From assembly GCF_000272005.1 (NCBI RefSeq), contig NZ_AKKU01000026.1, forward strand, positions 372,001-436,000: a stretch of DNA of 64,000 nt, read 5' to 3'. The notes beneath the pieces are model-generated. The model saw only the letters and a list, made by a program, of their open reading frames with translations, ran no database searches and had not been told where the DNA came from. Both the position numbers and the translations under genes were made by a program. Of the stretch, positions 1 to 64,000 are shown one piece after another (position 1 is the first letter of the stretch; every line of letters starts with the position of its first letter). Source of the stretch: Alishewanella agri BL06 (lineage in GTDB: Bacteria; Pseudomonadota; Gammaproteobacteria; Enterobacterales; Alteromonadaceae).

Positions 1-1
1 C

Positions 2-355
2 GAGCTGGAAGATGATGGCAGCATCAAGATCGCTGCCACGACTGCGAAGGCAGCCCAAATCGCTATCGATAAGATCAACGCTATTACGGCAGAGATCGAA
101 GTCGGTACTATCTATCAGGGTGAAGTAGTGCGGATCGTTGATTTCGGTGCTTTCGTTAATGTACTGCCAGGTAAAGATGGTCTGGTGCATATTTCACAAA
201 TCTCAGATGAGCGCGTAGCGAATGTTGCCGATCACCTGCAGGTTGGCCAGAAAGTGGCAGTGAAAGTACTGGAAGTGGATAAGCAAGGCCGTGTGCGTCT
301 GAGCATCAAAGAAGCGACGGCTAAACCAGCTGCAGAAGCGGCTACAGAAGCTTAA
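2..355 (+). CDS. pnp: Polynucleotide phosphorylase, C-terminal part (5'-truncated by window)
   Basis: Only the last 117 residues are inside the window; the reading frame is open from base 2 with no start. PNPase degrades RNA phosphorolytically and works with the degradosome. The visible part is the end of the KH domain ([10 protein letters not shown]) followed by an S1 RNA-binding domain ([16 protein letters not shown], then GLVHISQIS) and a short Ala/Glu-rich tail. The apparent GTG start at 128 lies inside the S1 domain and is not a true start. The TAA stop is followed after one base by the GTG start of nlpI, the pnp-nlpI order known from Enterobacterales, so the two are probably co-transcribed. 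Confidence 0.95.
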
Positions 356-356
356 T

Positions 357-1250
357 GTGAGCAAAACGCGGTACAAGCTAGCCCTGCTTGCAGGGCTTAT
401 GATATTGGCAGGCTGCGCTCAGCAGCCTGCAACCAAAGCAGAGGCCTGGTTAACTCCGGAGCCGCTGCAAGTGCCTTACCGCAATGAGCTGGCGATTGCC
501 CGCTTATCGGAGATTCTGCAACGCGCTGAGCTGACCGAAGCGCAAAGTGCCCAGTTGTTTTACGACCGTGGCGTGATGTACGACAGTGTTGGCTTACGCT
601 CGCTGGCCCGGCTCGATTTTATGCGCGCCCTGCGCCTAAAGCCGGATATGCCGGAAGTCTATAATCTTTTAGGTATCCATTACACCTTAAGTGGCAACTT
701 CAGCGAAGCCTATGAGGCTTTTGATTCGACGCTGGAATTGGCACCCGATTATGACTTTGCCTATTTGAATCGTGCCATTGCGTTTTATTATGCCGGTCGT
801 TTTGACTTGGCAGAGGCCGATTTTGATACCTTCTATCAGGTAAAACCCAGCGATCCGTATCGGGTGCTGTGGCGCTATATCGGTTTTGCTGAGCGGGATG
901 CCAAGCAGGCGCAAGCCGTTCTGCAACAACATTTGCTCGCCCTGGATGCTGACGATTGGGCAACTAATCTGGTGCGGTTTTATGCCGGTGAGCTTAGCGA
1001 AAAAGCACTGTTAGAGTCGATTCTGGTGGGGCTGAATAATCCGCGGCAGTTGGCCGAGCGCTTGTGTGAAGCCTATTTTTATCTGGCGAAGTGGCATCAG
1101 GCGCGGGGCGATGCTAATCAGGCGCTGATTTATTATCACAAAACCCTGGCGACCAATGTTTACGAGTTTGTCGAACACCGTTATGCGCGGATGGAAATGG
1201 CCAAATTGCGCGGTGATGAGCTGAGCAATGAACAGCACGACTTTGAGTAA
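357..1250 (+). CDS. nlpI: TPR lipoprotein NlpI
   Basis: Outer-membrane lipoprotein that in E. coli acts as an adaptor, bringing peptidoglycan endopeptidases and the protease Prc together. The N-terminus is a lipoprotein signal with lipobox LAGC (Cys20). Tetratricopeptide repeats follow, including AYEAFDSTLELAPDYDFAYL, and most of the protein aligns well with E. coli NlpI (for example PDMPEVYNLLGI, FVEHRYARMEM). At 297 residues it has the family length. GTG is the start, directly after the pnp stop. The last 23 bases overlap the next lipoprotein gene, so translation of the two is probably coupled. Confidence 0.95.
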   Translation: MSKTRYKLALLAGLMILAGCAQQPATKAEAWLTPEPLQVPYRNELAIARLSEILQRAELTEAQSAQLFYDRGVMYDSVGLRSLARLDFMRALRLKPDMPEVYNLLGIHYTLSGNFSEAYEAFDSTLELAPDYDFAYLNRAIAFYYAGRFDLAEADFDTFYQVKPSDPYRVLWRYIGFAERDAKQAQAVLQQHLLALDADDWATNLVRFYAGELSEKALLESILVGLNNPRQLAERLCEAYFYLAKWHQARGDANQALIYYHKTLATNVYEFVEHRYARMEMAKLRGDELSNEQHDFE

Positions 1251-2445
1251 GCCAGGCCGTTTTCGTTTTAAAAGCCGGCTTGCTGGCTTTTTTCTTTTTT
1301 TATGTTTGCTGTCCTGTCAGGAGCCGCCAACCGAAGAGCAGCGGCTGTTACAGCGAGCGGCCACCGACGGCAATGCGGCCAGCGAGCTGGCAAGACGACG
1401 TTTGGCGGCTGACGATCTACCAAGTGCATTAGACTGGTGGCGCGCCGCAGCAGTACTTAACGCTGAAGGCGCATTACAGCATGCCCTGATTCTGCAACAA
1501 CGCCTTGAGGGTAAGCGCTCAACTGCGCAGTGGCTTGCCGCTCAGGTGCAGGTGGATGCCAGTATGCTACAGCCGCTGCCGGCGGCTTTATTAGCTGAGT
1601 TGGGTTTTTGGCAGCACAGTGTCTTAGCTGTTCAGCCAGAGCCGCAGCAATGCCAACTCAAGATTCAGCCAGTGGTTGCCACAGCCGCAGCTGAACGCAG
1701 CTATCGGAAACTGCACCAACACTGGCAACAGGATCCGCAATTAGCGTCGTTACCCGTCTGTTTTTTACCTGTGTTGCGGATCCACGCCGCGGTGCTAAAT
1801 TGCAGCGAACAGCCGGGGCAGCGTATTCAGTGTGACTACCGTCGTTTAGGTCATAGGGTACAGCAAGGGCAATTTCAGCAGTTGCTGATTATCGGTGGCC
1901 GCGGCGTTGCCAGCTTTAATAACGGTATTATGCAATTACCAGAACAGGCCGATTTAGCTTTGCTGCGGCACGAGTTCTTACATATTGCCGGTTTTCTGGA
2001 TGAGTATGCGTTAGCGCCGGTGGCGGCGCGGATGGTATGTAAAGCCGGGCGAATCGCTCCCAATTTGTTAGTAGGTGACGACAACAGCACGCTGCAGCGC
2101 TATCTGCAGCGTTATCCAGCTGCTGCCGCGACTTTAGAGCTGACGCCGGTCGATACCTGTCAGGCAGTCGGTATTCCGGCCTACCGGCCAATAGCGACAC
2201 TAAACAGTATGCGCCACTACGAGGCGGACTTACCGCCGCTGTATCTGACGTTATTGCAGCAGGAGTTAACGCAAAGTGAGCGCCTGATGCCGGTGCAATA
2301 CTATTTTGCTTATCTGGCCCGGCAAAACGAGGCGTGGCAGCAGTGGTACAGCTACATGCAGCTTGCCGCTGACTTTGGTTATCCGCCAGCAATTCAGGCT
2401 CTGGCTAGCTTAGCGCCAGAGCAGCCGACTGAAAGCGGTGATTAG
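1228..2445 (+). CDS. Putative zinc-metalloprotease-like lipoprotein downstream of nlpI
   Basis: I do not recognise a named family. The N-terminus is a lipoprotein signal ending in LLSC (Cys30). Residues about 35-95 and 355-395 look like short alpha-helical SEL1/TPR-like repeats. The centre has RHEFLHIAGFLDEY (HEFLH at residues 248-252), which fits the HExxH zinc site of gluzincin-like or M64/M6-like peptidases; the Asp-Glu shortly after could supply a further ligand. Several Cys residues (142, 178, 192, 202) suggest a disulfide-bonded periplasmic protein. The gene overlaps the end of nlpI by 23 bases. A role in envelope proteolysis alongside NlpI is an inference from this coupling. Confidence 0.7.
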   Translation: MNSTTLSKPGRFRFKSRLAGFFLFLCLLSCQEPPTEEQRLLQRAATDGNAASELARRRLAADDLPSALDWWRAAAVLNAEGALQHALILQQRLEGKRSTAQWLAAQVQVDASMLQPLPAALLAELGFWQHSVLAVQPEPQQCQLKIQPVVATAAAERSYRKLHQHWQQDPQLASLPVCFLPVLRIHAAVLNCSEQPGQRIQCDYRRLGHRVQQGQFQQLLIIGGRGVASFNNGIMQLPEQADLALLRHEFLHIAGFLDEYALAPVAARMVCKAGRIAPNLLVGDDNSTLQRYLQRYPAAAATLELTPVDTCQAVGIPAYRPIATLNSMRHYEADLPPLYLTLLQQELTQSERLMPVQYYFAYLARQNEAWQQWYSYMQLAADFGYPPAIQALASLAPEQPTESGD

Positions 2446-2458
2446 TTGCGCGTACTGG

Positions 2459-2818
2459 TTAATCCGCTCCCGACAATTCAGCCAGTTCGCGCTCTAATAA
2501 AGCGGCATCGCCTAAATTCAATTCTAGCAAGCGGCGTAAGTGGCTAATACTGTCGATATCAATTTTCAGGCAATGTAAGCCGAGGTAGTCCTGGTGGTGA
2601 TGGGCGATTTCGACCAGCATATTCAGCTCATCGCCGGCATCGTCTAACTGCAGCCGTAAGCGCAACGGTAAGTCAGTAGCGGGCAGGGCTGGGGCGGGTT
2701 TGCGCACCAGTGCCCCTTTTAATGATAAGTCCAGCACTTCGGTGGGATAGCTATGGCCTGCAACATCCAGATGTGCTTTACTAAAAAACCGCACTCTTTG
2801 ATAGTGTCGTTGCTCCAT
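2459..2818 (-). CDS. PilZ domain protein (c-di-GMP binding)
   Basis: Single-domain PilZ protein of 119 residues, presumed cytoplasmic c-di-GMP receptor. Both halves of the binding signature are visible: the N-terminal Arg-rich motif RHYQRVRF and the DLSLKGALV stretch matching [DN]xSxxG. It starts 26 bases after the lipA stop on the same strand and is probably the last gene of the lip operon, an unusual partner for lipoate genes. It converges on the HEFLH lipoprotein gene with only 13 bases between stops. The downstream target of this receptor cannot be told from sequence. Two further c-di-GMP enzymes are encoded elsewhere in the window. Confidence 0.88.
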   Translation of the reverse strand: MEQRHYQRVRFFSKAHLDVAGHSYPTEVLDLSLKGALVRKPAPALPATDLPLRLRLQLDDAGDELNMLVEIAHHHQDYLGLHCLKIDIDSISHLRRLLELNLGDAALLERELAELSGAD

Positions 2819-2844
2819 CGCATCCCCCTTTGTTTTGGATTAGC

Positions 2845-3810
2845 TTAGCAGATATCTTCACCTGCTGCCTGACGGTCTGCATGATAGCTGGAGCGGACAA
2901 AGGGTCCGCAGGCAGCATGTTTAAAGCCAATCTCATCGGCGTAGGTTTTGATTTCCGCAAACTCAGCTGGTGGCATATAACGCTTTACCGGCAGGTGGTG
3001 TTTGCTCGGTTGCAGGTACTGGCCCACTGTTAGCATATCGACCTGATGCTCGCGTAAATCACGCAGCACCTCTAATAATTCATCAGTGGTTTCGCCTAAG
3101 CCAACCATCAAGCCGGATTTGGTGGCAACCTGCGGATGCAGTTCTTTAAAGCGCTTGAGCAGTGTCAATGACCACTTATAATCCGCTCCCGGACGTGCCA
3201 ATTTGTATAAGCGTGGTGCGGTTTCCAGGTTATGGTTAAACACATCGGGCGGGTTCTTACTCAGGATCTCTAATGCCACATCCATCCGACCGCGGAAGTC
3301 CGGCACCAGCACTTCAATTTTTATCTCCGGACTATATTTACGGATAGCGGCAATACAATCGGCAAAATGCTGAGCGCCACCATCACGCAGATCGTCACGG
3401 TCAACCGAGGTAATGACCACATATTTCAGTTTCATGTCGCGGATAGTCAGTGCCAGCTTTTCCGGCTCTTCGGCGCTGGGTGGCAGCGGACGACCATGGG
3501 CGACATCACAAAACGGGCAACGACGGGTACAAATTGCACCCAAAATCATAAAGGTCGCCGTACCGTGGGTAAAACATTCTGACAGGTTAGGGCAGGAAGC
3601 TTCTTCACAGACCGAATGCAGGCCGTGCTTGCGTAAAGCGCCTTTGATTTCATCAATCCGCTCGGTACTTTTCGGCAGTTTGATCTTCAGCCATTCCGGT
3701 TTGCGAAGCATTTCTTCGCGCTCGGTAGGCAATACCTTAACCGGAATGAGCGCCATCTTTTCGGCATCGCGCAGCTTAACGCCAGGCTCCATACGTGCTG
3801 TTTTGGTCAT
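2845..3810 (-). CDS. lipA: Lipoyl synthase LipA
   Basis: Radical SAM enzyme that inserts two sulfurs into protein-bound octanoyl groups to form lipoate. Two cysteine clusters are visible: [12 protein letters not shown] for the auxiliary [4Fe-4S] cluster and CTRRCPFC for the radical SAM cluster, followed by family-typical [15 protein letters not shown] and [15 protein letters not shown]-terminal RSSY Ser completes the auxiliary ligand set. At 321 residues it is of normal length. It begins one base after the lipB stop, so lipB-lipA form one translation unit. Confidence 0.98.
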
Positions 3811-3811
3811 C

Positions 3812-4477
3812 TTAGTTTTCTAACCCTGTTTTAAACACCGGGCGGCTAATCGCCAGATGTTGTTGGAAAAGTTCAGCCAGCTCCGCCGCTGCCACTGAGA
3901 CCTGTTGTGGCCCGCCCAGCTCGCTGCTTTGTACCATTTGCATGCCGGCATAACCGCACGGATTGATCCGGCTAAATGGCTCCATATTCATATTGACGTT
4001 TAACGCCAGACCATGAAAGGTACAGCCTTTGCGAACTCTGAGCCCGAGCGAGGCAATCTTAGCGCCATTAACATAAACACCCGGTGCGTCCGGGCGCGCA
4101 TTGGCTGCAATGCCGTGACCAGCCAGTAGTTGAATCAGGATCTGTTCCAACATGGTCACCAGTTGCCGTACACCCAGATTGCGTCTTTTGATATCCAGCA
4201 GCACATACGCCACCAGCTGACCCGGACCGTGGTAGGTTACCTGACCGCCGCGGTCAACCTGAACTACCGGGATCTCGCCCGGGAATAGCAAATGCTCAGC
4301 TTTACCCGCCTGGCCCTGGGTAAATACCGGTGAGTGCTCCAGCAACCAGATTTCATCGACGCTATCACTGTTACGTTGGTCGGTGAATTGCTGCATCGCC
4401 TGCCAGATCCGGGTGTAGTCTTGTAAACCCAGGTAGCGGATCACCAGTTGCTCTGTTATTGCCAAGATAAACTCCAT
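3812..4477 (-). CDS. lipB: Octanoyltransferase LipB
   Basis: Transfers octanoate from acyl carrier protein to lipoyl-domain proteins, the step before LipA. The conserved signature [19 protein letters not shown] is present, as are the catalytic Cys in INPCGYAG and the Lys in the [12 protein letters not shown] segment. The 221-residue length fits the family. It lies 65 bases downstream of ybeD on the same strand and directly upstream of lipA, the standard ybeD-lipB-lipA order. Confidence 0.97.
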
Positions 4478-4542
4478 CCTGAAACTGCCGGCATTATACT
4501 GGATGCACAGCAGATTTCGAGTACCCCTTGCGGAGCAGTCTG

Positions 4543-4824
4543 TTATAACACGTAACGGACCAGCTCGATTTTGCCAAGCTCAGTGTACAGTAATTCGATA
4601 TGATCTTTACTGGTCACCGTCACCTGGACCGTGACCGAGTGATAGGTGCCTTTACCGCTCGGCTTGACTGTCGGGCTGTAATCAGCCGCTTCAGCATGCT
4701 GGCGGATCACCGCCATAATGTCATCTACCAGCTGCTCCTGGGCTAAACCCAGTACTTTAAAATTAAACTGGCACGGGAATTCCAGGAATTCATCAAAACG
4801 GGTGTTTTTTACTTCAGTAACCAT
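4543..4824 (-). CDS. ybeD: YbeD / DUF493 family protein
   Basis: Small protein of 93 residues of the UPF0250 (YbeD) family with an ACT-like fold. Recognised from [14 protein letters not shown] near the N-terminus, [20 protein letters not shown] in the middle, and the conserved position between dacA and lipB. The function is not established; a role linked to lipoate or allosteric regulation has been proposed from context. It is separated from dacA by a strong intrinsic terminator, so it probably has its own promoter in the short interval 4825-4853. Confidence 0.93.
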
Positions 4825-4853
4825 CTGTTGTCTCGCTTTAGCTGGTAACTAAC

Positions 4854-4879
4854 AAAAAGTCCCGGACGGGCCGGGACTT
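4854..4879 (-). terminator. Rho-independent terminator after dacA
   Basis: Inverted repeat AAGTCCCGG / CCGGGACTT (4857-4865 and 4871-4879, five-base loop). Read on the minus strand it is followed by a run of five T (4854-4858). It lies 20 bases past the dacA stop and before ybeD, and would end the elongasome operon. Confidence 0.85.
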
Positions 4880-4898
4880 CGTCAGCACAAGCCGGGAA

Positions 4899-6062
4899 TT
4901 ATTCAAACTTCATCTTAATTGCATCAATTAAGCGGCTGAAAAAGCCTGCCTGCTCGATGCTCTCTAACGCAACCAGCGGATATTCGGCCAGCTGCTCATT
5001 GTTTAACTTTAGCACGACCTTACCCACTACATCGCCCTTATTAATGGGGGCGATTAGCTGTTGATCCAAGCTAACATCAGCCTGTATATTTTTGCTCTGG
5101 CCACGCTGCAGTGTCAGAGTCGCGTCGTTAGCCAGGCCCAGGTTAATGGTCTCCTTGGCGCCTTTCCATAAACGTTGCTCTGCCAATTTAGCGCCGGCCT
5201 TATGCGTGGTCAGGGTTTCAAAAAAACGGAAGCCATAGGTCAGCAGCTTTTTGTTTTCAGCTGCCCGCGCGCGCTCATTGGCAGTACCCATGACCACCGA
5301 TACCAAACGCATACCCTCCCGGCTGGCCGAGGTAATTAAGCTGTAACCGGCTTCTTTGGTATAGCCGGTTTTAATACCATCGACTTCCAGACTGCGGTCC
5401 CAGAGTAACGAGTTACGGTTATGTTGAGTGATATTGTTATAGGTGTACTGACGCTCAGAATAGAGTGCGTATAAGTCAGGCACGTCGCGGATCAGGGCGC
5501 GTGACAGCACTGACATATCACGTGGTGTGGTGTATTGATCTTCCAGGTGTAAACCATGGCTGTTAGCGAAACGGGTATTCAGCATGCCCAGTCGTTCAGC
5601 ATGGGCGTTCATCAAATCAACAAAGGCGCTCTCGGTGCCAGCGATGTGCTCAGCCATGGCGACACAGGCGTCATTACCTGATTGAATCATGATACCGCGC
5701 GCCAAATCAGCAACCTTGACCTGAGTGCCGACTTCAATAAACATCAGCGATGAACCCGGGAAATTTTTCGACCAGGCGCGCTCGCTGACAGTGACCATGT
5801 CGTCCATGGTAATGTTGCCTTGCTTTAGCTCCATACCAATCACGTAGATGGTCATCATCTTGGTTAAACTGGCCGGTGCCAGCGACATATCGGCATTTTC
5901 TTCCGACAAGACGGCGCCGGTATCATAGTCCACCAGGATATGGCCTTTGGCGGCAACTTGCGGTGGCTGCGGCATAACGCTTTGGGCACTGGCTGTGCTA
6001 ATCAGAAATGCGCTGCTTACGGCAAGGGTCGCGGCCCCAAGTACGTGATAATAACTGTTCAT
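4899..6062 (-). CDS. dacA: D-Ala-D-Ala carboxypeptidase (PBP5/6 family)
   Basis: Trims the terminal D-alanine from peptidoglycan pentapeptides on the periplasmic face of the inner membrane. A signal peptide ends near residue 26 (STASA-Q). The peptidase S11 triad is complete: SLTK (Ser65-Lys68), SGN (128-130) and KTG (231-233). A PBP5-type C-terminal beta domain and an amphipathic membrane-anchor helix (GFFSRLIDAIKMKFE) end the protein. 387 residues is typical. Start is ATG with AAGGTG upstream. It follows rlpA by 35 bases and closes the operon, as shown by the terminator at 4854-4879. Confidence 0.97.
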   Translation of the reverse strand: MNSYYHVLGAATLAVSSAFLISTASAQSVMPQPPQVAAKGHILVDYDTGAVLSEENADMSLAPASLTKMMTIYVIGMELKQGNITMDDMVTVSERAWSKNFPGSSLMFIEVGTQVKVADLARGIMIQSGNDACVAMAEHIAGTESAFVDLMNAHAERLGMLNTRFANSHGLHLEDQYTTPRDMSVLSRALIRDVPDLYALYSERQYTYNNITQHNRNSLLWDRSLEVDGIKTGYTKEAGYSLITSASREGMRLVSVVMGTANERARAAENKKLLTYGFRFFETLTTHKAGAKLAEQRLWKGAKETINLGLANDATLTLQRGQSKNIQADVSLDQQLIAPINKGDVVGKVVLKLNNEQLAEYPLVALESIEQAGFFSRLIDAIKMKFE

Positions 6063-6097
6063 AGCACCTTACTTCGTTAAATTAAAATTCTGGCAGA

Positions 6098-6985
6098 TCA
6101 GCCACACTGATTGCCGTCGACAAAAAACGCTTGCGGATAACTTCCGGTGCGGAACTGATTCAGCCATTGTTGCGCCAGTTGCGTGTCCGCGGTTGGGCCA
6201 ATCAATAAGCGATGCAAGCCATTGACGGAGCGAATTTCGGTTGGCACGGACCACTGACTGGCGATTTGTTGCTGCAATTGCCGGGCCCGGTTGTTATCGC
6301 TAATCGCAAATAATTGAATATAACATTGTCTGGCCAGTCGTGAACTGGTACTGAGCTCTGGCGCCCGCTGCATCGGGATCACTTGCTGCTGTTGCGCCAG
6401 CATCGCCGGCGATTTTAGCAGCTCAACCTTAACCCTGGCTGTACCGCGTTGCAACATGCCGATTTTATAAGCGGCAGAATAAGATAAATCAATCACCCGA
6501 TCCTGATGGAACGGACCGCGGTCGTTAACCCGGACTATGGCATTCTGGTTGGTATCCAGATTGGTTACCCGCACATAAGACGGCAGTGGCAGGGTTTTGT
6601 GTGCTGCGGTCATGCCAAACATATTGTAGGTTTCACCGTTTGAAGTCAGGTGGCCATGGAACTTGTTACCATACCAGGAGGCGATACCGATCTCCTCGTG
6701 TTCAGTCAGATGCGACAGCGGCAGGTAATCCTGGCCGAAAATATTGTAAGGATTGTTACCACCACGACTCAGCGCCTCAGCCTTAGGCGTGGGATCCGTC
6801 ATTTCCAACAGAGTGGGTAAGCGGCTGGGCTTGCTATCGTGCTCTTGCTGATACCGACCATCATTGGGTGACACCCGCCTGGCTGGCTCGGCTGTGCCTG
6901 GTGCATCAGAGGTGGGTTTGCTGCTACAAGCACTGAATAACAGTACTACTGCGAATGCGAACAGACTAATTAAAGGTTTTTTCAT
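6098..6985 (-). CDS. rlpA: Septal ring lytic transglycosylase RlpA
   Basis: Outer-membrane lipoprotein, lipobox LLFSAC (Cys20). A double-psi beta-barrel domain follows (EIGIASWYGNKFHGHLTSNG, then VRVNDRGPFHQDRVIDLSYSAA), which in Pseudomonas RlpA cleaves denuded glycans. The C-terminal 75 residues (CYIQLFAISDNNRARQLQQQ onward) are a SPOR domain that binds denuded peptidoglycan at the septum. Length 295. It starts immediately after the rodA stop (one base apart), so it is translated with the rod-shape genes. Confidence 0.95.
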   Translation of the reverse strand: MKKPLISLFAFAVVLLFSACSSKPTSDAPGTAEPARRVSPNDGRYQQEHDSKPSRLPTLLEMTDPTPKAEALSRGGNNPYNIFGQDYLPLSHLTEHEEIGIASWYGNKFHGHLTSNGETYNMFGMTAAHKTLPLPSYVRVTNLDTNQNAIVRVNDRGPFHQDRVIDLSYSAAYKIGMLQRGTARVKVELLKSPAMLAQQQQVIPMQRAPELSTSSRLARQCYIQLFAISDNNRARQLQQQIASQWSVPTEIRSVNGLHRLLIGPTADTQLAQQWLNQFRTGSYPQAFFVDGNQCG

Positions 6986-6986
6986 A

Positions 6987-8108
6987 TCAGGTTTTGGCCA
7001 TACTGCGTTTATGAGTGCTTACCGACATAATAATGCCAAAGGCGGCCATCATCGTCACCATCGAGGTTCCGCCGTAACTGACTAAAGGAAGCGGAACCCC
7101 AACTACGGGTAGTAATCCGGATACCATACCAATATTAACAAAAACATAGACAAAAAAGGTCAGGGTAAAGCTACCTGCCACCAGTTTGGCATAATTATCC
7201 TGTGCGCGGCTGGCGATAAGCAAGCCCCGGCCGATAATAAACAGGTAAATCGCCAGTAAAATCAATACACCGATTAAACCAAATTCTTCACTTAACACCG
7301 AGAAGATAAAGTCGGTATGGCGCTCAGGTAAAAACTCCAGCTGCGATTGGGTACCCTGCATCCAGCCTTTGCCATCCACTCCGCCGGAGCCGATCGCGAT
7401 TTTCGACTGGATAATGTGGTAACCGGATCCCAGAGGGTCACTCTCCGGATTGATAAACGTCAGTACCCGGCGCCGCTGATAATCATGCATGCCAAACAGC
7501 CACAGCACGGGGGCAAAAGCGGAAATTAAGGCGGCAATCAGCCCGATAAGCTTCCAACTCATGCCGGCCAGAAATAGCACAAAAATACCGGCACCCGCGA
7601 TCAAAATCGAGGTACCCAGATCAGGTTGTTTCGCAATCAGTAAAGTTGGAATCATACACATCAGAAAGCCGATGGTGAGATGACGCTTTTTCGGTGGTAG
7701 GTTGTGGGAGGAAATAAACCAGGCAATGGCCATCGGCACCGCCAGTTTCATTATCTCCGAAGGCTGGAATTTCATAAAGCCAAGATCCAGCCAGCGCTGC
7801 GCGCCCTTACCGATATGGCCGAACAACAGTACCGCTACCAGTAATAAGGTGCCGACAATAAACAGCGGTAATGACCAACGGCGAATGGTTAGTGGGCTGA
7901 TTTGTGCCATACCAATCATCACCGCAAAAGCGACACCTAAGCGAATAATTTGTGCTTCGACCATCCGCTCACTCTGGCCAGAGGCGCTATACAATACCAG
8001 CAAGCCATAACCGACCAGCGCTAACAGGCCCAGTAACAACGGCGTATCGATATGAAAAAACGCTAACCGGCTGTTACTATGGCGCGAATTAACCAGACTA
8101 TCATTCAT
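6987..8108 (-). CDS. rodA: Rod-shape peptidoglycan polymerase RodA
   Basis: SEDS-family glycosyltransferase that polymerises peptidoglycan with PBP2 in the elongasome. About ten membrane segments are visible, with the SEDS signatures [24 protein letters not shown] (split across positions near 7740-7810), [15 protein letters not shown] and [16 protein letters not shown]. The frame is open further upstream to 8195, but the family N-terminus and the gene junction favour the ATG at 8108: it overlaps the mrdA stop as ATGAATGA. That gives 373 residues, the normal size. Confidence 0.96.
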
Positions 8109-9969
8109 CGTTATTGACTCCGGCGCTAAAGTAATAGTCCAGCATTTGGCGGGCAATCGGTGCGGCTGTACTGCCGCCGCCGCCAATGTTTTCAACCGTT
8201 ACTGCTATGATTATGCTCGGGTTTTCTGCCGGGGCATAGCCAACATACATCGCATTGTCACGCAGGCGTTCATCCAGGGCATTGGCATCATACTTGGCGT
8301 CCTGCGCGATGCTAACCAGTTGTGCAGTACCGGTTTTACCGCCAGAGGTGTAGCTGGCGTTGCGAAAGGCATTAAAAGCCGTGCCTTTTGGCGTGTTTAC
8401 GGTTTGCAGCATCGCATCGCGGATCACTTGCCAGTTACGGGTATTTACCACATTAACCGTGGGTTGTAGCGCGGTGCTGACTTGCTCGCTGCCGGCATCA
8501 TTGGTCAGGGTTTTCGCCATATGGGGCGTGGGTCTTAAGCCATCATTGAGTAATACCGCGGTGGTGGTTAATAGCTGCATTGGCGAGGATGTCCAGTAGC
8601 CCTGGCCGATACTGACCGCGACGGTATCGCCATGATACCAGGGCTGGTTATGCCGTGCGCGTTTCCAGCCGCGAGATGGCATATTGGTATTGGATTCCTC
8701 CAGAATATCAATACCGGATTTCTCGCCAAAACCCAGTTTTTGCATATAGTCGGAAATCCGGTCAATACCCAGTTTAACGCCCATATCATAGAAAAAGGTA
8801 TCACAACTCTCGACAATAGCGCTGTACACATCAACCCAGCCATGGCCCCAACGTTTCCAGTCGCGGTAACGATGTTCTACCCCTGGCAACTGAAAGAAAC
8901 CAGGATCCCAGATCCGGGTACTCGGGGTGATGGTATTGGTCTCCAAACCCAGTAAGGCTAAATGCGGTTTAATAGTAGACGCTGGCGGATAAATGCCCTG
9001 AGTTACCCGGTTGATCAGAGGGCGATCCGGTGAATTCAGTAATTCGTTATAATTGCTGCTACTAATGCCATGGACAAACAGATTAGGATCGTAGCTGGGG
9101 TTACTGTAAAACGCCAGTACGGCGCCGTCCCGTGGGTCCATGGCGACGATAGCCCCACGTTTTTCCAGCAAAATTTGCTGCGCGGTTAGCTGTAGACCAA
9201 CATCCAGATTGAGCTGAATATTCTTGCCTGATTGTGCCGGAACCGAACGCAGCACGCGGATCAGCCGGCCGCGGTTATTCACTTCAACTTCCTGGTAACC
9301 CATGGTGCCATGGAGCTCAGTTTCGTAATAACGCTCTAAACCAATCTTACCGATATCCCGGGTGGCGGCATAGTTGGCCAGTTGATCATTGTCTTCCAAG
9401 CGCTTCAAATCATTAGTGTTGATGCGGCCGATATAACCCAGGGCATGGGTAAATAAATTACCGAAGGGGTAGTGGCGGCTAAGACGGGCTTCGACGGTGA
9501 CGCCGGGAAAACGATGTTGGTTGACGGCGATAATCGCCACTTCTTCGTCATTCAACTGCTCTTTTAGCGCGATACTATTAAAGCGCCGTTGTTGACGCAC
9601 TTCTTTTAGAAAACTTTGCTGTTGCTCTTCGCTAATCGAAATTAAAGACGCCAGTTCCGCCAGTGTCGCCGTCATATCTTCGACTTGTTCAGGCACCAGC
9701 TCCAGCGAAAACACCGGTCGGTTTTCCGCCAGCAAAATACCATTGCGATCAGTAATTAAGCCGCGATTCGGTGCCAAAGGTACAACTTTAATGCGGTTGC
9801 CTTCGGAGCGGGTTTGGTATACCTGATAGGACTCTACCTGCAGGTGATACATATTGATTATGATCACGCCAAAAGCCAGCATCACTAACAGCATAGCCAC
9901 CAGCGCCCGCTGGCTAAATAAGCGGGCTTCTGCCTCGACATCTTGCATGGCAATACGTTTTCTTAGCAT
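8101..9969 (-). CDS. mrdA: Penicillin-binding protein 2, D,D-transpeptidase
   Basis: Crosslinks peptidoglycan during cell elongation, acting with RodA. One N-terminal membrane helix (residues about 22-42) anchors a periplasmic protein with the dimerisation domain and a transpeptidase domain. The active-site motifs are all present: STIK (Ser331-Lys334), SCD (388-390) and KTG (545-547). Length 622. It starts two bases after the rlmH stop and its 3' end overlaps rodA by eight bases, so rlmH-mrdA-rodA-rlpA appear to be one transcript. Confidence 0.97.
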
Positions 9970-9971
9970 GC

Positions 9972-10442
9972 TTACTCGCGATGGTAGGGATGGTTGGTAC
10001 TAATGCTCCAGGCGCGGTACAGGGCTTCTGCCATCACCACCCTGACCATTGGATGGGGCAGCGTTAGTGCTGAAAGTGACCATTTGGCTTCGCTGGCGGC
10101 AATACAGGCTGGCGCTAAGCCTTCCGGGCCACCTACCAGTAAGCAGACATCACGACCATCCTGCTGCCATTCCTGTAACTTGCCGGCCAGCTGCGGGCTG
10201 GTCCAGTTTTGCCCCAGTACTTCTAATGTCACAATTCGGCTGCCTTTGGGCACCGCCGCCAGCATTTTTTCGCCTTCTTGCTCTAAAATGCGTTTGATAT
10301 CTGCATTTTTACCGCGCTTACCGGCGGCAATTTCAATCAGTTCAAATGGCAGATCACGTGGAAAGCGACGGGTATATTCCTCAAAGCCGGTTTGTACCCA
10401 GGCAGGCATCTTGGTACCTACGGCAATCAGGATCAACTTCAT
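9972..10442 (-). CDS. rlmH: 23S rRNA pseudouridine-1915 N3-methyltransferase RlmH
   Basis: SPOUT-class methyltransferase that methylates pseudouridine 1915 in helix 69 of 23S rRNA. The family start [17 protein letters not shown], the SAM-binding knot [11 protein letters not shown] and the C-terminal [14 protein letters not shown] are clear. Length 156 is typical. It lies six bases downstream of rsfS on the same strand, as in E. coli. Confidence 0.97.
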
Positions 10443-10448
10443 AACTAC

Positions 10449-10769
10449 TTAACCGCCCCAGAGCTTTTCCAACTGATAAAAATGCCGGCTTTCTTCCTGC
10501 ATCACATGCACGACCACACTGTCCAGATCCAGTAATACCCATTCACCCGAGGCTTCACCTTCGATGCCCAGTGGTTGGACGCCTTGTTTCTTCACTTCTT
10601 GCGCCAGGTACCCGGCAATAGACTTCGCGTGGCGGCTGGAAGTTCCGGAGCAGATCACCATAAATTCGGTGACGCTGGATTTACCCCGAACATCTAAGGT
10701 CACGATATCGCGGGCTTTCATGTCATCAACTTTGTCTACGACAAAGGCGACCAGTTCGTTTGTTTGCAC
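10449..10769 (-). CDS. rsfS: Ribosome silencing factor RsfS
   Basis: Binds ribosomal protein L14 and blocks subunit joining in stationary phase or starvation. Recognised by DDMKARDIVTLDVRGKSSV, FMVICSGTSSRHAKSIAGYL and GEWVLLDLDSVVVHVM in a 106-residue protein of the RsfS/DUF143 family. The nadD-rsfS-rlmH order is conserved in many bacteria. A 37-base gap separates it from nadD. Confidence 0.96.
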   Translation of the reverse strand: MQTNELVAFVVDKVDDMKARDIVTLDVRGKSSVTEFMVICSGTSSRHAKSIAGYLAQEVKKQGVQPLGIEGEASGEWVLLDLDSVVVHVMQEESRHFYQLEKLWGG

Positions 10770-10806
10770 CCTTATTCCTCATGCAAGCTAAAAGGGCGCT
10801 ATTTTA

Positions 10807-11466
10807 TCACACTTTGGCAGCGGAAACAGCGCAACCATAGAGCCCGTGTTGCTGAATATAACTAAGCACCGCAGGCGGTAGCATAGCCTGCACGGCAGGA
10901 TTAACGGCTAACTGCTCACGGACAAAGGTTGCGCTTTGTGGAAAATCCGGATTATCCAACAGCAGGATGCCACCGGCTGGCTGTGTGCTGAGCTCGGGCA
11001 GGCTGATGCCGTATTGGGTGAGTAGCGCTGGGGCGTCGCCATCCTGTGCGCTATAGCCGGGGCGCTTAAGTACAATCAGATGGGCCAATGTCAGGATCTG
11101 CTGCCACTGATGCCAGCTGCGAAAATACTGCAGTGAGTCCATGCCAATAATAAAACACAAGTGCGCAGCAGGATCTTGCTGCTTTAGCAGCGTCAGACTA
11201 TTTACCGTGTAAGACGGTTGTTGCAGGCTCAGTTCCAGCGGTTCGAGCTGCAGCTTTGGCTCTGCGCTGATGGCCAGCTCGACCATCCGGGCCCGCTCGG
11301 CACTGTTGACACCCGGGCTGGCACGGTGCGGCGGCAGATGGCAGGGCATCAGCTTGATACTATCCAAAGCGCAGTGCGTCAGCACATAACGTGCTACCGC
11401 CAGATGGCCAAGATGGATCGGATCGAAGGTGCCGCCAAAAATCCCTACTAGTTTAGTCTGCGTCAT
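10807..11466 (-). CDS. nadD: Nicotinate-mononucleotide adenylyltransferase NadD
   Basis: Makes nicotinic acid adenine dinucleotide from NaMN and ATP in NAD synthesis. The nucleotidyltransferase signature GIFGGTFDPIHLGHL is at the N-terminus, with CFIIGMDSLQYFRSWHQW and a C-terminal SATFVRE (ISSTxIR-like). The frame extends five codons upstream to 11481, but the ATG at 11466 gives the family N-terminus (MTQTKLVGIFGGTF, 219 residues). It overlaps the 3' end of holA by 14 bases, implying translational coupling. Confidence 0.95.
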   Translation of the reverse strand: MTQTKLVGIFGGTFDPIHLGHLAVARYVLTHCALDSIKLMPCHLPPHRASPGVNSAERARMVELAISAEPKLQLEPLELSLQQPSYTVNSLTLLKQQDPAAHLCFIIGMDSLQYFRSWHQWQQILTLAHLIVLKRPGYSAQDGDAPALLTQYGISLPELSTQPAGGILLLDNPDFPQSATFVREQLAVNPAVQAMLPPAVLSYIQQHGLYGCAVSAAKV

Positions 11467-12496
11467 ACTGTTGCAAAGCAAAGGTTTTGGCGACCGGATG
11501 ACAGAATAAGGTCACCAGATGCAATAACGCCAGCGTGGTGTTAGTCAGCTGGCCGGCTTTAAATAAGCGATCAAAGGCCGCCAGCTCCTGTAACAGATAG
11601 TTTTGCCAACCCCGGCTAAGTCGCTGCAAGGCTTGTTGATATAACGGCTGGCGTTTCGGCCAGATCGCCAATTGCTTAAACTGTGCGCTCAGTTGGCCTT
11701 GCTGCTCCGCCTGGGCCAGCTGTTGCAGGATGCTCAGCTCTTTATGTAATTGCCAGGCGATAATCACCGGCTCAGTGTCCTGTTCCAGTAAGCGTTGCAG
11801 CCGGTGTGCGGCTTCGGCACTATGCCCGGCCAATACCGAATCGGTCAGTTGAAACACGTTGTAGCTGGAATGATCGGCTAAAAAGCGGCTAAAGGTATCG
11901 GCGTCAACGCGGCTATTCGGATGGGTCAGTGCCAGCTTTTCCAGCTCCTGCCGCGCGGCCAGCAGGTTGCCGGCACAGTGTTGCTGCAGCAAATTCAGCG
12001 CATCAGAGCTTAGCTGCAACTGCAACTGGCGGGCGCGTTGCTGCAGCCATTGCAGTTGTTGCCGTTCATCCAGTGGGTAAATGGCCACTTGCACAGCCTG
12101 CTCTGCCAGTTGTTTAAACCAGGCCAGTTTGCTGACTTCACTAAAGCTGCGACTGCCATGCAGCACCAGCACGATATCGGGATGCAGTTTGGCAGCCAGT
12201 TGCTTCAGTTGTTCGTTGACGGCAGCCGGCGGTTTGGCTTGTGCCAGTTCCAGTTCGATCAGCCGCCGCTCGGCAAACAAGGACATGGCACTGAGTTCGT
12301 TATCCAGCTGTTGCCAGTCGAACTGGGCATCAGCGCTAAAACTCAGCCGTTCCAAAAAGCCTTGTGACTTGGCCGCGTGCCGGATCGCTTCGATAGCTTC
12401 CAGTTTTTGCAGTGGCTCTTCGCCAAAAATCAGATAACCGGGCGCCAGCCCCTGTTGCAGCTGGGCTGGCAATTGATTGGCGTAGAGCTTCTGCAT
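11453..12496 (-). CDS. holA: DNA polymerase III subunit delta HolA
   Basis: Clamp-loader delta subunit that opens the beta sliding clamp. N-terminal motif PGYLIFGEEPLQKLEAIEAIR, then LFAERRLIELELAQAKPP and the DIVLVLHGSR region match HolA; the degenerate AAA+ fold lacks a Walker A as expected. Length 347. Its ATG shares one base with the lptE stop (TGATG), the usual lptE-holA junction. The sequence is Gln- and Leu-rich, typical of the family here. Confidence 0.95.
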   Translation of the reverse strand: MQKLYANQLPAQLQQGLAPGYLIFGEEPLQKLEAIEAIRHAAKSQGFLERLSFSADAQFDWQQLDNELSAMSLFAERRLIELELAQAKPPAAVNEQLKQLAAKLHPDIVLVLHGSRSFSEVSKLAWFKQLAEQAVQVAIYPLDERQQLQWLQQRARQLQLQLSSDALNLLQQHCAGNLLAARQELEKLALTHPNSRVDADTFSRFLADHSSYNVFQLTDSVLAGHSAEAAHRLQRLLEQDTEPVIIAWQLHKELSILQQLAQAEQQGQLSAQFKQLAIWPKRQPLYQQALQRLSRGWQNYLLQELAAFDRLFKAGQLTNTTLALLHLVTLFCHPVAKTFALQQYDAD

Positions 12497-12972
12497 CAGC
12501 CCAGGCGTGCCAGTTGGCGGATAATCCGGTTGGCAGCCTGCTGGCGTAATTCGCTTAACAGCAGCTCCAGTTCCTGGGCTTTCGCCAGGGCCTGATTCGG
12601 ATCATCCTGATAATCGCGGTACAACTCGAACTGATAAAACTGTTCCTGCTCGCCGGGTAATTGGATCCGATACTCGACTTTGTAAATCAGCTCATATTCG
12701 GCGACCTGGCCATTGGCAAACAGCGACAGGGTGCGCCGCTCCAGCGTGTCGCGCACCAGCTGCAGCGCCGGTCTGTCTTGCTGGTAACTGCCCAGTAACT
12801 CGACCTGATTCTGACTAAAGCGCTGTTTTAACAGCGCGGCCAGCTCAGAGTGCGCTTCGCTTTGCACATAGATGGCCGGAAACTGACTGAGCGGCAGATT
12901 GCCGCGCAGGTGAAAGCCGCAGCTGCTCAGCAGACTGAGCAGCAGCGCCAGCAGTGTCAGGCGCCAGGCCAT
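12496..12972 (-). CDS. lptE: LPS-assembly lipoprotein LptE
   Basis: Outer-membrane lipoprotein that plugs the LptD barrel for lipopolysaccharide insertion. Lipobox LLSSC (Cys18) followed by GFHLRGNLPLSQFPAIYVQS, the family signature, and later LSLFANGQVAEYELIYKVEY. Length 158, within the family range. It begins one base after the leuS stop and overlaps holA by one base, so leuS-lptE-holA are coupled. Confidence 0.95.
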   Translation of the reverse strand: MAWRLTLLALLLSLLSSCGFHLRGNLPLSQFPAIYVQSEAHSELAALLKQRFSQNQVELLGSYQQDRPALQLVRDTLERRTLSLFANGQVAEYELIYKVEYRIQLPGEQEQFYQFELYRDYQDDPNQALAKAQELELLLSELRQQAANRIIRQLARLG

Positions 12973-12973
12973 C

Positions 12974-15559
12974 TTAGCCTACCACCAGATTCAGCAGTTT
13001 ACCCGGTACGTAAATCACCTTTTTCATGGCGACGCCGTCCAGATAACGCCGCACATTCTCATCCAGTTTGGCAATAGCCAGTACCGCATCCTGCTCTGCA
13101 GCCGCCGGCACGGTAATTTTAGCGCGCACCTTACCGTTGATTTGCACCACCACCAGTTTCTCGTCTTCGACCAGGGCGCTCTCGTCGACGCCAGGCCAGG
13201 CGACATGTTCAATCAGGCTGTTGTTACCCAGTTCGGCCCACAGATACTGCGCCACATGTGGCACGATCGGGTTTAATAACTGCAGCAGCGCATTACAGGC
13301 CTCGTGCATCACCGCACGGTCCAGCGGCGTGGCCAGACTGGCTTTTTGCAGCTTGTTACTCAGCTCCATTACCGCCGCGATAGCAGTATTAAAGGTATAG
13401 CGCCGACCGATATCGTCGGTAACCTTAGCAATGGTTTTATGGAGCTCGCGGCGCAGGGTTTTCTGCTCGTCATTTAGCGCGTCTAGCTGCAGTTCGCCTG
13501 GCGCACCCGCTGCCAGCACATCATGGATCAGCGTATAGATCCGCTTGATAAAGCGGTGCGCGCCCTCAACCGCGGAATCAGACCATTCCAGCGTTTGCTC
13601 TGGCGGCGCAGTAAACATCATAAACAAGCGCACGGTATCGGCACCGTACAGATCGATAACTTTTTGCGGGTCGATACCGTTGTTTTTCGATTTCGACATC
13701 TTGCTCATGCCGGCAGATAACACCGGCTGGCCGTCGGTTTTCAGGATGGCCTGGGTAATGCGGCCCTTCTCATCGCGCTCAACCTGTACGTCCTGCGGCG
13801 AGAACCATTCTTTGCCGCCATTTTCGGTTTCGCGGTAGAAAGTTTCGGCCAATACCATGCCCTGACATAACAAGCGTTTAAACGGTTCGTCGCTTTGCAC
13901 CAGACCGACATCGCGTAACAGTTTATGGAAAAAGCGGGCATACAGCAGGTGCAGTATGGCGTGTTCAATGCCACCGATATACTGATCAACCGGTAACCAG
14001 TAGTTGGCTTTCTCCGGATCCAGCATCGCCTGATCATAATCCGGGCTGCAGTAGCGGGCATAGTACCAGCTCGATTCCATAAAGGTGTCGAAGGTATCGG
14101 TTTCATGGAAAGCGGCTGCGCCCTGATATTGGGTTTTCGCCCATTCCGGATCGGCTTTAATCGGCGAAGTCACGCCGTTCATCACCACATCTTCCGGTAA
14201 ACGCACCGGCAGCTGCTCGGCCGGAACCGGCACCACGCTGCCATCTGCCAGATTTAACATTGGGATCGGCGTACCCCAGTAGCGTTGGCGTGATACCCCC
14301 CAATCGCGTAAGCGGTAGTTCACTTTAACTTCGCCCTTGCCCAGCTGTTGCAGCTTGGCTGCAATGGCGGTAAAGGCGGCGGCAAAGTCCAGGCCGTTAA
14401 ATTCGGCTGAGTTAATCAGCAGACCTTTTTCGGTATAAGCTGCGTGCTCCAGTGTGACACTGCTGCCATCCGCTGCGGTAACCACTTGCTTAATCGGCAA
14501 CTGGTACTTGGTGGCAAACTCGTAATCACGTTGGTCGTGGCCTGGCACCGCCATCACGGCACCTGAACCGTAGTCCATCAGTACAAAGTTGGCGACCCAA
14601 ATCGGGACCTGCTCGCCGGTCAGCGGATGAATGGCGTACAGGCCGGTGGCACAGCCTTTTTTCTCCATGGTCGCCATTTCCGCTTCGCTGACCTTGCTGC
14701 CTTTAATATCTTCGATAAAGGCGGCCAGGGTGCTGTTACTCATTGCCGCTTGCTGCGCCAGCGGGTGCTGGGCGGCTACCGCGACATAGGTCACACCATA
14801 CAGCGTGTCCGGACGGGTAGTATAGACTTCCAGCTCAGTGTCACTGTCAGCGACGCCAAAACGGATATTGACGCCCTCGGAGCGGCCAATCCAGTTTTTC
14901 TGCATCGTGCGGACTTGTTCCGGCCACTCGGTTAGCTGCTCCAGATCCGCTAATAACTCTTCGGCATACTGGGTAATACGAATAAACCACTGTGCCAGCT
15001 CGCGCTGCTCAACTAAGGCGCCGGAGCGCCAGCCACGGCCATCAATAACTTGTTCGTTCGCCAGTACGCACTGATCCACCGGGTCCCAGTTTACCGTTGC
15101 CATCTTTTTATAAACCAGGCCTTTTTCATACAGCTTGGTGAAGAACCATTGTTCCCAGCGATAATAATCCGGTTTGCAGGTGGCAATTTCCCGATCCCAG
15201 TCGTAACCAAAACCCAGCCGTTTCAGCTGTGTTTTCATATAATCGATATTGGCGTAGGTCCACTTAGCCGGCGCGGTCTTGTTATTAATCGCAGCATTTT
15301 CAGCCGGTAAACCAAAGGCATCCCAACCCATAGGCTGCAGCACATTTTTACCCTGCATCCGCTGAAAGCGGCTGATCACATCACCGATGGTGTAATTGCG
15401 CACATGGCCCATATGCAGGCGGCCACTTGGATACGGGAACATCGATAAACAGTAAAATTTCTCTTTGTTTGGATCTTCAGTTACTTTAAAAACATTCTGA
15501 TCCTGCCACTGCTGCTGCAGGGCGGTTTCAATCTGCTGCGGGTTATATTGCTGTTGCAT
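12974..15559 (-). CDS. leuS: Leucyl-tRNA synthetase
   Basis: Charges tRNA-Leu. Class I signatures are present: HIGH-type [20 protein letters not shown] (as HMGH) near residue 50 and KMSKSKNNG (KMSKS) in the C-terminal half. The CP1 editing domain is recognised by [20 protein letters not shown], and [13 protein letters not shown] follows the HIGH region. Length 861 equals the E. coli enzyme (860). A GGAAGAG ribosome-binding site precedes the ATG. First gene of the long minus-strand operon. Confidence 0.98.
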
Positions 15560-15651
15560 TGAGCTCTTCCAGAAAAGTCGGGGACGACCCGGCCTCAGCC
15601 TCAGGCTGAAATGGGTAAAAAAAAGTGGCTATAGCATACCTTAGCCGCGGT

Positions 15652-15683
15652 TTGACAACAATAAGCTACCCTTTGTCTATACT
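15652..15683. promoter_or_regulatory. Back-to-back promoter region between leuS and ybeL
   Basis: The exact -35 hexamer TTGACA (15652-15657) reads toward ybeL, with -10-like TCTATA/TATACT at 15676-15683 (spacing 18-20). The same bases read on the minus strand as TTGTCA, a plausible -35 for leuS with an extended -10-like TGCTATAGC near 15629-15637. Shared -35 sites are possible but the spacings are long, so this is a tentative call. Confidence 0.4.
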
Positions 15684-15719
15684 CAGAATAGCGTGGCTAA
15701 ATTACCAGTGGAGTACAAG

Positions 15720-16184
15720 ATGGCAGACTTTAACGCGAAATACCGCAACTGGCTTAAAGACCTGAGTCAGACACTGCAACAGGCAGGGCAAGAACAGCTG
15801 CAAAGTATGCTGGATGTTGCCGACACCCTAAAAGCTTATCTGAAAGCTGGCAAGGAACTCAGTGCCTATGAGACGCAACTGTTTCTGGAAACGCTGAAAA
15901 GTCAGTGGCAGCAAGGGGCTGCCGAGGAGCAGCAACCTTCAATGTGGACTGAGGAGCTGTGGGAGCAACTCAGTCAAATCACTGATAAAACCCAGGTCGA
16001 GTGGGCCGAGCTATTAGAGGATTTCCGGCATCAGGGTGTCTATTATCAGGGTGAATATGTCGGCATGGGCCGCTATCGCTGCAGTCAATGTCAGCAAAGT
16101 ATCGATTATACCCATCCGGCAGAACTGTTATGCTGCAGCCATTGTGGTGGCGTACAATTTTTCCGCGATGGCTTGCCGGTATAG
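15720..16184 (+). CDS. ybeL: YbeL family zinc-ribbon protein (DUF1451)
   Basis: 154 residues, with an acidic helical N-terminal part and a C-terminal zinc ribbon made of CSQC and CCSHCGG (the first at about residue 119). The central LWEQLSQITDKTQVEWAELLEDFRHQGVYYQGEYVGMG aligns with E. coli YbeL, which also lies beside leuS. Function unknown. The frame begins at 15693, but the ATG at 15720 has GGAG six bases upstream and gives the family N-terminus, so it is preferred. Transcribed divergently from leuS. Confidence 0.9.
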   Translation: MADFNAKYRNWLKDLSQTLQQAGQEQLQSMLDVADTLKAYLKAGKELSAYETQLFLETLKSQWQQGAAEEQQPSMWTEELWEQLSQITDKTQVEWAELLEDFRHQGVYYQGEYVGMGRYRCSQCQQSIDYTHPAELLCCSHCGGVQFFRDGLPV

Positions 16185-16577
16185 CAGACTGGTAGCACGC
16201 TTAATCGCTACAAAGAAGATAATTGGCTGCGGCCTAGATTTGCCACGCTTTAATTAGCTAACGGCATGTTTTATTCGTTTTTAGTCGTTAAAACTGCTAA
16301 AATCTGCTGCACTTTCTTGCTGTCCGATCAGAGCTGCATCAGAAAAATCCGTTCTAATTAATTGAAATACAACGAGGGTTGGCCGGTGTAAATAACGCAA
16401 TATCTGGATAATTTGCCTGGTGCAGTTATTTTTTATGTCTGTTACGCACTAAAGCGAAAAAGCTGTTGTTCGCTGGTCGCTACCGGCAGCCATTTCTGTG
16501 GTAACAGTAAAGTCACTGCCGACAGGCAACTGCCATTTTGTTGTTATCGATACTGTCAGACTCTTGTTGGATGCTCT
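16185..16577 (+). other. Long gap between ybeL and the SulP gene
   Basis: About 390 bases without a recognised gene. The plus-strand frame leading into the SulP gene is open from 16413, but this part encodes a Cys-rich stretch unlike any SulP N-terminus. I see no strong terminator, no known riboswitch and no repeat. It could hold a long 5' leader for the transporter gene. Confidence 0.4.
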
Positions 16578-18062
16578 ATGTTAAATTCCTTACGCCAAAC
16601 CTGGTTCTCTAATGTACGCGGCGATGTGCTATCCGCACTGGTGGTCGCGCTGGCCTTAATTCCTGAAGCGATCGCCTTTTCGATTATTGCTGGCGTTGAT
16701 CCTAAGGTCGGCCTGTATGCCTCTTTTTGTATCGCGGTGATTACCGCCTTTGCCGGTGGGCGGCCGGCGATGATTTCGGCGGCGACTGGCGCCATGGCGC
16801 TGCTGATGATTACGCTGGTGCGGGAACATGGCCTGGAATATTTATTAGCCGCAACTTTATTAACCGGGTTACTACAAATCCTGTTTGGTGTATTAAAGCT
16901 GGGCGAGCTGATGCGTTTTGTGTCACGCTCTGTGGTTACCGGCTTTGTGAATGCGCTGGCGATCCTGATTTTTATGGCGCAGTTACCTGAATTAACCGGG
17001 CAACACGGTACCTTGCTGGTGTATGGCATGACCGCGGCGGGCCTGGCCATTATCTATTTGTTTCCTTATGTCACCAAAACTATTCCATCCCCTCTGGTGT
17101 GTATAGTGGTGTTAACCGCTATCGCCGTTTATTTCCAGCTCGATCTGCGTACTGTCGCCGATATGGGTGAGCTGCCTGATAGCTTACCAGTCTTTTTATG
17201 GCCTGATGTGCCGCTGAATGTTGCAACGCTGCAAATCATCTTCCCTTATGCGTTGGCGCTAGCCGTGGTGGGCTTACTCGAGTCACTGATGACCGCCACC
17301 ATTGTTGATGATTTGACCGATACCAGCAGCGATAAGAATCGGGAATGTGTTGGGCAGGGGATTGCCAATATTGGCTCTGGTCTACTCGGCGGTATGGCAG
17401 GTTGTGCCATGATCGGGCAGTCGGTGATTAACGTGAAATCCGGTGGCCGCACCCGCCTCTCGACCCTACTGGCCGGTATTTTCTTGCTGCTGTTTATTGT
17501 CTTTTTAAGTGACTATGTCGGCATGATCCCGATGGCAGCGCTGGTGGCAGTGATGGTGATGGTGTCAATTGGTACCTTTAGCTGGAGTTCGGTACGGGAC
17601 TTACGTAAAAATCCGCTAAGTTCCAGTATCGTGATGGTCGCGACAGTCGTTGTCGTGGTCTTTACACACAATCTGGCCTATGGTGTACTGCTGGGAGTGT
17701 TACTCAGTGCCTTGTTTTTCGCCAATAAAGTGGGCCAGATCCTTTACATCAGTTCTAGCCTGCAAGCCGGTGGCCGCGAGCGGCGTTATCAGGTGGTAGG
17801 GCAGGTATTTTTTACCTCGGCTGAGCAATTTGTTACTGCCTTTGACTTTAAAGAGGCACTGGATAAGGTGCAGATCGATCTGAGCCGGGCACATTTTTGG
17901 GATATTACTGCGGTAAGCTCACTAGATAAGGTGGTACTAAAGTTTCGCCGTGAAGGTACCATGGTGGAGCTACTGGGGCTGAATGAAGCCAGCGCCACCC
18001 TGGTGGATAAATTTGCTGTGCATCAACAACCTGACGCAGTCGAAAAATTGATGGGACACTAA
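16578..18062 (+). CDS. SulP family anion transporter with STAS domain
   Basis: Inner-membrane anion carrier of the SLC26/SulP family, 494 residues from the ATG at 16578. About 12 to 14 membrane segments, with the family start [41 protein letters not shown] and the [17 protein letters not shown] and [19 protein letters not shown] (split in text here) segments. The last 90 residues are a STAS domain ([22 protein letters not shown]). Substrate may be sulfate, bicarbonate or another anion; sequence alone does not decide. It is followed after two bases by a universal stress protein gene. Confidence 0.92.
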
Positions 18063-18064
18063 CG

Positions 18065-18919
18065 ATGACAAAGCATGTCTACGCCTGTATTGATGCCTCA
18101 CCCTATGCTGAGGCGGTTTGTGATGGTGCGATCTGGGCCGCTAAGGCGCTGACGGCGCCCCTTGGTCTGGTGCATGTGATTGACCGGGCGCAGCATACCC
18201 AAACTCCGGATTTAAGTGGCAGTATTGGCTTGGGCTCGCAGGAAGTGTTACTGCAACAACTGGCAGAGCTGGATGAACAACACAGCAAGCTGGCATTGCA
18301 GCGTGGCCATCATATTCTGGATGCGGCACATGCCCGGGCGGCGGCCGCCGCAGTCGCTGAGATCAGCGAAGTGATGCGGCACGGTCCGTTACTGGAATCA
18401 TTAAAGGCACTGCAGGAGGAAACCCGGTTATTGGTATTGGGTAAGCGTGGCTTAAGCAGTACCGATGCGCATGGGCAACTGGGGATGCATATTGAGATGA
18501 TTATCCGCAGTATGCAAAAGCCTATTTTACTGACGCAGCAGCGTTTTCACGCGCCAAAGCGGGTGATGCTGGCCTATGATGGCAGTGCTACCGCGCAAAA
18601 GAGTCTGGAAATGCTGGCTGCCAGCCCGCTGTGTCGTGGCCTACCGGTGCATCTGGTGATGGCCGCAGTACGCAGTGAACAAGCCGAAAAACAGCTTGCT
18701 GAAGCCGCCAGTGTGCTAACGCTGGCCGGTTTTGATACCCGTACCGCGATAGTGGCCGGTGAGCCGGACGAGGCTTTGCATCAGTATCAGCAGGAACAGG
18801 TTATTGATCTGCTGGTGATGGGCGCCTACGGCCATTCGCGGATCCGGCAGTTTATTCTGGGTAGCACCACCACGGCGATGCTGAGTAAAGCCCGCTGCTC
18901 AATGTTAGTGTTACGGTAA
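18065..18919 (+). CDS. Tandem universal stress protein
   Basis: 284 residues with two UspA domains. The second domain has the clear family pattern RVMLAYDGSATAQKSLEMLAASPLC and the nucleotide-binding VMGAYGHSRIRQFILGSTTTAML (GxxGxS-type). The first domain begins YACIDASPYAEAVCDGAIWAA and ends in LLVLGKRGLSS. It begins two bases after the SulP stop, so the pair is co-translated; a Usp may regulate or respond to the transporter (inference). Confidence 0.93.
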   Translation: MTKHVYACIDASPYAEAVCDGAIWAAKALTAPLGLVHVIDRAQHTQTPDLSGSIGLGSQEVLLQQLAELDEQHSKLALQRGHHILDAAHARAAAAAVAEISEVMRHGPLLESLKALQEETRLLVLGKRGLSSTDAHGQLGMHIEMIIRSMQKPILLTQQRFHAPKRVMLAYDGSATAQKSLEMLAASPLCRGLPVHLVMAAVRSEQAEKQLAEAASVLTLAGFDTRTAIVAGEPDEALHQYQQEQVIDLLVMGAYGHSRIRQFILGSTTTAMLSKARCSMLVLR

Positions 18920-18955
18920 TTACTGGCTATTGCCATAAAGATAAAGAGTAGCGTG

Positions 18956-19306
18956 ATGTCGAAGAAAGTCTATTGTGTAGCACAGTTTCTGCCAAAAGCC
19001 GGTAAAGAAGCAGAGCTATTTAAAGTGTTGCAAAGCTTAGAACCTAATACGTTGCGGGAAGACGGCTGTTTGCAGTATGTGGTGACCCGGCAGATCCAGA
19101 GTCCTTTTGCTGATGGTGAGAGTTTCCCGATTGCTTTTAATGAAATCTGGGCTGATTTAGCCAGCTTTGAAGCGCATTGCCAACGCGCCGAAATTAAAGC
19201 CTTTTTTGAACAATATTGTCTGGCGGAAAATGGGCTGGCGGCACGGTGGAATGTCTGTATTTATACGGACGAGCCAGCCAACTACGATGCACCTAAACTG
19301 AATTAA
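18956..19306 (+). CDS. Antibiotic biosynthesis monooxygenase (ABM) domain protein
   Basis: 116-residue ferredoxin-like alpha/beta barrel protein: VYCVAQFLPKAGKEAELFKVLQSLEPNTLREDGCLQYVV (first beta-alpha unit, shown in parts of the family) and FNEIWADLASFEAHCQRAEIKAFF. The family includes quinol monooxygenases and heme-degrading enzymes, and the true substrate is unknown. The start could be GTG 18953 or ATG 18956; both follow an AAAGAG site. It lies 36 bases after the Usp gene and ends the cluster. Confidence 0.85.
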   Translation: MSKKVYCVAQFLPKAGKEAELFKVLQSLEPNTLREDGCLQYVVTRQIQSPFADGESFPIAFNEIWADLASFEAHCQRAEIKAFFEQYCLAENGLAARWNVCIYTDEPANYDAPKLN

Positions 19307-19334
19307 GCGTTAAGCTTAGTTTTTTCGGACACGA

Positions 19335-19359
19335 CAGGTCGCTTAAGCGACCTGCTTTT
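19335..19359 (+). terminator. Intrinsic terminator ending the SulP-Usp-ABM cluster
   Basis: Perfect stem CAGGTCGC / GCGACCTG with TTAA loop (19335-19354), then CTTTT. It overlaps the 3' end of the convergent MetF-like gene, whose stop codon lies in the loop region. Confidence 0.55.
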
Positions 19360-20299
19360 CCGCCAGATGTAATTCCATTAGAGCCTTTAACAACCGGAAC
19401 AAACGGATCGAGGCATCGATTTCTTCCTTACGGTTAGTCAGACTTTCCACGTTTAAGCCCAGTGGCACCTCTAGATCTGCACAGTGGGTTAAGATTTGCG
19501 TCAGATTGTCGCGACATATCTTAATCGATTCATTTAGCGGGTTTTCCGCATCCAAAATCCGGTAACGTGAAGCCTGGGGCACTGAGATGCCCAGCCACTG
19601 CATAAAATCTAATGTTTGTTCGCTGCCACACGGGGTAAAAGTCAGGATCAACCGCTTTGGTGTTAAGCCCTGCTGTTTGCAGCTGCGGGCATAGCTGGTA
19701 ATCAAATCAATGGTCGCCTGGGCATTGTATACGGCTTGTGAGATAAAAAACTCACAACCCTGCTTGGCTTTCTCAATCAAGCGCAGATGCTCATCGCCTT
19801 TTTTGGCATGACGTTCAGCAATAGCCACACCGCCGAGGAAGTAAGATGCCGGATGCGCGGCCAGCTGCTGGTAAGCTTGCGGTAAACTTAGTTTGATCTT
19901 GCCATGAGAAGAAGGGCTACCCACCAGCACCAGATTCTTTAGCTGATAACTAGCAGCGGTTTCGGTTAACCAGTGCTGTAGCTCGCTGGCGTCCCGCTGC
20001 GCCACGCTTTTATAGGTAATGACGTCCAGCGAAGAGAGTTCATGGAGTAACTGGCTATATTGACGTGGATCCAGGGTACTGTGAAACGGAAAAGGGCGCT
20101 CGGCCTTTACCCGGCTGCTTTCATCCTGAATATCGTAAATAATCAGGCCGTCATATTCGACTTCCTGTAGCCGTGCCAGCAGCTTACGGGCAATACGCCG
20201 TGTTTTATCGCTATCAGTACCGGCTTTCGGTGGTGTGGTACCAATCAGGTAGACGCCCTGACTGGGGATACTGATTTTGTCTGCTAATGATAACGCCAT
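19343..20299 (-). CDS. Divergent methylenetetrahydrofolate reductase-like protein
   Basis: 318 residues, predicted TIM-barrel of the MetF/MTHFR superfamily. Visible elements include VYLIGTTPPKAGTD at the N-terminus, LVLVGSPSSHGK in the place of the folate-binding segment, LGGVAIAERHAKKGDEHLRLIEKAKQGCEFFISQAVYN (the MetF-like KxxaGaxFxxTQ pattern) and PKRLILTFTPCG. It lacks the canonical FEFFPP start, so it is a divergent member. A MetJ-type operator 38-61 bases upstream supports a role in methionine or one-carbon metabolism. The ATG at 20299 (GGAG upstream) is preferred to 20320; both are possible. Confidence 0.72.
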   Translation of the reverse strand: MALSLADKISIPSQGVYLIGTTPPKAGTDSDKTRRIARKLLARLQEVEYDGLIIYDIQDESSRVKAERPFPFHSTLDPRQYSQLLHELSSLDVITYKSVAQRDASELQHWLTETAASYQLKNLVLVGSPSSHGKIKLSLPQAYQQLAAHPASYFLGGVAIAERHAKKGDEHLRLIEKAKQGCEFFISQAVYNAQATIDLITSYARSCKQQGLTPKRLILTFTPCGSEQTLDFMQWLGISVPQASRYRILDAENPLNESIKICRDNLTQILTHCADLEVPLGLNVESLTNRKEEIDASIRLFRLLKALMELHLAEKQVA

Positions 20300-20336
20300 A
20301 ATCGGGTGACTCCAAAACATGATGCTCTAAGTATAC

Positions 20337-20360
20337 AGCTATTTAGACGTCTGGCTATCT
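20337..20360 (-). promoter_or_regulatory. Candidate MetJ operator (met box)
   Basis: The perfect met box consensus AGACGTCT lies at 20345-20352, flanked by the half-matching 8-mers AGCTATTT and GGCTATCT. The wider site also forms the dyad ATTTAGA / TCTAAAT. MetJ binds tandem 8-base met boxes, so this looks like an S-adenosylmethionine-responsive repressor site for the MetF-like gene. Confidence 0.65.
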
Positions 20361-20438
20361 AAATTGGGTGAAATATTTGCCGATTACGACAAAATAATGC
20401 CGATTACAGTAGATTTCAGTTAATGGTTCAGCAGTACG

Positions 20439-21194
20439 TTAGCTCGCGGCTTGCAGCGCACCGGCGCTTGCCAGTTCACTGAACAGCGGCAAGGCAAAGT
20501 CAGCCAGCTGCGCAGCTGTATAGGTCGGTAGATGCGTTGTCAGTTGCTGGCATAGTTGTGTCAACGTCTGACCAGGCTGTTCTGCCAGTTGATGCAAGAG
20601 CAGCAAACTGGCCTGATTAAGTTGCAGAAAAATCACTTCATCCTGGTAATCGCGATAGATAAAAAATGCCTGCGCATTGCTGGGCTCAGTCGGCTGAAAT
20701 GCCGGACTTATCTGCTCTACCGGATACTGATATACCGTCAGCAGGCTGGCTGCGGTAAGTTTCAGAGCCACACTTTGTAACTGACCGGCATTGATTGCTG
20801 GCGCCGGTTCGGCAGGAAGAGTGCCAACATAAAGTTCCGCCCACTCATAATGTGCCAGCTCGGCCAGAAAGGGCGGATCGGCGGCAGCGGGCTGATATTG
20901 CTGCAGAAAATCGACAAATTGCTGGGCAATATGCAAGAAATAGGGCGAGTGACAGCGATAATCGGCAAAAAAGCGTTGTTTCAGGCTTAACCAGGCATCG
21001 GGCTGATACAGGGTGCTGAGTACCGGGAAGGCATTATCGATAAAGCCGCTGACGTTATTAAAAAACAGCTGCTGATAGATTTGCAGGCGTGCTGTCGGCA
21101 CCGTCTGCTCCGCATAGGGCTCTTGGGGATGGCGAATGGCCCGGGCGAACGCCAGTTGGGTTTGCTGTAAGTTAGGGGTTGTAGGCTCAGTCAT
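20439..21194 (-). CDS. BufC/HvfC-like DUF2063 protein, RiPP maturation partner
   Basis: 251 residues of the DUF2063 (putative DNA-binding domain) family, recognised from LQQTQLAFARAIRHP at the N-terminus, RLQIYQQLFFNNVSGFIDNAFPVL (shown in part), and FFADYRCHSPYFLHIAQQFVDFL. In characterised systems this protein delivers the precursor peptide to the MNIO enzyme. Its start overlaps the stop of the DUF692 gene (ATGA), a strong sign of coupled translation. Last gene of the bufABC-like operon. Confidence 0.88.
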   Translation of the reverse strand: MTEPTTPNLQQTQLAFARAIRHPQEPYAEQTVPTARLQIYQQLFFNNVSGFIDNAFPVLSTLYQPDAWLSLKQRFFADYRCHSPYFLHIAQQFVDFLQQYQPAAADPPFLAELAHYEWAELYVGTLPAEPAPAINAGQLQSVALKLTAASLLTVYQYPVEQISPAFQPTEPSNAQAFFIYRDYQDEVIFLQLNQASLLLLHQLAEQPGQTLTQLCQQLTTHLPTYTAAQLADFALPLFSELASAGALQAAS

Positions 21195-22039
21195 ACTGCT
21201 GCTGGTCTCGGGCTGGCAACTTGCTGCAACTGCTTAATCTGCGACAGTTCCTGGCAAAGGTCGGCCAGCGGCGGGATATTAAAGTCCCGCTCGTATAAGG
21301 TTGGTTTCACACCATGCTGCTGATAGCTAAGACGCAACAATTGCCAGACCGGATCAGGAATGGCAGCGCCATGGGTATCAATCAGTAAGTCGGCCGCTTG
21401 CTGGTAATGTCCGGCGATATGGTAGTAGGCAATGCGCTCGCTTGGCATGGCTGCTAAAAAGGCACCGGCATCGTAGCCATGGTTGATGGAATTGACATAG
21501 ATATTATTGACGTCCAGCAGCAGCGGGCAGTCAGCTTCCGTAAGTACCGCCAACAGAAATTCCAGCTCGCTTAATTGCTGTGCCGGCGCGGCATAGTAGG
21601 AGACATTCTCGATAATCAATGGCCGCTCCAGGATCTGCTGCACCTGTTTAATCCGTGCCGCCACATAATGTACCGCTTCCTCAGTAAAGGGGATCGGCAT
21701 CAGGTCATACAGATGGCCGTCGGCAGCACAATAACTCAGATGTTCGCTATAGCGCAGGATCTGATGCTGGTCGAGAAAGTGTTTTAACTGCTGCAAGAAA
21801 TCCAGATCCAACGGATCCGGCCCACCAATATTTAACGACAGGCCATGACAAAAAAACGCATAGCGTTCGGTCAGTTGCCGGAAGTCTTTCGCCAGTTTAC
21901 CGCCATAAGGTAACCAGTTCTCCGGTGCAACCTCAAAGAAATCGATGATAGCCGGCTTATCTGCTAACAGTTCTGGCAGCAATTCGCGGCGCAGGCCAAG
22001 GCCTGCGCTGCTGTTACTAAAGTGAGCGAGTGGTTTCAT
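21191..22039 (-). CDS. BufB/HvfB-like MNIO enzyme (DUF692)
   Basis: 282-residue TIM-barrel multinuclear iron oxidase of the DUF692 family, which modifies cysteines in a precursor peptide. The metal-ligand motifs are visible in order: FFCHGLSLNIGG, SEHLSY, IIENVSYY, LLLDVNNIYVNS, YYHIAGH, DTHGAAIPDPVW and YERDFNIP. It starts six bases after the precursor gene stop and overlaps the DUF2063 gene by four bases. By analogy with bufferin and Hvf systems, the product should be an oxidised Cys heterocycle that binds copper; that chemistry is not visible in the sequence itself. Confidence 0.92.
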   Translation of the reverse strand: MKPLAHFSNSSAGLGLRRELLPELLADKPAIIDFFEVAPENWLPYGGKLAKDFRQLTERYAFFCHGLSLNIGGPDPLDLDFLQQLKHFLDQHQILRYSEHLSYCAADGHLYDLMPIPFTEEAVHYVAARIKQVQQILERPLIIENVSYYAAPAQQLSELEFLLAVLTEADCPLLLDVNNIYVNSINHGYDAGAFLAAMPSERIAYYHIAGHYQQAADLLIDTHGAAIPDPVWQLLRLSYQQHGVKPTLYERDFNIPPLADLCQELSQIKQLQQVASPRPAAV

Positions 22040-22045
22040 TTGGCG

Positions 22046-22522
22046 TTAGAGAGAGCCGCATTTACCTTCGCCACACTTCATTTCTTTGGCTTTATCACTG
22101 GCTTTTTTCTTGGCATCAGCGGCTTTTTCCTGACCGGCAGCTTTAGCTTCAGCAGCCTTGGCTTTGGCATCGGCTTTATGCATTTCGGCACCGCACTTGC
22201 CTTCACCGCATTTACCTTCGCCACATTTCATTTCTTTGGCTTTGTCGGCAGCCTGCTTTTTGGCATCCGCCATTTTTTGCTGCATTTCGGCGCCGCATTT
22301 GCCTTCGCCACACTTGCCTTCACCGCATTTCATTTCTTTGGCTTTATCGGTGGCTTGCTCTTTTACCTTAACCTTAACCCCGGTATTGTCCTGGGTGGTC
22401 ACTTGATAGGCCATACTCAGTTGCTGCGCCTGAAACGGGTTGCTATCCGCCAGGGCATTACCTGAGCCCAGTGCAAGGGCGCCCAGCGCCAGAGTTAATT
22501 GCGTTTTGGTTAATGTATTCAT
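22046..22522 (-). CDS. Bufferin/HvfA-like precursor peptide with EGKCG repeats
   Basis: 158 residues: a Sec signal ending near residue 25 (GNALA-DSN), then a Lys/Ala-rich core with three blocks starting KAKEMKCGEGKCG. In total there are five EGKCG and three EMKCG motifs, giving eight cysteines, all in CG context. EGKCG is the substrate motif for DUF692/MNIO enzymes. The Lys/Ala-rich spacers are probably helical. The ATG at 22522 sits eight bases after GAGG; a GTG three bases upstream is the alternative. The block repeats suggest growth by internal duplication. Followed directly by the MNIO and DUF2063 genes. Confidence 0.9.
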   Translation of the reverse strand: MNTLTKTQLTLALGALALGSGNALADSNPFQAQQLSMAYQVTTQDNTGVKVKVKEQATDKAKEMKCGEGKCGEGKCGAEMQQKMADAKKQAADKAKEMKCGEGKCGEGKCGAEMHKADAKAKAAEAKAAGQEKAADAKKKASDKAKEMKCGEGKCGSL

Positions 22523-22545
22523 CACGTTTTCCTCTTTTGTTCAAC

Positions 22546-22567
22546 TGGCCAGCATTTCCGCTGGCCA
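22546..22567 (-). promoter_or_regulatory. Hairpin in the 5' leader of the precursor gene
   Basis: Perfect 8-bp inverted repeat TGGCCAGC / GCTGGCCA with a six-base loop, ending about 24 bases before the precursor start codon. No T run follows on the minus strand, so it is more likely an mRNA-stabilising or control structure, or an end of the upstream transcript, than a strong terminator. Confidence 0.5.
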
Positions 22568-22600
22568 TCATCAGAAAATAAAAGTCTGTTCACTGCCCGG

Positions 22601-22629
22601 TAATACAGTACGGCTTAGTTTGCAGTTAC
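22601..22629 (-). promoter_or_regulatory. Weak candidate SigF-type promoter for bufABC
   Basis: On the minus strand GTAACT (22629-22624) is followed after 17 bases by GTATTA. This has the spacing of the two strong boxes at 23837-23864 and 23897-23924 but matches less well (GTAACT for GTAACC, GTATTA for CAATA). It could drive the operon, or the operon could be read through from the CcdA gene. Confidence 0.35.
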
Positions 22630-22636
22630 GACCTAG

Positions 22637-23362
22637 TTAATAACGGGTAATCAGTTCCAACCAACTCGCCGGCAAATTTTCAGTGGCGAGCACCAATAGG
22701 GTTTGATCAAGGTTCGTTAAGATTAACAACGCCACCAAAATTAAACTATAACCCAAAATCTGGCGGCCGCGCTCTCCTTTGGCAGCAAACTTGGGTAAAA
22801 AGCGATGTGCTGAGCCTGCCATCAGATAAGCAACGATAATCAGCGGCAGTGCCGCACCTAAGCCAAAGACAAACATCTGTAGCGTCGCGCTTACTATCGA
22901 TGTCGAGGTGTTAGTAAAACTTAATGCTGCACCTAACACGGGTCCGGCACAGGGGCTCCAGATGGCACCTAACAACAACCCCAACCACAAGGCGCCACCG
23001 GGCTTTTGTTCCAGGCGGCTTGCCAGGTTATCCGCTCTTGCCGCTAATGGCGCCAGTAGTGAAGAGGAGCCGCTTTTAAATGCCGGCACCACCAGCATCA
23101 CACCCAGCAATAAGATAATAATGGCAAAGACAGGTCTGCTTTGCGCAATGCTTATATCGAGTAATTGGAGTACGCCGTTAAGCATTGCCCCCATTAACGC
23201 AAAACCAATCGCTAAACCCAGTCCGGTTAATACTGGTGCATAACGGTGTTTAGCTAACCCTGACGCCGCCATTACAGGCAGCACCGGCAGAATACAAGGG
23301 GACAGTGTAATCAGCATGCCAGCCAAAAACAGCAAAGGTAAAACGGAGACGTCAGGTAACAT
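22637..23362 (-). CDS. CcdA/DsbD-like thiol electron transporter
   Basis: 241-residue inner-membrane protein with six predicted segments of the CcdA (DsbD transmembrane) family. The two redox cysteines are in the expected pseudo-symmetric positions: ITLSPCILPVLP in helix 1 and AIWSPCAGPVLG in helix 4. Such proteins pass electrons from cytoplasmic thioredoxin to periplasmic thiol proteins. The gene lies 11 bases after a secreted thioredoxin gene, its likely electron acceptor, and 111 bases before the EGKCG precursor gene, whose cysteines it might keep reduced (inference). Confidence 0.9.
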   Translation of the reverse strand: MLPDVSVLPLLFLAGMLITLSPCILPVLPVMAASGLAKHRYAPVLTGLGLAIGFALMGAMLNGVLQLLDISIAQSRPVFAIIILLLGVMLVVPAFKSGSSSLLAPLAARADNLASRLEQKPGGALWLGLLLGAIWSPCAGPVLGAALSFTNTSTSIVSATLQMFVFGLGAALPLIIVAYLMAGSAHRFLPKFAAKGERGRQILGYSLILVALLILTNLDQTLLVLATENLPASWLELITRY

Positions 23363-23373
23363 GGTGCCTCCGC

Positions 23374-23778
23374 TTACAGCGCTTTCATCAGTTCAGTTTT
23401 GATCGCATCAGCCTCGGTCAGCCCCCGGGTTCTTGATACTTCAACCCCGTCCCGATACACAATAATGGTGCTCTGGCCGGTTACACCGAAGCGTTTGTTC
23501 AATGCTTTTTCGGTAACCTGGTTATATTGCAGTACGGTAAGATTAGCGAACTCGGGCAGTTGCAGCGTGCTTTCGATGACTGGAATTTGTTTGCTACACA
23601 CCGGACAGCCTGGCTTGGTCGCAACCAGCACGAAACTGCCTTTTGCTTCAGCCAGCTGAAAACTGTCTGCGGAATAAGCGGGTAAACTCAGAGTGCCAGC
23701 GTATGCAGCAGGCAACTGAGCGAATGTCAGAGTGATGGCGGTGCTGATTAAAGCCGCGGTCAGTAACGAAGTCTTCAT
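23374..23778 (-). CDS. Secreted thioredoxin-fold protein with CPVC motif
   Basis: 134 residues. A signal peptide ends near residue 27 (AAYAG), followed by a thioredoxin fold with active site TKPGCPVCSKQIP. Later VLQYNQVTEKALNKRFGVTGQSTIIVYRDG holds the cis-Pro region, here with Gln-Ser-Thr in place of the usual Thr-Pro. Likely periplasmic disulfide reductase or copper-thiol protein. First gene of the thioredoxin-CcdA pair, with a matched SigF-type promoter about 60 bases upstream of its start. Confidence 0.88.
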   Translation of the reverse strand: MKTSLLTAALISTAITLTFAQLPAAYAGTLSLPAYSADSFQLAEAKGSFVLVATKPGCPVCSKQIPVIESTLQLPEFANLTVLQYNQVTEKALNKRFGVTGQSTIIVYRDGVEVSRTRGLTEADAIKTELMKAL

Positions 23779-23836
23779 ACGATGTTCCTTTTAGAAAGTC
23801 AGATTAAATGTGCCAGAACACGCTCTGGTCGCTGGT

Positions 23837-23864
23837 TATTGCCTGACGCTAAGTAAAAGGTTAC
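23837..23864 (-). promoter_or_regulatory. SigF-type promoter for the thioredoxin-CcdA genes
   Basis: Minus strand GTAACCTTTT begins at 23864; CAATA (23841-23837) follows GTAACC after exactly 17 bases. An identical arrangement faces the other way at 23897-23924. The GTAAC-type -35 is what I recall for Caulobacter SigF (ECF16) promoters. Confidence 0.7.
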
Positions 23865-23896
23865 AAAAAAAAGCGAAAATTATTTTATGCGGGTCT

Positions 23897-23924
23897 GTAA
23901 CCTTTTGCTGTTTACCGGTCAATA
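23897..23924 (+). promoter_or_regulatory. SigF-type autoregulatory promoter for the sigma gene
   Basis: GTAACCTTTT starts at 23897 and CAATA lies at 23920-23924, again 17 bases after GTAACC. It ends 45 bases before the sigma-factor start codon. The match with the divergent box implies one sigma factor reads both. Confidence 0.7.
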
Positions 23925-23969
23925 CTCAGATACAGGCAGATATGCCACGGGAATGAATCGAGAAATCTG

Positions 23970-24509
23970 ATGGATGAGTGGTCGACTTTGCTAGTTAGAG
24001 CACAACAAGGGGATAACGCAGCCTATGAGCGTTTTTTGCGCCAGGCAGTCCCCTTTATCAAGCGTCGTGGGCGACGTTATGTGAATAACGATCAACTTGA
24101 CGACCTGGTCCAGGAAAGCTTGTTAACGATTCATAAGGTATTACACAGCTATCAGCCGGGTTTGCCGGTTGAACCCTGGATTAGCGGCATTTTACGGCAT
24201 AAATTTTATGAAAACCGGCGCCAGCAGATCCGCCAGCAAGCAGAAACTTACCCGGAGGATGACTCCTGGCATCCAACAGTCGTGGCAGATCACGAGGATC
24301 AGGCTGAGGCATTGCAGCGATTATTATCACCGCTGACGGATCTGCAAGCAGAGGTACTGTACGCAACCAAGGTCGAGGAAATGTCAGTGGCGGAAACGGC
24401 AAATATGATGCAGCGCAGTGTGGCATGGGTAAAAGTCAATGTGCACCGTGCGTTAGTGTTGCTTCGCAACGAAATTGTAGCCGGCAACGTGGGGGGCGAG
24501 CGCAGATGA
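23970..24509 (+). CDS. ECF sigma factor, SigF (ECF16)-like
   Basis: 179 residues with region 2 (AYERFLRQAVPFIKRRG; DDLVQESLLTIHKVLHSYQP) and region 4 (LLSPLTDLQAEVLYATKVEEMSVAETANMM, then helix-turn-helix RSVAWVKVNVHRALVLL), and no region 3, the ECF layout. Pairing with an NrsF-type membrane anti-sigma gene, with ATGA overlap, places it with SigF of Caulobacter, which controls metal and oxidative stress genes. It probably activates itself and the divergent redox and peptide genes through the GTAACCTTTT boxes. Confidence 0.92.
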   Translation: MDEWSTLLVRAQQGDNAAYERFLRQAVPFIKRRGRRYVNNDQLDDLVQESLLTIHKVLHSYQPGLPVEPWISGILRHKFYENRRQQIRQQAETYPEDDSWHPTVVADHEDQAEALQRLLSPLTDLQAEVLYATKVEEMSVAETANMMQRSVAWVKVNVHRALVLLRNEIVAGNVGGERR

Positions 24510-25135
24510 AGGATAGAACAGAGCAATTAATTAGTCAGTTACTGGCGCAACATAGTGCAGTAGTACCGATGATCAGCAACAAGCTGATAGTGATAGGATT
24601 GGTACTGTCTCTTTTTGTGGCAATGGTACTGTTAGCGCCTTTGGGTTTGAGGGAGCAGTGGTCATTGTTAGCGCTGTTAAAAACGGTTGCGCTTTTTTCG
24701 TTCACTTTCGCGCTGTTTAGATGCACTCAATTAAACTGTCAACCAGCGGTGCAGCCTCTGCGACACTATCAAGGTGTTGTACTGAGCCTGTTATCCGGGG
24801 CGGTTGCTTTAGCGGCTATCGGTTGGCTGGCACCACCACTTTCGCTTGCTGCTGCCCTTGCCGAGTCATCATTTTGGGGCTGTGTGGCCTGGATTGGTAT
24901 TGTTGCGACGTTTTGCCTGCTGGGTTTGTTCCGTTTACTACGCCGGGCTAAACCACTTTATCGTTGGCGTTTGGTGCTGAGTTCTAGCGGTTTAGCGGGT
25001 TTTCTGGCCGCCACGGTTTACTCTTTACATTGTCCGGTGGATGCGCTGGCTTACCTCGGTACAGCCTATGTACTGGCTATGCTGCTGGTCGTTGCAGTTG
25101 GCTATGTCTTAAGCCGACGACTTTGGCATTGGTAG
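24506..25135 (+). CDS. NrsF-family membrane anti-sigma factor (DUF1109)
   Basis: 209 residues with six predicted membrane helices; a short cytoplasmic N-terminus (MKDRTEQLISQLLAQHSAVVPM) presumably holds the sigma factor. The periplasmic-side SLHCPVDALAYLGTAY segment carries the HCP signature of NrsF proteins. A further Cys pair near RCTQLNC in the second loop may be involved in sensing. Starts within the sigma stop codon (ATGA overlap). The signal sensed is unknown here; copper or another thiol-reactive metal is the best guess from context. Confidence 0.88.
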   Translation: MKDRTEQLISQLLAQHSAVVPMISNKLIVIGLVLSLFVAMVLLAPLGLREQWSLLALLKTVALFSFTFALFRCTQLNCQPAVQPLRHYQGVVLSLLSGAVALAAIGWLAPPLSLAAALAESSFWGCVAWIGIVATFCLLGLFRLLRRAKPLYRWRLVLSSSGLAGFLAATVYSLHCPVDALAYLGTAYVLAMLLVVAVGYVLSRRLWHW

Positions 25136-25152
25136 TACATTAATGCATATGT

Positions 25153-25428
25153 TTAATGCACCCGGTAATAACGACAGAAGTAATCCACAATGGCTGAGGC
25201 ATCCAGGCGCTGAAATTTCAGCTGATGCCGCTCCATCAGGGCTTTACCAAGGGTGCGCAGCGTATGATCCAGCGGTGCACCTGCTGGTCGTTCCAACTGA
25301 TGTTCTTTAAATAAGAAATCCAGCGCTACCGAAGTATAGGATTTGCCCGGCTGCGGTCTGGCCAGCTCCAGCTCCTGCAGGCGTACCCCCAGGTTACGGA
25401 TTTTTTGCAGGCAATCACGCTCGTTCAT
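25153..25428 (-). CDS. Small hypothetical protein
   Basis: 91 residues, not recognised. It has a charged, helical look: an N-terminal MNERDCLQKIRNLGVRLQELE helix, then DHTLRTLGKALMERHQLKFQRLDA and a Cys/Tyr-rich end DYFCRYYRVH. No signal peptide or membrane segment. It converges on the NrsF gene with 17 bases between stops and is divergent from the Lon-like gene, with 134 bases of shared upstream region. Confidence 0.6.
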   Translation of the reverse strand: MNERDCLQKIRNLGVRLQELELARPQPGKSYTSVALDFLFKEHQLERPAGAPLDHTLRTLGKALMERHQLKFQRLDASAIVDYFCRYYRVH

Positions 25429-25562
25429 CTGTTACTCCGATCTTAAAATTGTTTCGCTTTTAAACTTATCGGCGCAATCACGGAAAACTTTAACCGGCAG
25501 CAGCACAGGTTGATGCTTTTTGTTACTATACCGGCAGATTGATTTGACCCTTAAGGCAATAG

Positions 25563-27962
25563 ATGACGCAACTTGAGCAACAGCTGGCACTGGTGCCGGC
25601 ACAACTTGGCCCACAACTCGATACTGCATTAGTAACCGGCATTTTAGCGCAGCCGATTTTGCCTGCTGCTTTTATTGGTCAGGACCGCGCCCGTACCGCC
25701 CTGGAATTTGCGATTGGTATGGATATGCCGGGCTACAACCTCTATGTAATGGGGGAGCCGGCATTGGGACGATTTACGTTGGTGCAGGAAATTTTGCAGT
25801 TGGCCGCCAGTGAAAAAGCTACCCCGGAAGAATGGTGTTACCTGAATAATTTTGACGATGAGCGGGTGCCGAACACGCTACGCTTATTGCCGGGTGAAGG
25901 GCGTGTGCTGGTTAAGAAGTTGGAGGCCCTGATTGATGACTTGCTGGATACCTTTCCGGCAGCCTTTGATAACCCGGGCTATCAACGTAAGAAGAAAGCG
26001 ATTCACCGCGCCTTTGATGAGCGCTATGAGCAGGCGATCGAGCAGGTAGAGAAGAAAGCGCTGGAAAAGCAGGTGGTGCTTTACGAAGAAAACGGTGCGG
26101 TAAGCTTTTCACCGATCATTGACGGCAAACCCTTGGATGATCAGGAGTTTTCAAAGTTAACCGAAGAGCAGCGTCAGTATTTCTATGACTTGGTGTCAGA
26201 GCTAGAAACCATTCTCAATGAGCAGCTGCTGGAATTACCGCAGTGGAAACGTGAATTATCCGAAAATCTGCGGGCCTTGCGAAAAGATACCATCGAGCAG
26301 GCGATTAAGCCGATGCTGAAAAAATTAGAGCACCACTATAATGCGGAATTAGGGGTGTTAAAGTATCTGCGCGAAATGCGTCCGGAACTGGTTAAGGCCG
26401 TGATGGAGTTGTTACCGGACGAATCTGAGGCTGATAAAAACGATAAAGGTGAAGAGCCGGTTAGCCGTGAAATCTTTATTGAAGAGTTTGTGCCTAATGT
26501 GCTGGTACACCATGAAACGATGTCGGGTGCGCCGATCATTTTTGAACCTAACCCCAGTTATGGCAATTTGTTTGGCCGGGTTGAATACAGTTCAGCCGGC
26601 GGTTCACTCTATACCAACTATCGGATGATCCGTCCCGGCGCTTTGCATAAAGCCAATGGCGGTTATCTGATCCTGGATGCGGATCGGTTATTGAGCCAGC
26701 CGGCAGTTTGGGATGCGCTGAAACTGGCGCTAAAGGCGGGTGAAGTGGTGATTGATACGCTCAGTGACCATGCCGTCACTAACTCTACTATTATCACACC
26801 TCGGGCTATTCCGTTAAATGTAAAAGTTGTATTGCTGGGATCGCGCGATCTGTACTATCTGGTGCAGGATTTTGATGAAGAGTTCAACGAGTTGTTTCGG
26901 GTATTGGCGGATTTTGAACACTATTTACCCTTTTTGCCGCAAACACTGACCGATATGACGGCGCAAGTTCTGCTGCAATTGCAGGAAATGGGCTTACAAA
27001 AATTGAGCAACTGTGGTTTGCAACAGCTACTGCTGTTCAGCTTTCGCCAGGCGGAGCATCAACGCAAATTATCAGCGCGCTTTGCTGACGTGTTGGAGTT
27101 GGTGCGTGAGGCCTGTTTTTATGCCAGACAGCAGCAAGCCGATGAACTGACCAGTGCGCATGTCCGTCAAGCCTTGGCAGGCAAAAAATATCGTACCGGC
27201 CGGATCAGTGAAGCCTTTTTAGAGGATATCCAGGAAGGTCATATTCTTATTGATACCGATGGACTGGCGGTGGGGAAAATTAACGGTCTGACAGTGTTGG
27301 AAATTGGCGATACGGCGTTTGGCACGCCAGCACGGATCAGCGCCACCGTATTCGCCGGCTCCAGCGGGGTCGTCGATATTGAACGTGAAGTGGAGCTGGG
27401 TAAAGCGATCCACTCGAAAGGGGTGCTGTTATTAACCGGTTATTTAGGGGCGAAATATGCCCGTGATTTCCCGCTGACGTTAAGCGCGAATATCGCGATG
27501 GAACAATCTTATGGCCATATTGATGGCGACAGCGCCTCATTGGCCGAAGTGTGCGCTCTGATCTCGGCGATTACCGAAATTCCAATTAAGCAAAGCCTGG
27601 CGGTAACCGGCTCGATTAACCAATATGGTCAGGTACAGGCAATAGGCGGCGTGAATGAAAAAATTGAAGGTTACTTCCGGCTTTGTCAGTCGCGTGGTCT
27701 GACTGGTGAGCAAGGGGTGATTATTCCGGCTAGCAATCAGTTGAATCTGGTGTTGGATCAGGATGTGGTGACTGCTGTTGCCGCCGGGCAGTTCCATATT
27801 TACACCGTCAAAACCGTGGATCAGGCGTTGGAGCTGTTGACCGGTGAAGTCGCTGGTGAGCGGAATAGCCGTGGTCAGTATCCGAAAAAGTCAGTTAATG
27901 GCCGGGCGTTGTTGCGTTTGGCGGAGATTGCCGAGCTGGTGAATGGTAGTAGCGAAGAATAA
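25563..27962 (+). CDS. Lon-like protease with degenerate AAA domain (YcbZ/LonH type)
   Basis: 799 residues. The C-terminal S16 protease domain has the catalytic dyad: Ser657 in HIDGDSASLAEV and Lys700 in GGVNEKIEGYF. The N-terminal domain resembles AAA_32 proteins such as E. coli YcbZ: FIGQDRARTALEFAIGMDMPGYNL, then MGEPALGRFTLVQ, a Walker A place where the Lys of GKT is replaced by Arg-Phe (GRFT). The Walker B-like GGYLILDADRLL also lacks the Glu. ATP use is thus doubtful. Start ATG at 25563. A perfect palindromic terminator follows. Confidence 0.9.
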   Translation: MTQLEQQLALVPAQLGPQLDTALVTGILAQPILPAAFIGQDRARTALEFAIGMDMPGYNLYVMGEPALGRFTLVQEILQLAASEKATPEEWCYLNNFDDERVPNTLRLLPGEGRVLVKKLEALIDDLLDTFPAAFDNPGYQRKKKAIHRAFDERYEQAIEQVEKKALEKQVVLYEENGAVSFSPIIDGKPLDDQEFSKLTEEQRQYFYDLVSELETILNEQLLELPQWKRELSENLRALRKDTIEQAIKPMLKKLEHHYNAELGVLKYLREMRPELVKAVMELLPDESEADKNDKGEEPVSREIFIEEFVPNVLVHHETMSGAPIIFEPNPSYGNLFGRVEYSSAGGSLYTNYRMIRPGALHKANGGYLILDADRLLSQPAVWDALKLALKAGEVVIDTLSDHAVTNSTIITPRAIPLNVKVVLLGSRDLYYLVQDFDEEFNELFRVLADFEHYLPFLPQTLTDMTAQVLLQLQEMGLQKLSNCGLQQLLLFSFRQAEHQRKLSARFADVLELVREACFYARQQQADELTSAHVRQALAGKKYRTGRISEAFLEDIQEGHILIDTDGLAVGKINGLTVLEIGDTAFGTPARISATVFAGSSGVVDIEREVELGKAIHSKGVLLLTGYLGAKYARDFPLTLSANIAMEQSYGHIDGDSASLAEVCALISAITEIPIKQSLAVTGSINQYGQVQAIGGVNEKIEGYFRLCQSRGLTGEQGVIIPASNQLNLVLDQDVVTAVAAGQFHIYTVKTVDQALELLTGEVAGERNSRGQYPKKSVNGRALLRLAEIAELVNGSSEE

Positions 27963-27974
27963 TAGTTAAAAACA

Positions 27975-28000
27975 GAAAGCCGCGATATCGCGGCTTTCTT
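27975..28000. terminator. Bidirectional intrinsic terminator
   Basis: Perfect 24-base palindrome with arms GAAAGCCGCGAT / ATCGCGGCTTTC (27975-27998), followed by TT on the plus side and preceded by AAAAAC on the other. It sits between the convergent Lon-like and S8 protease genes and could serve both. Confidence 0.8.
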
Positions 28001-28021
28001 AGCTCATCATTAGTTCAAAGA

Positions 28022-29668
28022 TCAGCTACACTTTTTACCTTTACAGGTACTACCACCACCGCCAGTATCACCGCCGCCAGAACCTGCGCCGGCACAACCG
28101 TAGGTAGTCAGGTAATCATGCGCAGCTTTCACCTTAACAATACCTTTACCGAACTTCACCACATCGCCATTTGCCGGGCGAACCGCGGTCGCTTTTAAGG
28201 CGTTACGGATTTGGGTGCCGGTACATTGTGGGAAACTCGACCATAAGCGCGCGGCCAGACCTGCTACTGCCGGCGTTGCCATTGAAGTCCCACTCATATA
28301 ACCGTAGTCTGACGCGCCAATACTGATACTCGCCGAGGTTGCCGCTAACAGAGCACTACGATCTTCTAACGCAGCACCCACAGCCGGAATGCTGGTTTGG
28401 TTGCTGGTACCCAGAGTACCGTACAACATACCCGGTTCATTGTTGATCAAAATCGCGCCAATACCGCCGGACAATTCGCAGTTACGTACTTTATCGTAGA
28501 AGGAAATGGTACCGCGGTCGATCACACAGATTTTACCGGCAGCCGCGCTGTTCGTGCTGGTTGCCAGCCCCATAAAGTAGGTATTGCCTGCGGCATCGCC
28601 GGTATTTTCCATAGCCGAAGCAGCATAGCCGGTGTTGTTTGCGGTTAAGGCTGCAAAAGCGGCACCACCTGCCGGATAAGTCGACAATGTATCGACACCA
28701 CCGGCGGTAACTTCAACACACAGACCTTCGTTAGTCGTCTGTTGTCTGCCGGTACCAGAGGTACAGGATGGGTATTGTGAGAAGGTGGCAATTTGATCGT
28801 TGGCATCATTAGCGCCAATCATCATCACAGAGGTATAACCGGCCGGGTAGGAGCGGGTCGTGTTGCCGCTGTTACCTGCTGCCGCCAGCACCAAACCACC
28901 ATTATTGGTAAAATTAATGAAGGCGTTTTCTTCGGTGCTATTGGCGCGACCGCCACCCAGACTCATATTAATTACCTTGGCACCATTTTGTGCACACAGA
29001 TTTGCGGCATGGGCTAAGTCAGACGAGTAGCCCCAGCCACTATCATTAAAGACTTTAATAATGTGCATCGGTGTGCCTGGTGCCATACCGATCACGCCAA
29101 AACCATTATCTGCCGCACCGATAGTACCGGCCACGTGGGTGCCATGCGGGCCGCCATCGCGGAACCAGTCACCGGTACCTGAGTTACTGGTACCACTGAT
29201 GCTACCCCAATCAAAATCAGCATTGTAACCACCGGTCTCACCGCTATCGCGGGCGATACCTGAGTCAATTACGCACACTTTTGGCGACGTGCCCAGGTTA
29301 AACGGCGTTTGGTGCGCTTGTGATTGAAAATAAGCGTAAGGCGTTAACTGCTGTGTCGTCGGATCGCCAGCGGTATCATTATATAAGGCCAACGGGTAGC
29401 GTTTGGCATCTTCTTCAATCAGTTTGATATGCGGATTACGCAGCAGGCCTTTAACCTCTGCCAGATCTTTACCGCTGAAGGTAGCAGCAATAAAGCCATC
29501 AGAGTCGACGTTAATTTCGCCGCCCAGTTGCACCGCCAGTGCCTTCACTATGCCTTTCTTATCATTATCAACCTGAATAACATAACGATCTGAAGCGACC
29601 GCCTGACCGGTTAAGCCCAGCGCAACCAGCGTTGCCAACGCCAGGGGAGTAAGGTGGTTTTTTTTCAT
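28022..29668 (-). CDS. Secreted S8 (subtilisin-like) serine protease
   Basis: 548 residues. Signal peptide to about residue 25 (GQAVA-S), a short I9-type propeptide (VIQVDNDKKGIVKALAVQLGG), then the catalytic triad Asp135 (VCVIDSGIA), His175 (PHGTHVAGTIG) and Ser462 (SGTSMATPAVAGLAA). A protease-associated (PA) insert with KICVIDRGTISFYDKVRNCE lies between His and Ser. After the catalytic domain comes a Gly-rich linker and a terminal CKGKKCS. No C-terminal membrane or secretion domain is evident. Isolated gene, divergent from nothing nearby, with its promoter presumably in 29669-29853. Confidence 0.93.
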   Translation of the reverse strand: MKKNHLTPLALATLVALGLTGQAVASDRYVIQVDNDKKGIVKALAVQLGGEINVDSDGFIAATFSGKDLAEVKGLLRNPHIKLIEEDAKRYPLALYNDTAGDPTTQQLTPYAYFQSQAHQTPFNLGTSPKVCVIDSGIARDSGETGGYNADFDWGSISGTSNSGTGDWFRDGGPHGTHVAGTIGAADNGFGVIGMAPGTPMHIIKVFNDSGWGYSSDLAHAANLCAQNGAKVINMSLGGGRANSTEENAFINFTNNGGLVLAAAGNSGNTTRSYPAGYTSVMMIGANDANDQIATFSQYPSCTSGTGRQQTTNEGLCVEVTAGGVDTLSTYPAGGAAFAALTANNTGYAASAMENTGDAAGNTYFMGLATSTNSAAAGKICVIDRGTISFYDKVRNCELSGGIGAILINNEPGMLYGTLGTSNQTSIPAVGAALEDRSALLAATSASISIGASDYGYMSGTSMATPAVAGLAARLWSSFPQCTGTQIRNALKATAVRPANGDVVKFGKGIVKVKAAHDYLTTYGCAGAGSGGGDTGGGGSTCKGKKCS

Positions 29669-29853
29669 GAGAGTTCCTTCACTGCTGTGGTATTGGTCAA
29701 AGACCTTATAATTTTTATCGCGCTTATTGTGCGCTTTATCGCAAAATAGCTTGCAGGACTAGTTTTGACACGAATAGCTAGAAAAAGCAATCAGCAAAGC
29801 AGGTACAAGATAAAAAATAGCTGGAGTAGCAGTATAGTGAGGCTGAGCCTAGT

Positions 29854-31401
29854 TTAACGGTTAATGCGCCAGTGGCGGAACAGGGCGAAAACGAGTAGCA
29901 AAGTACTAAAGCTAAATAACGGCAGATTACCTAACTGACTATAGAGCGTCTTAGCCTGCGTCAATTGTAGGGTGTCGCTTAGCACCGCTTCGGTAAACTG
30001 TGGTGCGCGCGCTCTGATGCGGCCATCGGCATCAATGGTGGCGGTAATGCCGTTATTAGTAGCGCGCAATAGTGGCAAACCGAACTCCAGCGCCCGCATC
30101 CGGGCGATTTGCAAGTGCTGGTGTGGGCCTATACTGTCACCGAACCAGGCATCATTACTCACCGTGAGCAATAGCTGCGTTTCGCCGGTCAGATTGGCAC
30201 GGATTTGTGATGGGAAGGCGATCTCAAAACAAATTGCTGGCAATAACTCAATGCCATTGGCTTCAAGGTTTGGCTGCACATAACTGCCGCGGTTAAAAGA
30301 ACTCATCGGCAAATCAAAGATCGGCGCTAATTGCCGTAAAAAGCTTTCAAAGGGTACAAACTCGCCAATGGGGAGCAAATGATGTTTACTAAAGCGGTTT
30401 GCATGACCATGAAAGTAATGGCCACTATCGGCATCCGGCGTTTGTTTACCCAGCACGATTAAATTGTTCCAGGCTTCCTGGGTACGCAGGTTGTAGTCGA
30501 TTATGCCGGTAATGATGGCGGTATCACTATAAAATGCAGATTTATCAAGATTTTCCAGAAAATCATCGGCCAGCGGCTCAATGCGGGGCACCGCGGCCTC
30601 CGGCCAAATCACCAACTGATGTGAACTCAGGTGTGGCCGGGTCAGATCCAAATATTTCAACATGGTCGGCCATTCTTGTTCCGGTACCCAGCGAAGTTCC
30701 TGCTGCACATTACCTTGTACCAGTAATACACTTAGCTGCTGGTTACCGTACTGCCAGCCTTTGACGGCACTGAGCCAGGGGGCAGCAAACAGTAAAATGG
30801 CGCTGAGCAGTAAAGGCACGAGTCGGTTGAGCTTGGACGCCGGCGCCAGTACATTCGCGATACTGGCCGCCACCCAGATTAGGATGGCGCTGATACCAAT
30901 TTCACCGATTAAAGGTGCATAGTGTTGTAACCAGGAATCGGTTTGACTATAACCAAGTGATAACCAGGGGAAGCCGGTGAGCAAGAAACTACGCAGCCAC
31001 TCGCTAAAGGTCCAACTGGCCAGCAGTAGCAGGGGCAAGGGTAAGCTTCCGAGTAAACGACGGCTCAGCCAGGCAGCCAAAGCCGGGAACAATGCCAAAT
31101 AAGACACCAGCAGGGCCATTAACCCCAGGCTGGCGATTAAGGGTAAGCCACCGAATTGGTCGATGCTGACATGAACCCAGCTAATACCGAGTCCGAACCA
31201 GCCGAGGCCGTAACAAAAACCATACCAGGCCGCTTGACGCGGGCTTGGACTGTTGGTAATCGCAAGGCTCAACCCGACCAGTGTTAAGAAAGGTAGCCAC
31301 CACAAGGTATAGGGCGCAAATGCCAGAGTATTAAGTAACCCTAGTACCACCAGTATCGCGCCCTGCAGCCAGGGGTTTAAGTTCAGGCGCAGTATCTTCA
31401 G
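29854..31401 (-). CDS. lnt: Apolipoprotein N-acyltransferase Lnt (start codon non-standard)
   Basis: Adds the third acyl chain to lipoproteins in the inner membrane. About eight membrane helices surround a nitrilase-fold domain with catalytic Glu (LVIWPEAAVPRIEP), Lys and Cys (LLPAICFEIAFPSQIRANL). The first ATG/GTG/TTG is GTG 31350 (498 residues), but that would cut the first helix. The frame stays open upstream and reads KILRLNLNPWLQGAILVVLG, a natural Lnt N-terminus. The most likely start is CTG 31401, overlapping the corC stop as CTGA (515 residues, close to E. coli 512); ATA 31395 is an alternative. Final gene of the miaB operon. Confidence 0.9.
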   Translation of the reverse strand: MKILRLNLNPWLQGAILVVLGLLNTLAFAPYTLWWLPFLTLVGLSLAITNSPSPRQAAWYGFCYGLGWFGLGISWVHVSIDQFGGLPLIASLGLMALLVSYLALFPALAAWLSRRLLGSLPLPLLLLASWTFSEWLRSFLLTGFPWLSLGYSQTDSWLQHYAPLIGEIGISAILIWVAASIANVLAPASKLNRLVPLLLSAILLFAAPWLSAVKGWQYGNQQLSVLLVQGNVQQELRWVPEQEWPTMLKYLDLTRPHLSSHQLVIWPEAAVPRIEPLADDFLENLDKSAFYSDTAIITGIIDYNLRTQEAWNNLIVLGKQTPDADSGHYFHGHANRFSKHHLLPIGEFVPFESFLRQLAPIFDLPMSSFNRGSYVQPNLEANGIELLPAICFEIAFPSQIRANLTGETQLLLTVSNDAWFGDSIGPHQHLQIARMRALEFGLPLLRATNNGITATIDADGRIRARAPQFTEAVLSDTLQLTQAKTLYSQLGNLPLFSFSTLLLVFALFRHWRINR

Positions 31402-32267
31402 TTTCCTTCTGCTTCCGACTCGGCCGCGCGCACCACCTGTAATTGCATCAGTCGCCGGCTATTTGCTTTGCTGACTTTAAAAGTCAGGTTGCCAAGCGTA
31501 ATGCTCTCGCCGCGGGTCGGCATATGGCCAAAGGCATGCAACACTATACCGCCAATGGTATCGGCATCTTCTTCATCGAAATTCGTGCCAAAGGTTTCGT
31601 TAAATTCGTCCAGCGGAGTTAAGGCACTGACCTGAAACACCCGTGACGCCATTTTCTTGATATCGTTCTCTTCTTCATCGTCGTGTTCATCTTCAATCTC
31701 ACCAACGATTTGTTCCAGGATATCTTCAATCGTCAATAAGCCGGAAACACCACCATATTCATCCACCACTATCGCCATATGATAGCGTTTTTGCCGGAAC
31801 TCGCGCAGTAGTGCATCCACCCGCTTACTCTCCGGAATAATTACCGCAGGCCGCACTAAATCTCGCCACTGCCAGTCTGCGCTATTCGGATCCAGCGCAT
31901 ATTGCAGCAGATCTTTAACGATCAAAATGCCTTCAATATGATCTTTGTCTTCGTTGACGACCGGATAACGGCTATGATTATTTTCTAACAGGATGGGCAA
32001 TAACTCTGCCAGCGGTTGCTCGATGTCCAGGGTAGCCATTTGCGAGCGCGGGATCATAATGTCTCTGGCGCGCATCGTTGACACGTCCAGCACGCCTTGC
32101 AGCATATTTTTGGTATCAGTATCTATTAGCTCGCGGATGGCAGCTTCACTGATAATATCTTCCAGATCAGAAATATCCTGAGGCTCTGCGCTGAAAATAC
32201 TGGCGATACGTTCTAACCAGCTACGCGGCGCAGAACCGCGACTAGAGTGGGGATTGTCGTCACTCAT
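31398..32267 (-). CDS. corC: CorC/YbeX family CBS-domain protein
   Basis: 289 residues: two CBS domains (TMRARDIMIPRSQMATLDIEQ and GILIVKDLLQYAL; YHMAIVVDEYGGVSGLLTIEDILEQIVGEI) and a C-terminal CorC/HlyC domain ending in FKVSKANSRRLMQLQVV. In E. coli it is linked to magnesium efflux and copper tolerance, as well as Lnt function. Cytosolic. 52 bases downstream of ybeY; its stop overlaps the proposed lnt start. Confidence 0.95.
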   Translation of the reverse strand: MSDDNPHSSRGSAPRSWLERIASIFSAEPQDISDLEDIISEAAIRELIDTDTKNMLQGVLDVSTMRARDIMIPRSQMATLDIEQPLAELLPILLENNHSRYPVVNEDKDHIEGILIVKDLLQYALDPNSADWQWRDLVRPAVIIPESKRVDALLREFRQKRYHMAIVVDEYGGVSGLLTIEDILEQIVGEIEDEHDDEEENDIKKMASRVFQVSALTPLDEFNETFGTNFDEEDADTIGGIVLHAFGHMPTRGESITLGNLTFKVSKANSRRLMQLQVVRAAESEAEGN

Positions 32268-32319
32268 TAGTGAACTTTAACTCCGTAAAGAATTGAACAT
32301 CGGATGTGCTCTGCCAAGA

Positions 32320-32781
32320 TCAGATATCATCCAGTAAATAAGGGTTGCTGATGCCAAGCTGTTGCAGGATTTGAATTTCCTCTGCTTCCATCTGTTCAGC
32401 ATCAGCGTCATTTATATGGTCAAATCCCAATAAATGCAAGCAGCCGTGCACGACCATATGTGCCCAATGTGCTGCTAATGGTTTATTTTGCTCAGCGGCT
32501 TCAGCACGGACCACGCCGGCACAAATCACCAAGTCACCCAGTAACGGCAGCTCTATGCCCGGTGGACACTGAAAGGGAAAACTCAAGACATTAGTGGCTT
32601 TGTCTTTGCCACGGTATTGCAGATTAAGTTGCTGACTTTCCTGCTCATCGACGATCCGGATAGTGACTTCAGCTTCATCCTGAAACGGCAGAATAGCCGC
32701 TTGCAGCCAGCGTTGAAATTGTGTGACGTCAGGCAGATCACTGGCACTGCTGGCCAGTTGCAAATCCAGGATGATGCTCAT
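32320..32781 (-). CDS. ybeY: Endoribonuclease YbeY
   Basis: 153-residue rRNA maturation factor with the zinc motif HxxxHxxxxxH: [14 protein letters not shown], and the substrate-groove segment [15 protein letters not shown]. It takes part in 16S rRNA 3'-end processing and ribosome quality control. Overlaps the phoH-like gene by four bases (ATGA), the conserved ybeZ-ybeY link. Confidence 0.97.
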
Positions 32782-33827
32782 CGCCGACTCCCGTTCCGGG
32801 TTGGCTCATCGGTTTTTGGATGGGCCGCTTCGTAGGCCTCATAGGCCATCACAATACGTTGTACTATCGGGTGGCGTACCACATCTTTGGCATTAAAGAA
32901 GTTAAAACTGATTTCCGGCACCGCACTAAGCACATCAATCGCATGTTTCAGGCCTGAATACTGACCGCGGGGCAAGTCGACCTGCGTCACATCACCGGTG
33001 ATCACGGCTTTAGCGCTAAAACCGATGCGGGTTAGAAACATCTTCATCTGCTCGATGGTGGTATTCTGGCTTTCATCCAGAATAATAAAGGCATCATTTA
33101 GCGTACGGCCGCGCATATAGGCCAGCGGCGCAATCTCAATCACGCCACGTTCCAGATACTTTTCAACTTTTTCAAAACCCAGCATTTCAAACAGCGCATC
33201 GTACAGCGGGCGTAAATAGGGGTCGACTTTCTGCGCCAGGTCACCGGGTAAAAAACCCAGTTTTTCGCCCGCTTCAACCGCCGGGCGGGTTAACACTATG
33301 CGTTTGACCTGACCACTCTCCAGCGCATCCACCGCACAGGCGACTGCCAGGTAGGTTTTACCGGTACCAGCCGGGCCTATGCCAAAGCTGACGTCATGCT
33401 GCAATACGTTGGCAACATAAGCCGCCTGATTAGGGTTACGGGGTTTGATCAAGCCTTTTTTGGTTTTTAACGCGAATTCGCGCTGCGTGCCTTCCTGCCC
33501 CTGATACTGAATATCAAAGTGTTCGCTAATCGTCAGGTGTACTTGCTCCGGACTAATAGCTTGCGGCTGTTGCTGGGCATTTAGCGTTAATTGATAGAGT
33601 TCACGAATAATCAGTGCGGCAGCGTCAATGTTGGGCTCAGGTCCTTCAATCCGGACCAGATTGGCGCGGTGACTGATTTGCACCAGTAACCGGCGTTCCA
33701 GGTGCTGCAGGTTGTCGTCGTAAGGACCACAGAGTAGGGTGAGCCGCCGGTGGTCGGCAGGCTCAAGTTGTAATTCAATACTGCTACTGTCGCTATTCAA
33801 ACTGGTTCTCTCTGTAGACTCAGGCAA
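32778..33827 (-). CDS. ybeZ: PhoH-like ATPase YbeZ
   Basis: 349-residue ATPase of the PhoH family, with P-loop [19 protein letters not shown] and Walker [13 protein letters not shown]. The N-terminal 100 residues hold a KH-like region ([18 protein letters not shown]). Found with YbeY in most proteobacteria and thought to act in RNA metabolism. It begins five bases after the miaB stop, so miaB-ybeZ-ybeY-corC-lnt form one operon. Confidence 0.95.
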
Positions 33828-33832
33828 TCATC

Positions 33833-35257
33833 TTAGGGAACATAAGCTGTCACACCCAGCTCGTCTGTTTTTGGCTGTCGTGCCAGAATTTGCGCCGGTG
33901 CGGTCTGGCGGCGCAGGCCCATCTCCTGCTCGGTACGCAACAAGGTGCCACGCAGTGAGTTGCTAAATACATCGGTAATCAGCACGTCAACAAACTGACC
34001 AATCATCTGTGGCGAACCTTCGAAGTTAACGACTCTGTTGTTCTCAGTGCGACCGGTCAACTCCATAATATTTTTCTTCGATGGGCCTTCCACCAGAATA
34101 CGTTGCTCGGTGCCTAACATACCCCGGGCAATTTTCAGGGCTTGCTGGTTAATGCGATCTTGCAGGATATACAGCCGCTGTTTTTTGGCGTCTTCGCTAA
34201 CATCATCCGGTAAATCGGCGGCAGGGGTGCCGGGACGGGCGCTATAGATAAAACTAAAGCTCATGTCGAAACCAATTGCCTGGATCAAATCCATCGTCGC
34301 CTGGAAATCTTCATCGGTTTCACCCGGGAAGCCGATAATAAAATCCGATGACATACTTAAATTCGGACGGATTTTCTTCAACTTACGGATCTGGGCTTTA
34401 TATTCCAGTGCGGTGTGACCGCGTTTCATCAGGTTTAACACCCGATCGGAACCTGATTGTACCGGCAAATGTAAATGGTCGACCAACTCCGGCACATCGC
34501 GATACACCTCAATAATATCGTCGGTAAATTCCACCGGATGCGAGGTGGTATAACGAATACGGTCAATACCGTCGATGGCGGCAACCAAGCGCAGTAATTC
34601 GGAGAAATGACAAATACCGCCATCATGGGTGGCACCACGATAGGCATTAACGTTCTGCCCCAGCAGGTTGACTTCACGTACCCCTTGTTGGGCCAGTTGG
34701 GCAATTTCAAATAACACATCATCCAGTGGCCGGCTGACTTCTTCACCACGGGTATAGGGCACCACGCAGAAGGTACAGTATTTCGAGCAGCCTTCCATAA
34801 TGGAGACAAAAGCAGTTGGACCTTCGGCCTTTGGCTCTGGCAGACGGTCAAATTTCTCGATTTCCGGGAAGGAAACATCGACCACAGGCGAACGATCACC
34901 GCGCACGGCATTGATCATCTCTGGCAGGCGGTGCAGGGTTTGCGGGCCAAATACGATATCGACAAAGGGCGCCCGCTCACGGATGGCGCTACCTTCCTGT
35001 GATGCCACGCAGCCGCCGACACCGATAATCAGCTCCGGATTCTTCTCTTTCAGTGGCCGCCAACGCCCCAACTGATGAAACACCTTTTCCTGAGCCTTTT
35101 CACGAATCGAACAGGTATTCAGCAAGATCACATCAGCTTCTTCTGCCTCTTCGGTCAGCGTGTAGCCATGTGTGGCATCCAGCAGGTCTGCCATTTTCGA
35201 TGAATCGTATTCGTTCATCTGGCAGCCCCAGGTTTTAATATGCAGCTTCTTACCCAT
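33833..35257 (-). CDS. miaB: tRNA-2-methylthio-N6-dimethylallyladenosine synthase MiaB
   Basis: Radical SAM methylthiotransferase modifying A37 of tRNAs. 474 residues with an N-terminal UPF0004 domain ([13 protein letters not shown], three Cys), the radical SAM core ([16 protein letters not shown]) and a C-terminal TRAM domain ([20 protein letters not shown]). First gene of the miaB-to-lnt operon. Start ATG gives the family N-terminus [11 protein letters not shown]. Confidence 0.98.
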
Positions 35258-35349
35258 TATTCTTGCCTGTGTTGTCGCCTGTAAAAAAGGGAGCGTATTT
35301 TAGCCTGTCTTATCACGCAGTACCAGAGCAGTGCACGAAAGTATTCCAT

Positions 35350-36198
35350 TCAGAGTAAGCGCTGCCGTGTCGTAATATAACCGGCGTAGAAAATCACCAG
35401 CACCCCGGCAGCCCAGCTCATGGTGATGGGCTCCTGCCAGAACAGGTAACCAAAGGCGCCGGCAAAGATCACACTGCTATAAGTCCACATGCCAATATCA
35501 CTGGCCGGTGCTATGGCATAGGCGCGGGTCATCGCCAGTTGCCCAATGGCCGCCAGTACACCCATACCCAAAAAAGCCAGCCAGACGCTGCCGTTAAGTG
35601 GTTGCCAGTAAAAGGGCACGGGGATTGCTGACAGTACTGCAGTGAGTAGAGAAAAATAAAATACAATGCGTACCGCCGGTTCGGTATCAGACATATAGCG
35701 AATAGTGGTTTTGGTCACAGCGACCAGAATGGCTGAGGCCAGAGCCACCAATAAAATGATATTCAGGTTGGGGTCTGGGGTAGGCAGCGCCAGCACCACG
35801 CCGGCAAAACCAAGCACAATGCCGGCTAGCGTGATGCGCGACGGTCGCTCTTTTAGCCAGAAGCGGGCGATAATTGGCACCACAAAAGGCGACAGTAATA
35901 ACACCAACATACCTTGTGCCAGTGGCAAGCGGGCCAGCACATAGAAAAAACAGTACATTGAAATAATGCCGGTTAGTGCCCGGCTGGCGTGCAGATACCA
36001 ACGCTTTGTTTTCAGCAGGCTAAAACCGTGTTTAAACAAAAACGGCAGCATCAGCAGCAACGCAAAGAAATTCCTGAAGAACACCACCTGAGCTTCAGTG
36101 GCGGTCGCGCTGGTAAATTTGACGATAGCGCCAATGCCGGCAAAGCAAGCTTCAGCCAGTAATAACAGCAGGGCGCCTTTAACGAGATGCGGAGTCAT
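35350..36198 (-). CDS. EamA/DMT-family transporter
   Basis: 282 residues with ten predicted membrane segments in two EamA repeats, recognised from QVVFFRNFFALLLMLPFL and FWLKERPSRITLAGIVLGFAGVVLAL in the first repeat and SVIFAGAFGYLFWQEPITMSWAAGVLVIF in the second. Inner-membrane metabolite exporter or importer of unknown substrate. Its gene lies 92 bases upstream of miaB on the same strand and is followed by no strong terminator. Confidence 0.9.
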   Translation of the reverse strand: MTPHLVKGALLLLLAEACFAGIGAIVKFTSATATEAQVVFFRNFFALLLMLPFLFKHGFSLLKTKRWYLHASRALTGIISMYCFFYVLARLPLAQGMLVLLLSPFVVPIIARFWLKERPSRITLAGIVLGFAGVVLALPTPDPNLNIILLVALASAILVAVTKTTIRYMSDTEPAVRIVFYFSLLTAVLSAIPVPFYWQPLNGSVWLAFLGMGVLAAIGQLAMTRAYAIAPASDIGMWTYSSVIFAGAFGYLFWQEPITMSWAAGVLVIFYAGYITTRQRLL

Positions 36199-36276
36199 GT
36201 GGAGTCCGGAATGATCAGAGCCCGCTATTATAAAACGATTGTCAGCAAAAAGCTTAAGGCTGCGGCAACCGGTGAC

Positions 36277-39200
36277 TTATACCTGCCAGTTGTCATTATC
36301 GCGGTTTGACGTAGGCGCAAATTGCTCTGATTGTAATAACGCCAGCAGCTCAGCCGCCGGTAAGGGTTTGCTGAATAAGAATCCCTGAATTAAATAACAG
36401 TCGCGTTTATTAAAAAACGCCAGCTGTTGCTCGGTTTCTACCCCTTCCGCGACGCAATACATGCCGAGACTGCCTGCCATACCCAGCATGGCATCGATAA
36501 TGGTCTCATCATTATGGTCAATACCAATATCCTGCACAAAGCTACGGTCAATTTTGATGGCGTCCAGCGGTAACTCTTTTAAATATTTCAAAGACGAATA
36601 TCCGGTACCAAAGTCATCCAGTGCCAGTTTAATGCCGGCATCGCTCAATGCTTGCATAGTACGAATCGCGCTTTGTTGATCACGCATTAGCGCACTTTCG
36701 GTAATTTCAAAGCGTAAGGCGACAGTCGGGAGCTGATACTTATCTAACAAAGCCAACACGCTTTCTGCTAACGCGGGTTGTTCTAAATGCTGGGTCGTCA
36801 GGTTAACTGACAGGTACAGGTTCATGCCGGCCCTGCGCCATTGCTGCATATCGTAGAGGGCGCGTTCCAGCAGCTGTTGCGTCATCTCGACAATCAACCG
36901 TAACTCTTCGGCCAGCGGGATAAATTCCGCCGGGGAAATCATACCGTCGCTGCTTTGCCAGCGTAATAGTACCTCGACCCCGACAATACTTTGTTCGCGA
37001 CTGTCGATAATCGGCTGGTAGTAGTTGATAAACTCCTGGCGCTGTATCGCCTTGCGTAAGCGGGTTTCTCTGGCCAGCTGCATATGAGCTTTTTCATTCA
37101 TCTCTTTGATAAAGAACTGGAAGTTATTACGGCCGGCTTCTTTAGCATGGTACATAGCGACATCGGCGTGTTTCATTAACTCGGTGCCGTTTAACGCATC
37201 GTCCGGATAGATCGCAATGCCGATACTGGGCGAGACCGCAACGCTGTCGGAGCCTAACTGCATCGGCTCGCTAATAGTGGCGAGCATCTTTCGCGCCACA
37301 TGGCTGATATTGTCGTTATTCTTATAGCCTTCGAGTAAAACAACAAACTCATCACCACCCAGCCGGGCTACTGTATCACTGTCCCGCAACGTCAATTTTA
37401 AGCGTCTGGCTACTTCTTTTAGCATCAGGTCGCCAATGTCATGCCCCAGTGAATCATTGATATGCTTAAATTTATCCAGATCGATAAAGCAAAGCGCCAG
37501 CGAGCGCTTTTCCCGTTTGGCTTTTTCAATACCATGTAAGATCCGGTCCATTAATAAGGCGCGGTTTGGTAAGCCGGTCAGCGCATCATAATTTGCCAGA
37601 TAACGCAGCTCATCTTCTGCCACTTTTTGTGCTGTAATGTCAGTGAATACCAGCACATAAAAGCTGACACCTTGCTCACCGACGGCGCTGACATTAATCA
37701 GCGTTGGCCGTTCGCGGCCATCCGGCGTAATCACTTGCTCTTCGCCTTGCCAATGATCGCCTTTGACCATGGTTTTCAGCAGTTGGGTGTAGAAGCGGCG
37801 TCTTACCAGACTAATCCCCAGGTGATGTACCCGCGGGCTGTCTAAATAGGGTTCTATGCCACCAAAAGCCTGACAAAAGGACTGGTTAGCAGCCAGGACG
37901 CGTTGCCGGGTATCCAGAATAACCACCCAGTCCCGTGTCTGCTGAAAGGCTTCGCCAAATAGCCGCGCTTTCTCTTCATTGGCTTTGGTTTCAGTAATAT
38001 TGCTGTAAGTGCCAAGCAACTTCAGTGCTTGTTGCTCCGCACTAAACTCCGTCACCCGACCGCGGTCACGGAACCAGAGCCAGCGCCCATCCTGATGGCG
38101 CATCCGGTAGGTGACATCCAACATCTGGCCGGGTTGTTCCAGGACTTTCTGCCATTGCAGTTCAAAGTTTGCGATATCGTCCGGATGAATTAACGAACAA
38201 TGCTGCTGATAAGTAATACGTTGCATCAGCTCTGACGTGCCCAACATCCGCGGTAAACGACTGGACTCCAACGTATTGCTGCTAGCCAGCCACTCAAAGG
38301 CGCCGCTGTTAACTGAGGATAATGCCTGGTTTAGCCGCTGCTCGCTAATGCTGACCTGTTGATGAGCCTGCTGCAGCACCGCGTGTTGCTGCCTGCGGCG
38401 GCGTAAGAACCAGGCGAGTAACAGGGCGCTCAAAACAGTGTAAATTAGTAAAGCCGGTACACTGCGCCAGAGCGGAGGCTGAATTGTCAGGTACAGGCTG
38501 GCGGGTTCACTTTGCGCGCCGGTAAGGGGTGAGATTGCCACCACATTAAACTGATAGCGGCCCGGCGACAGTTGCGGGAATAATACCTGGCTGTCCGATT
38601 GCTCCGGGTAACTGCTTTGTGATTGCCCATTTAACCAATAGCGATAGCGCAGCTTATGGTTTTGATGAAAACTCATGGCGCTGAAGTTGATCCGCAGGCC
38701 GGTATCTTTGGCACTGAGGTTGAAGACCCGGTCATTCAGGTAACCATGTAACTCTTGTTGTTCCCCTGCCAGCACCGCAAAGTCGGTAATAACCACCCGT
38801 AACGGTGGTTGAGTGCGCTGTAGCCGGCTGGTGTCGACTAATACCACGCCCTGCTTGCCGCCAAAGGCCAGTCTGCCGTCCGTTAACTGCGTTACGGCCT
38901 GTGGGTTAAAGTCATCAAAGGCCAGGCCATCGGCCCGGTTGAAATACTCCACTTGCAAGTCAGCAATTTTGACCCGGGCCAGCCCTTGCCGGGAGGAAAA
39001 CCAAAGATCACCGTAAGGATCAGTAATCAGTGCCAGAATTTCATCGCTACGTAGCTTGTTCTGAACGGATAAGTGGTACCGCTGCTCCAGTGTTTGCGGA
39101 TCGAAAGCAAAGAGGCCGGCACCTTTAATCCCAAGCCAGAGTAAGCCAGACGGTGCCAGGTGCATCACGGTCGCATACCGATTGAGCTGTGGCTGATAAT

Positions 39201-40791
39201 CCGGGTGCTGATAAATCAGCTCGACCTGCTCGCTAGCGGGCGTGTAACGCCAGAGTTGATCGGCGGTACTTAGCAACAGGCTTTCGCCATTATCGGCGCT
39301 ACCAAGAAACTCGCCAAAAAAATCCATCGGTAACGTCTGGGTTAGCTGGCTAAGTTCCTGAAGTTTACCTTGCTCAGGCCAGTAGCGGTAGAGCTGCTTA
39401 CGCTGCACAAAGAGTAGCGATTGTTGAAACTGCACTAAGGAATGTGCACCACGACCTAAAATATCCTGTATTTCAACCGGCAACGGCAGTAACTCACCGC
39501 TGCGGCTGTTCAGCCCCTGGATCCCTTCGGCTGTTTCCAGCCATAAGATATCGTTCAGCGCTATCACGCGGCGCACTCTGCCCTGACGCAAATTTTGTGT
39601 TGGGTTTGGGTTCGCCAACAAAGGGATGACTGTGCCGGTATCCGGATGCAATTGGTTTAAACCGTTCTCAGTTCCCAGCCACAGTGTGTTGGCCGTACTG
39701 AGCAGGCTATTTACACTGTCATGACTCAAAGCATAGCCATTACGGTTCGACCAGCTGGCGAAAGCCTCGGTTTGTGGATGCCAGTAATAAGCCCCGTCAC
39801 TGCGATTGCCCAGCCAGAAGCCGCCATTATTATCGGTTGCCACATCAATAATAGTATTGTCGCTGACCGTCTGATTACTGGTACTAAAGCACAAGATCAG
39901 TTGGGGTGCTTGCATCCCGGCTTGGTAGCGATAGAGTCCCTGATCGGTGGCGATATAGAGTTCGTCTAGCAGTTGGCGTAGTTGCCAGATATTGCGCTCA
40001 GCAAAAACGGTGTGTGCCTGGTAGGGCGTGCCATGCTGCAGGAAGCGTTGCAAAGCCTGACGTTCGATCGCATATAAACCACTGACGGTGCCGACATACA
40101 GATGTGTCTCTGTCAGCAGTAAATTCTTAGTATGCTGTTGTTCTGCGCTCGGTGCTGTGATCTCGGCTGGCAAATGCGGCAGATACTGGTGCACACCGCT
40201 GTTAAGATCGAGGTGAATAACGCCGTTAAAAGCTGCGATAAACAGCTGTTGCTGCTGCAACATTAAATGCCGGATCCAGCCCGCAGGGTAGCCCAGCGTC
40301 TCTAAGTCGAAAATTTTTGTCAGATTTTTATCGCTGATCTTAAGCCGATAGATAGCTTGATTGACGACAAACAGCAGATGATCGGGATCCTGTTCAATCA
40401 AGGTCAAAATAGTCGATTCAACCGGATGGCCGGGCTCACGTGGTGCGGCAACAAATAATTCGAAGGTGCCGGCCTCGGCATTGTAAAGGTAGAGCCCGGT
40501 ATGATCGGCACTTAGCCAGAGTCGGCCCAGCGAGTCTTCTAAAATATCATTAAAGGCAATTTCAGACAGGCGATGCGTTTGCGCATGCAGCTCAGTGAGT
40601 TTATTGCCATCGAAGCGATTGATACCTCCGGCGGTCGCGATCCATAAAAAGCCGTGCCGATCGACTAATAAATCTTTAACGGTACGGTGCGACAAACCTT
40701 GCTCAGGCGTCAGCGGCAATAACGTTGTCTGCGCCTGCAGCGTAAAGGGGCTACAGCACAGTAATAGCAAGATGACGAACAATTTTACCAC
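36277..40791 (-). CDS. Reg_prop/Y_Y_Y sensor with PAS, GGDEF and EAL domains
   Basis: 1504 residues. Signal peptide, then about 14 Reg_prop beta-propeller repeats (for example GLSHRTVKDLLVDRHGFLWI, split) and a Y_Y_Y domain near residues 690-790, as in hybrid two-component sensors. One membrane helix (SVPALLIYTVLSALLLAWFL, near 780) leads to two PAS domains (FEWLASSNTLESS; QTRDWVVILDTRQRVL), then GGDEF (intact GGDEF, 37345-37359) and EAL (GVEVLLRW; LALDDFGTGYSSLKYLKELP). No histidine kinase or receiver. Both enzymatic domains look complete, so it may make or cleave c-di-GMP in response to a periplasmic ligand. Confidence 0.92.
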   Translation of the reverse strand: MVKLFVILLLLCCSPFTLQAQTTLLPLTPEQGLSHRTVKDLLVDRHGFLWIATAGGINRFDGNKLTELHAQTHRLSEIAFNDILEDSLGRLWLSADHTGLYLYNAEAGTFELFVAAPREPGHPVESTILTLIEQDPDHLLFVVNQAIYRLKISDKNLTKIFDLETLGYPAGWIRHLMLQQQQLFIAAFNGVIHLDLNSGVHQYLPHLPAEITAPSAEQQHTKNLLLTETHLYVGTVSGLYAIERQALQRFLQHGTPYQAHTVFAERNIWQLRQLLDELYIATDQGLYRYQAGMQAPQLILCFSTSNQTVSDNTIIDVATDNNGGFWLGNRSDGAYYWHPQTEAFASWSNRNGYALSHDSVNSLLSTANTLWLGTENGLNQLHPDTGTVIPLLANPNPTQNLRQGRVRRVIALNDILWLETAEGIQGLNSRSGELLPLPVEIQDILGRGAHSLVQFQQSLLFVQRKQLYRYWPEQGKLQELSQLTQTLPMDFFGEFLGSADNGESLLLSTADQLWRYTPASEQVELIYQHPDYQPQLNRYATVMHLAPSGLLWLGIKGAGLFAFDPQTLEQRYHLSVQNKLRSDEILALITDPYGDLWFSSRQGLARVKIADLQVEYFNRADGLAFDDFNPQAVTQLTDGRLAFGGKQGVVLVDTSRLQRTQPPLRVVITDFAVLAGEQQELHGYLNDRVFNLSAKDTGLRINFSAMSFHQNHKLRYRYWLNGQSQSSYPEQSDSQVLFPQLSPGRYQFNVVAISPLTGAQSEPASLYLTIQPPLWRSVPALLIYTVLSALLLAWFLRRRRQQHAVLQQAHQQVSISEQRLNQALSSVNSGAFEWLASSNTLESSRLPRMLGTSELMQRITYQQHCSLIHPDDIANFELQWQKVLEQPGQMLDVTYRMRHQDGRWLWFRDRGRVTEFSAEQQALKLLGTYSNITETKANEEKARLFGEAFQQTRDWVVILDTRQRVLAANQSFCQAFGGIEPYLDSPRVHHLGISLVRRRFYTQLLKTMVKGDHWQGEEQVITPDGRERPTLINVSAVGEQGVSFYVLVFTDITAQKVAEDELRYLANYDALTGLPNRALLMDRILHGIEKAKREKRSLALCFIDLDKFKHINDSLGHDIGDLMLKEVARRLKLTLRDSDTVARLGGDEFVVLLEGYKNNDNISHVARKMLATISEPMQLGSDSVAVSPSIGIAIYPDDALNGTELMKHADVAMYHAKEAGRNNFQFFIKEMNEKAHMQLARETRLRKAIQRQEFINYYQPIIDSREQSIVGVEVLLRWQSSDGMISPAEFIPLAEELRLIVEMTQQLLERALYDMQQWRRAGMNLYLSVNLTTQHLEQPALAESVLALLDKYQLPTVALRFEITESALMRDQQSAIRTMQALSDAGIKLALDDFGTGYSSLKYLKELPLDAIKIDRSFVQDIGIDHNDETIIDAMLGMAGSLGMYCVAEGVETEQQLAFFNKRDCYLIQGFLFSKPLPAAELLALLQSEQFAPTSNRDNDNWQV

Positions 40792-40904
40792 TGCACGATC
40801 CTATGACTGGTAGCTTAGCTTTTATCGTTGGTGCTACACCTTGTTATAAGGTATTGCAACATATACCGGCCGGGCGTGTTTTGTCCAGTCTGCTGTTAGG
40901 CGGC

Positions 40905-41843
40905 TCAGATAGAAGTGATGAGTAAAGTCAGCCCGGCCAGCAGAAACAGCTGGATATAGAGCTGGTAGTCGAGCAACTGCAGTAGGCGGCTAACATCTGC
41001 GGCTGTTGGTTCATAATGCTGCTGTATGCGGTGACGACGTACGGTACCGTGACCGTATTGTGCCGGCCCTCCGAGGCTGACTCTCAGGGTATGACTTAGC
41101 CATCGTAATAACTGATGCTTGGCATAGTTAAAAGGCTCGCCATCGGCTCGAATCGTGGCTGCTGTTGCCCGGCGTAGCCCTTGCAGCCAGAACAAGGCCG
41201 CACCAAGCAAATAAGCCGGAGCATTAAAAAAGGCGGCTAAGCGCGCAGCCGCCTGACCAAAATGCTGGTTAGGCGGCAGTTTTGTTGACCATTGCTGGCT
41301 GGCAACCTGGCTCAACCGGCAAACCAATACCCCTGGCGCGCCAGCCAGCAGATACCAGAAGATGATCGAGGTGAATTGCTGCTGAAACCGCATGGCTAAC
41401 GACTCTAGCAAGGCCTTAGCCAGCCCCATCGCAGACAATGCCTGAGTATCGCGCAGCAACACTAACTGTGCCTGACTGCGTGCCAGACTTAATTGTTGTT
41501 TATGCAGGCTATGGCTGACTTTTTGTGCCAGCTTGCGACAGGCTGGCCAGCTGAAACAGCACAGGATCACAATCGCATCCAGTAACAGTGGCCAGGCAGA
41601 CATCAGGTAAAGCCCGTACCAGCAGCACAATGGCAGTGCCAGTACCAACAGTAAGGCCAGTAAACCGGATAGTCTTTGTTGCTTGGCTGGGCGGCTGAGG
41701 TCCGGGTGAACCTTCAGCGCCAGTTTACGACAAAATGCCGCAAAGAAACTCAGCGGATGATATGCCAAAGGCCAGGGCAGCAATAAACCTGTGACTAACG
41801 AAGCCAGTGCCAAAGCCGCGGGATATAGCAGATATTCTGCCAT
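40905..41843 (-). CDS. CbiB/CobD-like membrane protein
   Basis: 312 residues, multi-helix membrane protein of the CobD/CbiB family, which makes adenosylcobinamide from adenosylcobyric acid. Seen in HPLSFFAAFCRKLALKVHP, LRDTQALSAMGLAKALLESLAMRF and IRADGEPFNYAKHQLLRWL. The DTxxLS part is kept but the typical NxxD before the FW segment is absent (AMRFQQQFTSIIFW). No other cobalamin genes are nearby, so this may be a diverged paralogue. It starts six bases after the mtnN stop, on the same strand. Confidence 0.75.
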   Translation of the reverse strand: MAEYLLYPAALALASLVTGLLLPWPLAYHPLSFFAAFCRKLALKVHPDLSRPAKQQRLSGLLALLLVLALPLCCWYGLYLMSAWPLLLDAIVILCCFSWPACRKLAQKVSHSLHKQQLSLARSQAQLVLLRDTQALSAMGLAKALLESLAMRFQQQFTSIIFWYLLAGAPGVLVCRLSQVASQQWSTKLPPNQHFGQAAARLAAFFNAPAYLLGAALFWLQGLRRATAATIRADGEPFNYAKHQLLRWLSHTLRVSLGGPAQYGHGTVRRHRIQQHYEPTAADVSRLLQLLDYQLYIQLFLLAGLTLLITSI

Positions 41844-41849
41844 CGCGGC

Positions 41850-42560
41850 TTACAGAGTCAAATCGCCAATGGCTGTCAGCAACTCTTGCACCATCGCAGA
41901 GCTGTTACGTGATGCCACCTCCAGGTAAGCCTCAAAGGATTCTGGTGATTCTTTGCCGGCGATGTCGCTAAGACTGCGGATCACCACAAAAGGCGTGTGC
42001 AACATATAGCAGCTTTGCGCAATAGCGGCACCCTCCATTTCTACGGCCAGCATGGCCGGAAATTGGCTGCGGGTTTTGGCAATCCGCTCCGGATCACACA
42101 TAAAGCTGTCGCCGGTTGCGATTAAGCCTTTCTTGGTTTTACAAAATCCCAGCGCAGCGATACTTTGCTCGGCTGCTCTTACCAAAGCCGGATGAGCGAG
42201 AAAGGCGGGAGGCATTTGTGGTACCTGGCCCATTTCATAACCAAAGGCGGTGACGTCAACGTCGTGGTGTCTGACCTCAGTACTGATTACCACATCACCG
42301 ACACTCAGTTCCGGATCGAAACCGCCGGCAGAGCCGGTATTGATGATGCAGTCTGGTTTAAATTGACAAATCATCAGAGTCGTTGCCACGGCCGCAGCAA
42401 CTTTACCAATGCCTGATTGCACCAGCACAACCTGTTTCCCAGCCAGTTCGCCCAGCAAGAAGGTATAACCGCCCAGCTGTTCAGTGCGGCCATTGCTGAT
42501 TTGTTGTTTTAAAAGAGCAACTTCTGGTTCCATTGCTCCGATAATACCGATTAATTGCAT
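41850..42560 (-). CDS. mtnN: 5'-methylthioadenosine/S-adenosylhomocysteine nucleosidase
   Basis: Hydrolyses MTA and SAH to adenine plus the thioribose moiety. The family start [21 protein letters not shown], the [20 protein letters not shown] purine-site region and [12 protein letters not shown] and [11 protein letters not shown] catalytic-Asp region are clear. The frame is open to 42641, but the ATG at 42560 gives the known N-terminus (236 residues). Expressed with the CbiB-like gene. Confidence 0.97.
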
Positions 42561-42641
42561 CAGTAAATCCAGTTCGATTGAAAAGCCGCATTGTATACCC
42601 AAACAGGGCGCCGATGCGAGCTGAAGCCAGCTGGCAGGCAC

Positions 42642-42666
42642 AAAAAAACGGGGCCTTTCGACCCCG
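42642..42666 (-). terminator. Intrinsic terminator after the pirin gene
   Basis: On the minus strand CGGGGTC-GAAA-GGCCCCG (stem of seven with one G-T pair) followed by TTTTTTT. It ends the pirin gene 12 bases upstream and separates it from mtnN. Confidence 0.85.
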
Positions 42667-42678
42667 GTAGCAAGAATT

Positions 42679-43551
42679 TTACTGATGTAGCTGAATGGTT
42701 TCAGCGGCTTTACCTGAGGTTAAACGCCCGGTCTGATAATCGCGGATTGCCTGTTCGATTTCGCCAACCGTATTCATCACAAAGGGACCGTATTGTACTA
42801 CCGGCTCGCCGATGGGTTTAGCAGCGAGCAAGAGCACCCGGCTGGCAGTAATAGCGGTTAACTCAACTGTACCACTGGTTTCCAATATAGCGGCGTGATG
42901 TTCTTTTACCTTGCTGCCCGCTACGCTAATCTCTCCGGCGAAGGGATAAAGTAACGCATTATGTCCGTCGGGTACCGGAATGCTCAGGCTTTTACCGGCT
43001 TCCAGCGTTAAATCGAAATACAGTGGCGCAGTGCTTAACCCCTGAATAGGGCCAGCCCATTGCTGCGCTGCTTGTTGTAACACGCCGGCGATAACTTTTG
43101 CGCTGATGCCTGGGGCAAGCTCTGCCACAGGGATCTGTTCGGGTGCGATATCGACATAGGCGGCCTCTTTCATTTTCTCTGCCGCTGGCAAGTTTAGCCA
43201 AAGTTGAAAACCGCGCATCAGGCCGGATTCCTGTTGTGGCATTTCGGAGTGAATAATACCGCGCCCTGCCGTCATCCACTGTACGCCGCCACTTTTCAGG
43301 TGACCTTTGTTACCCAGATGATCCTCATGCAGCATATGGCCATCCAACATATAAGTCACCGTTTCAAAACCACGATGCGGGTGGGCCGGAAAACCGGCGA
43401 TATAGTCATTTGCTTGTTCAGAGCCGAAACAGTCCAGCATCAAAAAAGGATCAAGCCGCAGTTGCTGGCTTTGACCCAAGCTACGTTTAATCTTTACGCC
43501 GGCACCGTCAGATACCGTCGCGGCGGCAATAAGTTGTTTAATTTTACGCAT
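42679..43551 (-). CDS. Pirin family protein
   Basis: 290-residue bicupin. N-terminal [26 protein letters not shown] and the metal-binding stretch [52 protein letters not shown] (shown in pieces: [15 protein letters not shown]) carry the pirin His/Glu ligands. Some bacterial pirins have quercetinase activity; others act in transcription. Divergent from the outer-membrane barrel gene, with about 200 bases between. Confidence 0.92.
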
Positions 43552-43748
43552 GGCATACTCCGGTCTAGGTCAGTCTTGTTATTTAAACCGATATTGATTC
43601 GAATGATAAGCGCAAAACTTGGCCTGATAAGTTCAATTTTATCGAATATTAGGGCGAGCTGGCATGATTCAGAGTTGGTTCAGCCATCGGGTTTAAACTT
43701 GTGCCGCGAGTTGCAGCAGGCCAGCTGCGTTGAACAAGGAGTAAGATT

Positions 43749-44285
43749 ATGAATAAATTACTGATCGCCGTCGCCACAGCACTGACGGTTGCGAGCTTAC
43801 CGGCGACCGCAGATATTCGTTGGAACTATATTGGCGCAGGCTATACTGATGCTGCCGGCGATGGTCCTTATATTGAGGGCTCGGTGCAAATTGCGCCGGC
43901 CTGGGTGTTGCGGGCGGATTATAGCCGGCAATCGGTGGGACGTTTCGATTTTAACGTGATCGATGTAGGAGTCCGCTATTTAACGGGCTTTAAGCTCGAC
44001 TTTTCGCCACAAAGCCAAACCTACCTGTTAGCGGGCCTGGATTCATACTCGGGCGATGCTGATGAAACGGGCGCCTATTTTGGTGCCGGTGTTAAGCATG
44101 CGTTAAGCCCGCAAGCCGAACTGTTTACGGAAGCAAGCTATCATACGATTGCTGATAATTATAGCAGTCTGGCTGGTGGTATCGCTTTCTATCTCAGTCC
44201 GGATTGGGCAGTGCGTAGTAGTTTGGCGTTAAACAGTGGCGACACGAAGAACGAATTCCGCTTTGGTGTTTCTTACCAGTTTTAG
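43749..44285 (+). CDS. Small outer-membrane beta-barrel protein
   Basis: 178 residues: signal peptide (AVATALTVASLPATA-D) and alternating hydrophobic/polar beta strands, e.g. WNYIGAGYTDAAGDGPYIEG, VLRADYSRQSVG, TYLLAGLDSYSG, ending in Phe (FRFGVSYQF), the Bam signal for barrel assembly. Probably an eight-stranded porin-like OmpA/OprB-type barrel of unknown role. A strong AAGGAG site sits seven bases before the ATG. Followed by a terminator. Confidence 0.85.
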   Translation: MNKLLIAVATALTVASLPATADIRWNYIGAGYTDAAGDGPYIEGSVQIAPAWVLRADYSRQSVGRFDFNVIDVGVRYLTGFKLDFSPQSQTYLLAGLDSYSGDADETGAYFGAGVKHALSPQAELFTEASYHTIADNYSSLAGGIAFYLSPDWAVRSSLALNSGDTKNEFRFGVSYQF

Positions 44286-44300
44286 ACCCTTGCAACGCAA

Positions 44301-44336
44301 AACTGACGCTCGCCCCAGTTAGGCGTCAGTTTTTGT
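44301..44336 (+). terminator. Intrinsic terminator after the barrel gene
   Basis: Stem AACTGACGC / GCGTCAGTT (44301-44309, 44323-44331) followed by TTTTG, 15 bases after the stop codon. Confidence 0.85.
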
Positions 44337-44432
44337 TACATTTTTATTCAACAACAGTTGCGGCAAGGCATTGCAGTTGCTCGCTCAGGCTTCTAAGATA
44401 CGCATTCTGCCACTCATGTTGGGGGTTTGTTA

Positions 44433-44777
44433 ATGCTGGATGATTTTTTTATTCAAATAAGTACCGAGCCGGATAGCCTGAGCTTTGCGCAAACTATCGC
44501 TGTCATTGATCAGCACTACGATTTTACGCCGGTAGCATTTCAAAATGGTGAACTGCAAAACCAGGCAGGTGAAAATACCGGTTCCTGCAAAATTCTGGCT
44601 TTTGCCCAATTACATCAGTTATCAGAAGCCCAAACACTGCAACTTTTCGGCGAGTACTATCGCCAGGTGATGGATACGCCCAGCGGCACCGATCATCAGA
44701 ATATCCGCAATTTCCAGCGCAGTGGCTGGGACGGGGTAAAGTTTAACGCTGCAGCACTGCACCTGAAAAATAATTAA
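44433..44777 (+). CDS. HopJ family protein
   Basis: 114 residues matching the HopJ type III effector-annotated family (ISTEPDSLSFAQTIAVIDQHYDFTPVAFQNG, read in parts; GENTGSCKILAFAQLHQLS; LFGEYYRQVMDTPSGTDHQNIRNF). The name comes from Pseudomonas syringae, but homologues are common in bacteria without a type III system, and none is seen here. A cytosolic housekeeping role is likelier. The ATG at 44433 has GGGGG upstream; a TTG two codons earlier is the alternative. Confidence 0.85.
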   Translation: MLDDFFIQISTEPDSLSFAQTIAVIDQHYDFTPVAFQNGELQNQAGENTGSCKILAFAQLHQLSEAQTLQLFGEYYRQVMDTPSGTDHQNIRNFQRSGWDGVKFNAAALHLKNN

Positions 44778-44849
44778 TTTTTAATCTGAGTGGCGAAGTG
44801 TTAACTGCTTGCTAAGCTGAAATAAGACTCAGTAGCAAGCAGGAAGCCT

Positions 44850-46406
44850 ATGCGTATTAACCAACCCGTTACCCAGCAAGAACGCACCTTTAGCCCCGAT
44901 GTTAAATTAATCTCTACCACCGATTTACGCGGCATTATTCAGCATTGCAATGATGATTTTGTGAAGATCAGTGGCTTCACCCGTGATGAGCTGATCGGTC
45001 AACCCCATAATATCGTGCGGCACCCGGATATGCCGCCGCTGGCATATAAGATTATGTGGGAGCACTTGAAGGCGGGGCGTCCGTGGATGGGGTTGGTAAA
45101 AAATCGCAGTAAAAATGGCGATTATTATTGGGTTGATGCCTATGTCACGCCGGTAACTGAACATGGCAAGGTAATTGGTTATGAATCGGTTCGTTCCTGC
45201 CCCAGCCGGCAAAATGTGGAACGGGCCGATAAGCTTTACCAAGCCATTAACGCCGGCAAATATACCAGCCGTCACTGGCACTTTAATGCTGAAAAAGCCT
45301 TTTTACTGCTTGCCGCACTGGCTCTGGTGCTGGGTTACTGGCTGCTGCCCCCGAGCGCTCTCTGTGCGTTGTTGTTACTACTATTAATCAGCCAGATCGT
45401 ACTAGCCCACTTTAGCCGCAAAAGTACGCTGCATAGTTTAGAAGTCTTATTGAAGAATGCCTTTAAACATGAATTGGCGGTGTTAACCTTTACTGATGAT
45501 GAGCTGGATCTCGGGGCGTTGAAAGTCAGTATTATGAGTTCGGAAGCGCATCTTGGCGCAGTATTAACACGGATTGAAGATGCAGCTAAAGCCGTTTCTC
45601 AGCAAGCAGAGCTGGGGCAGCAGCAAGCGAATGCCAGCCGGCAAAAAATTCATCTGCAGCAGCAAGAAACAGATCAAACCGCCGCCGCGATGCATCAAAT
45701 GACCACCACTATTAATGAAGTCTCTGGCCATGTGCAGGAAACGGCGGGCCGGGCAGAGCACGCTAACGAACTGGCCGTATTGGGGCGGGATGCCGCTCGG
45801 ACGACCCGAAAAGCGATCGAGGCGTTGCGGCAAACGGTTGCCGAGATCGCGAATTCGGTAACAGAGGTGTCTGAGCAAACACAGAAAATAGCCACGGTAG
45901 CGCAGATGATTGAACAAATTGCCGAGCAAACCAATTTGTTGGCACTAAATGCCGCTATTGAAGCGGCACGCGCAGGAGAGCAAGGCCGCGGCTTTGCCGT
46001 AGTAGCGGATGAAGTGCGTAACTTAGCTCAACGCACTCAAGGTTCTACTAAAGAAATTCATACGATTATCCACGAGCTGGGAAGTCGGGCACAGCATGCG
46101 GTTAAAGTGGCGGCGGCGGGGACAGAGGGCGCCGAAAGCGGTTTGCAACAAGTGCGGCAAACTGCCGAGATGTTAAACGGTATATCGGAAGCGGTGGAAG
46201 CTATTACGCAAATGGCGTTACAGATGGCGACGGCGGTAGAGCAGCAAGCCCATGTTGCTGAAAGTGTAAATCAGCAGGTGGTCAATATTGCGGATTTATC
46301 GACGCAAAGTTTGCATCAAGCCGATGCATCGGCAGCAACTACCCAACAAATGCAACGTATTGCACATGAGCTGCATGAGTTAGTCGTAAGATTTAAACGG
46401 CAATAA
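44850..46406 (+). CDS. Methyl-accepting chemotaxis protein with N-terminal PAS (Aer-like)
   Basis: 518 residues. A PAS domain starts at once ([44 protein letters not shown] read in parts; WVDAYVTPV), as in Aer-type energy or redox sensors, followed by two close membrane helices (residues about 149-187) and a cytoplasmic signalling domain with the tip [20 protein letters not shown] and [20 protein letters not shown]. There is no periplasmic ligand domain. A terminator-like hairpin follows. Confidence 0.95.
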
Positions 46407-46407
46407 C

Positions 46408-46444
46408 AAAAGGGCGGCAGCAATAACCTGAGCTATTGCTGCCG
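46408..46444 (-). terminator. Hairpin between the MCP and the small YjfB-like gene
   Basis: CGGCAGCAATA / TATTGCTGCCG (46415-46425, 46434-46444) with an eight-base loop. Read on the minus strand a CCCTTTTGTT run follows, so it fits a terminator for the 64-residue gene; it also lies just past the chemoreceptor stop. Confidence 0.65.
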
Positions 46445-46458
46445 ACACCAGCCGGTGA

Positions 46459-46653
46459 TTACACCGTGATATTAATGTTCTGGCCAATATTCCCCACCGG
46501 CTGTGCCGCTGAGGTTTGCTCTACAGTTTGCATAGCACTTTGTACCAACATGTTGGTCATTTGTGCTTGCTGATTCTGTTGTTTCTTGGCCATAACAGCG
46601 CCCAATACTTCGAAAGCCTGGGCAGACGCCAGAGCGCCAACGGATTGACTCAT
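46459..46653 (-). CDS. Small YjfB-like protein
   Basis: 64 residues: MSQSVGALASAQAFEVLGAV, a Gln-rich helical middle (AKKQQNQQAQMTNMLVQSAM) and an ending QPVGNIGQNINITV that resembles the G-x-x-I-D-I-x-V end of YjfB-type motility-associated proteins. The near-perfect AGGAGG site places the start at 46653, not at the upstream in-frame codon 46674. It lies beside a chemoreceptor gene, which fits but does not prove a motility link. Confidence 0.55.
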   Translation of the reverse strand: MSQSVGALASAQAFEVLGAVMAKKQQNQQAQMTNMLVQSAMQTVEQTSAAQPVGNIGQNINITV

Positions 46654-46810
46654 TTTTCCTCCTGTTAGCAACACGTCATCAGCTTATCGGCCTCAGCGAC
46701 AATAACTTTAGCGAAAAAACACTATTTAAGCTTTCAGGAAAGGGTGAATGCCGCCTGTTGCAGCAGGCGGCATTCGATCTTAGCGCGGAGTGACTCATTT
46801 CTCCTGTGCG

Positions 46811-47482
46811 TTAAGAAGCCTGGATCAGTGCGGTCGATTGCGCTCTGATTTGGGAGTGAGACAAGGCCGGAGTTGGCAAACGGTTAACCGGCGCTGGCAT
46901 TGTTGTTTTGCTTAGTTGTGGCTTTAGCGAACGAATCGGCCGGGTCGGGCCTTTTTTCACTAAGCCTTTTAACATCGGTTCGGCTTTTGGTGCTGGCTTA
47001 CCTAACTTAGCCGCCAGCGCTGCTTGTAAATCCGTCACAGTATAGCCGGCTTTAATCGCAATTCGCAGATAAGGAATGCCGGCTGTCTCCAGGGCACCAC
47101 TGACGAACCAGTCCGGCACAGCTTTATGCCCTTCGCGGTGTTTGGCATTGACTAAATCGATTACGGCTATGGCTTTCATCGTTTCAGGCTCACAAAGCAA
47201 AAAGTCCAGATATTTGGCATTCAGCTTGAGCAGGATACTGCGTCTGGCTTTCTCTGTTGCGCTATCCCGCACATCTAACACATCAGCCAGTTTGACCCGG
47301 TTAATAATTTTGTAATCGGATGCTACGGCTTTCTCTAGTAAGCTTAAAAATGAACGTTCAACCGGGCTAAATAAGGCCGCTTTGGGCGCAACCTGAAAGG
47401 GGTTGCTATTGTCAATAAAACGGCTGGCGACCAGGGCAACCAGCACCACCAGCAAAACTAATAACAGCATGACAAATTCCAT
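46811..47482 (-). CDS. DUF2726 membrane-anchored protein
   Basis: 223 residues. An N-terminal membrane helix (VMLLLVLLVVLVALVASRFI) precedes a DUF2726 domain (LFSPVERSFLSLLEKAVASDYKIINRVKLADVL; FLLCEPETMKAIAVIDLVN; AGIPYLRIAIKAGYTVTDLQ), a restriction-endonuclease-like fold found alone or with topoisomerase-type zinc fingers. A Lys/Pro-rich tail follows. Function unknown. Confidence 0.85.
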   Translation of the reverse strand: MEFVMLLLVLLVVLVALVASRFIDNSNPFQVAPKAALFSPVERSFLSLLEKAVASDYKIINRVKLADVLDVRDSATEKARRSILLKLNAKYLDFLLCEPETMKAIAVIDLVNAKHREGHKAVPDWFVSGALETAGIPYLRIAIKAGYTVTDLQAALAAKLGKPAPKAEPMLKGLVKKGPTRPIRSLKPQLSKTTMPAPVNRLPTPALSHSQIRAQSTALIQAS

Positions 47483-47672
47483 GCATCCTCCGACGAAAAA
47501 TTGACAAGACCACTAAGGTAGTAATTTCTAAGCATAAGCTGTGCCACAATTATGGTTGCTTCCGCTATTTTGATATTTTCTGTAAGAATGCTTGTCATAG
47601 TCGCCATTAATGGCTTTTATGAAGAAATCCGGCTTATAGTAACTTCATCTGAAACAGTACAGAGGCAGCAAC

Positions 47673-49277
47673 ATGACAACAGCGATTACCCGTGGCGGTT
47701 TAACCATTAAAGCGCCGATCAGCGATGCCTATCAGCAAATCCTGACTGAACCGGCCTGTCAATTTGTCAGCGAGCTGGTACAGCTATTCCGGCCCCGGTT
47801 AAAAGCCCTGTTAGCAGCTCGGGCAGAGCGGCAGGCGCAATTTGATGCCGGTGCCTTACCTGATTTTCTGCCTGAGACCCAAGCCATCCGCGACGGCGCC
47901 TGGCAGGTCGCGCCTCTACCAGCCGATTTGCTGGATCGCCGGGTGGAAATTACCGGTCCGGTCGATCGCAAGATGATCATCAACGCCCTGAATGCCGATG
48001 TCAAAGTCTTTATGGCGGACTTTGAGGACTCGCAAACGCCGAGCTGGGATGGTGTGATTGAAGGTCAGATCAACCTGCGCGATGCTAACCTTGGCACTAT
48101 CAGCTATACCGATCCACAAAGAGGTAAACACTATGCGTTAAAAGACAAGCCGGCGTTGTTAATTGCCCGGGTCCGCGGTTTGCACTTATGGGAAAAGCAT
48201 ATTGAGCTGGATGGTGAGCAAATTCCGGGCAGCATTTTGGATTTTGCGCTGTATTTTTACCATAACTATCAGACCCGCCTGGCGAAAGGTACTGGCGTGT
48301 ACTATTACCTGCCGAAATTACAAAGCCATCTGGAAGCGAAATGGTGGGATGATATCTTCCATTTTACCGAGCGTAAGTTCGCTGTGGCGACTGGTACCAT
48401 CCGCGCCACTATCCTGATCGAAACCTTGCCAGCCGTATTCGAGATGGACGAGATCCTGTATATGATGAAAGACCATATCGCCGCACTGAACTGTGGGCGT
48501 TGGGATTACATTTTTAGCTACATCAAGACCTTAAATAACCATCCGGATCGGGTATTACCAGATCGGCAGGTCGTGACCATGAATAAGCCGTTTTTAAGTG
48601 CTTACTCGCGACTGCTGATCAAAACCTGTCATAAGCGCGGTGCGCTGGCGATGGGCGGTATGGCAGCCTTTATTCCGGCTAAGGATCCGGCGGCTAATGC
48701 TGCGATTTTAGAGCGTGTGACAGCCGATAAAACGCTGGAAGCCAGTAATGGCCATGACGGTACCTGGGTTGCTCATCCGGGGCTGGCTGCTACCGCCAAT
48801 GCAGTTTTTGACCAGGTGTTAACTGGCGGCAAAACCAATCAACTGCATGTGCTACGCGAGCAGGATGCGCCAGTCACAGCCGCTGAGTTATTGGCGCCTT
48901 GTGATGGTGAACGCACCGAGCAGGGGATGCGCACCAATATCCGTGTGGCGCTGCAATATCTTGCCGCCTGGATCAGCGGCAAGGGTTGTGTGCCGATCTA
49001 TGGTTTGATGGAGGATGCTGCGACGGCGGAGATTTCCAGAACCTCGATCTGGCAGTGGATCAAACATGGTAAGCAGCTGAGTAATGGTCAGCTGGTCACC
49101 AAAGCATTTTTTGCTACCTTACTGGAGCAAGAAGCCGAAGTAGTGTTCGCCGAGGTCGGCGCCGAGGTCTGGCATAGCCAGAATTTTGAGCGCGCCAAAG
49201 CCTTATTGCTGGACATTACCACAGCAGATGAACTGGTGGACTTCCTGACCCTGCCAGCTTATCAACTGCTGGATTGA
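47673..49277 (+). CDS. aceB: Malate synthase A
   Basis: Condenses glyoxylate and acetyl-CoA to malate, the second step of the glyoxylate shunt. 534 residues with family motifs VFMADFEDSQTPSWDGVIEGQINL, RVRGLHLWEKHI, IRATILIETLPAVFEMDEILYM and KRGALAMGGMAAFIPAKDP and the catalytic Asp region near the C-terminus (PIYGLMEDAATAEISRTSIWQW). It converges on a LysR gene; a terminator lies between. Its partner aceA is 1.2 kb further on. Confidence 0.98.
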   Translation: MTTAITRGGLTIKAPISDAYQQILTEPACQFVSELVQLFRPRLKALLAARAERQAQFDAGALPDFLPETQAIRDGAWQVAPLPADLLDRRVEITGPVDRKMIINALNADVKVFMADFEDSQTPSWDGVIEGQINLRDANLGTISYTDPQRGKHYALKDKPALLIARVRGLHLWEKHIELDGEQIPGSILDFALYFYHNYQTRLAKGTGVYYYLPKLQSHLEAKWWDDIFHFTERKFAVATGTIRATILIETLPAVFEMDEILYMMKDHIAALNCGRWDYIFSYIKTLNNHPDRVLPDRQVVTMNKPFLSAYSRLLIKTCHKRGALAMGGMAAFIPAKDPAANAAILERVTADKTLEASNGHDGTWVAHPGLAATANAVFDQVLTGGKTNQLHVLREQDAPVTAAELLAPCDGERTEQGMRTNIRVALQYLAAWISGKGCVPIYGLMEDAATAEISRTSIWQWIKHGKQLSNGQLVTKAFFATLLEQEAEVVFAEVGAEVWHSQNFERAKALLLDITTADELVDFLTLPAYQLLD

Positions 49278-49307
49278 TGTAACAAGACCTGAAAAAACCT
49301 GATGTGC

Positions 49308-49331
49308 AAGGCGCCCCTGTGGCGCCTTTTT
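49308..49331 (+). terminator. Intrinsic terminator after aceB
   Basis: Perfect stem AAGGCGCC / GGCGCCTT (49308-49315, 49321-49328) with a five-base loop, followed by TTT. It lies 30 bases after aceB. Confidence 0.9.
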
Positions 49332-49357
49332 CGATTTTATGTCTAATCCAGTTCAGG

Positions 49358-50296
49358 TCAGTTCAGTTCATCTGCCGTTTCGGTGATCAGGCGGCGAAAC
49401 CAGATATGGCTGGCATCCTGATGCAGCAGAGGGCTCCAGATCATTTTCAGTTCAATTGACGGAATGGCAAAAGGTGGATCCATAATCGCCATCGTCGGAT
49501 CTTTTTCGTATAAACGGGCGGCGCGGCTGGGCAGCGTCGCAATCAGGTCAATACCTACCGCCAGATGCATCGCCACATGGTAGTTACGGGTAAAGACGGT
49601 GATATTGCGTTGTTTGCCCAGTTTGGCCAGGGCTTCGTCTACCCAGCCGAGCTTTTGCACATCTTTCGGATCCATACCGACGCCGACACCAAAGCCGGTT
49701 TTACTGACCCAAATATGCTGCGCTTTCAGATAGCTATCCAGATTAAAGTGCGAGAGAACCGGGTTTTGCCGGTTTAGCAGGCAGGAAAAACTATCGCGCC
49801 AGACGGTTTTCTGATGAAACGACTGCGGTAATTGATCAAAGCGGTTAATCGCCATATCGACCTTGCCATTTTCCACATCATGAAAGGTCACATCGGACGG
49901 GGTCATAATATCCAGACTGGTATAGGGCGCCTGTACCCGCAATTTTTTTAATAGCGCTGGGATCAGCGTCGAGGCCGCATAATCGCTGGCCATGATCCGG
50001 AACACGCGCCGGCTTTGTGACGGCTCAAAATCTTTGTTCGGTTGTAAGGTTTCTTCCAGGGTTAGCAAAACACCGCGTACCACAGGGGCTAATTCGCGGG
50101 CCCGCTCGGTGGGCACCATCCCCTCAGATGTGCGCACCAGGATCGGATCGTTGAGTAAATCCCGCAGTCGTTTTAAGCCGTTACTCATCGCCGGCTGGGT
50201 GATATTCAGCTGGTTGGCGGCACGGGTCACATTCTTCTCCCGCAGCAGCACATCCAGGTAAACCAGCAGGTTGAGGTCCATTTTATTGATATTCAT
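49358..50296 (-). CDS. LysR-family transcriptional regulator
   Basis: 312 residues. N-terminal winged helix-turn-helix (MDLNLLVYLDVLLREKNVTRAANQLNITQPAMSNGLKRLRDLL read in parts) with an effector-binding domain (FRIMASDYAASTLIPALL; KVDMAINRFDQLPQSFHQK). The variant DLNLLVYLDVLL and FRIMASDYA is typical of the NodD/PA-like subgroup. Located between aceB and aceA and divergent from aceA with 194 bases between, so it is the prime candidate to regulate the glyoxylate genes. Confidence 0.93.
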   Translation of the reverse strand: MNINKMDLNLLVYLDVLLREKNVTRAANQLNITQPAMSNGLKRLRDLLNDPILVRTSEGMVPTERARELAPVVRGVLLTLEETLQPNKDFEPSQSRRVFRIMASDYAASTLIPALLKKLRVQAPYTSLDIMTPSDVTFHDVENGKVDMAINRFDQLPQSFHQKTVWRDSFSCLLNRQNPVLSHFNLDSYLKAQHIWVSKTGFGVGVGMDPKDVQKLGWVDEALAKLGKQRNITVFTRNYHVAMHLAVGIDLIATLPSRAARLYEKDPTMAIMDPPFAIPSIELKMIWSPLLHQDASHIWFRRLITETADELN

Positions 50297-50490
50297 ATCT
50301 GAAATGCTCAGCTGTCAGTACATTATTGCGCTGAATCATAGCATTGCTGCAAAGCGAACCCAATAGCCGCTTTTGTCATTCATCTAAAAAATGATGAGCA
50401 TCATGAAAATCAGCTTTATGAATTTTTGTTTTGTTAACTATATTGAAAGCACACCACAGCGGTTACAGTTAAAACCAAGAGGAAACTACC

Positions 50491-52083
50491 ATGACAGCTT
50501 ATCAAGATCAGATCGCCGCGTTAGAGCAAGTTGTTGGCAGCAACCAGGGCTGGAATGCTATCAGTCCTGAGTATGCGGCGCGGATGCGCTTACAAAACCG
50601 TTTTAATACCGGTTTAGATATCGCGAAATATACCGCTAAGGTGATGCGCGCCGATATGGCCGCTTATGACGCCGACAGCAGCCAGTACACGCAGTCATTA
50701 GGTTGCTGGCATGGCTTTATCGGCCAGCAAAAGCTGATTGCGATTAAAAAGCACTTTGGTACCACCAAGCGTAAATACCTGTATCTGTCTGGCTGGATGA
50801 TTGCCGCACTGCGCTCTGAGTTTGGCCCACTGCCGGATCAATCTATGCACGAGAAAACCTCAGTGCCGGCATTAATCGCTGAGTTATACACCTTTTTAAA
50901 ACAAGCCGATGCCCGCGAGCTGGGTGGGCTGTTCCGCGAACTGGATGCAGCCCGAGCTGCCGGAGACAGCGCCAAAGCTGCAGCGGTACAGAGCAAGATT
51001 GATAACTTTGAAACCCACGTGGTGCCGATTATTGCCGATATTGATGCTGGCTTTGGTAATGAAGAAGCCACCTACTTACTGGCGAAGAAAATGATTGAAG
51101 CCGGTGCCTGTGCGATTCAGATTGAAAACCAGGTCTCGGATGAGAAGCAGTGTGGTCACCAGGATGGTAAGGTCACAGTACCGCATGCTGATTTCCTGGC
51201 GAAAATTAACGCCGTGCGTTACGCCTTCCTGGAGCTGGGCGTCGATGATGGCGTTATTGTTGCCCGTACTGACTCTTTAGGTGCGGGTTTAACCAAGCAA
51301 ATCGCGGTAACCAAAGCGCCGGGCGATTTAGGCGATAAATATAACAGCTTCCTGGATGGCGATTACATTAGCAGTGCCGATGATATTGCCAATGGTGACG
51401 TGGTAGTAAAAGCCAATGGTAAGCTGTTAAAGCCTAAGCGTTTAGCCAGTGGTTTGTTCCAGTTCAAACAGGGCAGTGGTGTCGACCGGGTGGTATTGGA
51501 TTGTATTACCTCATTACAAAACGGTGCTGACTTACTGTGGATTGAGACCGAGAAGCCACATATCGGTCAGATCAAAGAGATGGTTGACCGGATCCGTGAG
51601 GTGGTGCCGGGTGCCAAGCTGGTTTATAACAACAGCCCATCCTTTAACTGGACGCTGAATTTCCGCCAGCAAGTATTTGATGCCTGGAAAGCGGCGGGTA
51701 AAGATGTGTCTGCTTACGATCGTGCTGCCTTAATGAGCGCCGAGTATGATACGACAGAGCTGGCGCTGGAAGCCGATAAGCGGATTCAGACCTTCCAGGC
51801 TGATGCGGCGCGTGAGGCGGGGATTTTCCACCACCTGATCACCCTGCCGACTTATCATACCGCTGCCCTGTCTACTGACAATCTGGCCAAGGAATACTTT
51901 GGCGCCGCAGGCATGCTGGGTTATGTGGCTGGCGTGCAGCGCAAGGAAATCCGGCAGGGCATCGCCTGTGTTAAGCATCAGAACATGTCGGGTTCAGATA
52001 TCGGCGATGATCACAAAGAGTATTTCTCTGGTGAAGCGGCACTGAAAGCCGGTGGTGCTCATAACACCATGAATCAGTTCTAA
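50491..52083 (+). CDS. aceA: Isocitrate lyase (long form)
   Basis: Splits isocitrate to glyoxylate and succinate. 530 residues, longer than the E. coli enzyme (434) and like the subfamily found in Pseudomonas and marine gammaproteobacteria. The catalytic Cys motif is K(Q)CGH (Lys219, Cys221; K[KR]CGH is usual) followed by QDGKVTVPHADFL; IIADIDAGFGNEEATYLLAKKMIEAGA and GVIVARTDSLGAGL complete the site. AGAGGAAAC lies before the ATG. A strong terminator follows. Confidence 0.98.
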   Translation: MTAYQDQIAALEQVVGSNQGWNAISPEYAARMRLQNRFNTGLDIAKYTAKVMRADMAAYDADSSQYTQSLGCWHGFIGQQKLIAIKKHFGTTKRKYLYLSGWMIAALRSEFGPLPDQSMHEKTSVPALIAELYTFLKQADARELGGLFRELDAARAAGDSAKAAAVQSKIDNFETHVVPIIADIDAGFGNEEATYLLAKKMIEAGACAIQIENQVSDEKQCGHQDGKVTVPHADFLAKINAVRYAFLELGVDDGVIVARTDSLGAGLTKQIAVTKAPGDLGDKYNSFLDGDYISSADDIANGDVVVKANGKLLKPKRLASGLFQFKQGSGVDRVVLDCITSLQNGADLLWIETEKPHIGQIKEMVDRIREVVPGAKLVYNNSPSFNWTLNFRQQVFDAWKAAGKDVSAYDRAALMSAEYDTTELALEADKRIQTFQADAAREAGIFHHLITLPTYHTAALSTDNLAKEYFGAAGMLGYVAGVQRKEIRQGIACVKHQNMSGSDIGDDHKEYFSGEAALKAGGAHNTMNQF

Positions 52084-52115
52084 GTTTTCGCAACGTGGTC
52101 AGGTAACTGACAGTT

Positions 52116-52142
52116 GGGCAGCTTCGGCTGCCCTTTTTTTTG
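52116..52142 (+). terminator. Intrinsic terminator after aceA
   Basis: Stem GGGCAGC / GCTGCCC with a TTCG tetraloop (52116-52133) followed by eight to nine T. Among the strongest terminators in the window. Confidence 0.95.
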
Positions 52143-52304
52143 CTAACACCTTTCCTGCCAGGGCCTTTTCGCGTAAGAATAGACTGATTAAGTAATAACT
52201 GAATTGATCGGGCGCATCAAAGTGGTTGATGTAATTTGGTGTCTGGTAAGGGCTGTGCTGCAATATTTGATAATCGGAATCCGGCATTTAAACGGAAAAT
52301 AGCC

Positions 52305-53231
52305 ATGCGGATACTCTTTCTTGTAGCTTTTATACTGTTAGCCGGCTGTCAGCCGGCGCAGCCTCCAGTTAATCTGGCCGGGAATACCTGGCTGGGTTAT
52401 CAGCCGCTGTATCTGCTGTTGGCGGAGCGGGAATGCCCGGATTGCGTACTGAAGCTTGGCGACAAACACCAGCTCCAGATCACTATGTTGCCCTCGACCA
52501 CTCAGGTGCTGCGACTCTTTAGTGCTGGTCAGCTGGACGCGGCAATGCTAACCCTGGATGAAGCGCTGACGTTTCAAAGTCAGACGGCAATGAATATATG
52601 TATTGCTGCAGTACTCAGTTATTCCAATGGCGCCGACGCTGTGATGGCTCTGCCTGATTTTAACCCGGCACAACCTTTTCGAATTGGTTATGAAGAAACC
52701 GCATTGGGTGGCTATATGTTGCGGCGGGTCGTTGAGTTATCTGGTTGGTCCGAATCGCAGTTTGAGCAGCGTTTAATTGTTCCGCGCCGCCATGTTTCTG
52801 CTTTATTACAGCGTGAAGTGGATGTGGTTATTACCTACGAGCCCTATGTCAGTCAGCTTAGCAAAGCTGGTGCGCAGCGGTTACTGGATAGCCGGCAACT
52901 GCCGGGCGAAATAATTGATATATTGGTAGTGCAAACCGAAGTTTGGCAACGGCAGGCTGCGTTATTTTCAGACTTACTATCTGGCTATTGGTCACAAGGC
53001 GTGGCGCGGGTGCAGCAGTTGGATGCCTCAGCACTGACGATACTGGCACAGAACACTGAACTTAGTGCGGAAGAGTTGCAGCAAGCTTTGGCAGGAATGG
53101 CGTTCCCGCCTTATCAGCAGGATCGGCAACAACTGGCCGCGCAGTTAGCGCCGGTGATCGCCAGAACCAGCAAGTATTTGCTGCAGAGCGAGCATATTAG
53201 CCAAGCCCCAACACTTGAAGTCTGCAGGTGA
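52305..53231 (+). CDS. Substrate-binding lipoprotein (NMT1/ThiY-like)
   Basis: 308 residues with a lipoprotein signal, lipobox LLAGC (Cys15). The fold is a type 2 periplasmic binding protein of the NMT1/SsuA group: AGNTWLGYQPLYLLLAERE, QVLRLFSAGQLDAAMLTLDEAL, FRIGYEETALGGYMLRRVVE and VDVVITYEPYVSQLSKAGA. No ABC permease or ATPase gene is near. Instead a GGDEF-EAL gene follows seven bases later, so it probably serves as the ligand sensor for that enzyme. The frame runs upstream to 52236; the ATG at 52305 gives the signal peptide. Confidence 0.88.
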   Translation: MRILFLVAFILLAGCQPAQPPVNLAGNTWLGYQPLYLLLAERECPDCVLKLGDKHQLQITMLPSTTQVLRLFSAGQLDAAMLTLDEALTFQSQTAMNICIAAVLSYSNGADAVMALPDFNPAQPFRIGYEETALGGYMLRRVVELSGWSESQFEQRLIVPRRHVSALLQREVDVVITYEPYVSQLSKAGAQRLLDSRQLPGEIIDILVVQTEVWQRQAALFSDLLSGYWSQGVARVQQLDASALTILAQNTELSAEELQQALAGMAFPPYQQDRQQLAAQLAPVIARTSKYLLQSEHISQAPTLEVCR

Positions 53232-53238
53232 GCACCGG

Positions 53239-55665
53239 ATGATTGCGCAGTTGTTAAAAACTAATCTTTACAGCATCCGGGTAAGGCTATCCTTGATTCT
53301 GTTTGCCGTCTTTGTGTTACTGGCGCTGATCGCTGTTATTGCCATTATCAATGAACAACAACGTCAGGCCCTGCACAGCAGCGAGCAGGAGCTGAGGACT
53401 ATCGGTAGCTTGAGCCAGGCCTCGTTTAACCGGGCTTTGCGGCTGGAGATGCCAGAAGTGATGGAGGAGTTGAAAACCGAATTGCAAGCACATCGCCGTA
53501 TTCAGCGGGTATTGCGGGTTTCAGAACAGGGGCAAGTGCTGGGCGCCTATAACAACCGGTACCTGGGGCAGCATGCCAGTACAGTGATTAACCATTTTAA
53601 TGCTGAGTTATTTACCAGCACTGCGACAAGCGGCTTATTGGCATTTCAGTTTATTCCAGGGCAACAAATTTTTGTGTTGTATCTGCCGTTGTTAGCGCCG
53701 GGAGAGGATTATAGCCGACCAGCCCGGCAGATGCTGTTACTGGAATACCGGCATGAAAGTAGTTGGCTGACGGCACTATTAAGTCGTTGGCAAGCTCTGC
53801 TGATTGCGTTAATTATTCTATCTGGCACTTCAGCTCTGCTTTGGCGCTATTTGCAGCGGACTCTGGCCGACCCGGTAGCACAATTAGTGCGGGCATTAGC
53901 GGAAGTGAGTACTGGTAAGTCACTGCAGTTGCCGCCGGGTGAACGACGTTCCGAAATCGGACAATTAACTCAGGCAATTGAAAGCATGGTCAGGCAACGG
54001 CAGGCCGATGAAGCAGAGCTCAGAAAACTCTCTGCAGCGGTCGAGCAAAGCAAAGATGGTATTCTGATCACAAACCAACAACAGCAGATTGTCTATGTTA
54101 ACGCTTCTTTACTAGAGTTAACCGGGTATGGTCGGGCTGAACTGATAGGTCAAAACCCTGGCATGCTTGGCAGCGGTAAAACTCCCGATACGGTCTACCA
54201 GCAAATGTGGCAGGCGCTGAACCAGGATCAGGCCTGGACCGGCGAGTTTATTAACCGGCGCAAAGATGGCTCAGAATATACTGAGCTGCAAACTATTACG
54301 CCGCTGAAAGACCGTCATGGCCAGATCAGCCACTATTTAAGTATTAAACGTGATATCTCTGAACAAAAAGCGGCACAGCTGCGGCTAAGTTTTCTGGCGT
54401 TCTACGATGTCTTAACCCATTTACCTAACCGGATGTCTTTGCTGGAGCATTTGCGCCAACAGGATACCGGCGTCAGTCTGGTATTTCTGAATATTGATCG
54501 GATGAAATTTATCAATGATGCCAGAGGTTTTGAATACGGTAATCAGGTGTTATTGGGCATGGCTAAGCATTTACAGCGCTATAAAGCCTTGTATTTAAGC
54601 CATTTGGGAGCCGATAATTTTTGCCTGGTGCTGCCACCAGCAGCCTTTCCTAAACTTGCAGATGCGGAGCGATTGGCAGGCACCTTACTAGCCGAATTAC
54701 AAAACCCACTTAGTATTGACGGTGAACTCCTGGTGTTGTCGATTAGTATCGGCATTAGCCAGGCTACTGAGCTGATCCCGCCGGAGCAATTGATTCAGCA
54801 AGCTGATACTGCGATGCATGTTGCGAAGAATCTGGGGGGGAATCGCTATGCCTGCTACCGGCAAACAGATAGCCAAAGTGCCTTACAAGCCTTCCAAATA
54901 GAGAAGGCTTTGCGCCAGGCTCTGGAGAAAGATGAGTTAAAACTCTATTTACAAAGCCAGTGTGATCAACATGGTGTGCTGGCCGGTGCTGAGGCACTGG
55001 TGCGTTGGCAGCATCCGGAGCAGGGGCTGATTTCACCGGCACTCTTTATCCCGGTGGCAGAACGATCGGATCTGATTATTGCGCTGGATAATTGGGTTTT
55101 GGCGAAAGCCGGTGAACTGCTCGCTAATTGGCGAAGTCAGGGGCTGAGTTATACCTTGTCAGTAAATATCAGCCCGCGTCATGTCCGGCATGCCAGCTTT
55201 GTTGAAGATGTAAAGGCAGTGTTGGCACGTTACCAGTTTGTGCCCTCTGCGCTGGTGCTGGAAGTGACAGAAGGGCTGTTAGTCGACGATTTAGAAGGCA
55301 GTATCGCGAAAATGCTGCAGTTGACTGCGCTTGGCATCACCTTTGCCATTGATGATTTCGGTACCGGCTACTCATCACTGTCTTATATCCGCAATTTACC
55401 GGTACAGGAACTAAAGATTGACCAGAGCTTTATCAAAGGTATTCCGAACCAACAAAATGATGTGGTGATGGTCGAAACCATTATTGCCGTGGCAAGGCAG
55501 CTACATTTAAGAGTGGTTGCTGAGGGCGTTGAGACCGCAGATCAAGCGGTATTCTGTCAGCAACAAGGCTTATGGTCGCAAGGTTACTATATCGACAAAC
55601 CGCTACCGATAGCAGATTGGCAGACGCGTTGGTTAAATCTGCTCAGTAGCCCCGCCAGGCAATGA
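53239..55665 (+). CDS. Membrane GGDEF-EAL phosphodiesterase with degenerate GGDEF
   Basis: 808 residues. Two membrane helices (about 17-39 and 180-198) enclose a periplasmic sensor region, followed by HAMP (RTLADPVAQLVRALAEVSTGKSL), PAS (SAAVEQSKDGILITNQQQQIVYVNASLLELTGYG) with PAC, GGDEF and EAL. The GGDEF signature reads GADNF (54607-54621, residues 457-461), so cyclase activity is unlikely. The EAL domain is complete (EAL at residues 585-587; FAIDDFGTGYSSLSYIRNLP), so the protein is expected to degrade c-di-GMP. It starts seven bases after the substrate-binding lipoprotein gene, and its 3' end overlaps the DTW gene by 33 bases. Confidence 0.93.
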   Translation: MIAQLLKTNLYSIRVRLSLILFAVFVLLALIAVIAIINEQQRQALHSSEQELRTIGSLSQASFNRALRLEMPEVMEELKTELQAHRRIQRVLRVSEQGQVLGAYNNRYLGQHASTVINHFNAELFTSTATSGLLAFQFIPGQQIFVLYLPLLAPGEDYSRPARQMLLLEYRHESSWLTALLSRWQALLIALIILSGTSALLWRYLQRTLADPVAQLVRALAEVSTGKSLQLPPGERRSEIGQLTQAIESMVRQRQADEAELRKLSAAVEQSKDGILITNQQQQIVYVNASLLELTGYGRAELIGQNPGMLGSGKTPDTVYQQMWQALNQDQAWTGEFINRRKDGSEYTELQTITPLKDRHGQISHYLSIKRDISEQKAAQLRLSFLAFYDVLTHLPNRMSLLEHLRQQDTGVSLVFLNIDRMKFINDARGFEYGNQVLLGMAKHLQRYKALYLSHLGADNFCLVLPPAAFPKLADAERLAGTLLAELQNPLSIDGELLVLSISIGISQATELIPPEQLIQQADTAMHVAKNLGGNRYACYRQTDSQSALQAFQIEKALRQALEKDELKLYLQSQCDQHGVLAGAEALVRWQHPEQGLISPALFIPVAERSDLIIALDNWVLAKAGELLANWRSQGLSYTLSVNISPRHVRHASFVEDVKAVLARYQFVPSALVLEVTEGLLVDDLEGSIAKMLQLTALGITFAIDDFGTGYSSLSYIRNLPVQELKIDQSFIKGIPNQQNDVVMVETIIAVARQLHLRVVAEGVETADQAVFCQQQGLWSQGYYIDKPLPIADWQTRWLNLLSSPARQ

Positions 55666-56337
55666 CAAATGCGGCTTACCCTTTAGATAGGCATTGCGAA
55701 ATACCTGAAAGTACTCCGCTAACTGCTCTGCAGCCGGTTGATCGGCCGCCAGCCGCAGCACTTCAATCGCCACTTCCGCGGTACAAAGTTGATGCAAGTG
55801 TGCTGCTTCGCGCAGCAGATAATCACTTTGTTGCGTTGGCTGGATCCCCAGCACCGGCAGTTTAGCCAGATAAGGGCTTTTAAACATTTTCTTCGCCTCG
55901 CGCCAGGTGCCATCCAGCATCACAAACAGCGGCGTGCGCCCGGCGCTGGCCTGCTGTAGCGCAGCCGCATCGGCCAGACAACGTTCTGCTTCGGCATATT
56001 GGGTTGGAAAAACTACGATGGGCGCATAGCGTGGGTCGGCCAGCAGCGCCAGTAACGCCGGATCCGGCCTGGTGCGATCCCAGACAAAGGCATGGCTATC
56101 AGCAGCAATATCGCAGATCAGGCGCCCGGTATTACTTGGCTTATAGCATTCGCCGGTATACATAATAAAGCAAAACGCGGATTTTGCCTGCGGCACTGGG
56201 GTGGCTGCACAGATACAGTCAGTTTGGGGCAGCAAACAGTGCTCACAGCGGCGCACCTTGCTACCCCTGGCATTAAAAACGCGGGTGGCTTTTTGCAATT
56301 CGCGCTGTCGTAGCGCCAGAATAGCATTGCGATGCAT
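55633..56337 (-). CDS. DTW-domain tRNA-uridine aminocarboxypropyltransferase
   Basis: 234 residues with the DTW/TDD family signature: a zinc-binding N-terminus (RCEHCLLPQTDCIC) and MLDGTWREAKKMFKSPYLAKLP (the DGTW). Homologues (TapT/TtuA) add the acp group to U47 of tRNA using S-adenosylmethionine. The gene overlaps the end of the GGDEF-EAL gene on the opposite strand by 33 bases. Confidence 0.93.
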   Translation of the reverse strand: MHRNAILALRQRELQKATRVFNARGSKVRRCEHCLLPQTDCICAATPVPQAKSAFCFIMYTGECYKPSNTGRLICDIAADSHAFVWDRTRPDPALLALLADPRYAPIVVFPTQYAEAERCLADAAALQQASAGRTPLFVMLDGTWREAKKMFKSPYLAKLPVLGIQPTQQSDYLLREAAHLHQLCTAEVAIEVLRLAADQPAAEQLAEYFQVFRNAYLKGKPHLSLPGGATEQI

Positions 56338-56443
56338 AGGCAGGAGTTCCGGGCGTTGGCTGTTTGGGCGCGTATTCTAGCGGCTTTTATGCTAAGCTGC
56401 CGCCACTTTTTTGCTGCTTTGTTGGCTTAAGCCAAACGTCGTG

Positions 56444-57328
56444 ATGTTAATTACTGCCAAACAGCCTTCTGAAATTACCTTGCCGGCGCATAATCAGGGC
56501 TGGCCGACGGTACTGGCATTTTTGTGTGCCCATTTTCCGCGCATTCCGGCTGAGAATTGGCAGCAGCGGATCCGCGACGGCAAGGTCTATTGGTATCAGG
56601 GTGAGGCGATCACTGAGCAGACGCCGTTTTTGCCCAGTCGCCGGCTCTGTTATTTTCGCGAAGTCGCGGCCGAGCCGAAAATTCCGTTTTTGCATCAGAT
56701 CCTGTATCAGGATGCGCACCTGCTGGTCGCCGATAAACCGCATTTTTTACCGGTTACGCCGGGCGGAGACTTTGTTAACGAATGCCTGTTGCAGCGGCTG
56801 AAAGAGGATACCGGCATCAGCGATTTAGCGCCGCTGCACCGGCTGGATCGCGATACCGCCGGCTTAGTGTTGTTTAGCTGTAATAGCCAAAGCCGGCCAT
56901 ATTATTACCAGTTATTTCAGCAGGGGCAGCTGGCAAAGCGCTATCAGGCCCGGGCCCGCTTAAGCGCCAACCTGCAGCCGCCGCTAAGCTGGCAGTTGAG
57001 TAACCGGATTGAAAAAGCCCAGCCGCGATTTATTAATCAGATCGTACCGGGTGAGGCCAATGCGCACTCTATTATCGAGCTGGTCGGCGTTGAGGGGGAT
57101 ATCGGCCAGTTTCAGCTGCAGCCGCTGACGGGGAAAACCCATCAGCTCAGGCTGCATATGCTGAGTCTTGGCATGCCGATCTTAAATGATGCTTACTATC
57201 CTGAGTTGTTACCGAAGAATACCAGCGATTTCAGCCGCCCCCTGCAGCTACTCGCGCAGCAGCTGAGTTTTATCGATCCGCTTAGTCAACGTCAGCAGCA
57301 TTTTGTCTCGCAGCAGAGGTTATTTTAG
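56444..57328 (+). CDS. RluA-family pseudouridine synthase
   Basis: 294 residues. The catalytic motif is PLHRLDRDTAGLVLFS (RLDRDT, catalytic Asp), with FVNECLLQRLKEDTG before it and LQPLTGKTHQLRLHMLSLGMPILNDAYYPE after it. An S4-like N-terminal region is not obvious. RNA target unknown. The start is uncertain: TTG at 56411 or GTG/ATG at 56441-56444. Convergent with yaiI, with a gap of 13 bases. Confidence 0.92.
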   Translation: MLITAKQPSEITLPAHNQGWPTVLAFLCAHFPRIPAENWQQRIRDGKVYWYQGEAITEQTPFLPSRRLCYFREVAAEPKIPFLHQILYQDAHLLVADKPHFLPVTPGGDFVNECLLQRLKEDTGISDLAPLHRLDRDTAGLVLFSCNSQSRPYYYQLFQQGQLAKRYQARARLSANLQPPLSWQLSNRIEKAQPRFINQIVPGEANAHSIIELVGVEGDIGQFQLQPLTGKTHQLRLHMLSLGMPILNDAYYPELLPKNTSDFSRPLQLLAQQLSFIDPLSQRQQHFVSQQRLF

Positions 57329-57341
57329 CCTGGCAGTTGTT

Positions 57342-57794
57342 CTAGCGTAGCTGTTGTAATAGCCGGTCTAACTGATTAGCAAAGGCCTGACGGTCGGCCT
57401 GGCTAAAAGCGGCCGGGCCGCCACTTTGTACCCCACTGGCGCGTAGCGTCTCCATAAAATCCCGCATCGTCAGTTTCTGGCGGATGGTATCGCGATCATA
57501 GCGCTCACCGCGCGGATTAATCGCTTCCGCACCCTTGGCCAGCACCTCAGCCGCCAGCGGGATATCACCGGTAATCACCAGATCACCCTGGTGACAACGG
57601 CGCACAATCTCATTATCGGCTTCATCAAAACCCTTACTGACGGTCAGGCTGCTGATAAAGGGCGAGGGTGGGGTACGTAGTGGCTGATTTGCTACCAGCA
57701 CCAGCGGCAGTTGCTTGCGCTCTGCGGCGCGGTACAGGATCTCTTTAATGACGGCCGGGCAGGCATCGGCATCGACCCAGATAGTAAAAGGCAT
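57342..57794 (-). CDS. yaiI: YaiI/YqxD family protein (DUF188)
   Basis: 150 residues of the UPF0178 family. The N-terminal [24 protein letters not shown] is the family hallmark (PIN-like Asp), with [38 protein letters not shown] in the centre (read in parts). Function unproven; a nuclease-like fold is predicted. The upstream open frame to 58040 is rejected because it overlaps aceK. It starts four bases after the aceK stop. Confidence 0.93.
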
Positions 57795-57798
57795 AGCG

Positions 57799-59547
57799 TC
57801 ATTCCGGATAAAGGTGACAAAAGCGCATGGCTTGCGGATAAGGGAAAATATCTTCCACCAGGCCCTGGCGGATCCGATACTGCTTTTGTCGCCAGTAGCC
57901 GGCATCCAACAGTTCCGGATGTTTACTAAATAACATATCGCGGATCTCGGCACCCGGTGTGACAAAGGTCGCCATCTGCTCCGGAAACACATCACCGGGT
58001 GCGGCCCAGCAATTTGCCTCTGCTTCCAGTGCTGCTTCAAAGCTATCGACCTTGGGCAGGCTGCGGAAATTCACATCCAGCAGATATTGCACCTCGTCAT
58101 AATCATAGAACACCACTCGTTTATGCCGGGTGACACCAAAGTTTTTCAATAGCATATCGCCGGGGAAAATATTGGCAGCAATCATTTCTTTAATGGCGGT
58201 GCCGTAGTCATCCATAATGCTGGCTTTATCGGCAGTTGAGGCCTGTTCCAGATAGAGGTTGAGTGGTGTCATCCGCCGTTCAATATACAGATGTTTAATT
58301 ACCACCAGCTCATCCTCAATTTGCAGCGAACCGGCAATACTGTCCTGTAGCTCCTGCAATAACTCGGGCGTAAAGCGCGCCTTCGGCAAGGCAACATCGG
58401 AATATTCCAGCGTATCGGCCATCCGGCCGACCCGGTCATGCTGTTTCACCAGTTGATAGCGGGCCTTTACCGTGGCGCGGTCAAATTGTTTGGTTTCGCT
58501 AAAGGTATCGCGAATCACTTTAAACACATAAGGAAAAGAGGGCAGGGTAAACACCATCATCACCATGCCCCGGATCCCTGGCGCGGCAACAAAGCGATCC
58601 CTTGAGCGCTCAAGATGGGTCAAAAGTTCGCGATAAAATTCGGTTTTACCCTGTTTATGCAGACCTATGGCGGCATACAGCTCGGCCAGGGTTTTATGCG
58701 GCAGCAATTCGCGTAAAAAATGCACCAGTGCCGAGGGGACCGGGCATTGCACCATAAAGTAGGCGCGCGAGAAGCCAAAGATAATACTCATTTGCTCCGG
58801 ATCGGTAAGCAGCGTATCCAGATACAGACCTTTACCTTCAGCGTGCAGCAACGGAATGATAAACGGTTGCTGGCCTTGCGGTGTCACCACCCGGCCAACC
58901 AGATAGGCGGCTTTATTGCGAAAAAACGGGGTGTGCAGAATATCTAACCGCAGCAGATGCACCGGAAAAGCGCCATGACTGGACTGACTGATAAAGCTGC
59001 GTAGCACACAGCGGATATCATGTTCCAAGTCGATAAAGGGCGTATTAAAACCAAAGGCGGCAATAATATTGCGGATCGATTGCTTTAAACCATCCTGTGC
59101 CGGGAAATAACTTTGGTACACCGAGGCAATAGGTGCCGGCAGGTGTTGCTTATCCAAAGTCGATTCGACAAAGATATTCTGGTTATGAAAGTACTTGCGG
59201 GCAAATAACCGGCAAAACACCGAGTTATAGAAGGTTTCTGCCAGTTCTGCCTGCGGGTGAAACAGCAGATACTCCAGATAGTGTTGCTTAACCTGCTGCC
59301 ACAGCGGTTCATTTAAACATTCGGCGGGTAATTGCTGGCGTAGCAGGCTGATGGTTTCATTAACCCGCAAATCATAAAACTGGATCCGCTCGGAGCTGTC
59401 TTGTTGATAGGCCTGCCAGTCGGCTTGCTCAAAGCGCTGCCGGGCACGAGCCGTGACCTGCTGAAATAAGCGAAAGTGTTTGCGAAAGCCTTTTAAAATA
59501 ATCTCGGCAATTTGCCGTGCCTGGTTAGCGGAAGTTTTTAGTGCCAT
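57799..59547 (-). CDS. aceK: Isocitrate dehydrogenase kinase/phosphatase AceK
   Basis: 582 residues; controls isocitrate flux between the TCA cycle and the glyoxylate shunt by phosphorylating isocitrate dehydrogenase. The N-terminal region ([35 protein letters not shown] read in parts), the ATP-binding loop [27 protein letters not shown] and [22 protein letters not shown] and [10 protein letters not shown] kinase core are clear. In Enterobacterales aceK follows aceA; here it lies 5.7 kb away, paired with yaiI. Confidence 0.97.
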
Positions 59548-59586
59548 GTTAGCTGCTACGCTGCATAAGTTTGTTCAGAGTACGGC

Positions 59587-60174
59587 TTAGTCTGGAGCAA
59601 CACAACCGATATCCAGACAGAGCTGTTTTGGATCATCGGCTCTGGCTTCCCGGGCGATATAGACCACCCAATATTCCAGATGGGGCGAATGCCATTTATA
59701 GTAAAAACCGACGCCAAGGTGATTTTGTTCGGCAAAAAATGCGGTTTCCCCCAACAGATGGCTGCGGTGCCGGCTGGAGCTTTTAAAGGCTTCCCATACT
59801 TCTGCTGCCGAGGTGTAACCACCCGCGACGGCTTCGACACTATTGCCGGTAATACTGCTGTAGTAGGGTGGAAGCTGGTACCCCAGCGCTCTGAGACGTT
59901 GGTTCGCTCCAATCCCGCCAACGAAATGGTCGACTCTGCCATGTTCTGCCATCTGTTTGGCTTTGTCTGCGGCGGCTTGCGCCAGAATACTATGACAGCT
60001 TAGCTGCAGGCGTTGCTGTAACGGATCCTCAATAATCAGACGAGCCAGCTGCTGAGCTCTGGGATCCAGACCACATTCTGCTGAGTACTGTTTTTCCGCA
60101 ACGTTTTGCGGCTGTCCGTAATGCCGGATATCTGAATAGGGTGCCAGCAACGACAAAATTAGGATAAATATCAA
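59587..60174 (-). CDS. CAP/SCP-domain secreted protein
   Basis: 195 residues with a short N-terminal signal or anchor (MIFILILSLLAPYSDIRH) and a CAP (SCP/PR-1) domain: SCHSILAQAAADKAKQMAEHGRVDH (first conserved His), VAGGYTSAAEVWEAFKSSSRHRSHLLG (HxxxL-type second His region) and FYYKWHSPHLEYWVVYIARE. Such proteins occur in bacterial envelopes with unclear roles. It lies 39 bases upstream of aceK on the same strand. Confidence 0.88.
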   Translation of the reverse strand: MIFILILSLLAPYSDIRHYGQPQNVAEKQYSAECGLDPRAQQLARLIIEDPLQQRLQLSCHSILAQAAADKAKQMAEHGRVDHFVGGIGANQRLRALGYQLPPYYSSITGNSVEAVAGGYTSAAEVWEAFKSSSRHRSHLLGETAFFAEQNHLGVGFYYKWHSPHLEYWVVYIAREARADDPKQLCLDIGCVAPD

Positions 60175-60271
60175 GACTGTATCTTAGTTGCACGTTTTTT
60201 ACAGCATACCCCTTACATCAGGTTTTGACCAGAACCTATACCAAAACCGTCGCGACGATAGTGATAAACAA

Positions 60272-60295
60272 TAAAAAGGGCCCATCAGGGCCCTT
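60272..60295 (-). terminator. Intrinsic terminator after the YfcC gene
   Basis: Inverted repeat AAGGGCCC / GGGCCCTT (60276-60283, 60288-60295) with a four-base loop; on the minus strand it runs into TTTTTAT. It lies 26 bases past the YfcC stop. Confidence 0.9.
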
Positions 60296-60321
60296 AACTG
60301 CGAGAGATGATCGCTAAAGAA

Positions 60322-61770
60322 TTAATTTGGCTGAACTGATTCAGCAACAGACACTGCAGATTGCAATGGCAGATCGGCAGGTTGTACATCTGCGCCATAG
60401 TTAAATAGCACCGCCAATACCAGTACGACTGAGGAGGCCAGCATCAGTTTGACCATCAGTGGTAAACAGAAGCGGAACCAGTGGCCGTAAGGGATACCGG
60501 CAATACCGATAATGCCCATTAAGATCGCATTGGTTGGGATAATCATATTAGAGAAACCATCACCAAACTGATACGCCAATACGGCTACCTGCCGCGGAAT
60601 TTCCAGCAAATCACTGAGCGGTACCATTAGTGGCATAGTGACATAGGCCTGACCACTACCAGACGGGATAAAGAAGTTCAGGAAGGTCTGGATAAACAGC
60701 ATGCCCACCGCTGCCACCTCAGAGCCGACATAAGATAACGGCATTGACATACCATGCACCAGCGAATGCAGGATCTGGCCATCTTCTAAAATCAGTGAAA
60801 TCCCGCGTGCGACACCGATTAATACCGCGGTGGTGGTGAGCTCCATCGCGCCCTCGATAAATTTTTTCGCAGCGGTATCGGTACTGATATTGCCAACCAA
60901 TACCACAAATAAGCCCCAGGCGATAAAGGCGGCACCCAGCTCATACAGATACCAGCCATTCATCCGGATATTGTAGGCTACCACACCGATAGTCAGCACA
61001 AAGCTGCCCAGGATCAGGCGATGCCGCCAGTTTAAGTTGGGATAATCGACCGCATGCTTATCACCCAGGGGGCAGGGCAGATCTTTTACCATCGATTGGT
61101 TGGGGTCTTGCGCGACCTTTTTGGCATAACTCCAGACATGGTGAAAACCAATTAACACAAAAGGCAGAAAAATCGCCGCCCGCAGCTCCCAACCGGATAA
61201 AATCGGAATATCGGCGATTTGCTGGGCAATCACCAGCGTAAATGGATTGACCGCAGAAATGCCGTAGCCAATACCATAGCCGGCCACCGTCATACCGACC
61301 GCCGTCATCGCATCCAGCCGCATGGCTTTACACAGCGCCACCAGAATTAATACGAAGGGTATATATTCACCGGCGGTACCAATAAAACTGGATGCCATCG
61401 CAAAGCAGAAGATCACCATAAAGATCAGCATCTGAGGCCGGGAGCCAAAACGCTCCAGTAAGCGGCCAATCAGCGCATCCACAGTGCCGGTTGCGCGGGC
61501 CACTGCCAGCACGCCGCCTAAAATCATCACAAAGAAAATCACATCCTGGGCGGAGGCAAAAGCCCTTGGAATGGCGGTTAATAATTGCCAGGGCGTCAGA
61601 TAACTGCGTTCTTCAACCAGACTAAAAGTACCCGGCACAACCACAGCCCGGCCGTTGGCCATGGTCTCGGTAGCAAAGAAACCCTGGGGAACTATCCAGG
61701 TGGCGATCATCGCAATCACCATCATGCTAAACAGTAGCGTGAGAGTGTGCGGAACTTTAAACTTTCCCAT
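60322..61770 (-). CDS. YfcC family permease
   Basis: 482-residue inner-membrane protein with about 12 segments, of the C4-dicarboxylate/arginine-ornithine-like YfcC family (MGKFKVPHTLTLLFSMMVIAMIATWIVPQGFF, read in parts). Typical pieces are FFVMILGGVLAVARATGTVDALIGRLL, IGTAGEYIPFVLILVALCKAM, FFIPSGSGQAYVTMPLMVPLSD and GDGFSNMIIPTNAILMGIIGIAGIPYGHW. The substrate is unknown; peptides, arginine or dicarboxylates have been suggested for the family. Ends in a clear terminator. Confidence 0.93.
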   Translation of the reverse strand: MGKFKVPHTLTLLFSMMVIAMIATWIVPQGFFATETMANGRAVVVPGTFSLVEERSYLTPWQLLTAIPRAFASAQDVIFFVMILGGVLAVARATGTVDALIGRLLERFGSRPQMLIFMVIFCFAMASSFIGTAGEYIPFVLILVALCKAMRLDAMTAVGMTVAGYGIGYGISAVNPFTLVIAQQIADIPILSGWELRAAIFLPFVLIGFHHVWSYAKKVAQDPNQSMVKDLPCPLGDKHAVDYPNLNWRHRLILGSFVLTIGVVAYNIRMNGWYLYELGAAFIAWGLFVVLVGNISTDTAAKKFIEGAMELTTTAVLIGVARGISLILEDGQILHSLVHGMSMPLSYVGSEVAAVGMLFIQTFLNFFIPSGSGQAYVTMPLMVPLSDLLEIPRQVAVLAYQFGDGFSNMIIPTNAILMGIIGIAGIPYGHWFRFCLPLMVKLMLASSVVLVLAVLFNYGADVQPADLPLQSAVSVAESVQPN

Positions 61771-62085
61771 AAATAAACCTTAGCAGCGCGCCGGGGCGCG
61801 ATAGAGAGTGTTGTTATAGTAATATTGGGCTGAAAGCCAGGTTGTCAGGGCTTAACAGGTTAGCGATACCGCCACTGCTACCGGCCAGCGCGCTGCAAGT
61901 CTAACCTATGACGCGCGGTTCGACAAATCAGACAAGGCTGCTGCGCCGAGACGAGCAAAATTCACTCCTCAAACCTCAACACAGCGCTGCGTTATTTACC
62001 GTAAGCAGCATACAGCGCGGCGGATACCCCTTGCTGGCAGAGAGTACTTTGGGTAGGCTGACGCCTTTTAAGCGGAGTAGACCCC
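61771..62085. other. Intergenic region before the spermidine-synthase-like gene
   Basis: About 315 bases between divergent genes. No gene, tRNA or strong dyad was seen; a 120-codon plus-strand frame (61908-62270) runs into the next gene in another frame and is not convincing. The GGAG ribosome-binding site at 62074-62077 belongs to the next gene. Confidence 0.5.
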
Positions 62086-64000
62086 TTGTTATTTGCTCTG
62101 ACCGTGCTGCTCAGCGCCAGTCTGGTGTTTTTGGTACAACCTATGCTGGCGCGCCTGCTATTGCCATACTTTGGTGGTGGCGCTCAGATCTGGACCGCCG
62201 CATTATTGTTTTTCCAAACGGCGCTGCTTGGCGGCTATTTGTATGCGCACCTGCTAAGCCGCTATGCTAACCTGACGCAGCAGCGTTTCTGGCATAGCGG
62301 TTTACTGCTGCTGGCGGTAGCCAGTTTGTTACTGCTGGATGCGAAACCCGATCCGCAAGCTGCACCCTTGTCGGGTATTCTAAGCTATCTTGCACTGGCG
62401 ATCGGCTTACCCTATCTGCTGTTAAGCGCCACTGCGCCTTTGGTGCAGAACTGGTTTGCCGCCCGTTATCCGCAACAGAGTCCGTACCGGCTTTATGCAT
62501 TATCGAATCTGGGCTCTTTTGCGGCCTTACTCAGTTATCCGTTTTTAGTCGAGCCCTATCTGGCGCTACCGCAGCAGCAAGCTTACTGGACTGGCGGTTT
62601 TATCCTGTTTAGCGGCTGTATCCTGGTGCTGCTGTGGCAGTCACTGGCGCAGAGCAAGCTGCTGCCCGCGGCACCACTGACTTTGCGGCGCGGCCATAGC
62701 GGTCGTTATCTGGCGTTATCTGCCGCCGGAGTGGTGCTGTTGTTGGCAGTAACCCAGCAATTAACGCAAAATGTGCCGCCGGTGCCCTTTCTCTGGGTAG
62801 TACCGCTGGCACTTTACTTACTCAGTTTTACTCTGGTGTTTAACCGCGATAGCTGGTATCAGCGCGCCATCTGGTTGTATTTATTTGCCATCTGCTTAGT
62901 TGTTGCACTACTGCTGTTTTATCTGGGACGGCAGTTTGATTGGCTGTCACAGCTGCTGCTGTATCTGATGTTGCTGTTTAGTGGTTGTATGCTCTGTCAT
63001 GGCGAGCTGGCACGCAGCAAGCCGTCCCGTGAGCAGTTAACGGCATTCTATCTGTTGTTGGCTGCCGGTGGGGTGCTGGGCGGCCTGTTGGTTAATCTAC
63101 TGGCGCCGTTGCTGTTTAGTCGTTACTGGGAGTTTCCGCTGGTGCTACTGGCGATCCTCTGGCTGGTGACGCTGCATAATTGGCGCCGGCAGGCGGTGTG
63201 GCAGACGGCAACGGCGTTATTGGCAGGTGGGATCTTTATTGGCAGTTTTTTACTGATCGAACAGCAACTGGGGCGCCAGGATATCAGCAGCAGCCGGAAT
63301 TTTTACGGGAGTCTGATAGTGCGCGATGTCGAGTTAAACGGGCAACGGCAGCGCCAACTGATAGATGGCACCACCAGCCACGGTGCGCAGTATCTGGACG
63401 AGCGCAAAGCCATGCAACCGCTGAGTTACTATCGGCCTGGTACTGGGGTCGCATTGGCAATAGCACACTTTTTACCGGCTGATCCGGCACGCAGTAGCAG
63501 CCAGCTGAGCCAGCGTCATCTGGGGTTGGTTGGCCTGGGCGCCGGCGCTTTGGCGGCCTATGGCCGCAGCGGCGACCTATTACAGTTTTATGAAATTAAT
63601 CCGGCGGTGATCGAGGCGGCCCAGCAGCATTTTAGTTATCTGGCGCAGAGCGAGGCTCAGATCCGCTTGCAGCTGGGCGATGCCAGACAGCTGCTGCAGC
63701 AGCAACTGGCAGAACAGGGCAGTCAGCAGTTTGATCTGCTGGTGTTAGATGCCTTTAGCAGTGATGCCATTCCGCAGCATCTGTTAACGACTGAGGCGCT
63801 GGCATTGTATTGGCAGCACTTGCTGCCGGATGGTGTGCTGGCTGTGCATATTTCGAATAACTATCTGGATCTCAGTAGTGTGTTACGTAATCAGGCTTTG
63901 GCGCTGGGGCTGGATGCGGTCTTTATCCCGACGCCAGCCGATGCCGATAATCCGGCGGCGACCGAGTGGGTACTGCTAAGTCGCAATCAGCGTTTTTTAC
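62086..64000 (+). CDS. Membrane-bound spermidine synthase-like fusion protein (3' truncated)
   Basis: 638 codons visible, open to the window end. Starts at TTG with GGAG eight bases upstream; no ATG fits. The N-terminal half is a membrane domain of about ten segments (LLFALTVLLSASLVFLVQPMLARLLLPYFG; LYALSNLGSFAALLSYPFLVEP). The C-terminal half is a spermidine synthase-like methyltransferase fold: HLGLVGLGAGALAAYGRSGD (SAM-type loop), FYEINPAVIEAAQQHF and FDLLVLDAFSSDAIPQHLLT. Such fusions occur widely without a proven polyamine substrate. Confidence 0.85.
   Translation, partial: MLFALTVLLSASLVFLVQPMLARLLLPYFGGGAQIWTAALLFFQTALLGGYLYAHLLSRYANLTQQRFWHSGLLLLAVASLLLLDAKPDPQAAPLSGILSYLALAIGLPYLLLSATAPLVQNWFAARYPQQSPYRLYALSNLGSFAALLSYPFLVEPYLALPQQQAYWTGGFILFSGCILVLLWQSLAQSKLLPAAPLTLRRGHSGRYLALSAAGVVLLLAVTQQLTQNVPPVPFLWVVPLALYLLSFTLVFNRDSWYQRAIWLYLFAICLVVALLLFYLGRQFDWLSQLLLYLMLLFSGCMLCHGELARSKPSREQLTAFYLLLAAGGVLGGLLVNLLAPLLFSRYWEFPLVLLAILWLVTLHNWRRQAVWQTATALLAGGIFIGSFLLIEQQLGRQDISSSRNFYGSLIVRDVELNGQRQRQLIDGTTSHGAQYLDERKAMQPLSYYRPGTGVALAIAHFLPADPARSSSQLSQRHLGLVGLGAGALAAYGRSGDLLQFYEINPAVIEAAQQHFSYLAQSEAQIRLQLGDARQLLQQQLAEQGSQQFDLLVLDAFSSDAIPQHLLTTEALALYWQHLLPDGVLAVHISNNYLDLSSVLRNQALALGLDAVFIPTPADADNPAATEWVLLSRNQRFL

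What the first reader, a model, noticed from the sequence alone, without database searches (positions are those of the whole stretch)
20439..22522. Copper-type RiPP operon (bufferin/Hvf-like) with an eight-cysteine repeat precursor
A signal-peptide precursor with five EGKCG and three EMKCG motifs lies directly upstream of DUF692 (MNIO) and DUF2063 genes, coupled by close spacing and an ATGA overlap. Known bufferin and Hvf systems use these three proteins to make a Cys-modified, copper-binding peptide. This precursor is larger than simple two-motif examples and shows three Lys/Ala-spaced blocks, so it may bind several metal ions per peptide. EMKCG as a possible second substrate motif has, to my knowledge, little study.
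Basis: partly seen in the sequence, partly recalled or inferred. Interest (0 to 1): 0.78.

Follow-up and report, generated by a model that had tools for sequence, protein, structure and literature searches.

The report
Copper-peptide operon with redox and sigma genes
This is an Alishewanella version of a known bacterial copper-binding-peptide operon (HvfABC); what is less ordinary is that here it is joined to a thiol-reducing gene pair and a stress sigma factor that probably switch it on and keep the peptide able to hold copper.

Summary
On the minus strand lie a signal-peptide precursor with eight Cys (3 EMKCG, 5 EGKCG), then an MNIO (DUF692) and a DUF2063 gene with an ATGA overlap. NCBIfam names them HvfA-type, HvfB and HvfC. 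It is therefore an oxazolin-type operon, not a DUF2282 bufferin. Eight Cys is ordinary: precursors in the same genus have 6 to 11. EMKCG is a real, lineage-specific feature: it occurs in 14 of 30 genus precursors and always opens a tandem block (44 of 44). Published variants of a homologue suggest it would still be modified.

Upstream in the same direction are a thioredoxin (CPVC) and a CcdA/DsbD-like membrane gene. Divergent from them are an ECF sigma factor and an NrsF protein. Both promoters carry TGTAACC-N17-CAAT, close to Caulobacter sigma-F (GTAACC-N16-CGAA), which drives bufferin operons and responds to copper. In this genus 7 of 10 short CcdA genes lie within 5 kb of an MNIO gene.

Best model: a sigma-F/NrsF-controlled periplasmic copper-sequestration operon whose thioredoxin/CcdA relay keeps the peptide's thiols reduced. 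The core is known; the redox coupling is a new variant, inferred from genome context only. Nothing here shows modification or copper binding.

The parts
22046..22522 (-). hvfA: RiPP precursor, 158 aa, signal peptide (by eye), leader NPF...L..AYQ, three motif blocks (3x EMKCG, 5x EGKCG)
   Evidence: NF050137 53.7 bits over cut-off 19.5; NF050188 HvfA equivalog 58.8 bits, below its cut-off 95
21191..22039 (-). hvfB: MNIO (DUF692) maturase, 282 aa
   Evidence: NF003818 435.8 bits over cut-off 360; PF05114 351.6 bits; nearest solved structure 3bww_A, E 1.3e-70
20439..21194 (-). hvfC: DUF2063 / RRE partner protein (PME type 1), 251 aa, ATGA overlap with hvfB
   Evidence: NF050145 249.2 bits over cut-off 142; PF09836 and PF22106 over cut-off; 3dee_A, E 9.1e-12
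22637..23362 (-). ccdA-like: CcdA/DsbD-type membrane thiol-electron carrier, 241 aa, two SPC motifs
   Evidence: PF02683 DsbD_TM 55.9 bits over 27.1; both cysteines invariant in 12 aligned homologues
23374..23778 (-). trx-like: thioredoxin with signal peptide (by eye), 134 aa, CPVC active site
   Evidence: PF00085 25.8 bits over 23.5; both Cys of CxxC invariant in 10 aligned homologues
23838..23865 (-). sigma-F-type promoter for trx-ccdA(-hvfABC): TGTAACC-N17-CAAT
   Evidence: 2 matches in the window against 0.09 expected, 0 of 100 shuffles with two (pattern TGTAACC-N17-SAAT); same motif in the same place in G008 and G010
23896..23923 (+). sigma-F-type promoter for the sigma/nrsF pair: TGTAACC-N17-CAAT
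   Evidence: also in G008, no exact match on this side in G010
23970..24509 (+). ECF sigma factor, 179 aa
   Evidence: Sigma70_r2 and Sigma70_r4_2 over cut-off; TIGR02937 over cut-off
24506..25135 (+). nrsF: NrsF-domain membrane anti-sigma factor (start re-set to 24506, ATGA overlap with sigma), 209 aa, two cysteines in the positions of Caulobacter C131/C181 by eye
   Evidence: PF06532 46.8 bits over 26.8; below the NCBIfam NrsF equivalog cut-off (22.6 against 300); translation; alignment

Best explanation
A periplasmic copper-sequestration operon of the HvfABC (oxazolin) kind, placed under a sigma-F/NrsF-type switch and joined to a thiol-reducing pair. Steps: (1) thiol-active metal or another envelope stress disturbs the cysteines of NrsF and frees the ECF sigma factor [inferred from Caulobacter]; (2) the sigma factor transcribes itself and, divergently, trx-ccdA-hvfABC from TGTAACC-N17-CAAT promoters [motif shown; binding and co-transcription inferred]; (3) HvfC holds the HvfA leader and HvfB turns the Cys of the EMKCG/EGKCG motifs into 5-thiooxazoles, about 4 Da lost per Cys [by homology to HvfBC/FonBC]; (4) the peptide is exported by Sec and binds several Cu(I) [by homology]; (5) CcdA passes cytoplasmic electrons to the exported thioredoxin, which keeps thiooxazole thiols or unmodified Cys of HvfA from being locked in disulfides, so that they can bind Cu(I) [inferred, the least secure step]. 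EMKCG is a clade-specific block-opening motif that is most likely modified like EGKCG.
For: Family calls over cut-off for HvfB, HvfC and the KCGExKCG domain; NrsF, ECF sigma, DsbD_TM and thioredoxin over Pfam cut-offs. Gene order nrsF-sigma / trx-ccdA-hvfABC kept in three species; the other two sigma factors are 57 and 58% identical to the window's. Promoter motif; among 7 genome-wide hits of TGTAACC-N17-CAAT in G000 (reversed control 0) only the two sites here read TGTAACCTTT. Caulobacter sigma-F uses GTAACC-N16-CGAA and controls DUF2282/DUF692/DUF2063/DoxX operons with NrsF (PMC3511200, passages); its regulon is copper-induced and a sigF mutant is copper-sensitive (PMC8224329, passages). In the class sample an EGKCG-type hvf operon lies divergent from sigma/NrsF with a like motif in two genomes (L187, L188). 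Short CcdA genes near an MNIO: 7 of 10 in 31 genus genomes, start coordinates 1.4-2.1 kb from that of the MNIO. Thiooxazole peptides form disulfides and the reduced form binds Cu(I) (PMC12538549, passages); disulfide-bonded HvfA is not a substrate of HvfBC (PMC13419390, passages).
Against: No expression, modification or copper data. Co-transcription across the 114-bp ccdA-hvfA gap is assumed. Close relatives keep hvfABC without the trx/ccdA/sigma/nrsF genes at the locus (G001, G007, G029), so these genes are not required for the peptide. trx-ccdA stands divergent from the sigma gene of a sigma/NrsF locus without any MNIO in two class genomes (L190, L192). Outside the genus none of 4 short CcdA hits lay on the contig of the over-cut-off HvfB, in 80 of the 103 HvfB-positive order genomes (some of these genomes have further MNIO matches that one search did not list). 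The HvfA equivalog cut-off is not met (58.8 against 95), nor the NrsF one (22.6 against 300).
Confidence: 0.7

Rival explanations
1. The trx-ccdA pair does not serve the peptide. It is a general periplasmic thiol-repair module of the sigma/NrsF regulon that happens to share the divergent promoter with hvfABC.
For: trx-ccdA or peroxiredoxin-DsbD-like genes accompany sigma/NrsF without an MNIO in other genomes (L190, L192, L173-L176). Three genus genomes have a type-B trx-ccdA away from any MNIO (G000:C25, G024:C9, G029:C15).
Against: A non-orthologous trx-ccdA (type B, CcdA 35-36% identical to the window's) lies beside hvfABC in G005, G017 and G020, which lack the cognate sigma, and another beside a DUF2282-MNIO operon in G008, away from its sigma/NrsF locus.
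Confidence: 0.35
2. The trx-ccdA pair acts on NrsF: it re-reduces the sensor cysteines and so shuts the response off (feedback), rather than acting on HvfA.
For: NrsF cysteines matter for sigma release in Caulobacter (PMC3511200, passages); one is invariant in the 15 NrsF aligned here.
Against: In Caulobacter single Cys mutants still respond, which argued against an intramolecular disulfide. Type-B pairs occur beside hvf operons in genomes without the cognate sigma (G005, G017, G020); NrsF was sought in those stretches only by phmmer, a weak test that found none.
Confidence: 0.15
3. EMKCG Cys are not modified; they stay as thiols, with Met as a soft ligand, and form mixed Met/Cys copper sites next to thiooxazoles.
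For: EMKCG always opens a block (44 of 44) and the window's three copies differ synonymously, so it seems to be kept at the protein level.
Against: Of the non-Pro variants tested at positions 1 and 2 with FonBC only 1-Arg failed; its minimal substrate itself opens with EAKCG, as its variant names imply (PMC13097082, section 12; Met not mentioned there).
Confidence: 0.15

Closest known systems
HvfABC / oxazolin of nontypeable Haemophilus influenzae (PMC13419390, passages read)
   Same: Precursor with signal peptide and repeated EGKCG, MNIO HvfB, RRE/DUF2063 partner HvfC; NCBIfam HvfB and HvfC cut-offs passed.
   Different: No HvfX (DoxX) at the locus: the one DoxX match in the genome is at G000:C26:114329, about 279 kb away. 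EMKCG openers and long K/A-rich spacers; eight instead of six Cys; trx-ccdA and sigma/NrsF added; HvfA equivalog cut-off not met.
FonABC / fontiphorin and the 'captophorin' class (PMC13097082, sections 7, 12, 13 read)
   Same: EGKCG repeats, MNIO plus PME1; seven sites of modification in FonA.
   Different: No EMKCG in the paper's main text.
MmrABC / bulbicupramide of Microbulbifer (PMC12538549, passages read)
   Same: Five to eight Cys in EGKCG units, MNIO/DUF2063 pair, Cu(I) binding in the reduced form.
   Different: No sigma factor or thioredoxin is mentioned in the main text.
Caulobacter sigma-F/NrsF bufferin regulon (PMC3511200, PMC8224329, passages read)
   Same: ECF sigma plus NrsF, GTAACC-type -35, controls MNIO/DUF2063 operons.
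   Different: There the precursor is DUF2282 and the membrane protein DoxX; here the precursor is EGKCG/EMKCG and the redox partner is Trx plus CcdA; -10 is CAAT after 17 bases, not CGAA after 16.
EGKCG-type hvf operon divergent from sigma/NrsF in two class genomes, L187/G629 and L188/G506
   Same: KCG-repeat HvfA, HvfB, HvfC; divergent sigma/NrsF; motif TGTAACC-N16-CGAAT.
   Different: DoxX (shown by Pfam in L188) and no Trx-CcdA; only three (L187) or four (L188) KCG in the precursor beside sigma.

Membership tests
HvfA-type (oxazolin / Buf_EGKCG) RiPP | Repeated KCGExKCG in a signal-peptide precursor | tested here: met
   NF050137 53.7 bits over 19.5; signal peptide by eye only
HvfA-type (oxazolin / Buf_EGKCG) RiPP | NCBIfam HvfA equivalog NF050188 over its cut-off | tested here: not met
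   58.8 bits against 95, so it is filed as HvfA-family, not as the HvfA equivalog
HvfA-type (oxazolin / Buf_EGKCG) RiPP | Adjacent MNIO of HvfB family and DUF2063 partner of HvfC family | tested here: met
   435.8 over 360 and 249.2 over 142
HvfA-type (oxazolin / Buf_EGKCG) RiPP | DoxX protein (HvfX) in the operon | tested here: not met
   no DoxX within 5 kb of hvfB in G000; DoxX is near hvfB in only 6 of 30 genus genomes, so it is not a strict requirement
HvfA-type (oxazolin / Buf_EGKCG) RiPP | Cys turned into 5-thiooxazole | not testable with these tools
   needs mass spectrometry
HvfA-type (oxazolin / Buf_EGKCG) RiPP | Cu(I) binding / copper tolerance | not testable with these tools
   needs titration and a deletion strain
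Bufferin 1 (DUF2282) | DUF2282 precursor | tested here: not met
   no DUF2282 hit up to E 0.01
Bufferin 1 (DUF2282) | BufB maturase over its NCBIfam cut-off | tested here: not met
   269.2 against 310
Sigma-F/NrsF regulon | ECF sigma beside an NrsF-domain protein | tested here: met
   PF06532 46.8 over 26.8; NCBIfam NrsF equivalog not met, 22.6 against 300
Sigma-F/NrsF regulon | GTAACC-type promoter before the regulated operon | tested here: met
   -10 and spacer differ from Caulobacter
Sigma-F/NrsF regulon | Two periplasmic NrsF cysteines | tested here: inconclusive
   FWGC and SLHC are present in the window at the Caulobacter spacing by eye; no Caulobacter sequence was aligned and topology was not predicted; the second Cys is absent in several other NrsF aligned
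Sigma-F/NrsF regulon | Induction by copper or other metals | not testable with these tools
   needs transcript data
CcdA/DsbD thiol relay | DsbD_TM protein with two conserved Cys plus exported CxxC thioredoxin | tested here: met
   invariant Cys; export judged by eye

The most novel reading that the evidence does not exclude
A RiPP metallophore with its own dedicated redox charger: an exported thioredoxin fed by a CcdA-type membrane carrier re-reduces the thiooxazole thiols of HvfA in the periplasm, so that the peptide can be recycled between an oxidised, copper-free state and a reduced, Cu(I)-holding state. Trx-CcdA would then fill the place that DoxX has in other hvf operons, and both peptide and charger answer to one sigma-F/NrsF switch.
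Probability: 0.3. Interest if true: 0.62.

Novelty: new variant of a known kind. Interest (0 to 1): 0.4.

Why it matters
How exported thiooxazole peptides are kept in the copper-binding, reduced state in the oxidising periplasm is, as far as the passages I read go, open, and the role of the usual DoxX partner is unknown (PMC13419390 calls HvfX uncharacterised; PMC13097082 says DoxX may matter for copper binding). A locus in which a defined thiol-electron relay sits where DoxX is missing makes that question directly testable by gene removal. It also shows the sigma-F/NrsF switch, described in the papers read for DUF2282 bufferins, on EGKCG-type operons.

Tried and rejected
Bufferin proper: rejected on the DUF2282 and BufB tests. 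'Unusually large precursor': rejected; 30 genus precursors have 6 to 11 Cys and published ones up to 58. 'EMKCG as a second chemistry': lowered, see rivals. A general first-against-later asymmetry in motif position 2 (53 of 358 openers against 14 of 398 later motifs not Gly): without the 44 EMKCG it is 9 of 314 against 14 of 398, so it is only the EMKCG clade and no general rule. 'NrsF with EGKCG is unique to Alishewanella': rejected by L187 and L188. 'Trx-CcdA goes with hvf everywhere': rejected.

The promoter palindrome search used a wrongly counted spacer and says nothing. Figures and supplements of the papers were not seen; in particular I could not see how often sigma/NrsF occurs in EGKCG clusters in Fig. 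3f of PMC12452194. The structure of HvfA was not obtained: the job was interrupted and the tool was then off, so the published beta-helix idea for 17-residue repeats was not tested on this spacer type. Rows left out of counts: 16 of the 80 loci gave no precursor by the KCG test and are not in the motif counts; 23 of 103 HvfB-positive genomes were not searched; the match lists were cut by the tool; of the NrsF matches under cut-off (6 of 21, 2 of 7) only G110 (L176) was read. Some loci are the same genomes as G handles (L005 with G007, L006 with G008, L009 with G017), so they are not independent; duplicates were removed before the motif counts.
Full report
WHAT IS THERE. The window lies in a GTDB genus whose named relatives are Alishewanella, Arsukibacterium and Rheinheimera; its HvfB is 100% identical (rounded; one residue differs) to that of Alishewanella jeotgali KCTC 22429 (L005), but the surroundings differ (below), so it is another Alishewanella. 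The genome gave one MNIO match.

WHAT FAMILY. NCBIfam places the MNIO in the HvfB family (435.8 bits, cut-off 360) and below the bufferin maturase cut-off (269.2 against 310); the partner is HvfC (249.2 against 142); the precursor passes the KCGExKCG domain model (53.7 against 19.5) but not the narrower HvfA equivalog (58.8 against 95). Pfam gives no DUF2282. Nearest solved structures are 3bww (HvfB, E 1.3e-70) and 3dee (HvfC, E 9.1e-12); both are named as members of such clusters in PMC13097082, section 7. So it is an oxazolin-type system. Its chemistry by homology is conversion of Cys to 5-thiooxazole (PMC13419390, passages; PMC13097082, section 12). None of this was tested here.

THE PRECURSOR. 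Eight Cys is ordinary: the 30 genus precursors have 6 to 11. EMKCG is not: among 85 distinct precursors (30 of 30 genus loci and 64 of 80 loci gave one; duplicates by the last 90 residues removed) it occurs 44 times in 14, all from the window's genus, 14 of its 30. In 44 of 44 cases it opens a tandem block and is followed by EGKCG (43) or EGMCG (1). The three window copies differ at synonymous positions, so the motif seems to be kept at the protein level and not just by recent copying. The literature search for EMKCG gave one unrelated paper. With FonBC, a homologue, only Arg at position 1 failed among the non-Pro variants tested at positions 1 and 2 (Met is not mentioned), the minimal substrate opens with EAKCG as its variant names imply, and changing the Glu of its second motif impaired turnover (PMC13097082, section 12). 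I therefore expect EMKCG to be modified.

Directly upstream in the same direction are a CcdA/DsbD-type membrane gene (23362..22637) and a thioredoxin with a CPVC site and, by eye, a signal peptide (23778..23374); divergent from these are an ECF sigma factor (23970..24509) and an NrsF protein (24506..25135, start re-set, ATGA overlap). The CxxC of the thioredoxin and two cysteines of CcdA are invariant in 10 and 12 homologues. NrsF has two cysteines that by eye match Caulobacter C131 and C181.

THE PROMOTERS. Between the divergent genes lie two copies of TGTAACC-N17-CAAT, one towards each side: 2 in the window against 0.09 expected, 0 of 100 shuffles with two (the pattern was chosen after seeing the site). 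G008 (same sequence as A. longhuensis, L006, over the stretch compared) has both, G010 has the one towards trx. In 5 genomes TGTAACC-N17-CAAT has 24 hits in all (reversed control 4); only 5, all in the three sigma/NrsF loci, read TGTAACCTTT. Caulobacter sigma-F uses GTAACC-N16-CGAA (PMC3511200). In the class sample TGTAACC-N16-CGAAT occurs in L179, L180, L185, L187 and L188, and with CGAAC in L181 and L182, near the sigma/NrsF genes; L187 and L188 have KCG-repeat precursors. A few other hits of that scan (L174, L176, L184) lie away from the sigma promoter or inside the sigma gene and look like chance.

HOW SPREAD. In 31 genus genomes HvfB is in 30; the cognate sigma (over 50% identity) is in 3. 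A tree of the flanking LonB-like ATPase puts two of the three module carriers next to non-carriers (G008 with G029, support 84/89; G000 with G001 and G007, 100/100), so the module was probably present in the common ancestor and lost at least twice, or moved. NrsF over cut-off is rare: 5 of 394 order genomes and 15 of 369 class genomes. I read the loci of the latter 15, some on short contigs: 7 have an MNIO beside it (own, L181-L184, L187, L188), of which 3 have KCG-repeat precursors (own, L187, L188) and 4 DUF2282-like ones by eye; two have trx-ccdA divergent from sigma and no MNIO (L190, L192); the other six have neither next to sigma. In four order genomes sigma/NrsF goes with a peroxiredoxin and a DsbD-like gene and no MNIO was seen (L173-L176; Pfam for L176; G110/L176 is under the NrsF cut-off). 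The same switch thus goes with thiol-redox genes in some lineages and MNIO operons in others; here both are joined.

IS TRX-CCDA REALLY LINKED TO THE PEPTIDE? In the 31 genus genomes there are 10 short CcdA hits (E 1.5e-30 or better; the next is 2.2e-10). Seven lie within 5 kb of an MNIO gene: three in the module, three of a second type (35-36% identical) next to hvfC in G005, G017 and G020, and one beside a DUF2282-MNIO operon in G008. A naive chance of 0.28% per gene gives about 3e-6 for even three of ten; the seven are not independent, but they stand in at least three arrangements. Against this, outside the genus none of 4 short CcdA hits was on the contig of the over-cut-off HvfB (80 of 103 HvfB-positive genomes searched), and in the 80 loci a CcdA profile found only L006 and L009, which are the same genomes as G008 and G017. 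DoxX, the usual partner, is near hvfB in 6 of 30 genus genomes (and near two second MNIO genes); only G017 has both near hvfB, and the three module carriers have no DoxX near hvfB. The held main text of the four main papers on these systems does not contain the words thioredoxin or CcdA.

MECHANISM. Most likely a metal- or thiol-stress switch (sigma/NrsF) turns on a copper-binding thiooxazole peptide together with a relay that keeps periplasmic thiols reduced. The peptide of Microbulbifer forms a disulfide and binds Cu(I) in its reduced form (PMC12538549, passages), which gives such a relay a purpose. Shown here: genes, order, conservation, motifs. Inferred: co-transcription, induction, chemistry, copper, and the relay's target.

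VERDICT. The finding is real; its core is a known kind of system. The attached switch and redox pair make it a new variant. Interest is moderate.

Noticed in passing
window 20901-22400: From inside hvfA to the middle of hvfC the DNA is 92-100% identical per 100 bases to G007 and G001, which lack the sigma/trx/ccdA genes at the locus, while the stretches on both sides fall to 38-85%: an apparent exchange between species that put the same precursor and maturase under two kinds of control.
   Followed up: partly
window 17888-18904: The stretch with the universal-stress-protein gene is 94.6% identical to A. jeotgali while nearby stretches are 80-83%: perhaps another exchanged patch.
   Followed up: no
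L199 (G008:C1:504000-517000): A DUF2282-MNIO bufferin-type operon sits between a type-B trx-ccdA pair and a 306-aa gene that is the pair's direct neighbour in G000:C25 and G029:C15, where no MNIO was found.
   Followed up: partly
L173-L176: Sigma/NrsF with a peroxiredoxin and a DsbD-like gene and no MNIO seen: the NrsF switch may answer to thiol stress more widely than copper.
   Followed up: partly
window 25153-25428: A 91-aa gene without any Pfam match at E 1e-4 is kept between the LonB-like ATPase and the hvf locus in the Alishewanella and Arsukibacterium loci read.
   Followed up: no
window 22546-22567: Hairpin TGGCCAGC-GGAAAT-GCTGGCCA just before hvfA on the minus strand, without a T run; it could set hvfA message level within the operon.
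   Followed up: no
L008, L009, L195: In Arsukibacterium-type loci hvfABC is followed by DoxX (L008, L009) and by a different ECF-like sigma gene with a downstream partner gene (sigma by phmmer in L195, by eye in the others): hvf operons in this genus seem to lie near more than one kind of sigma factor.
   Followed up: partly
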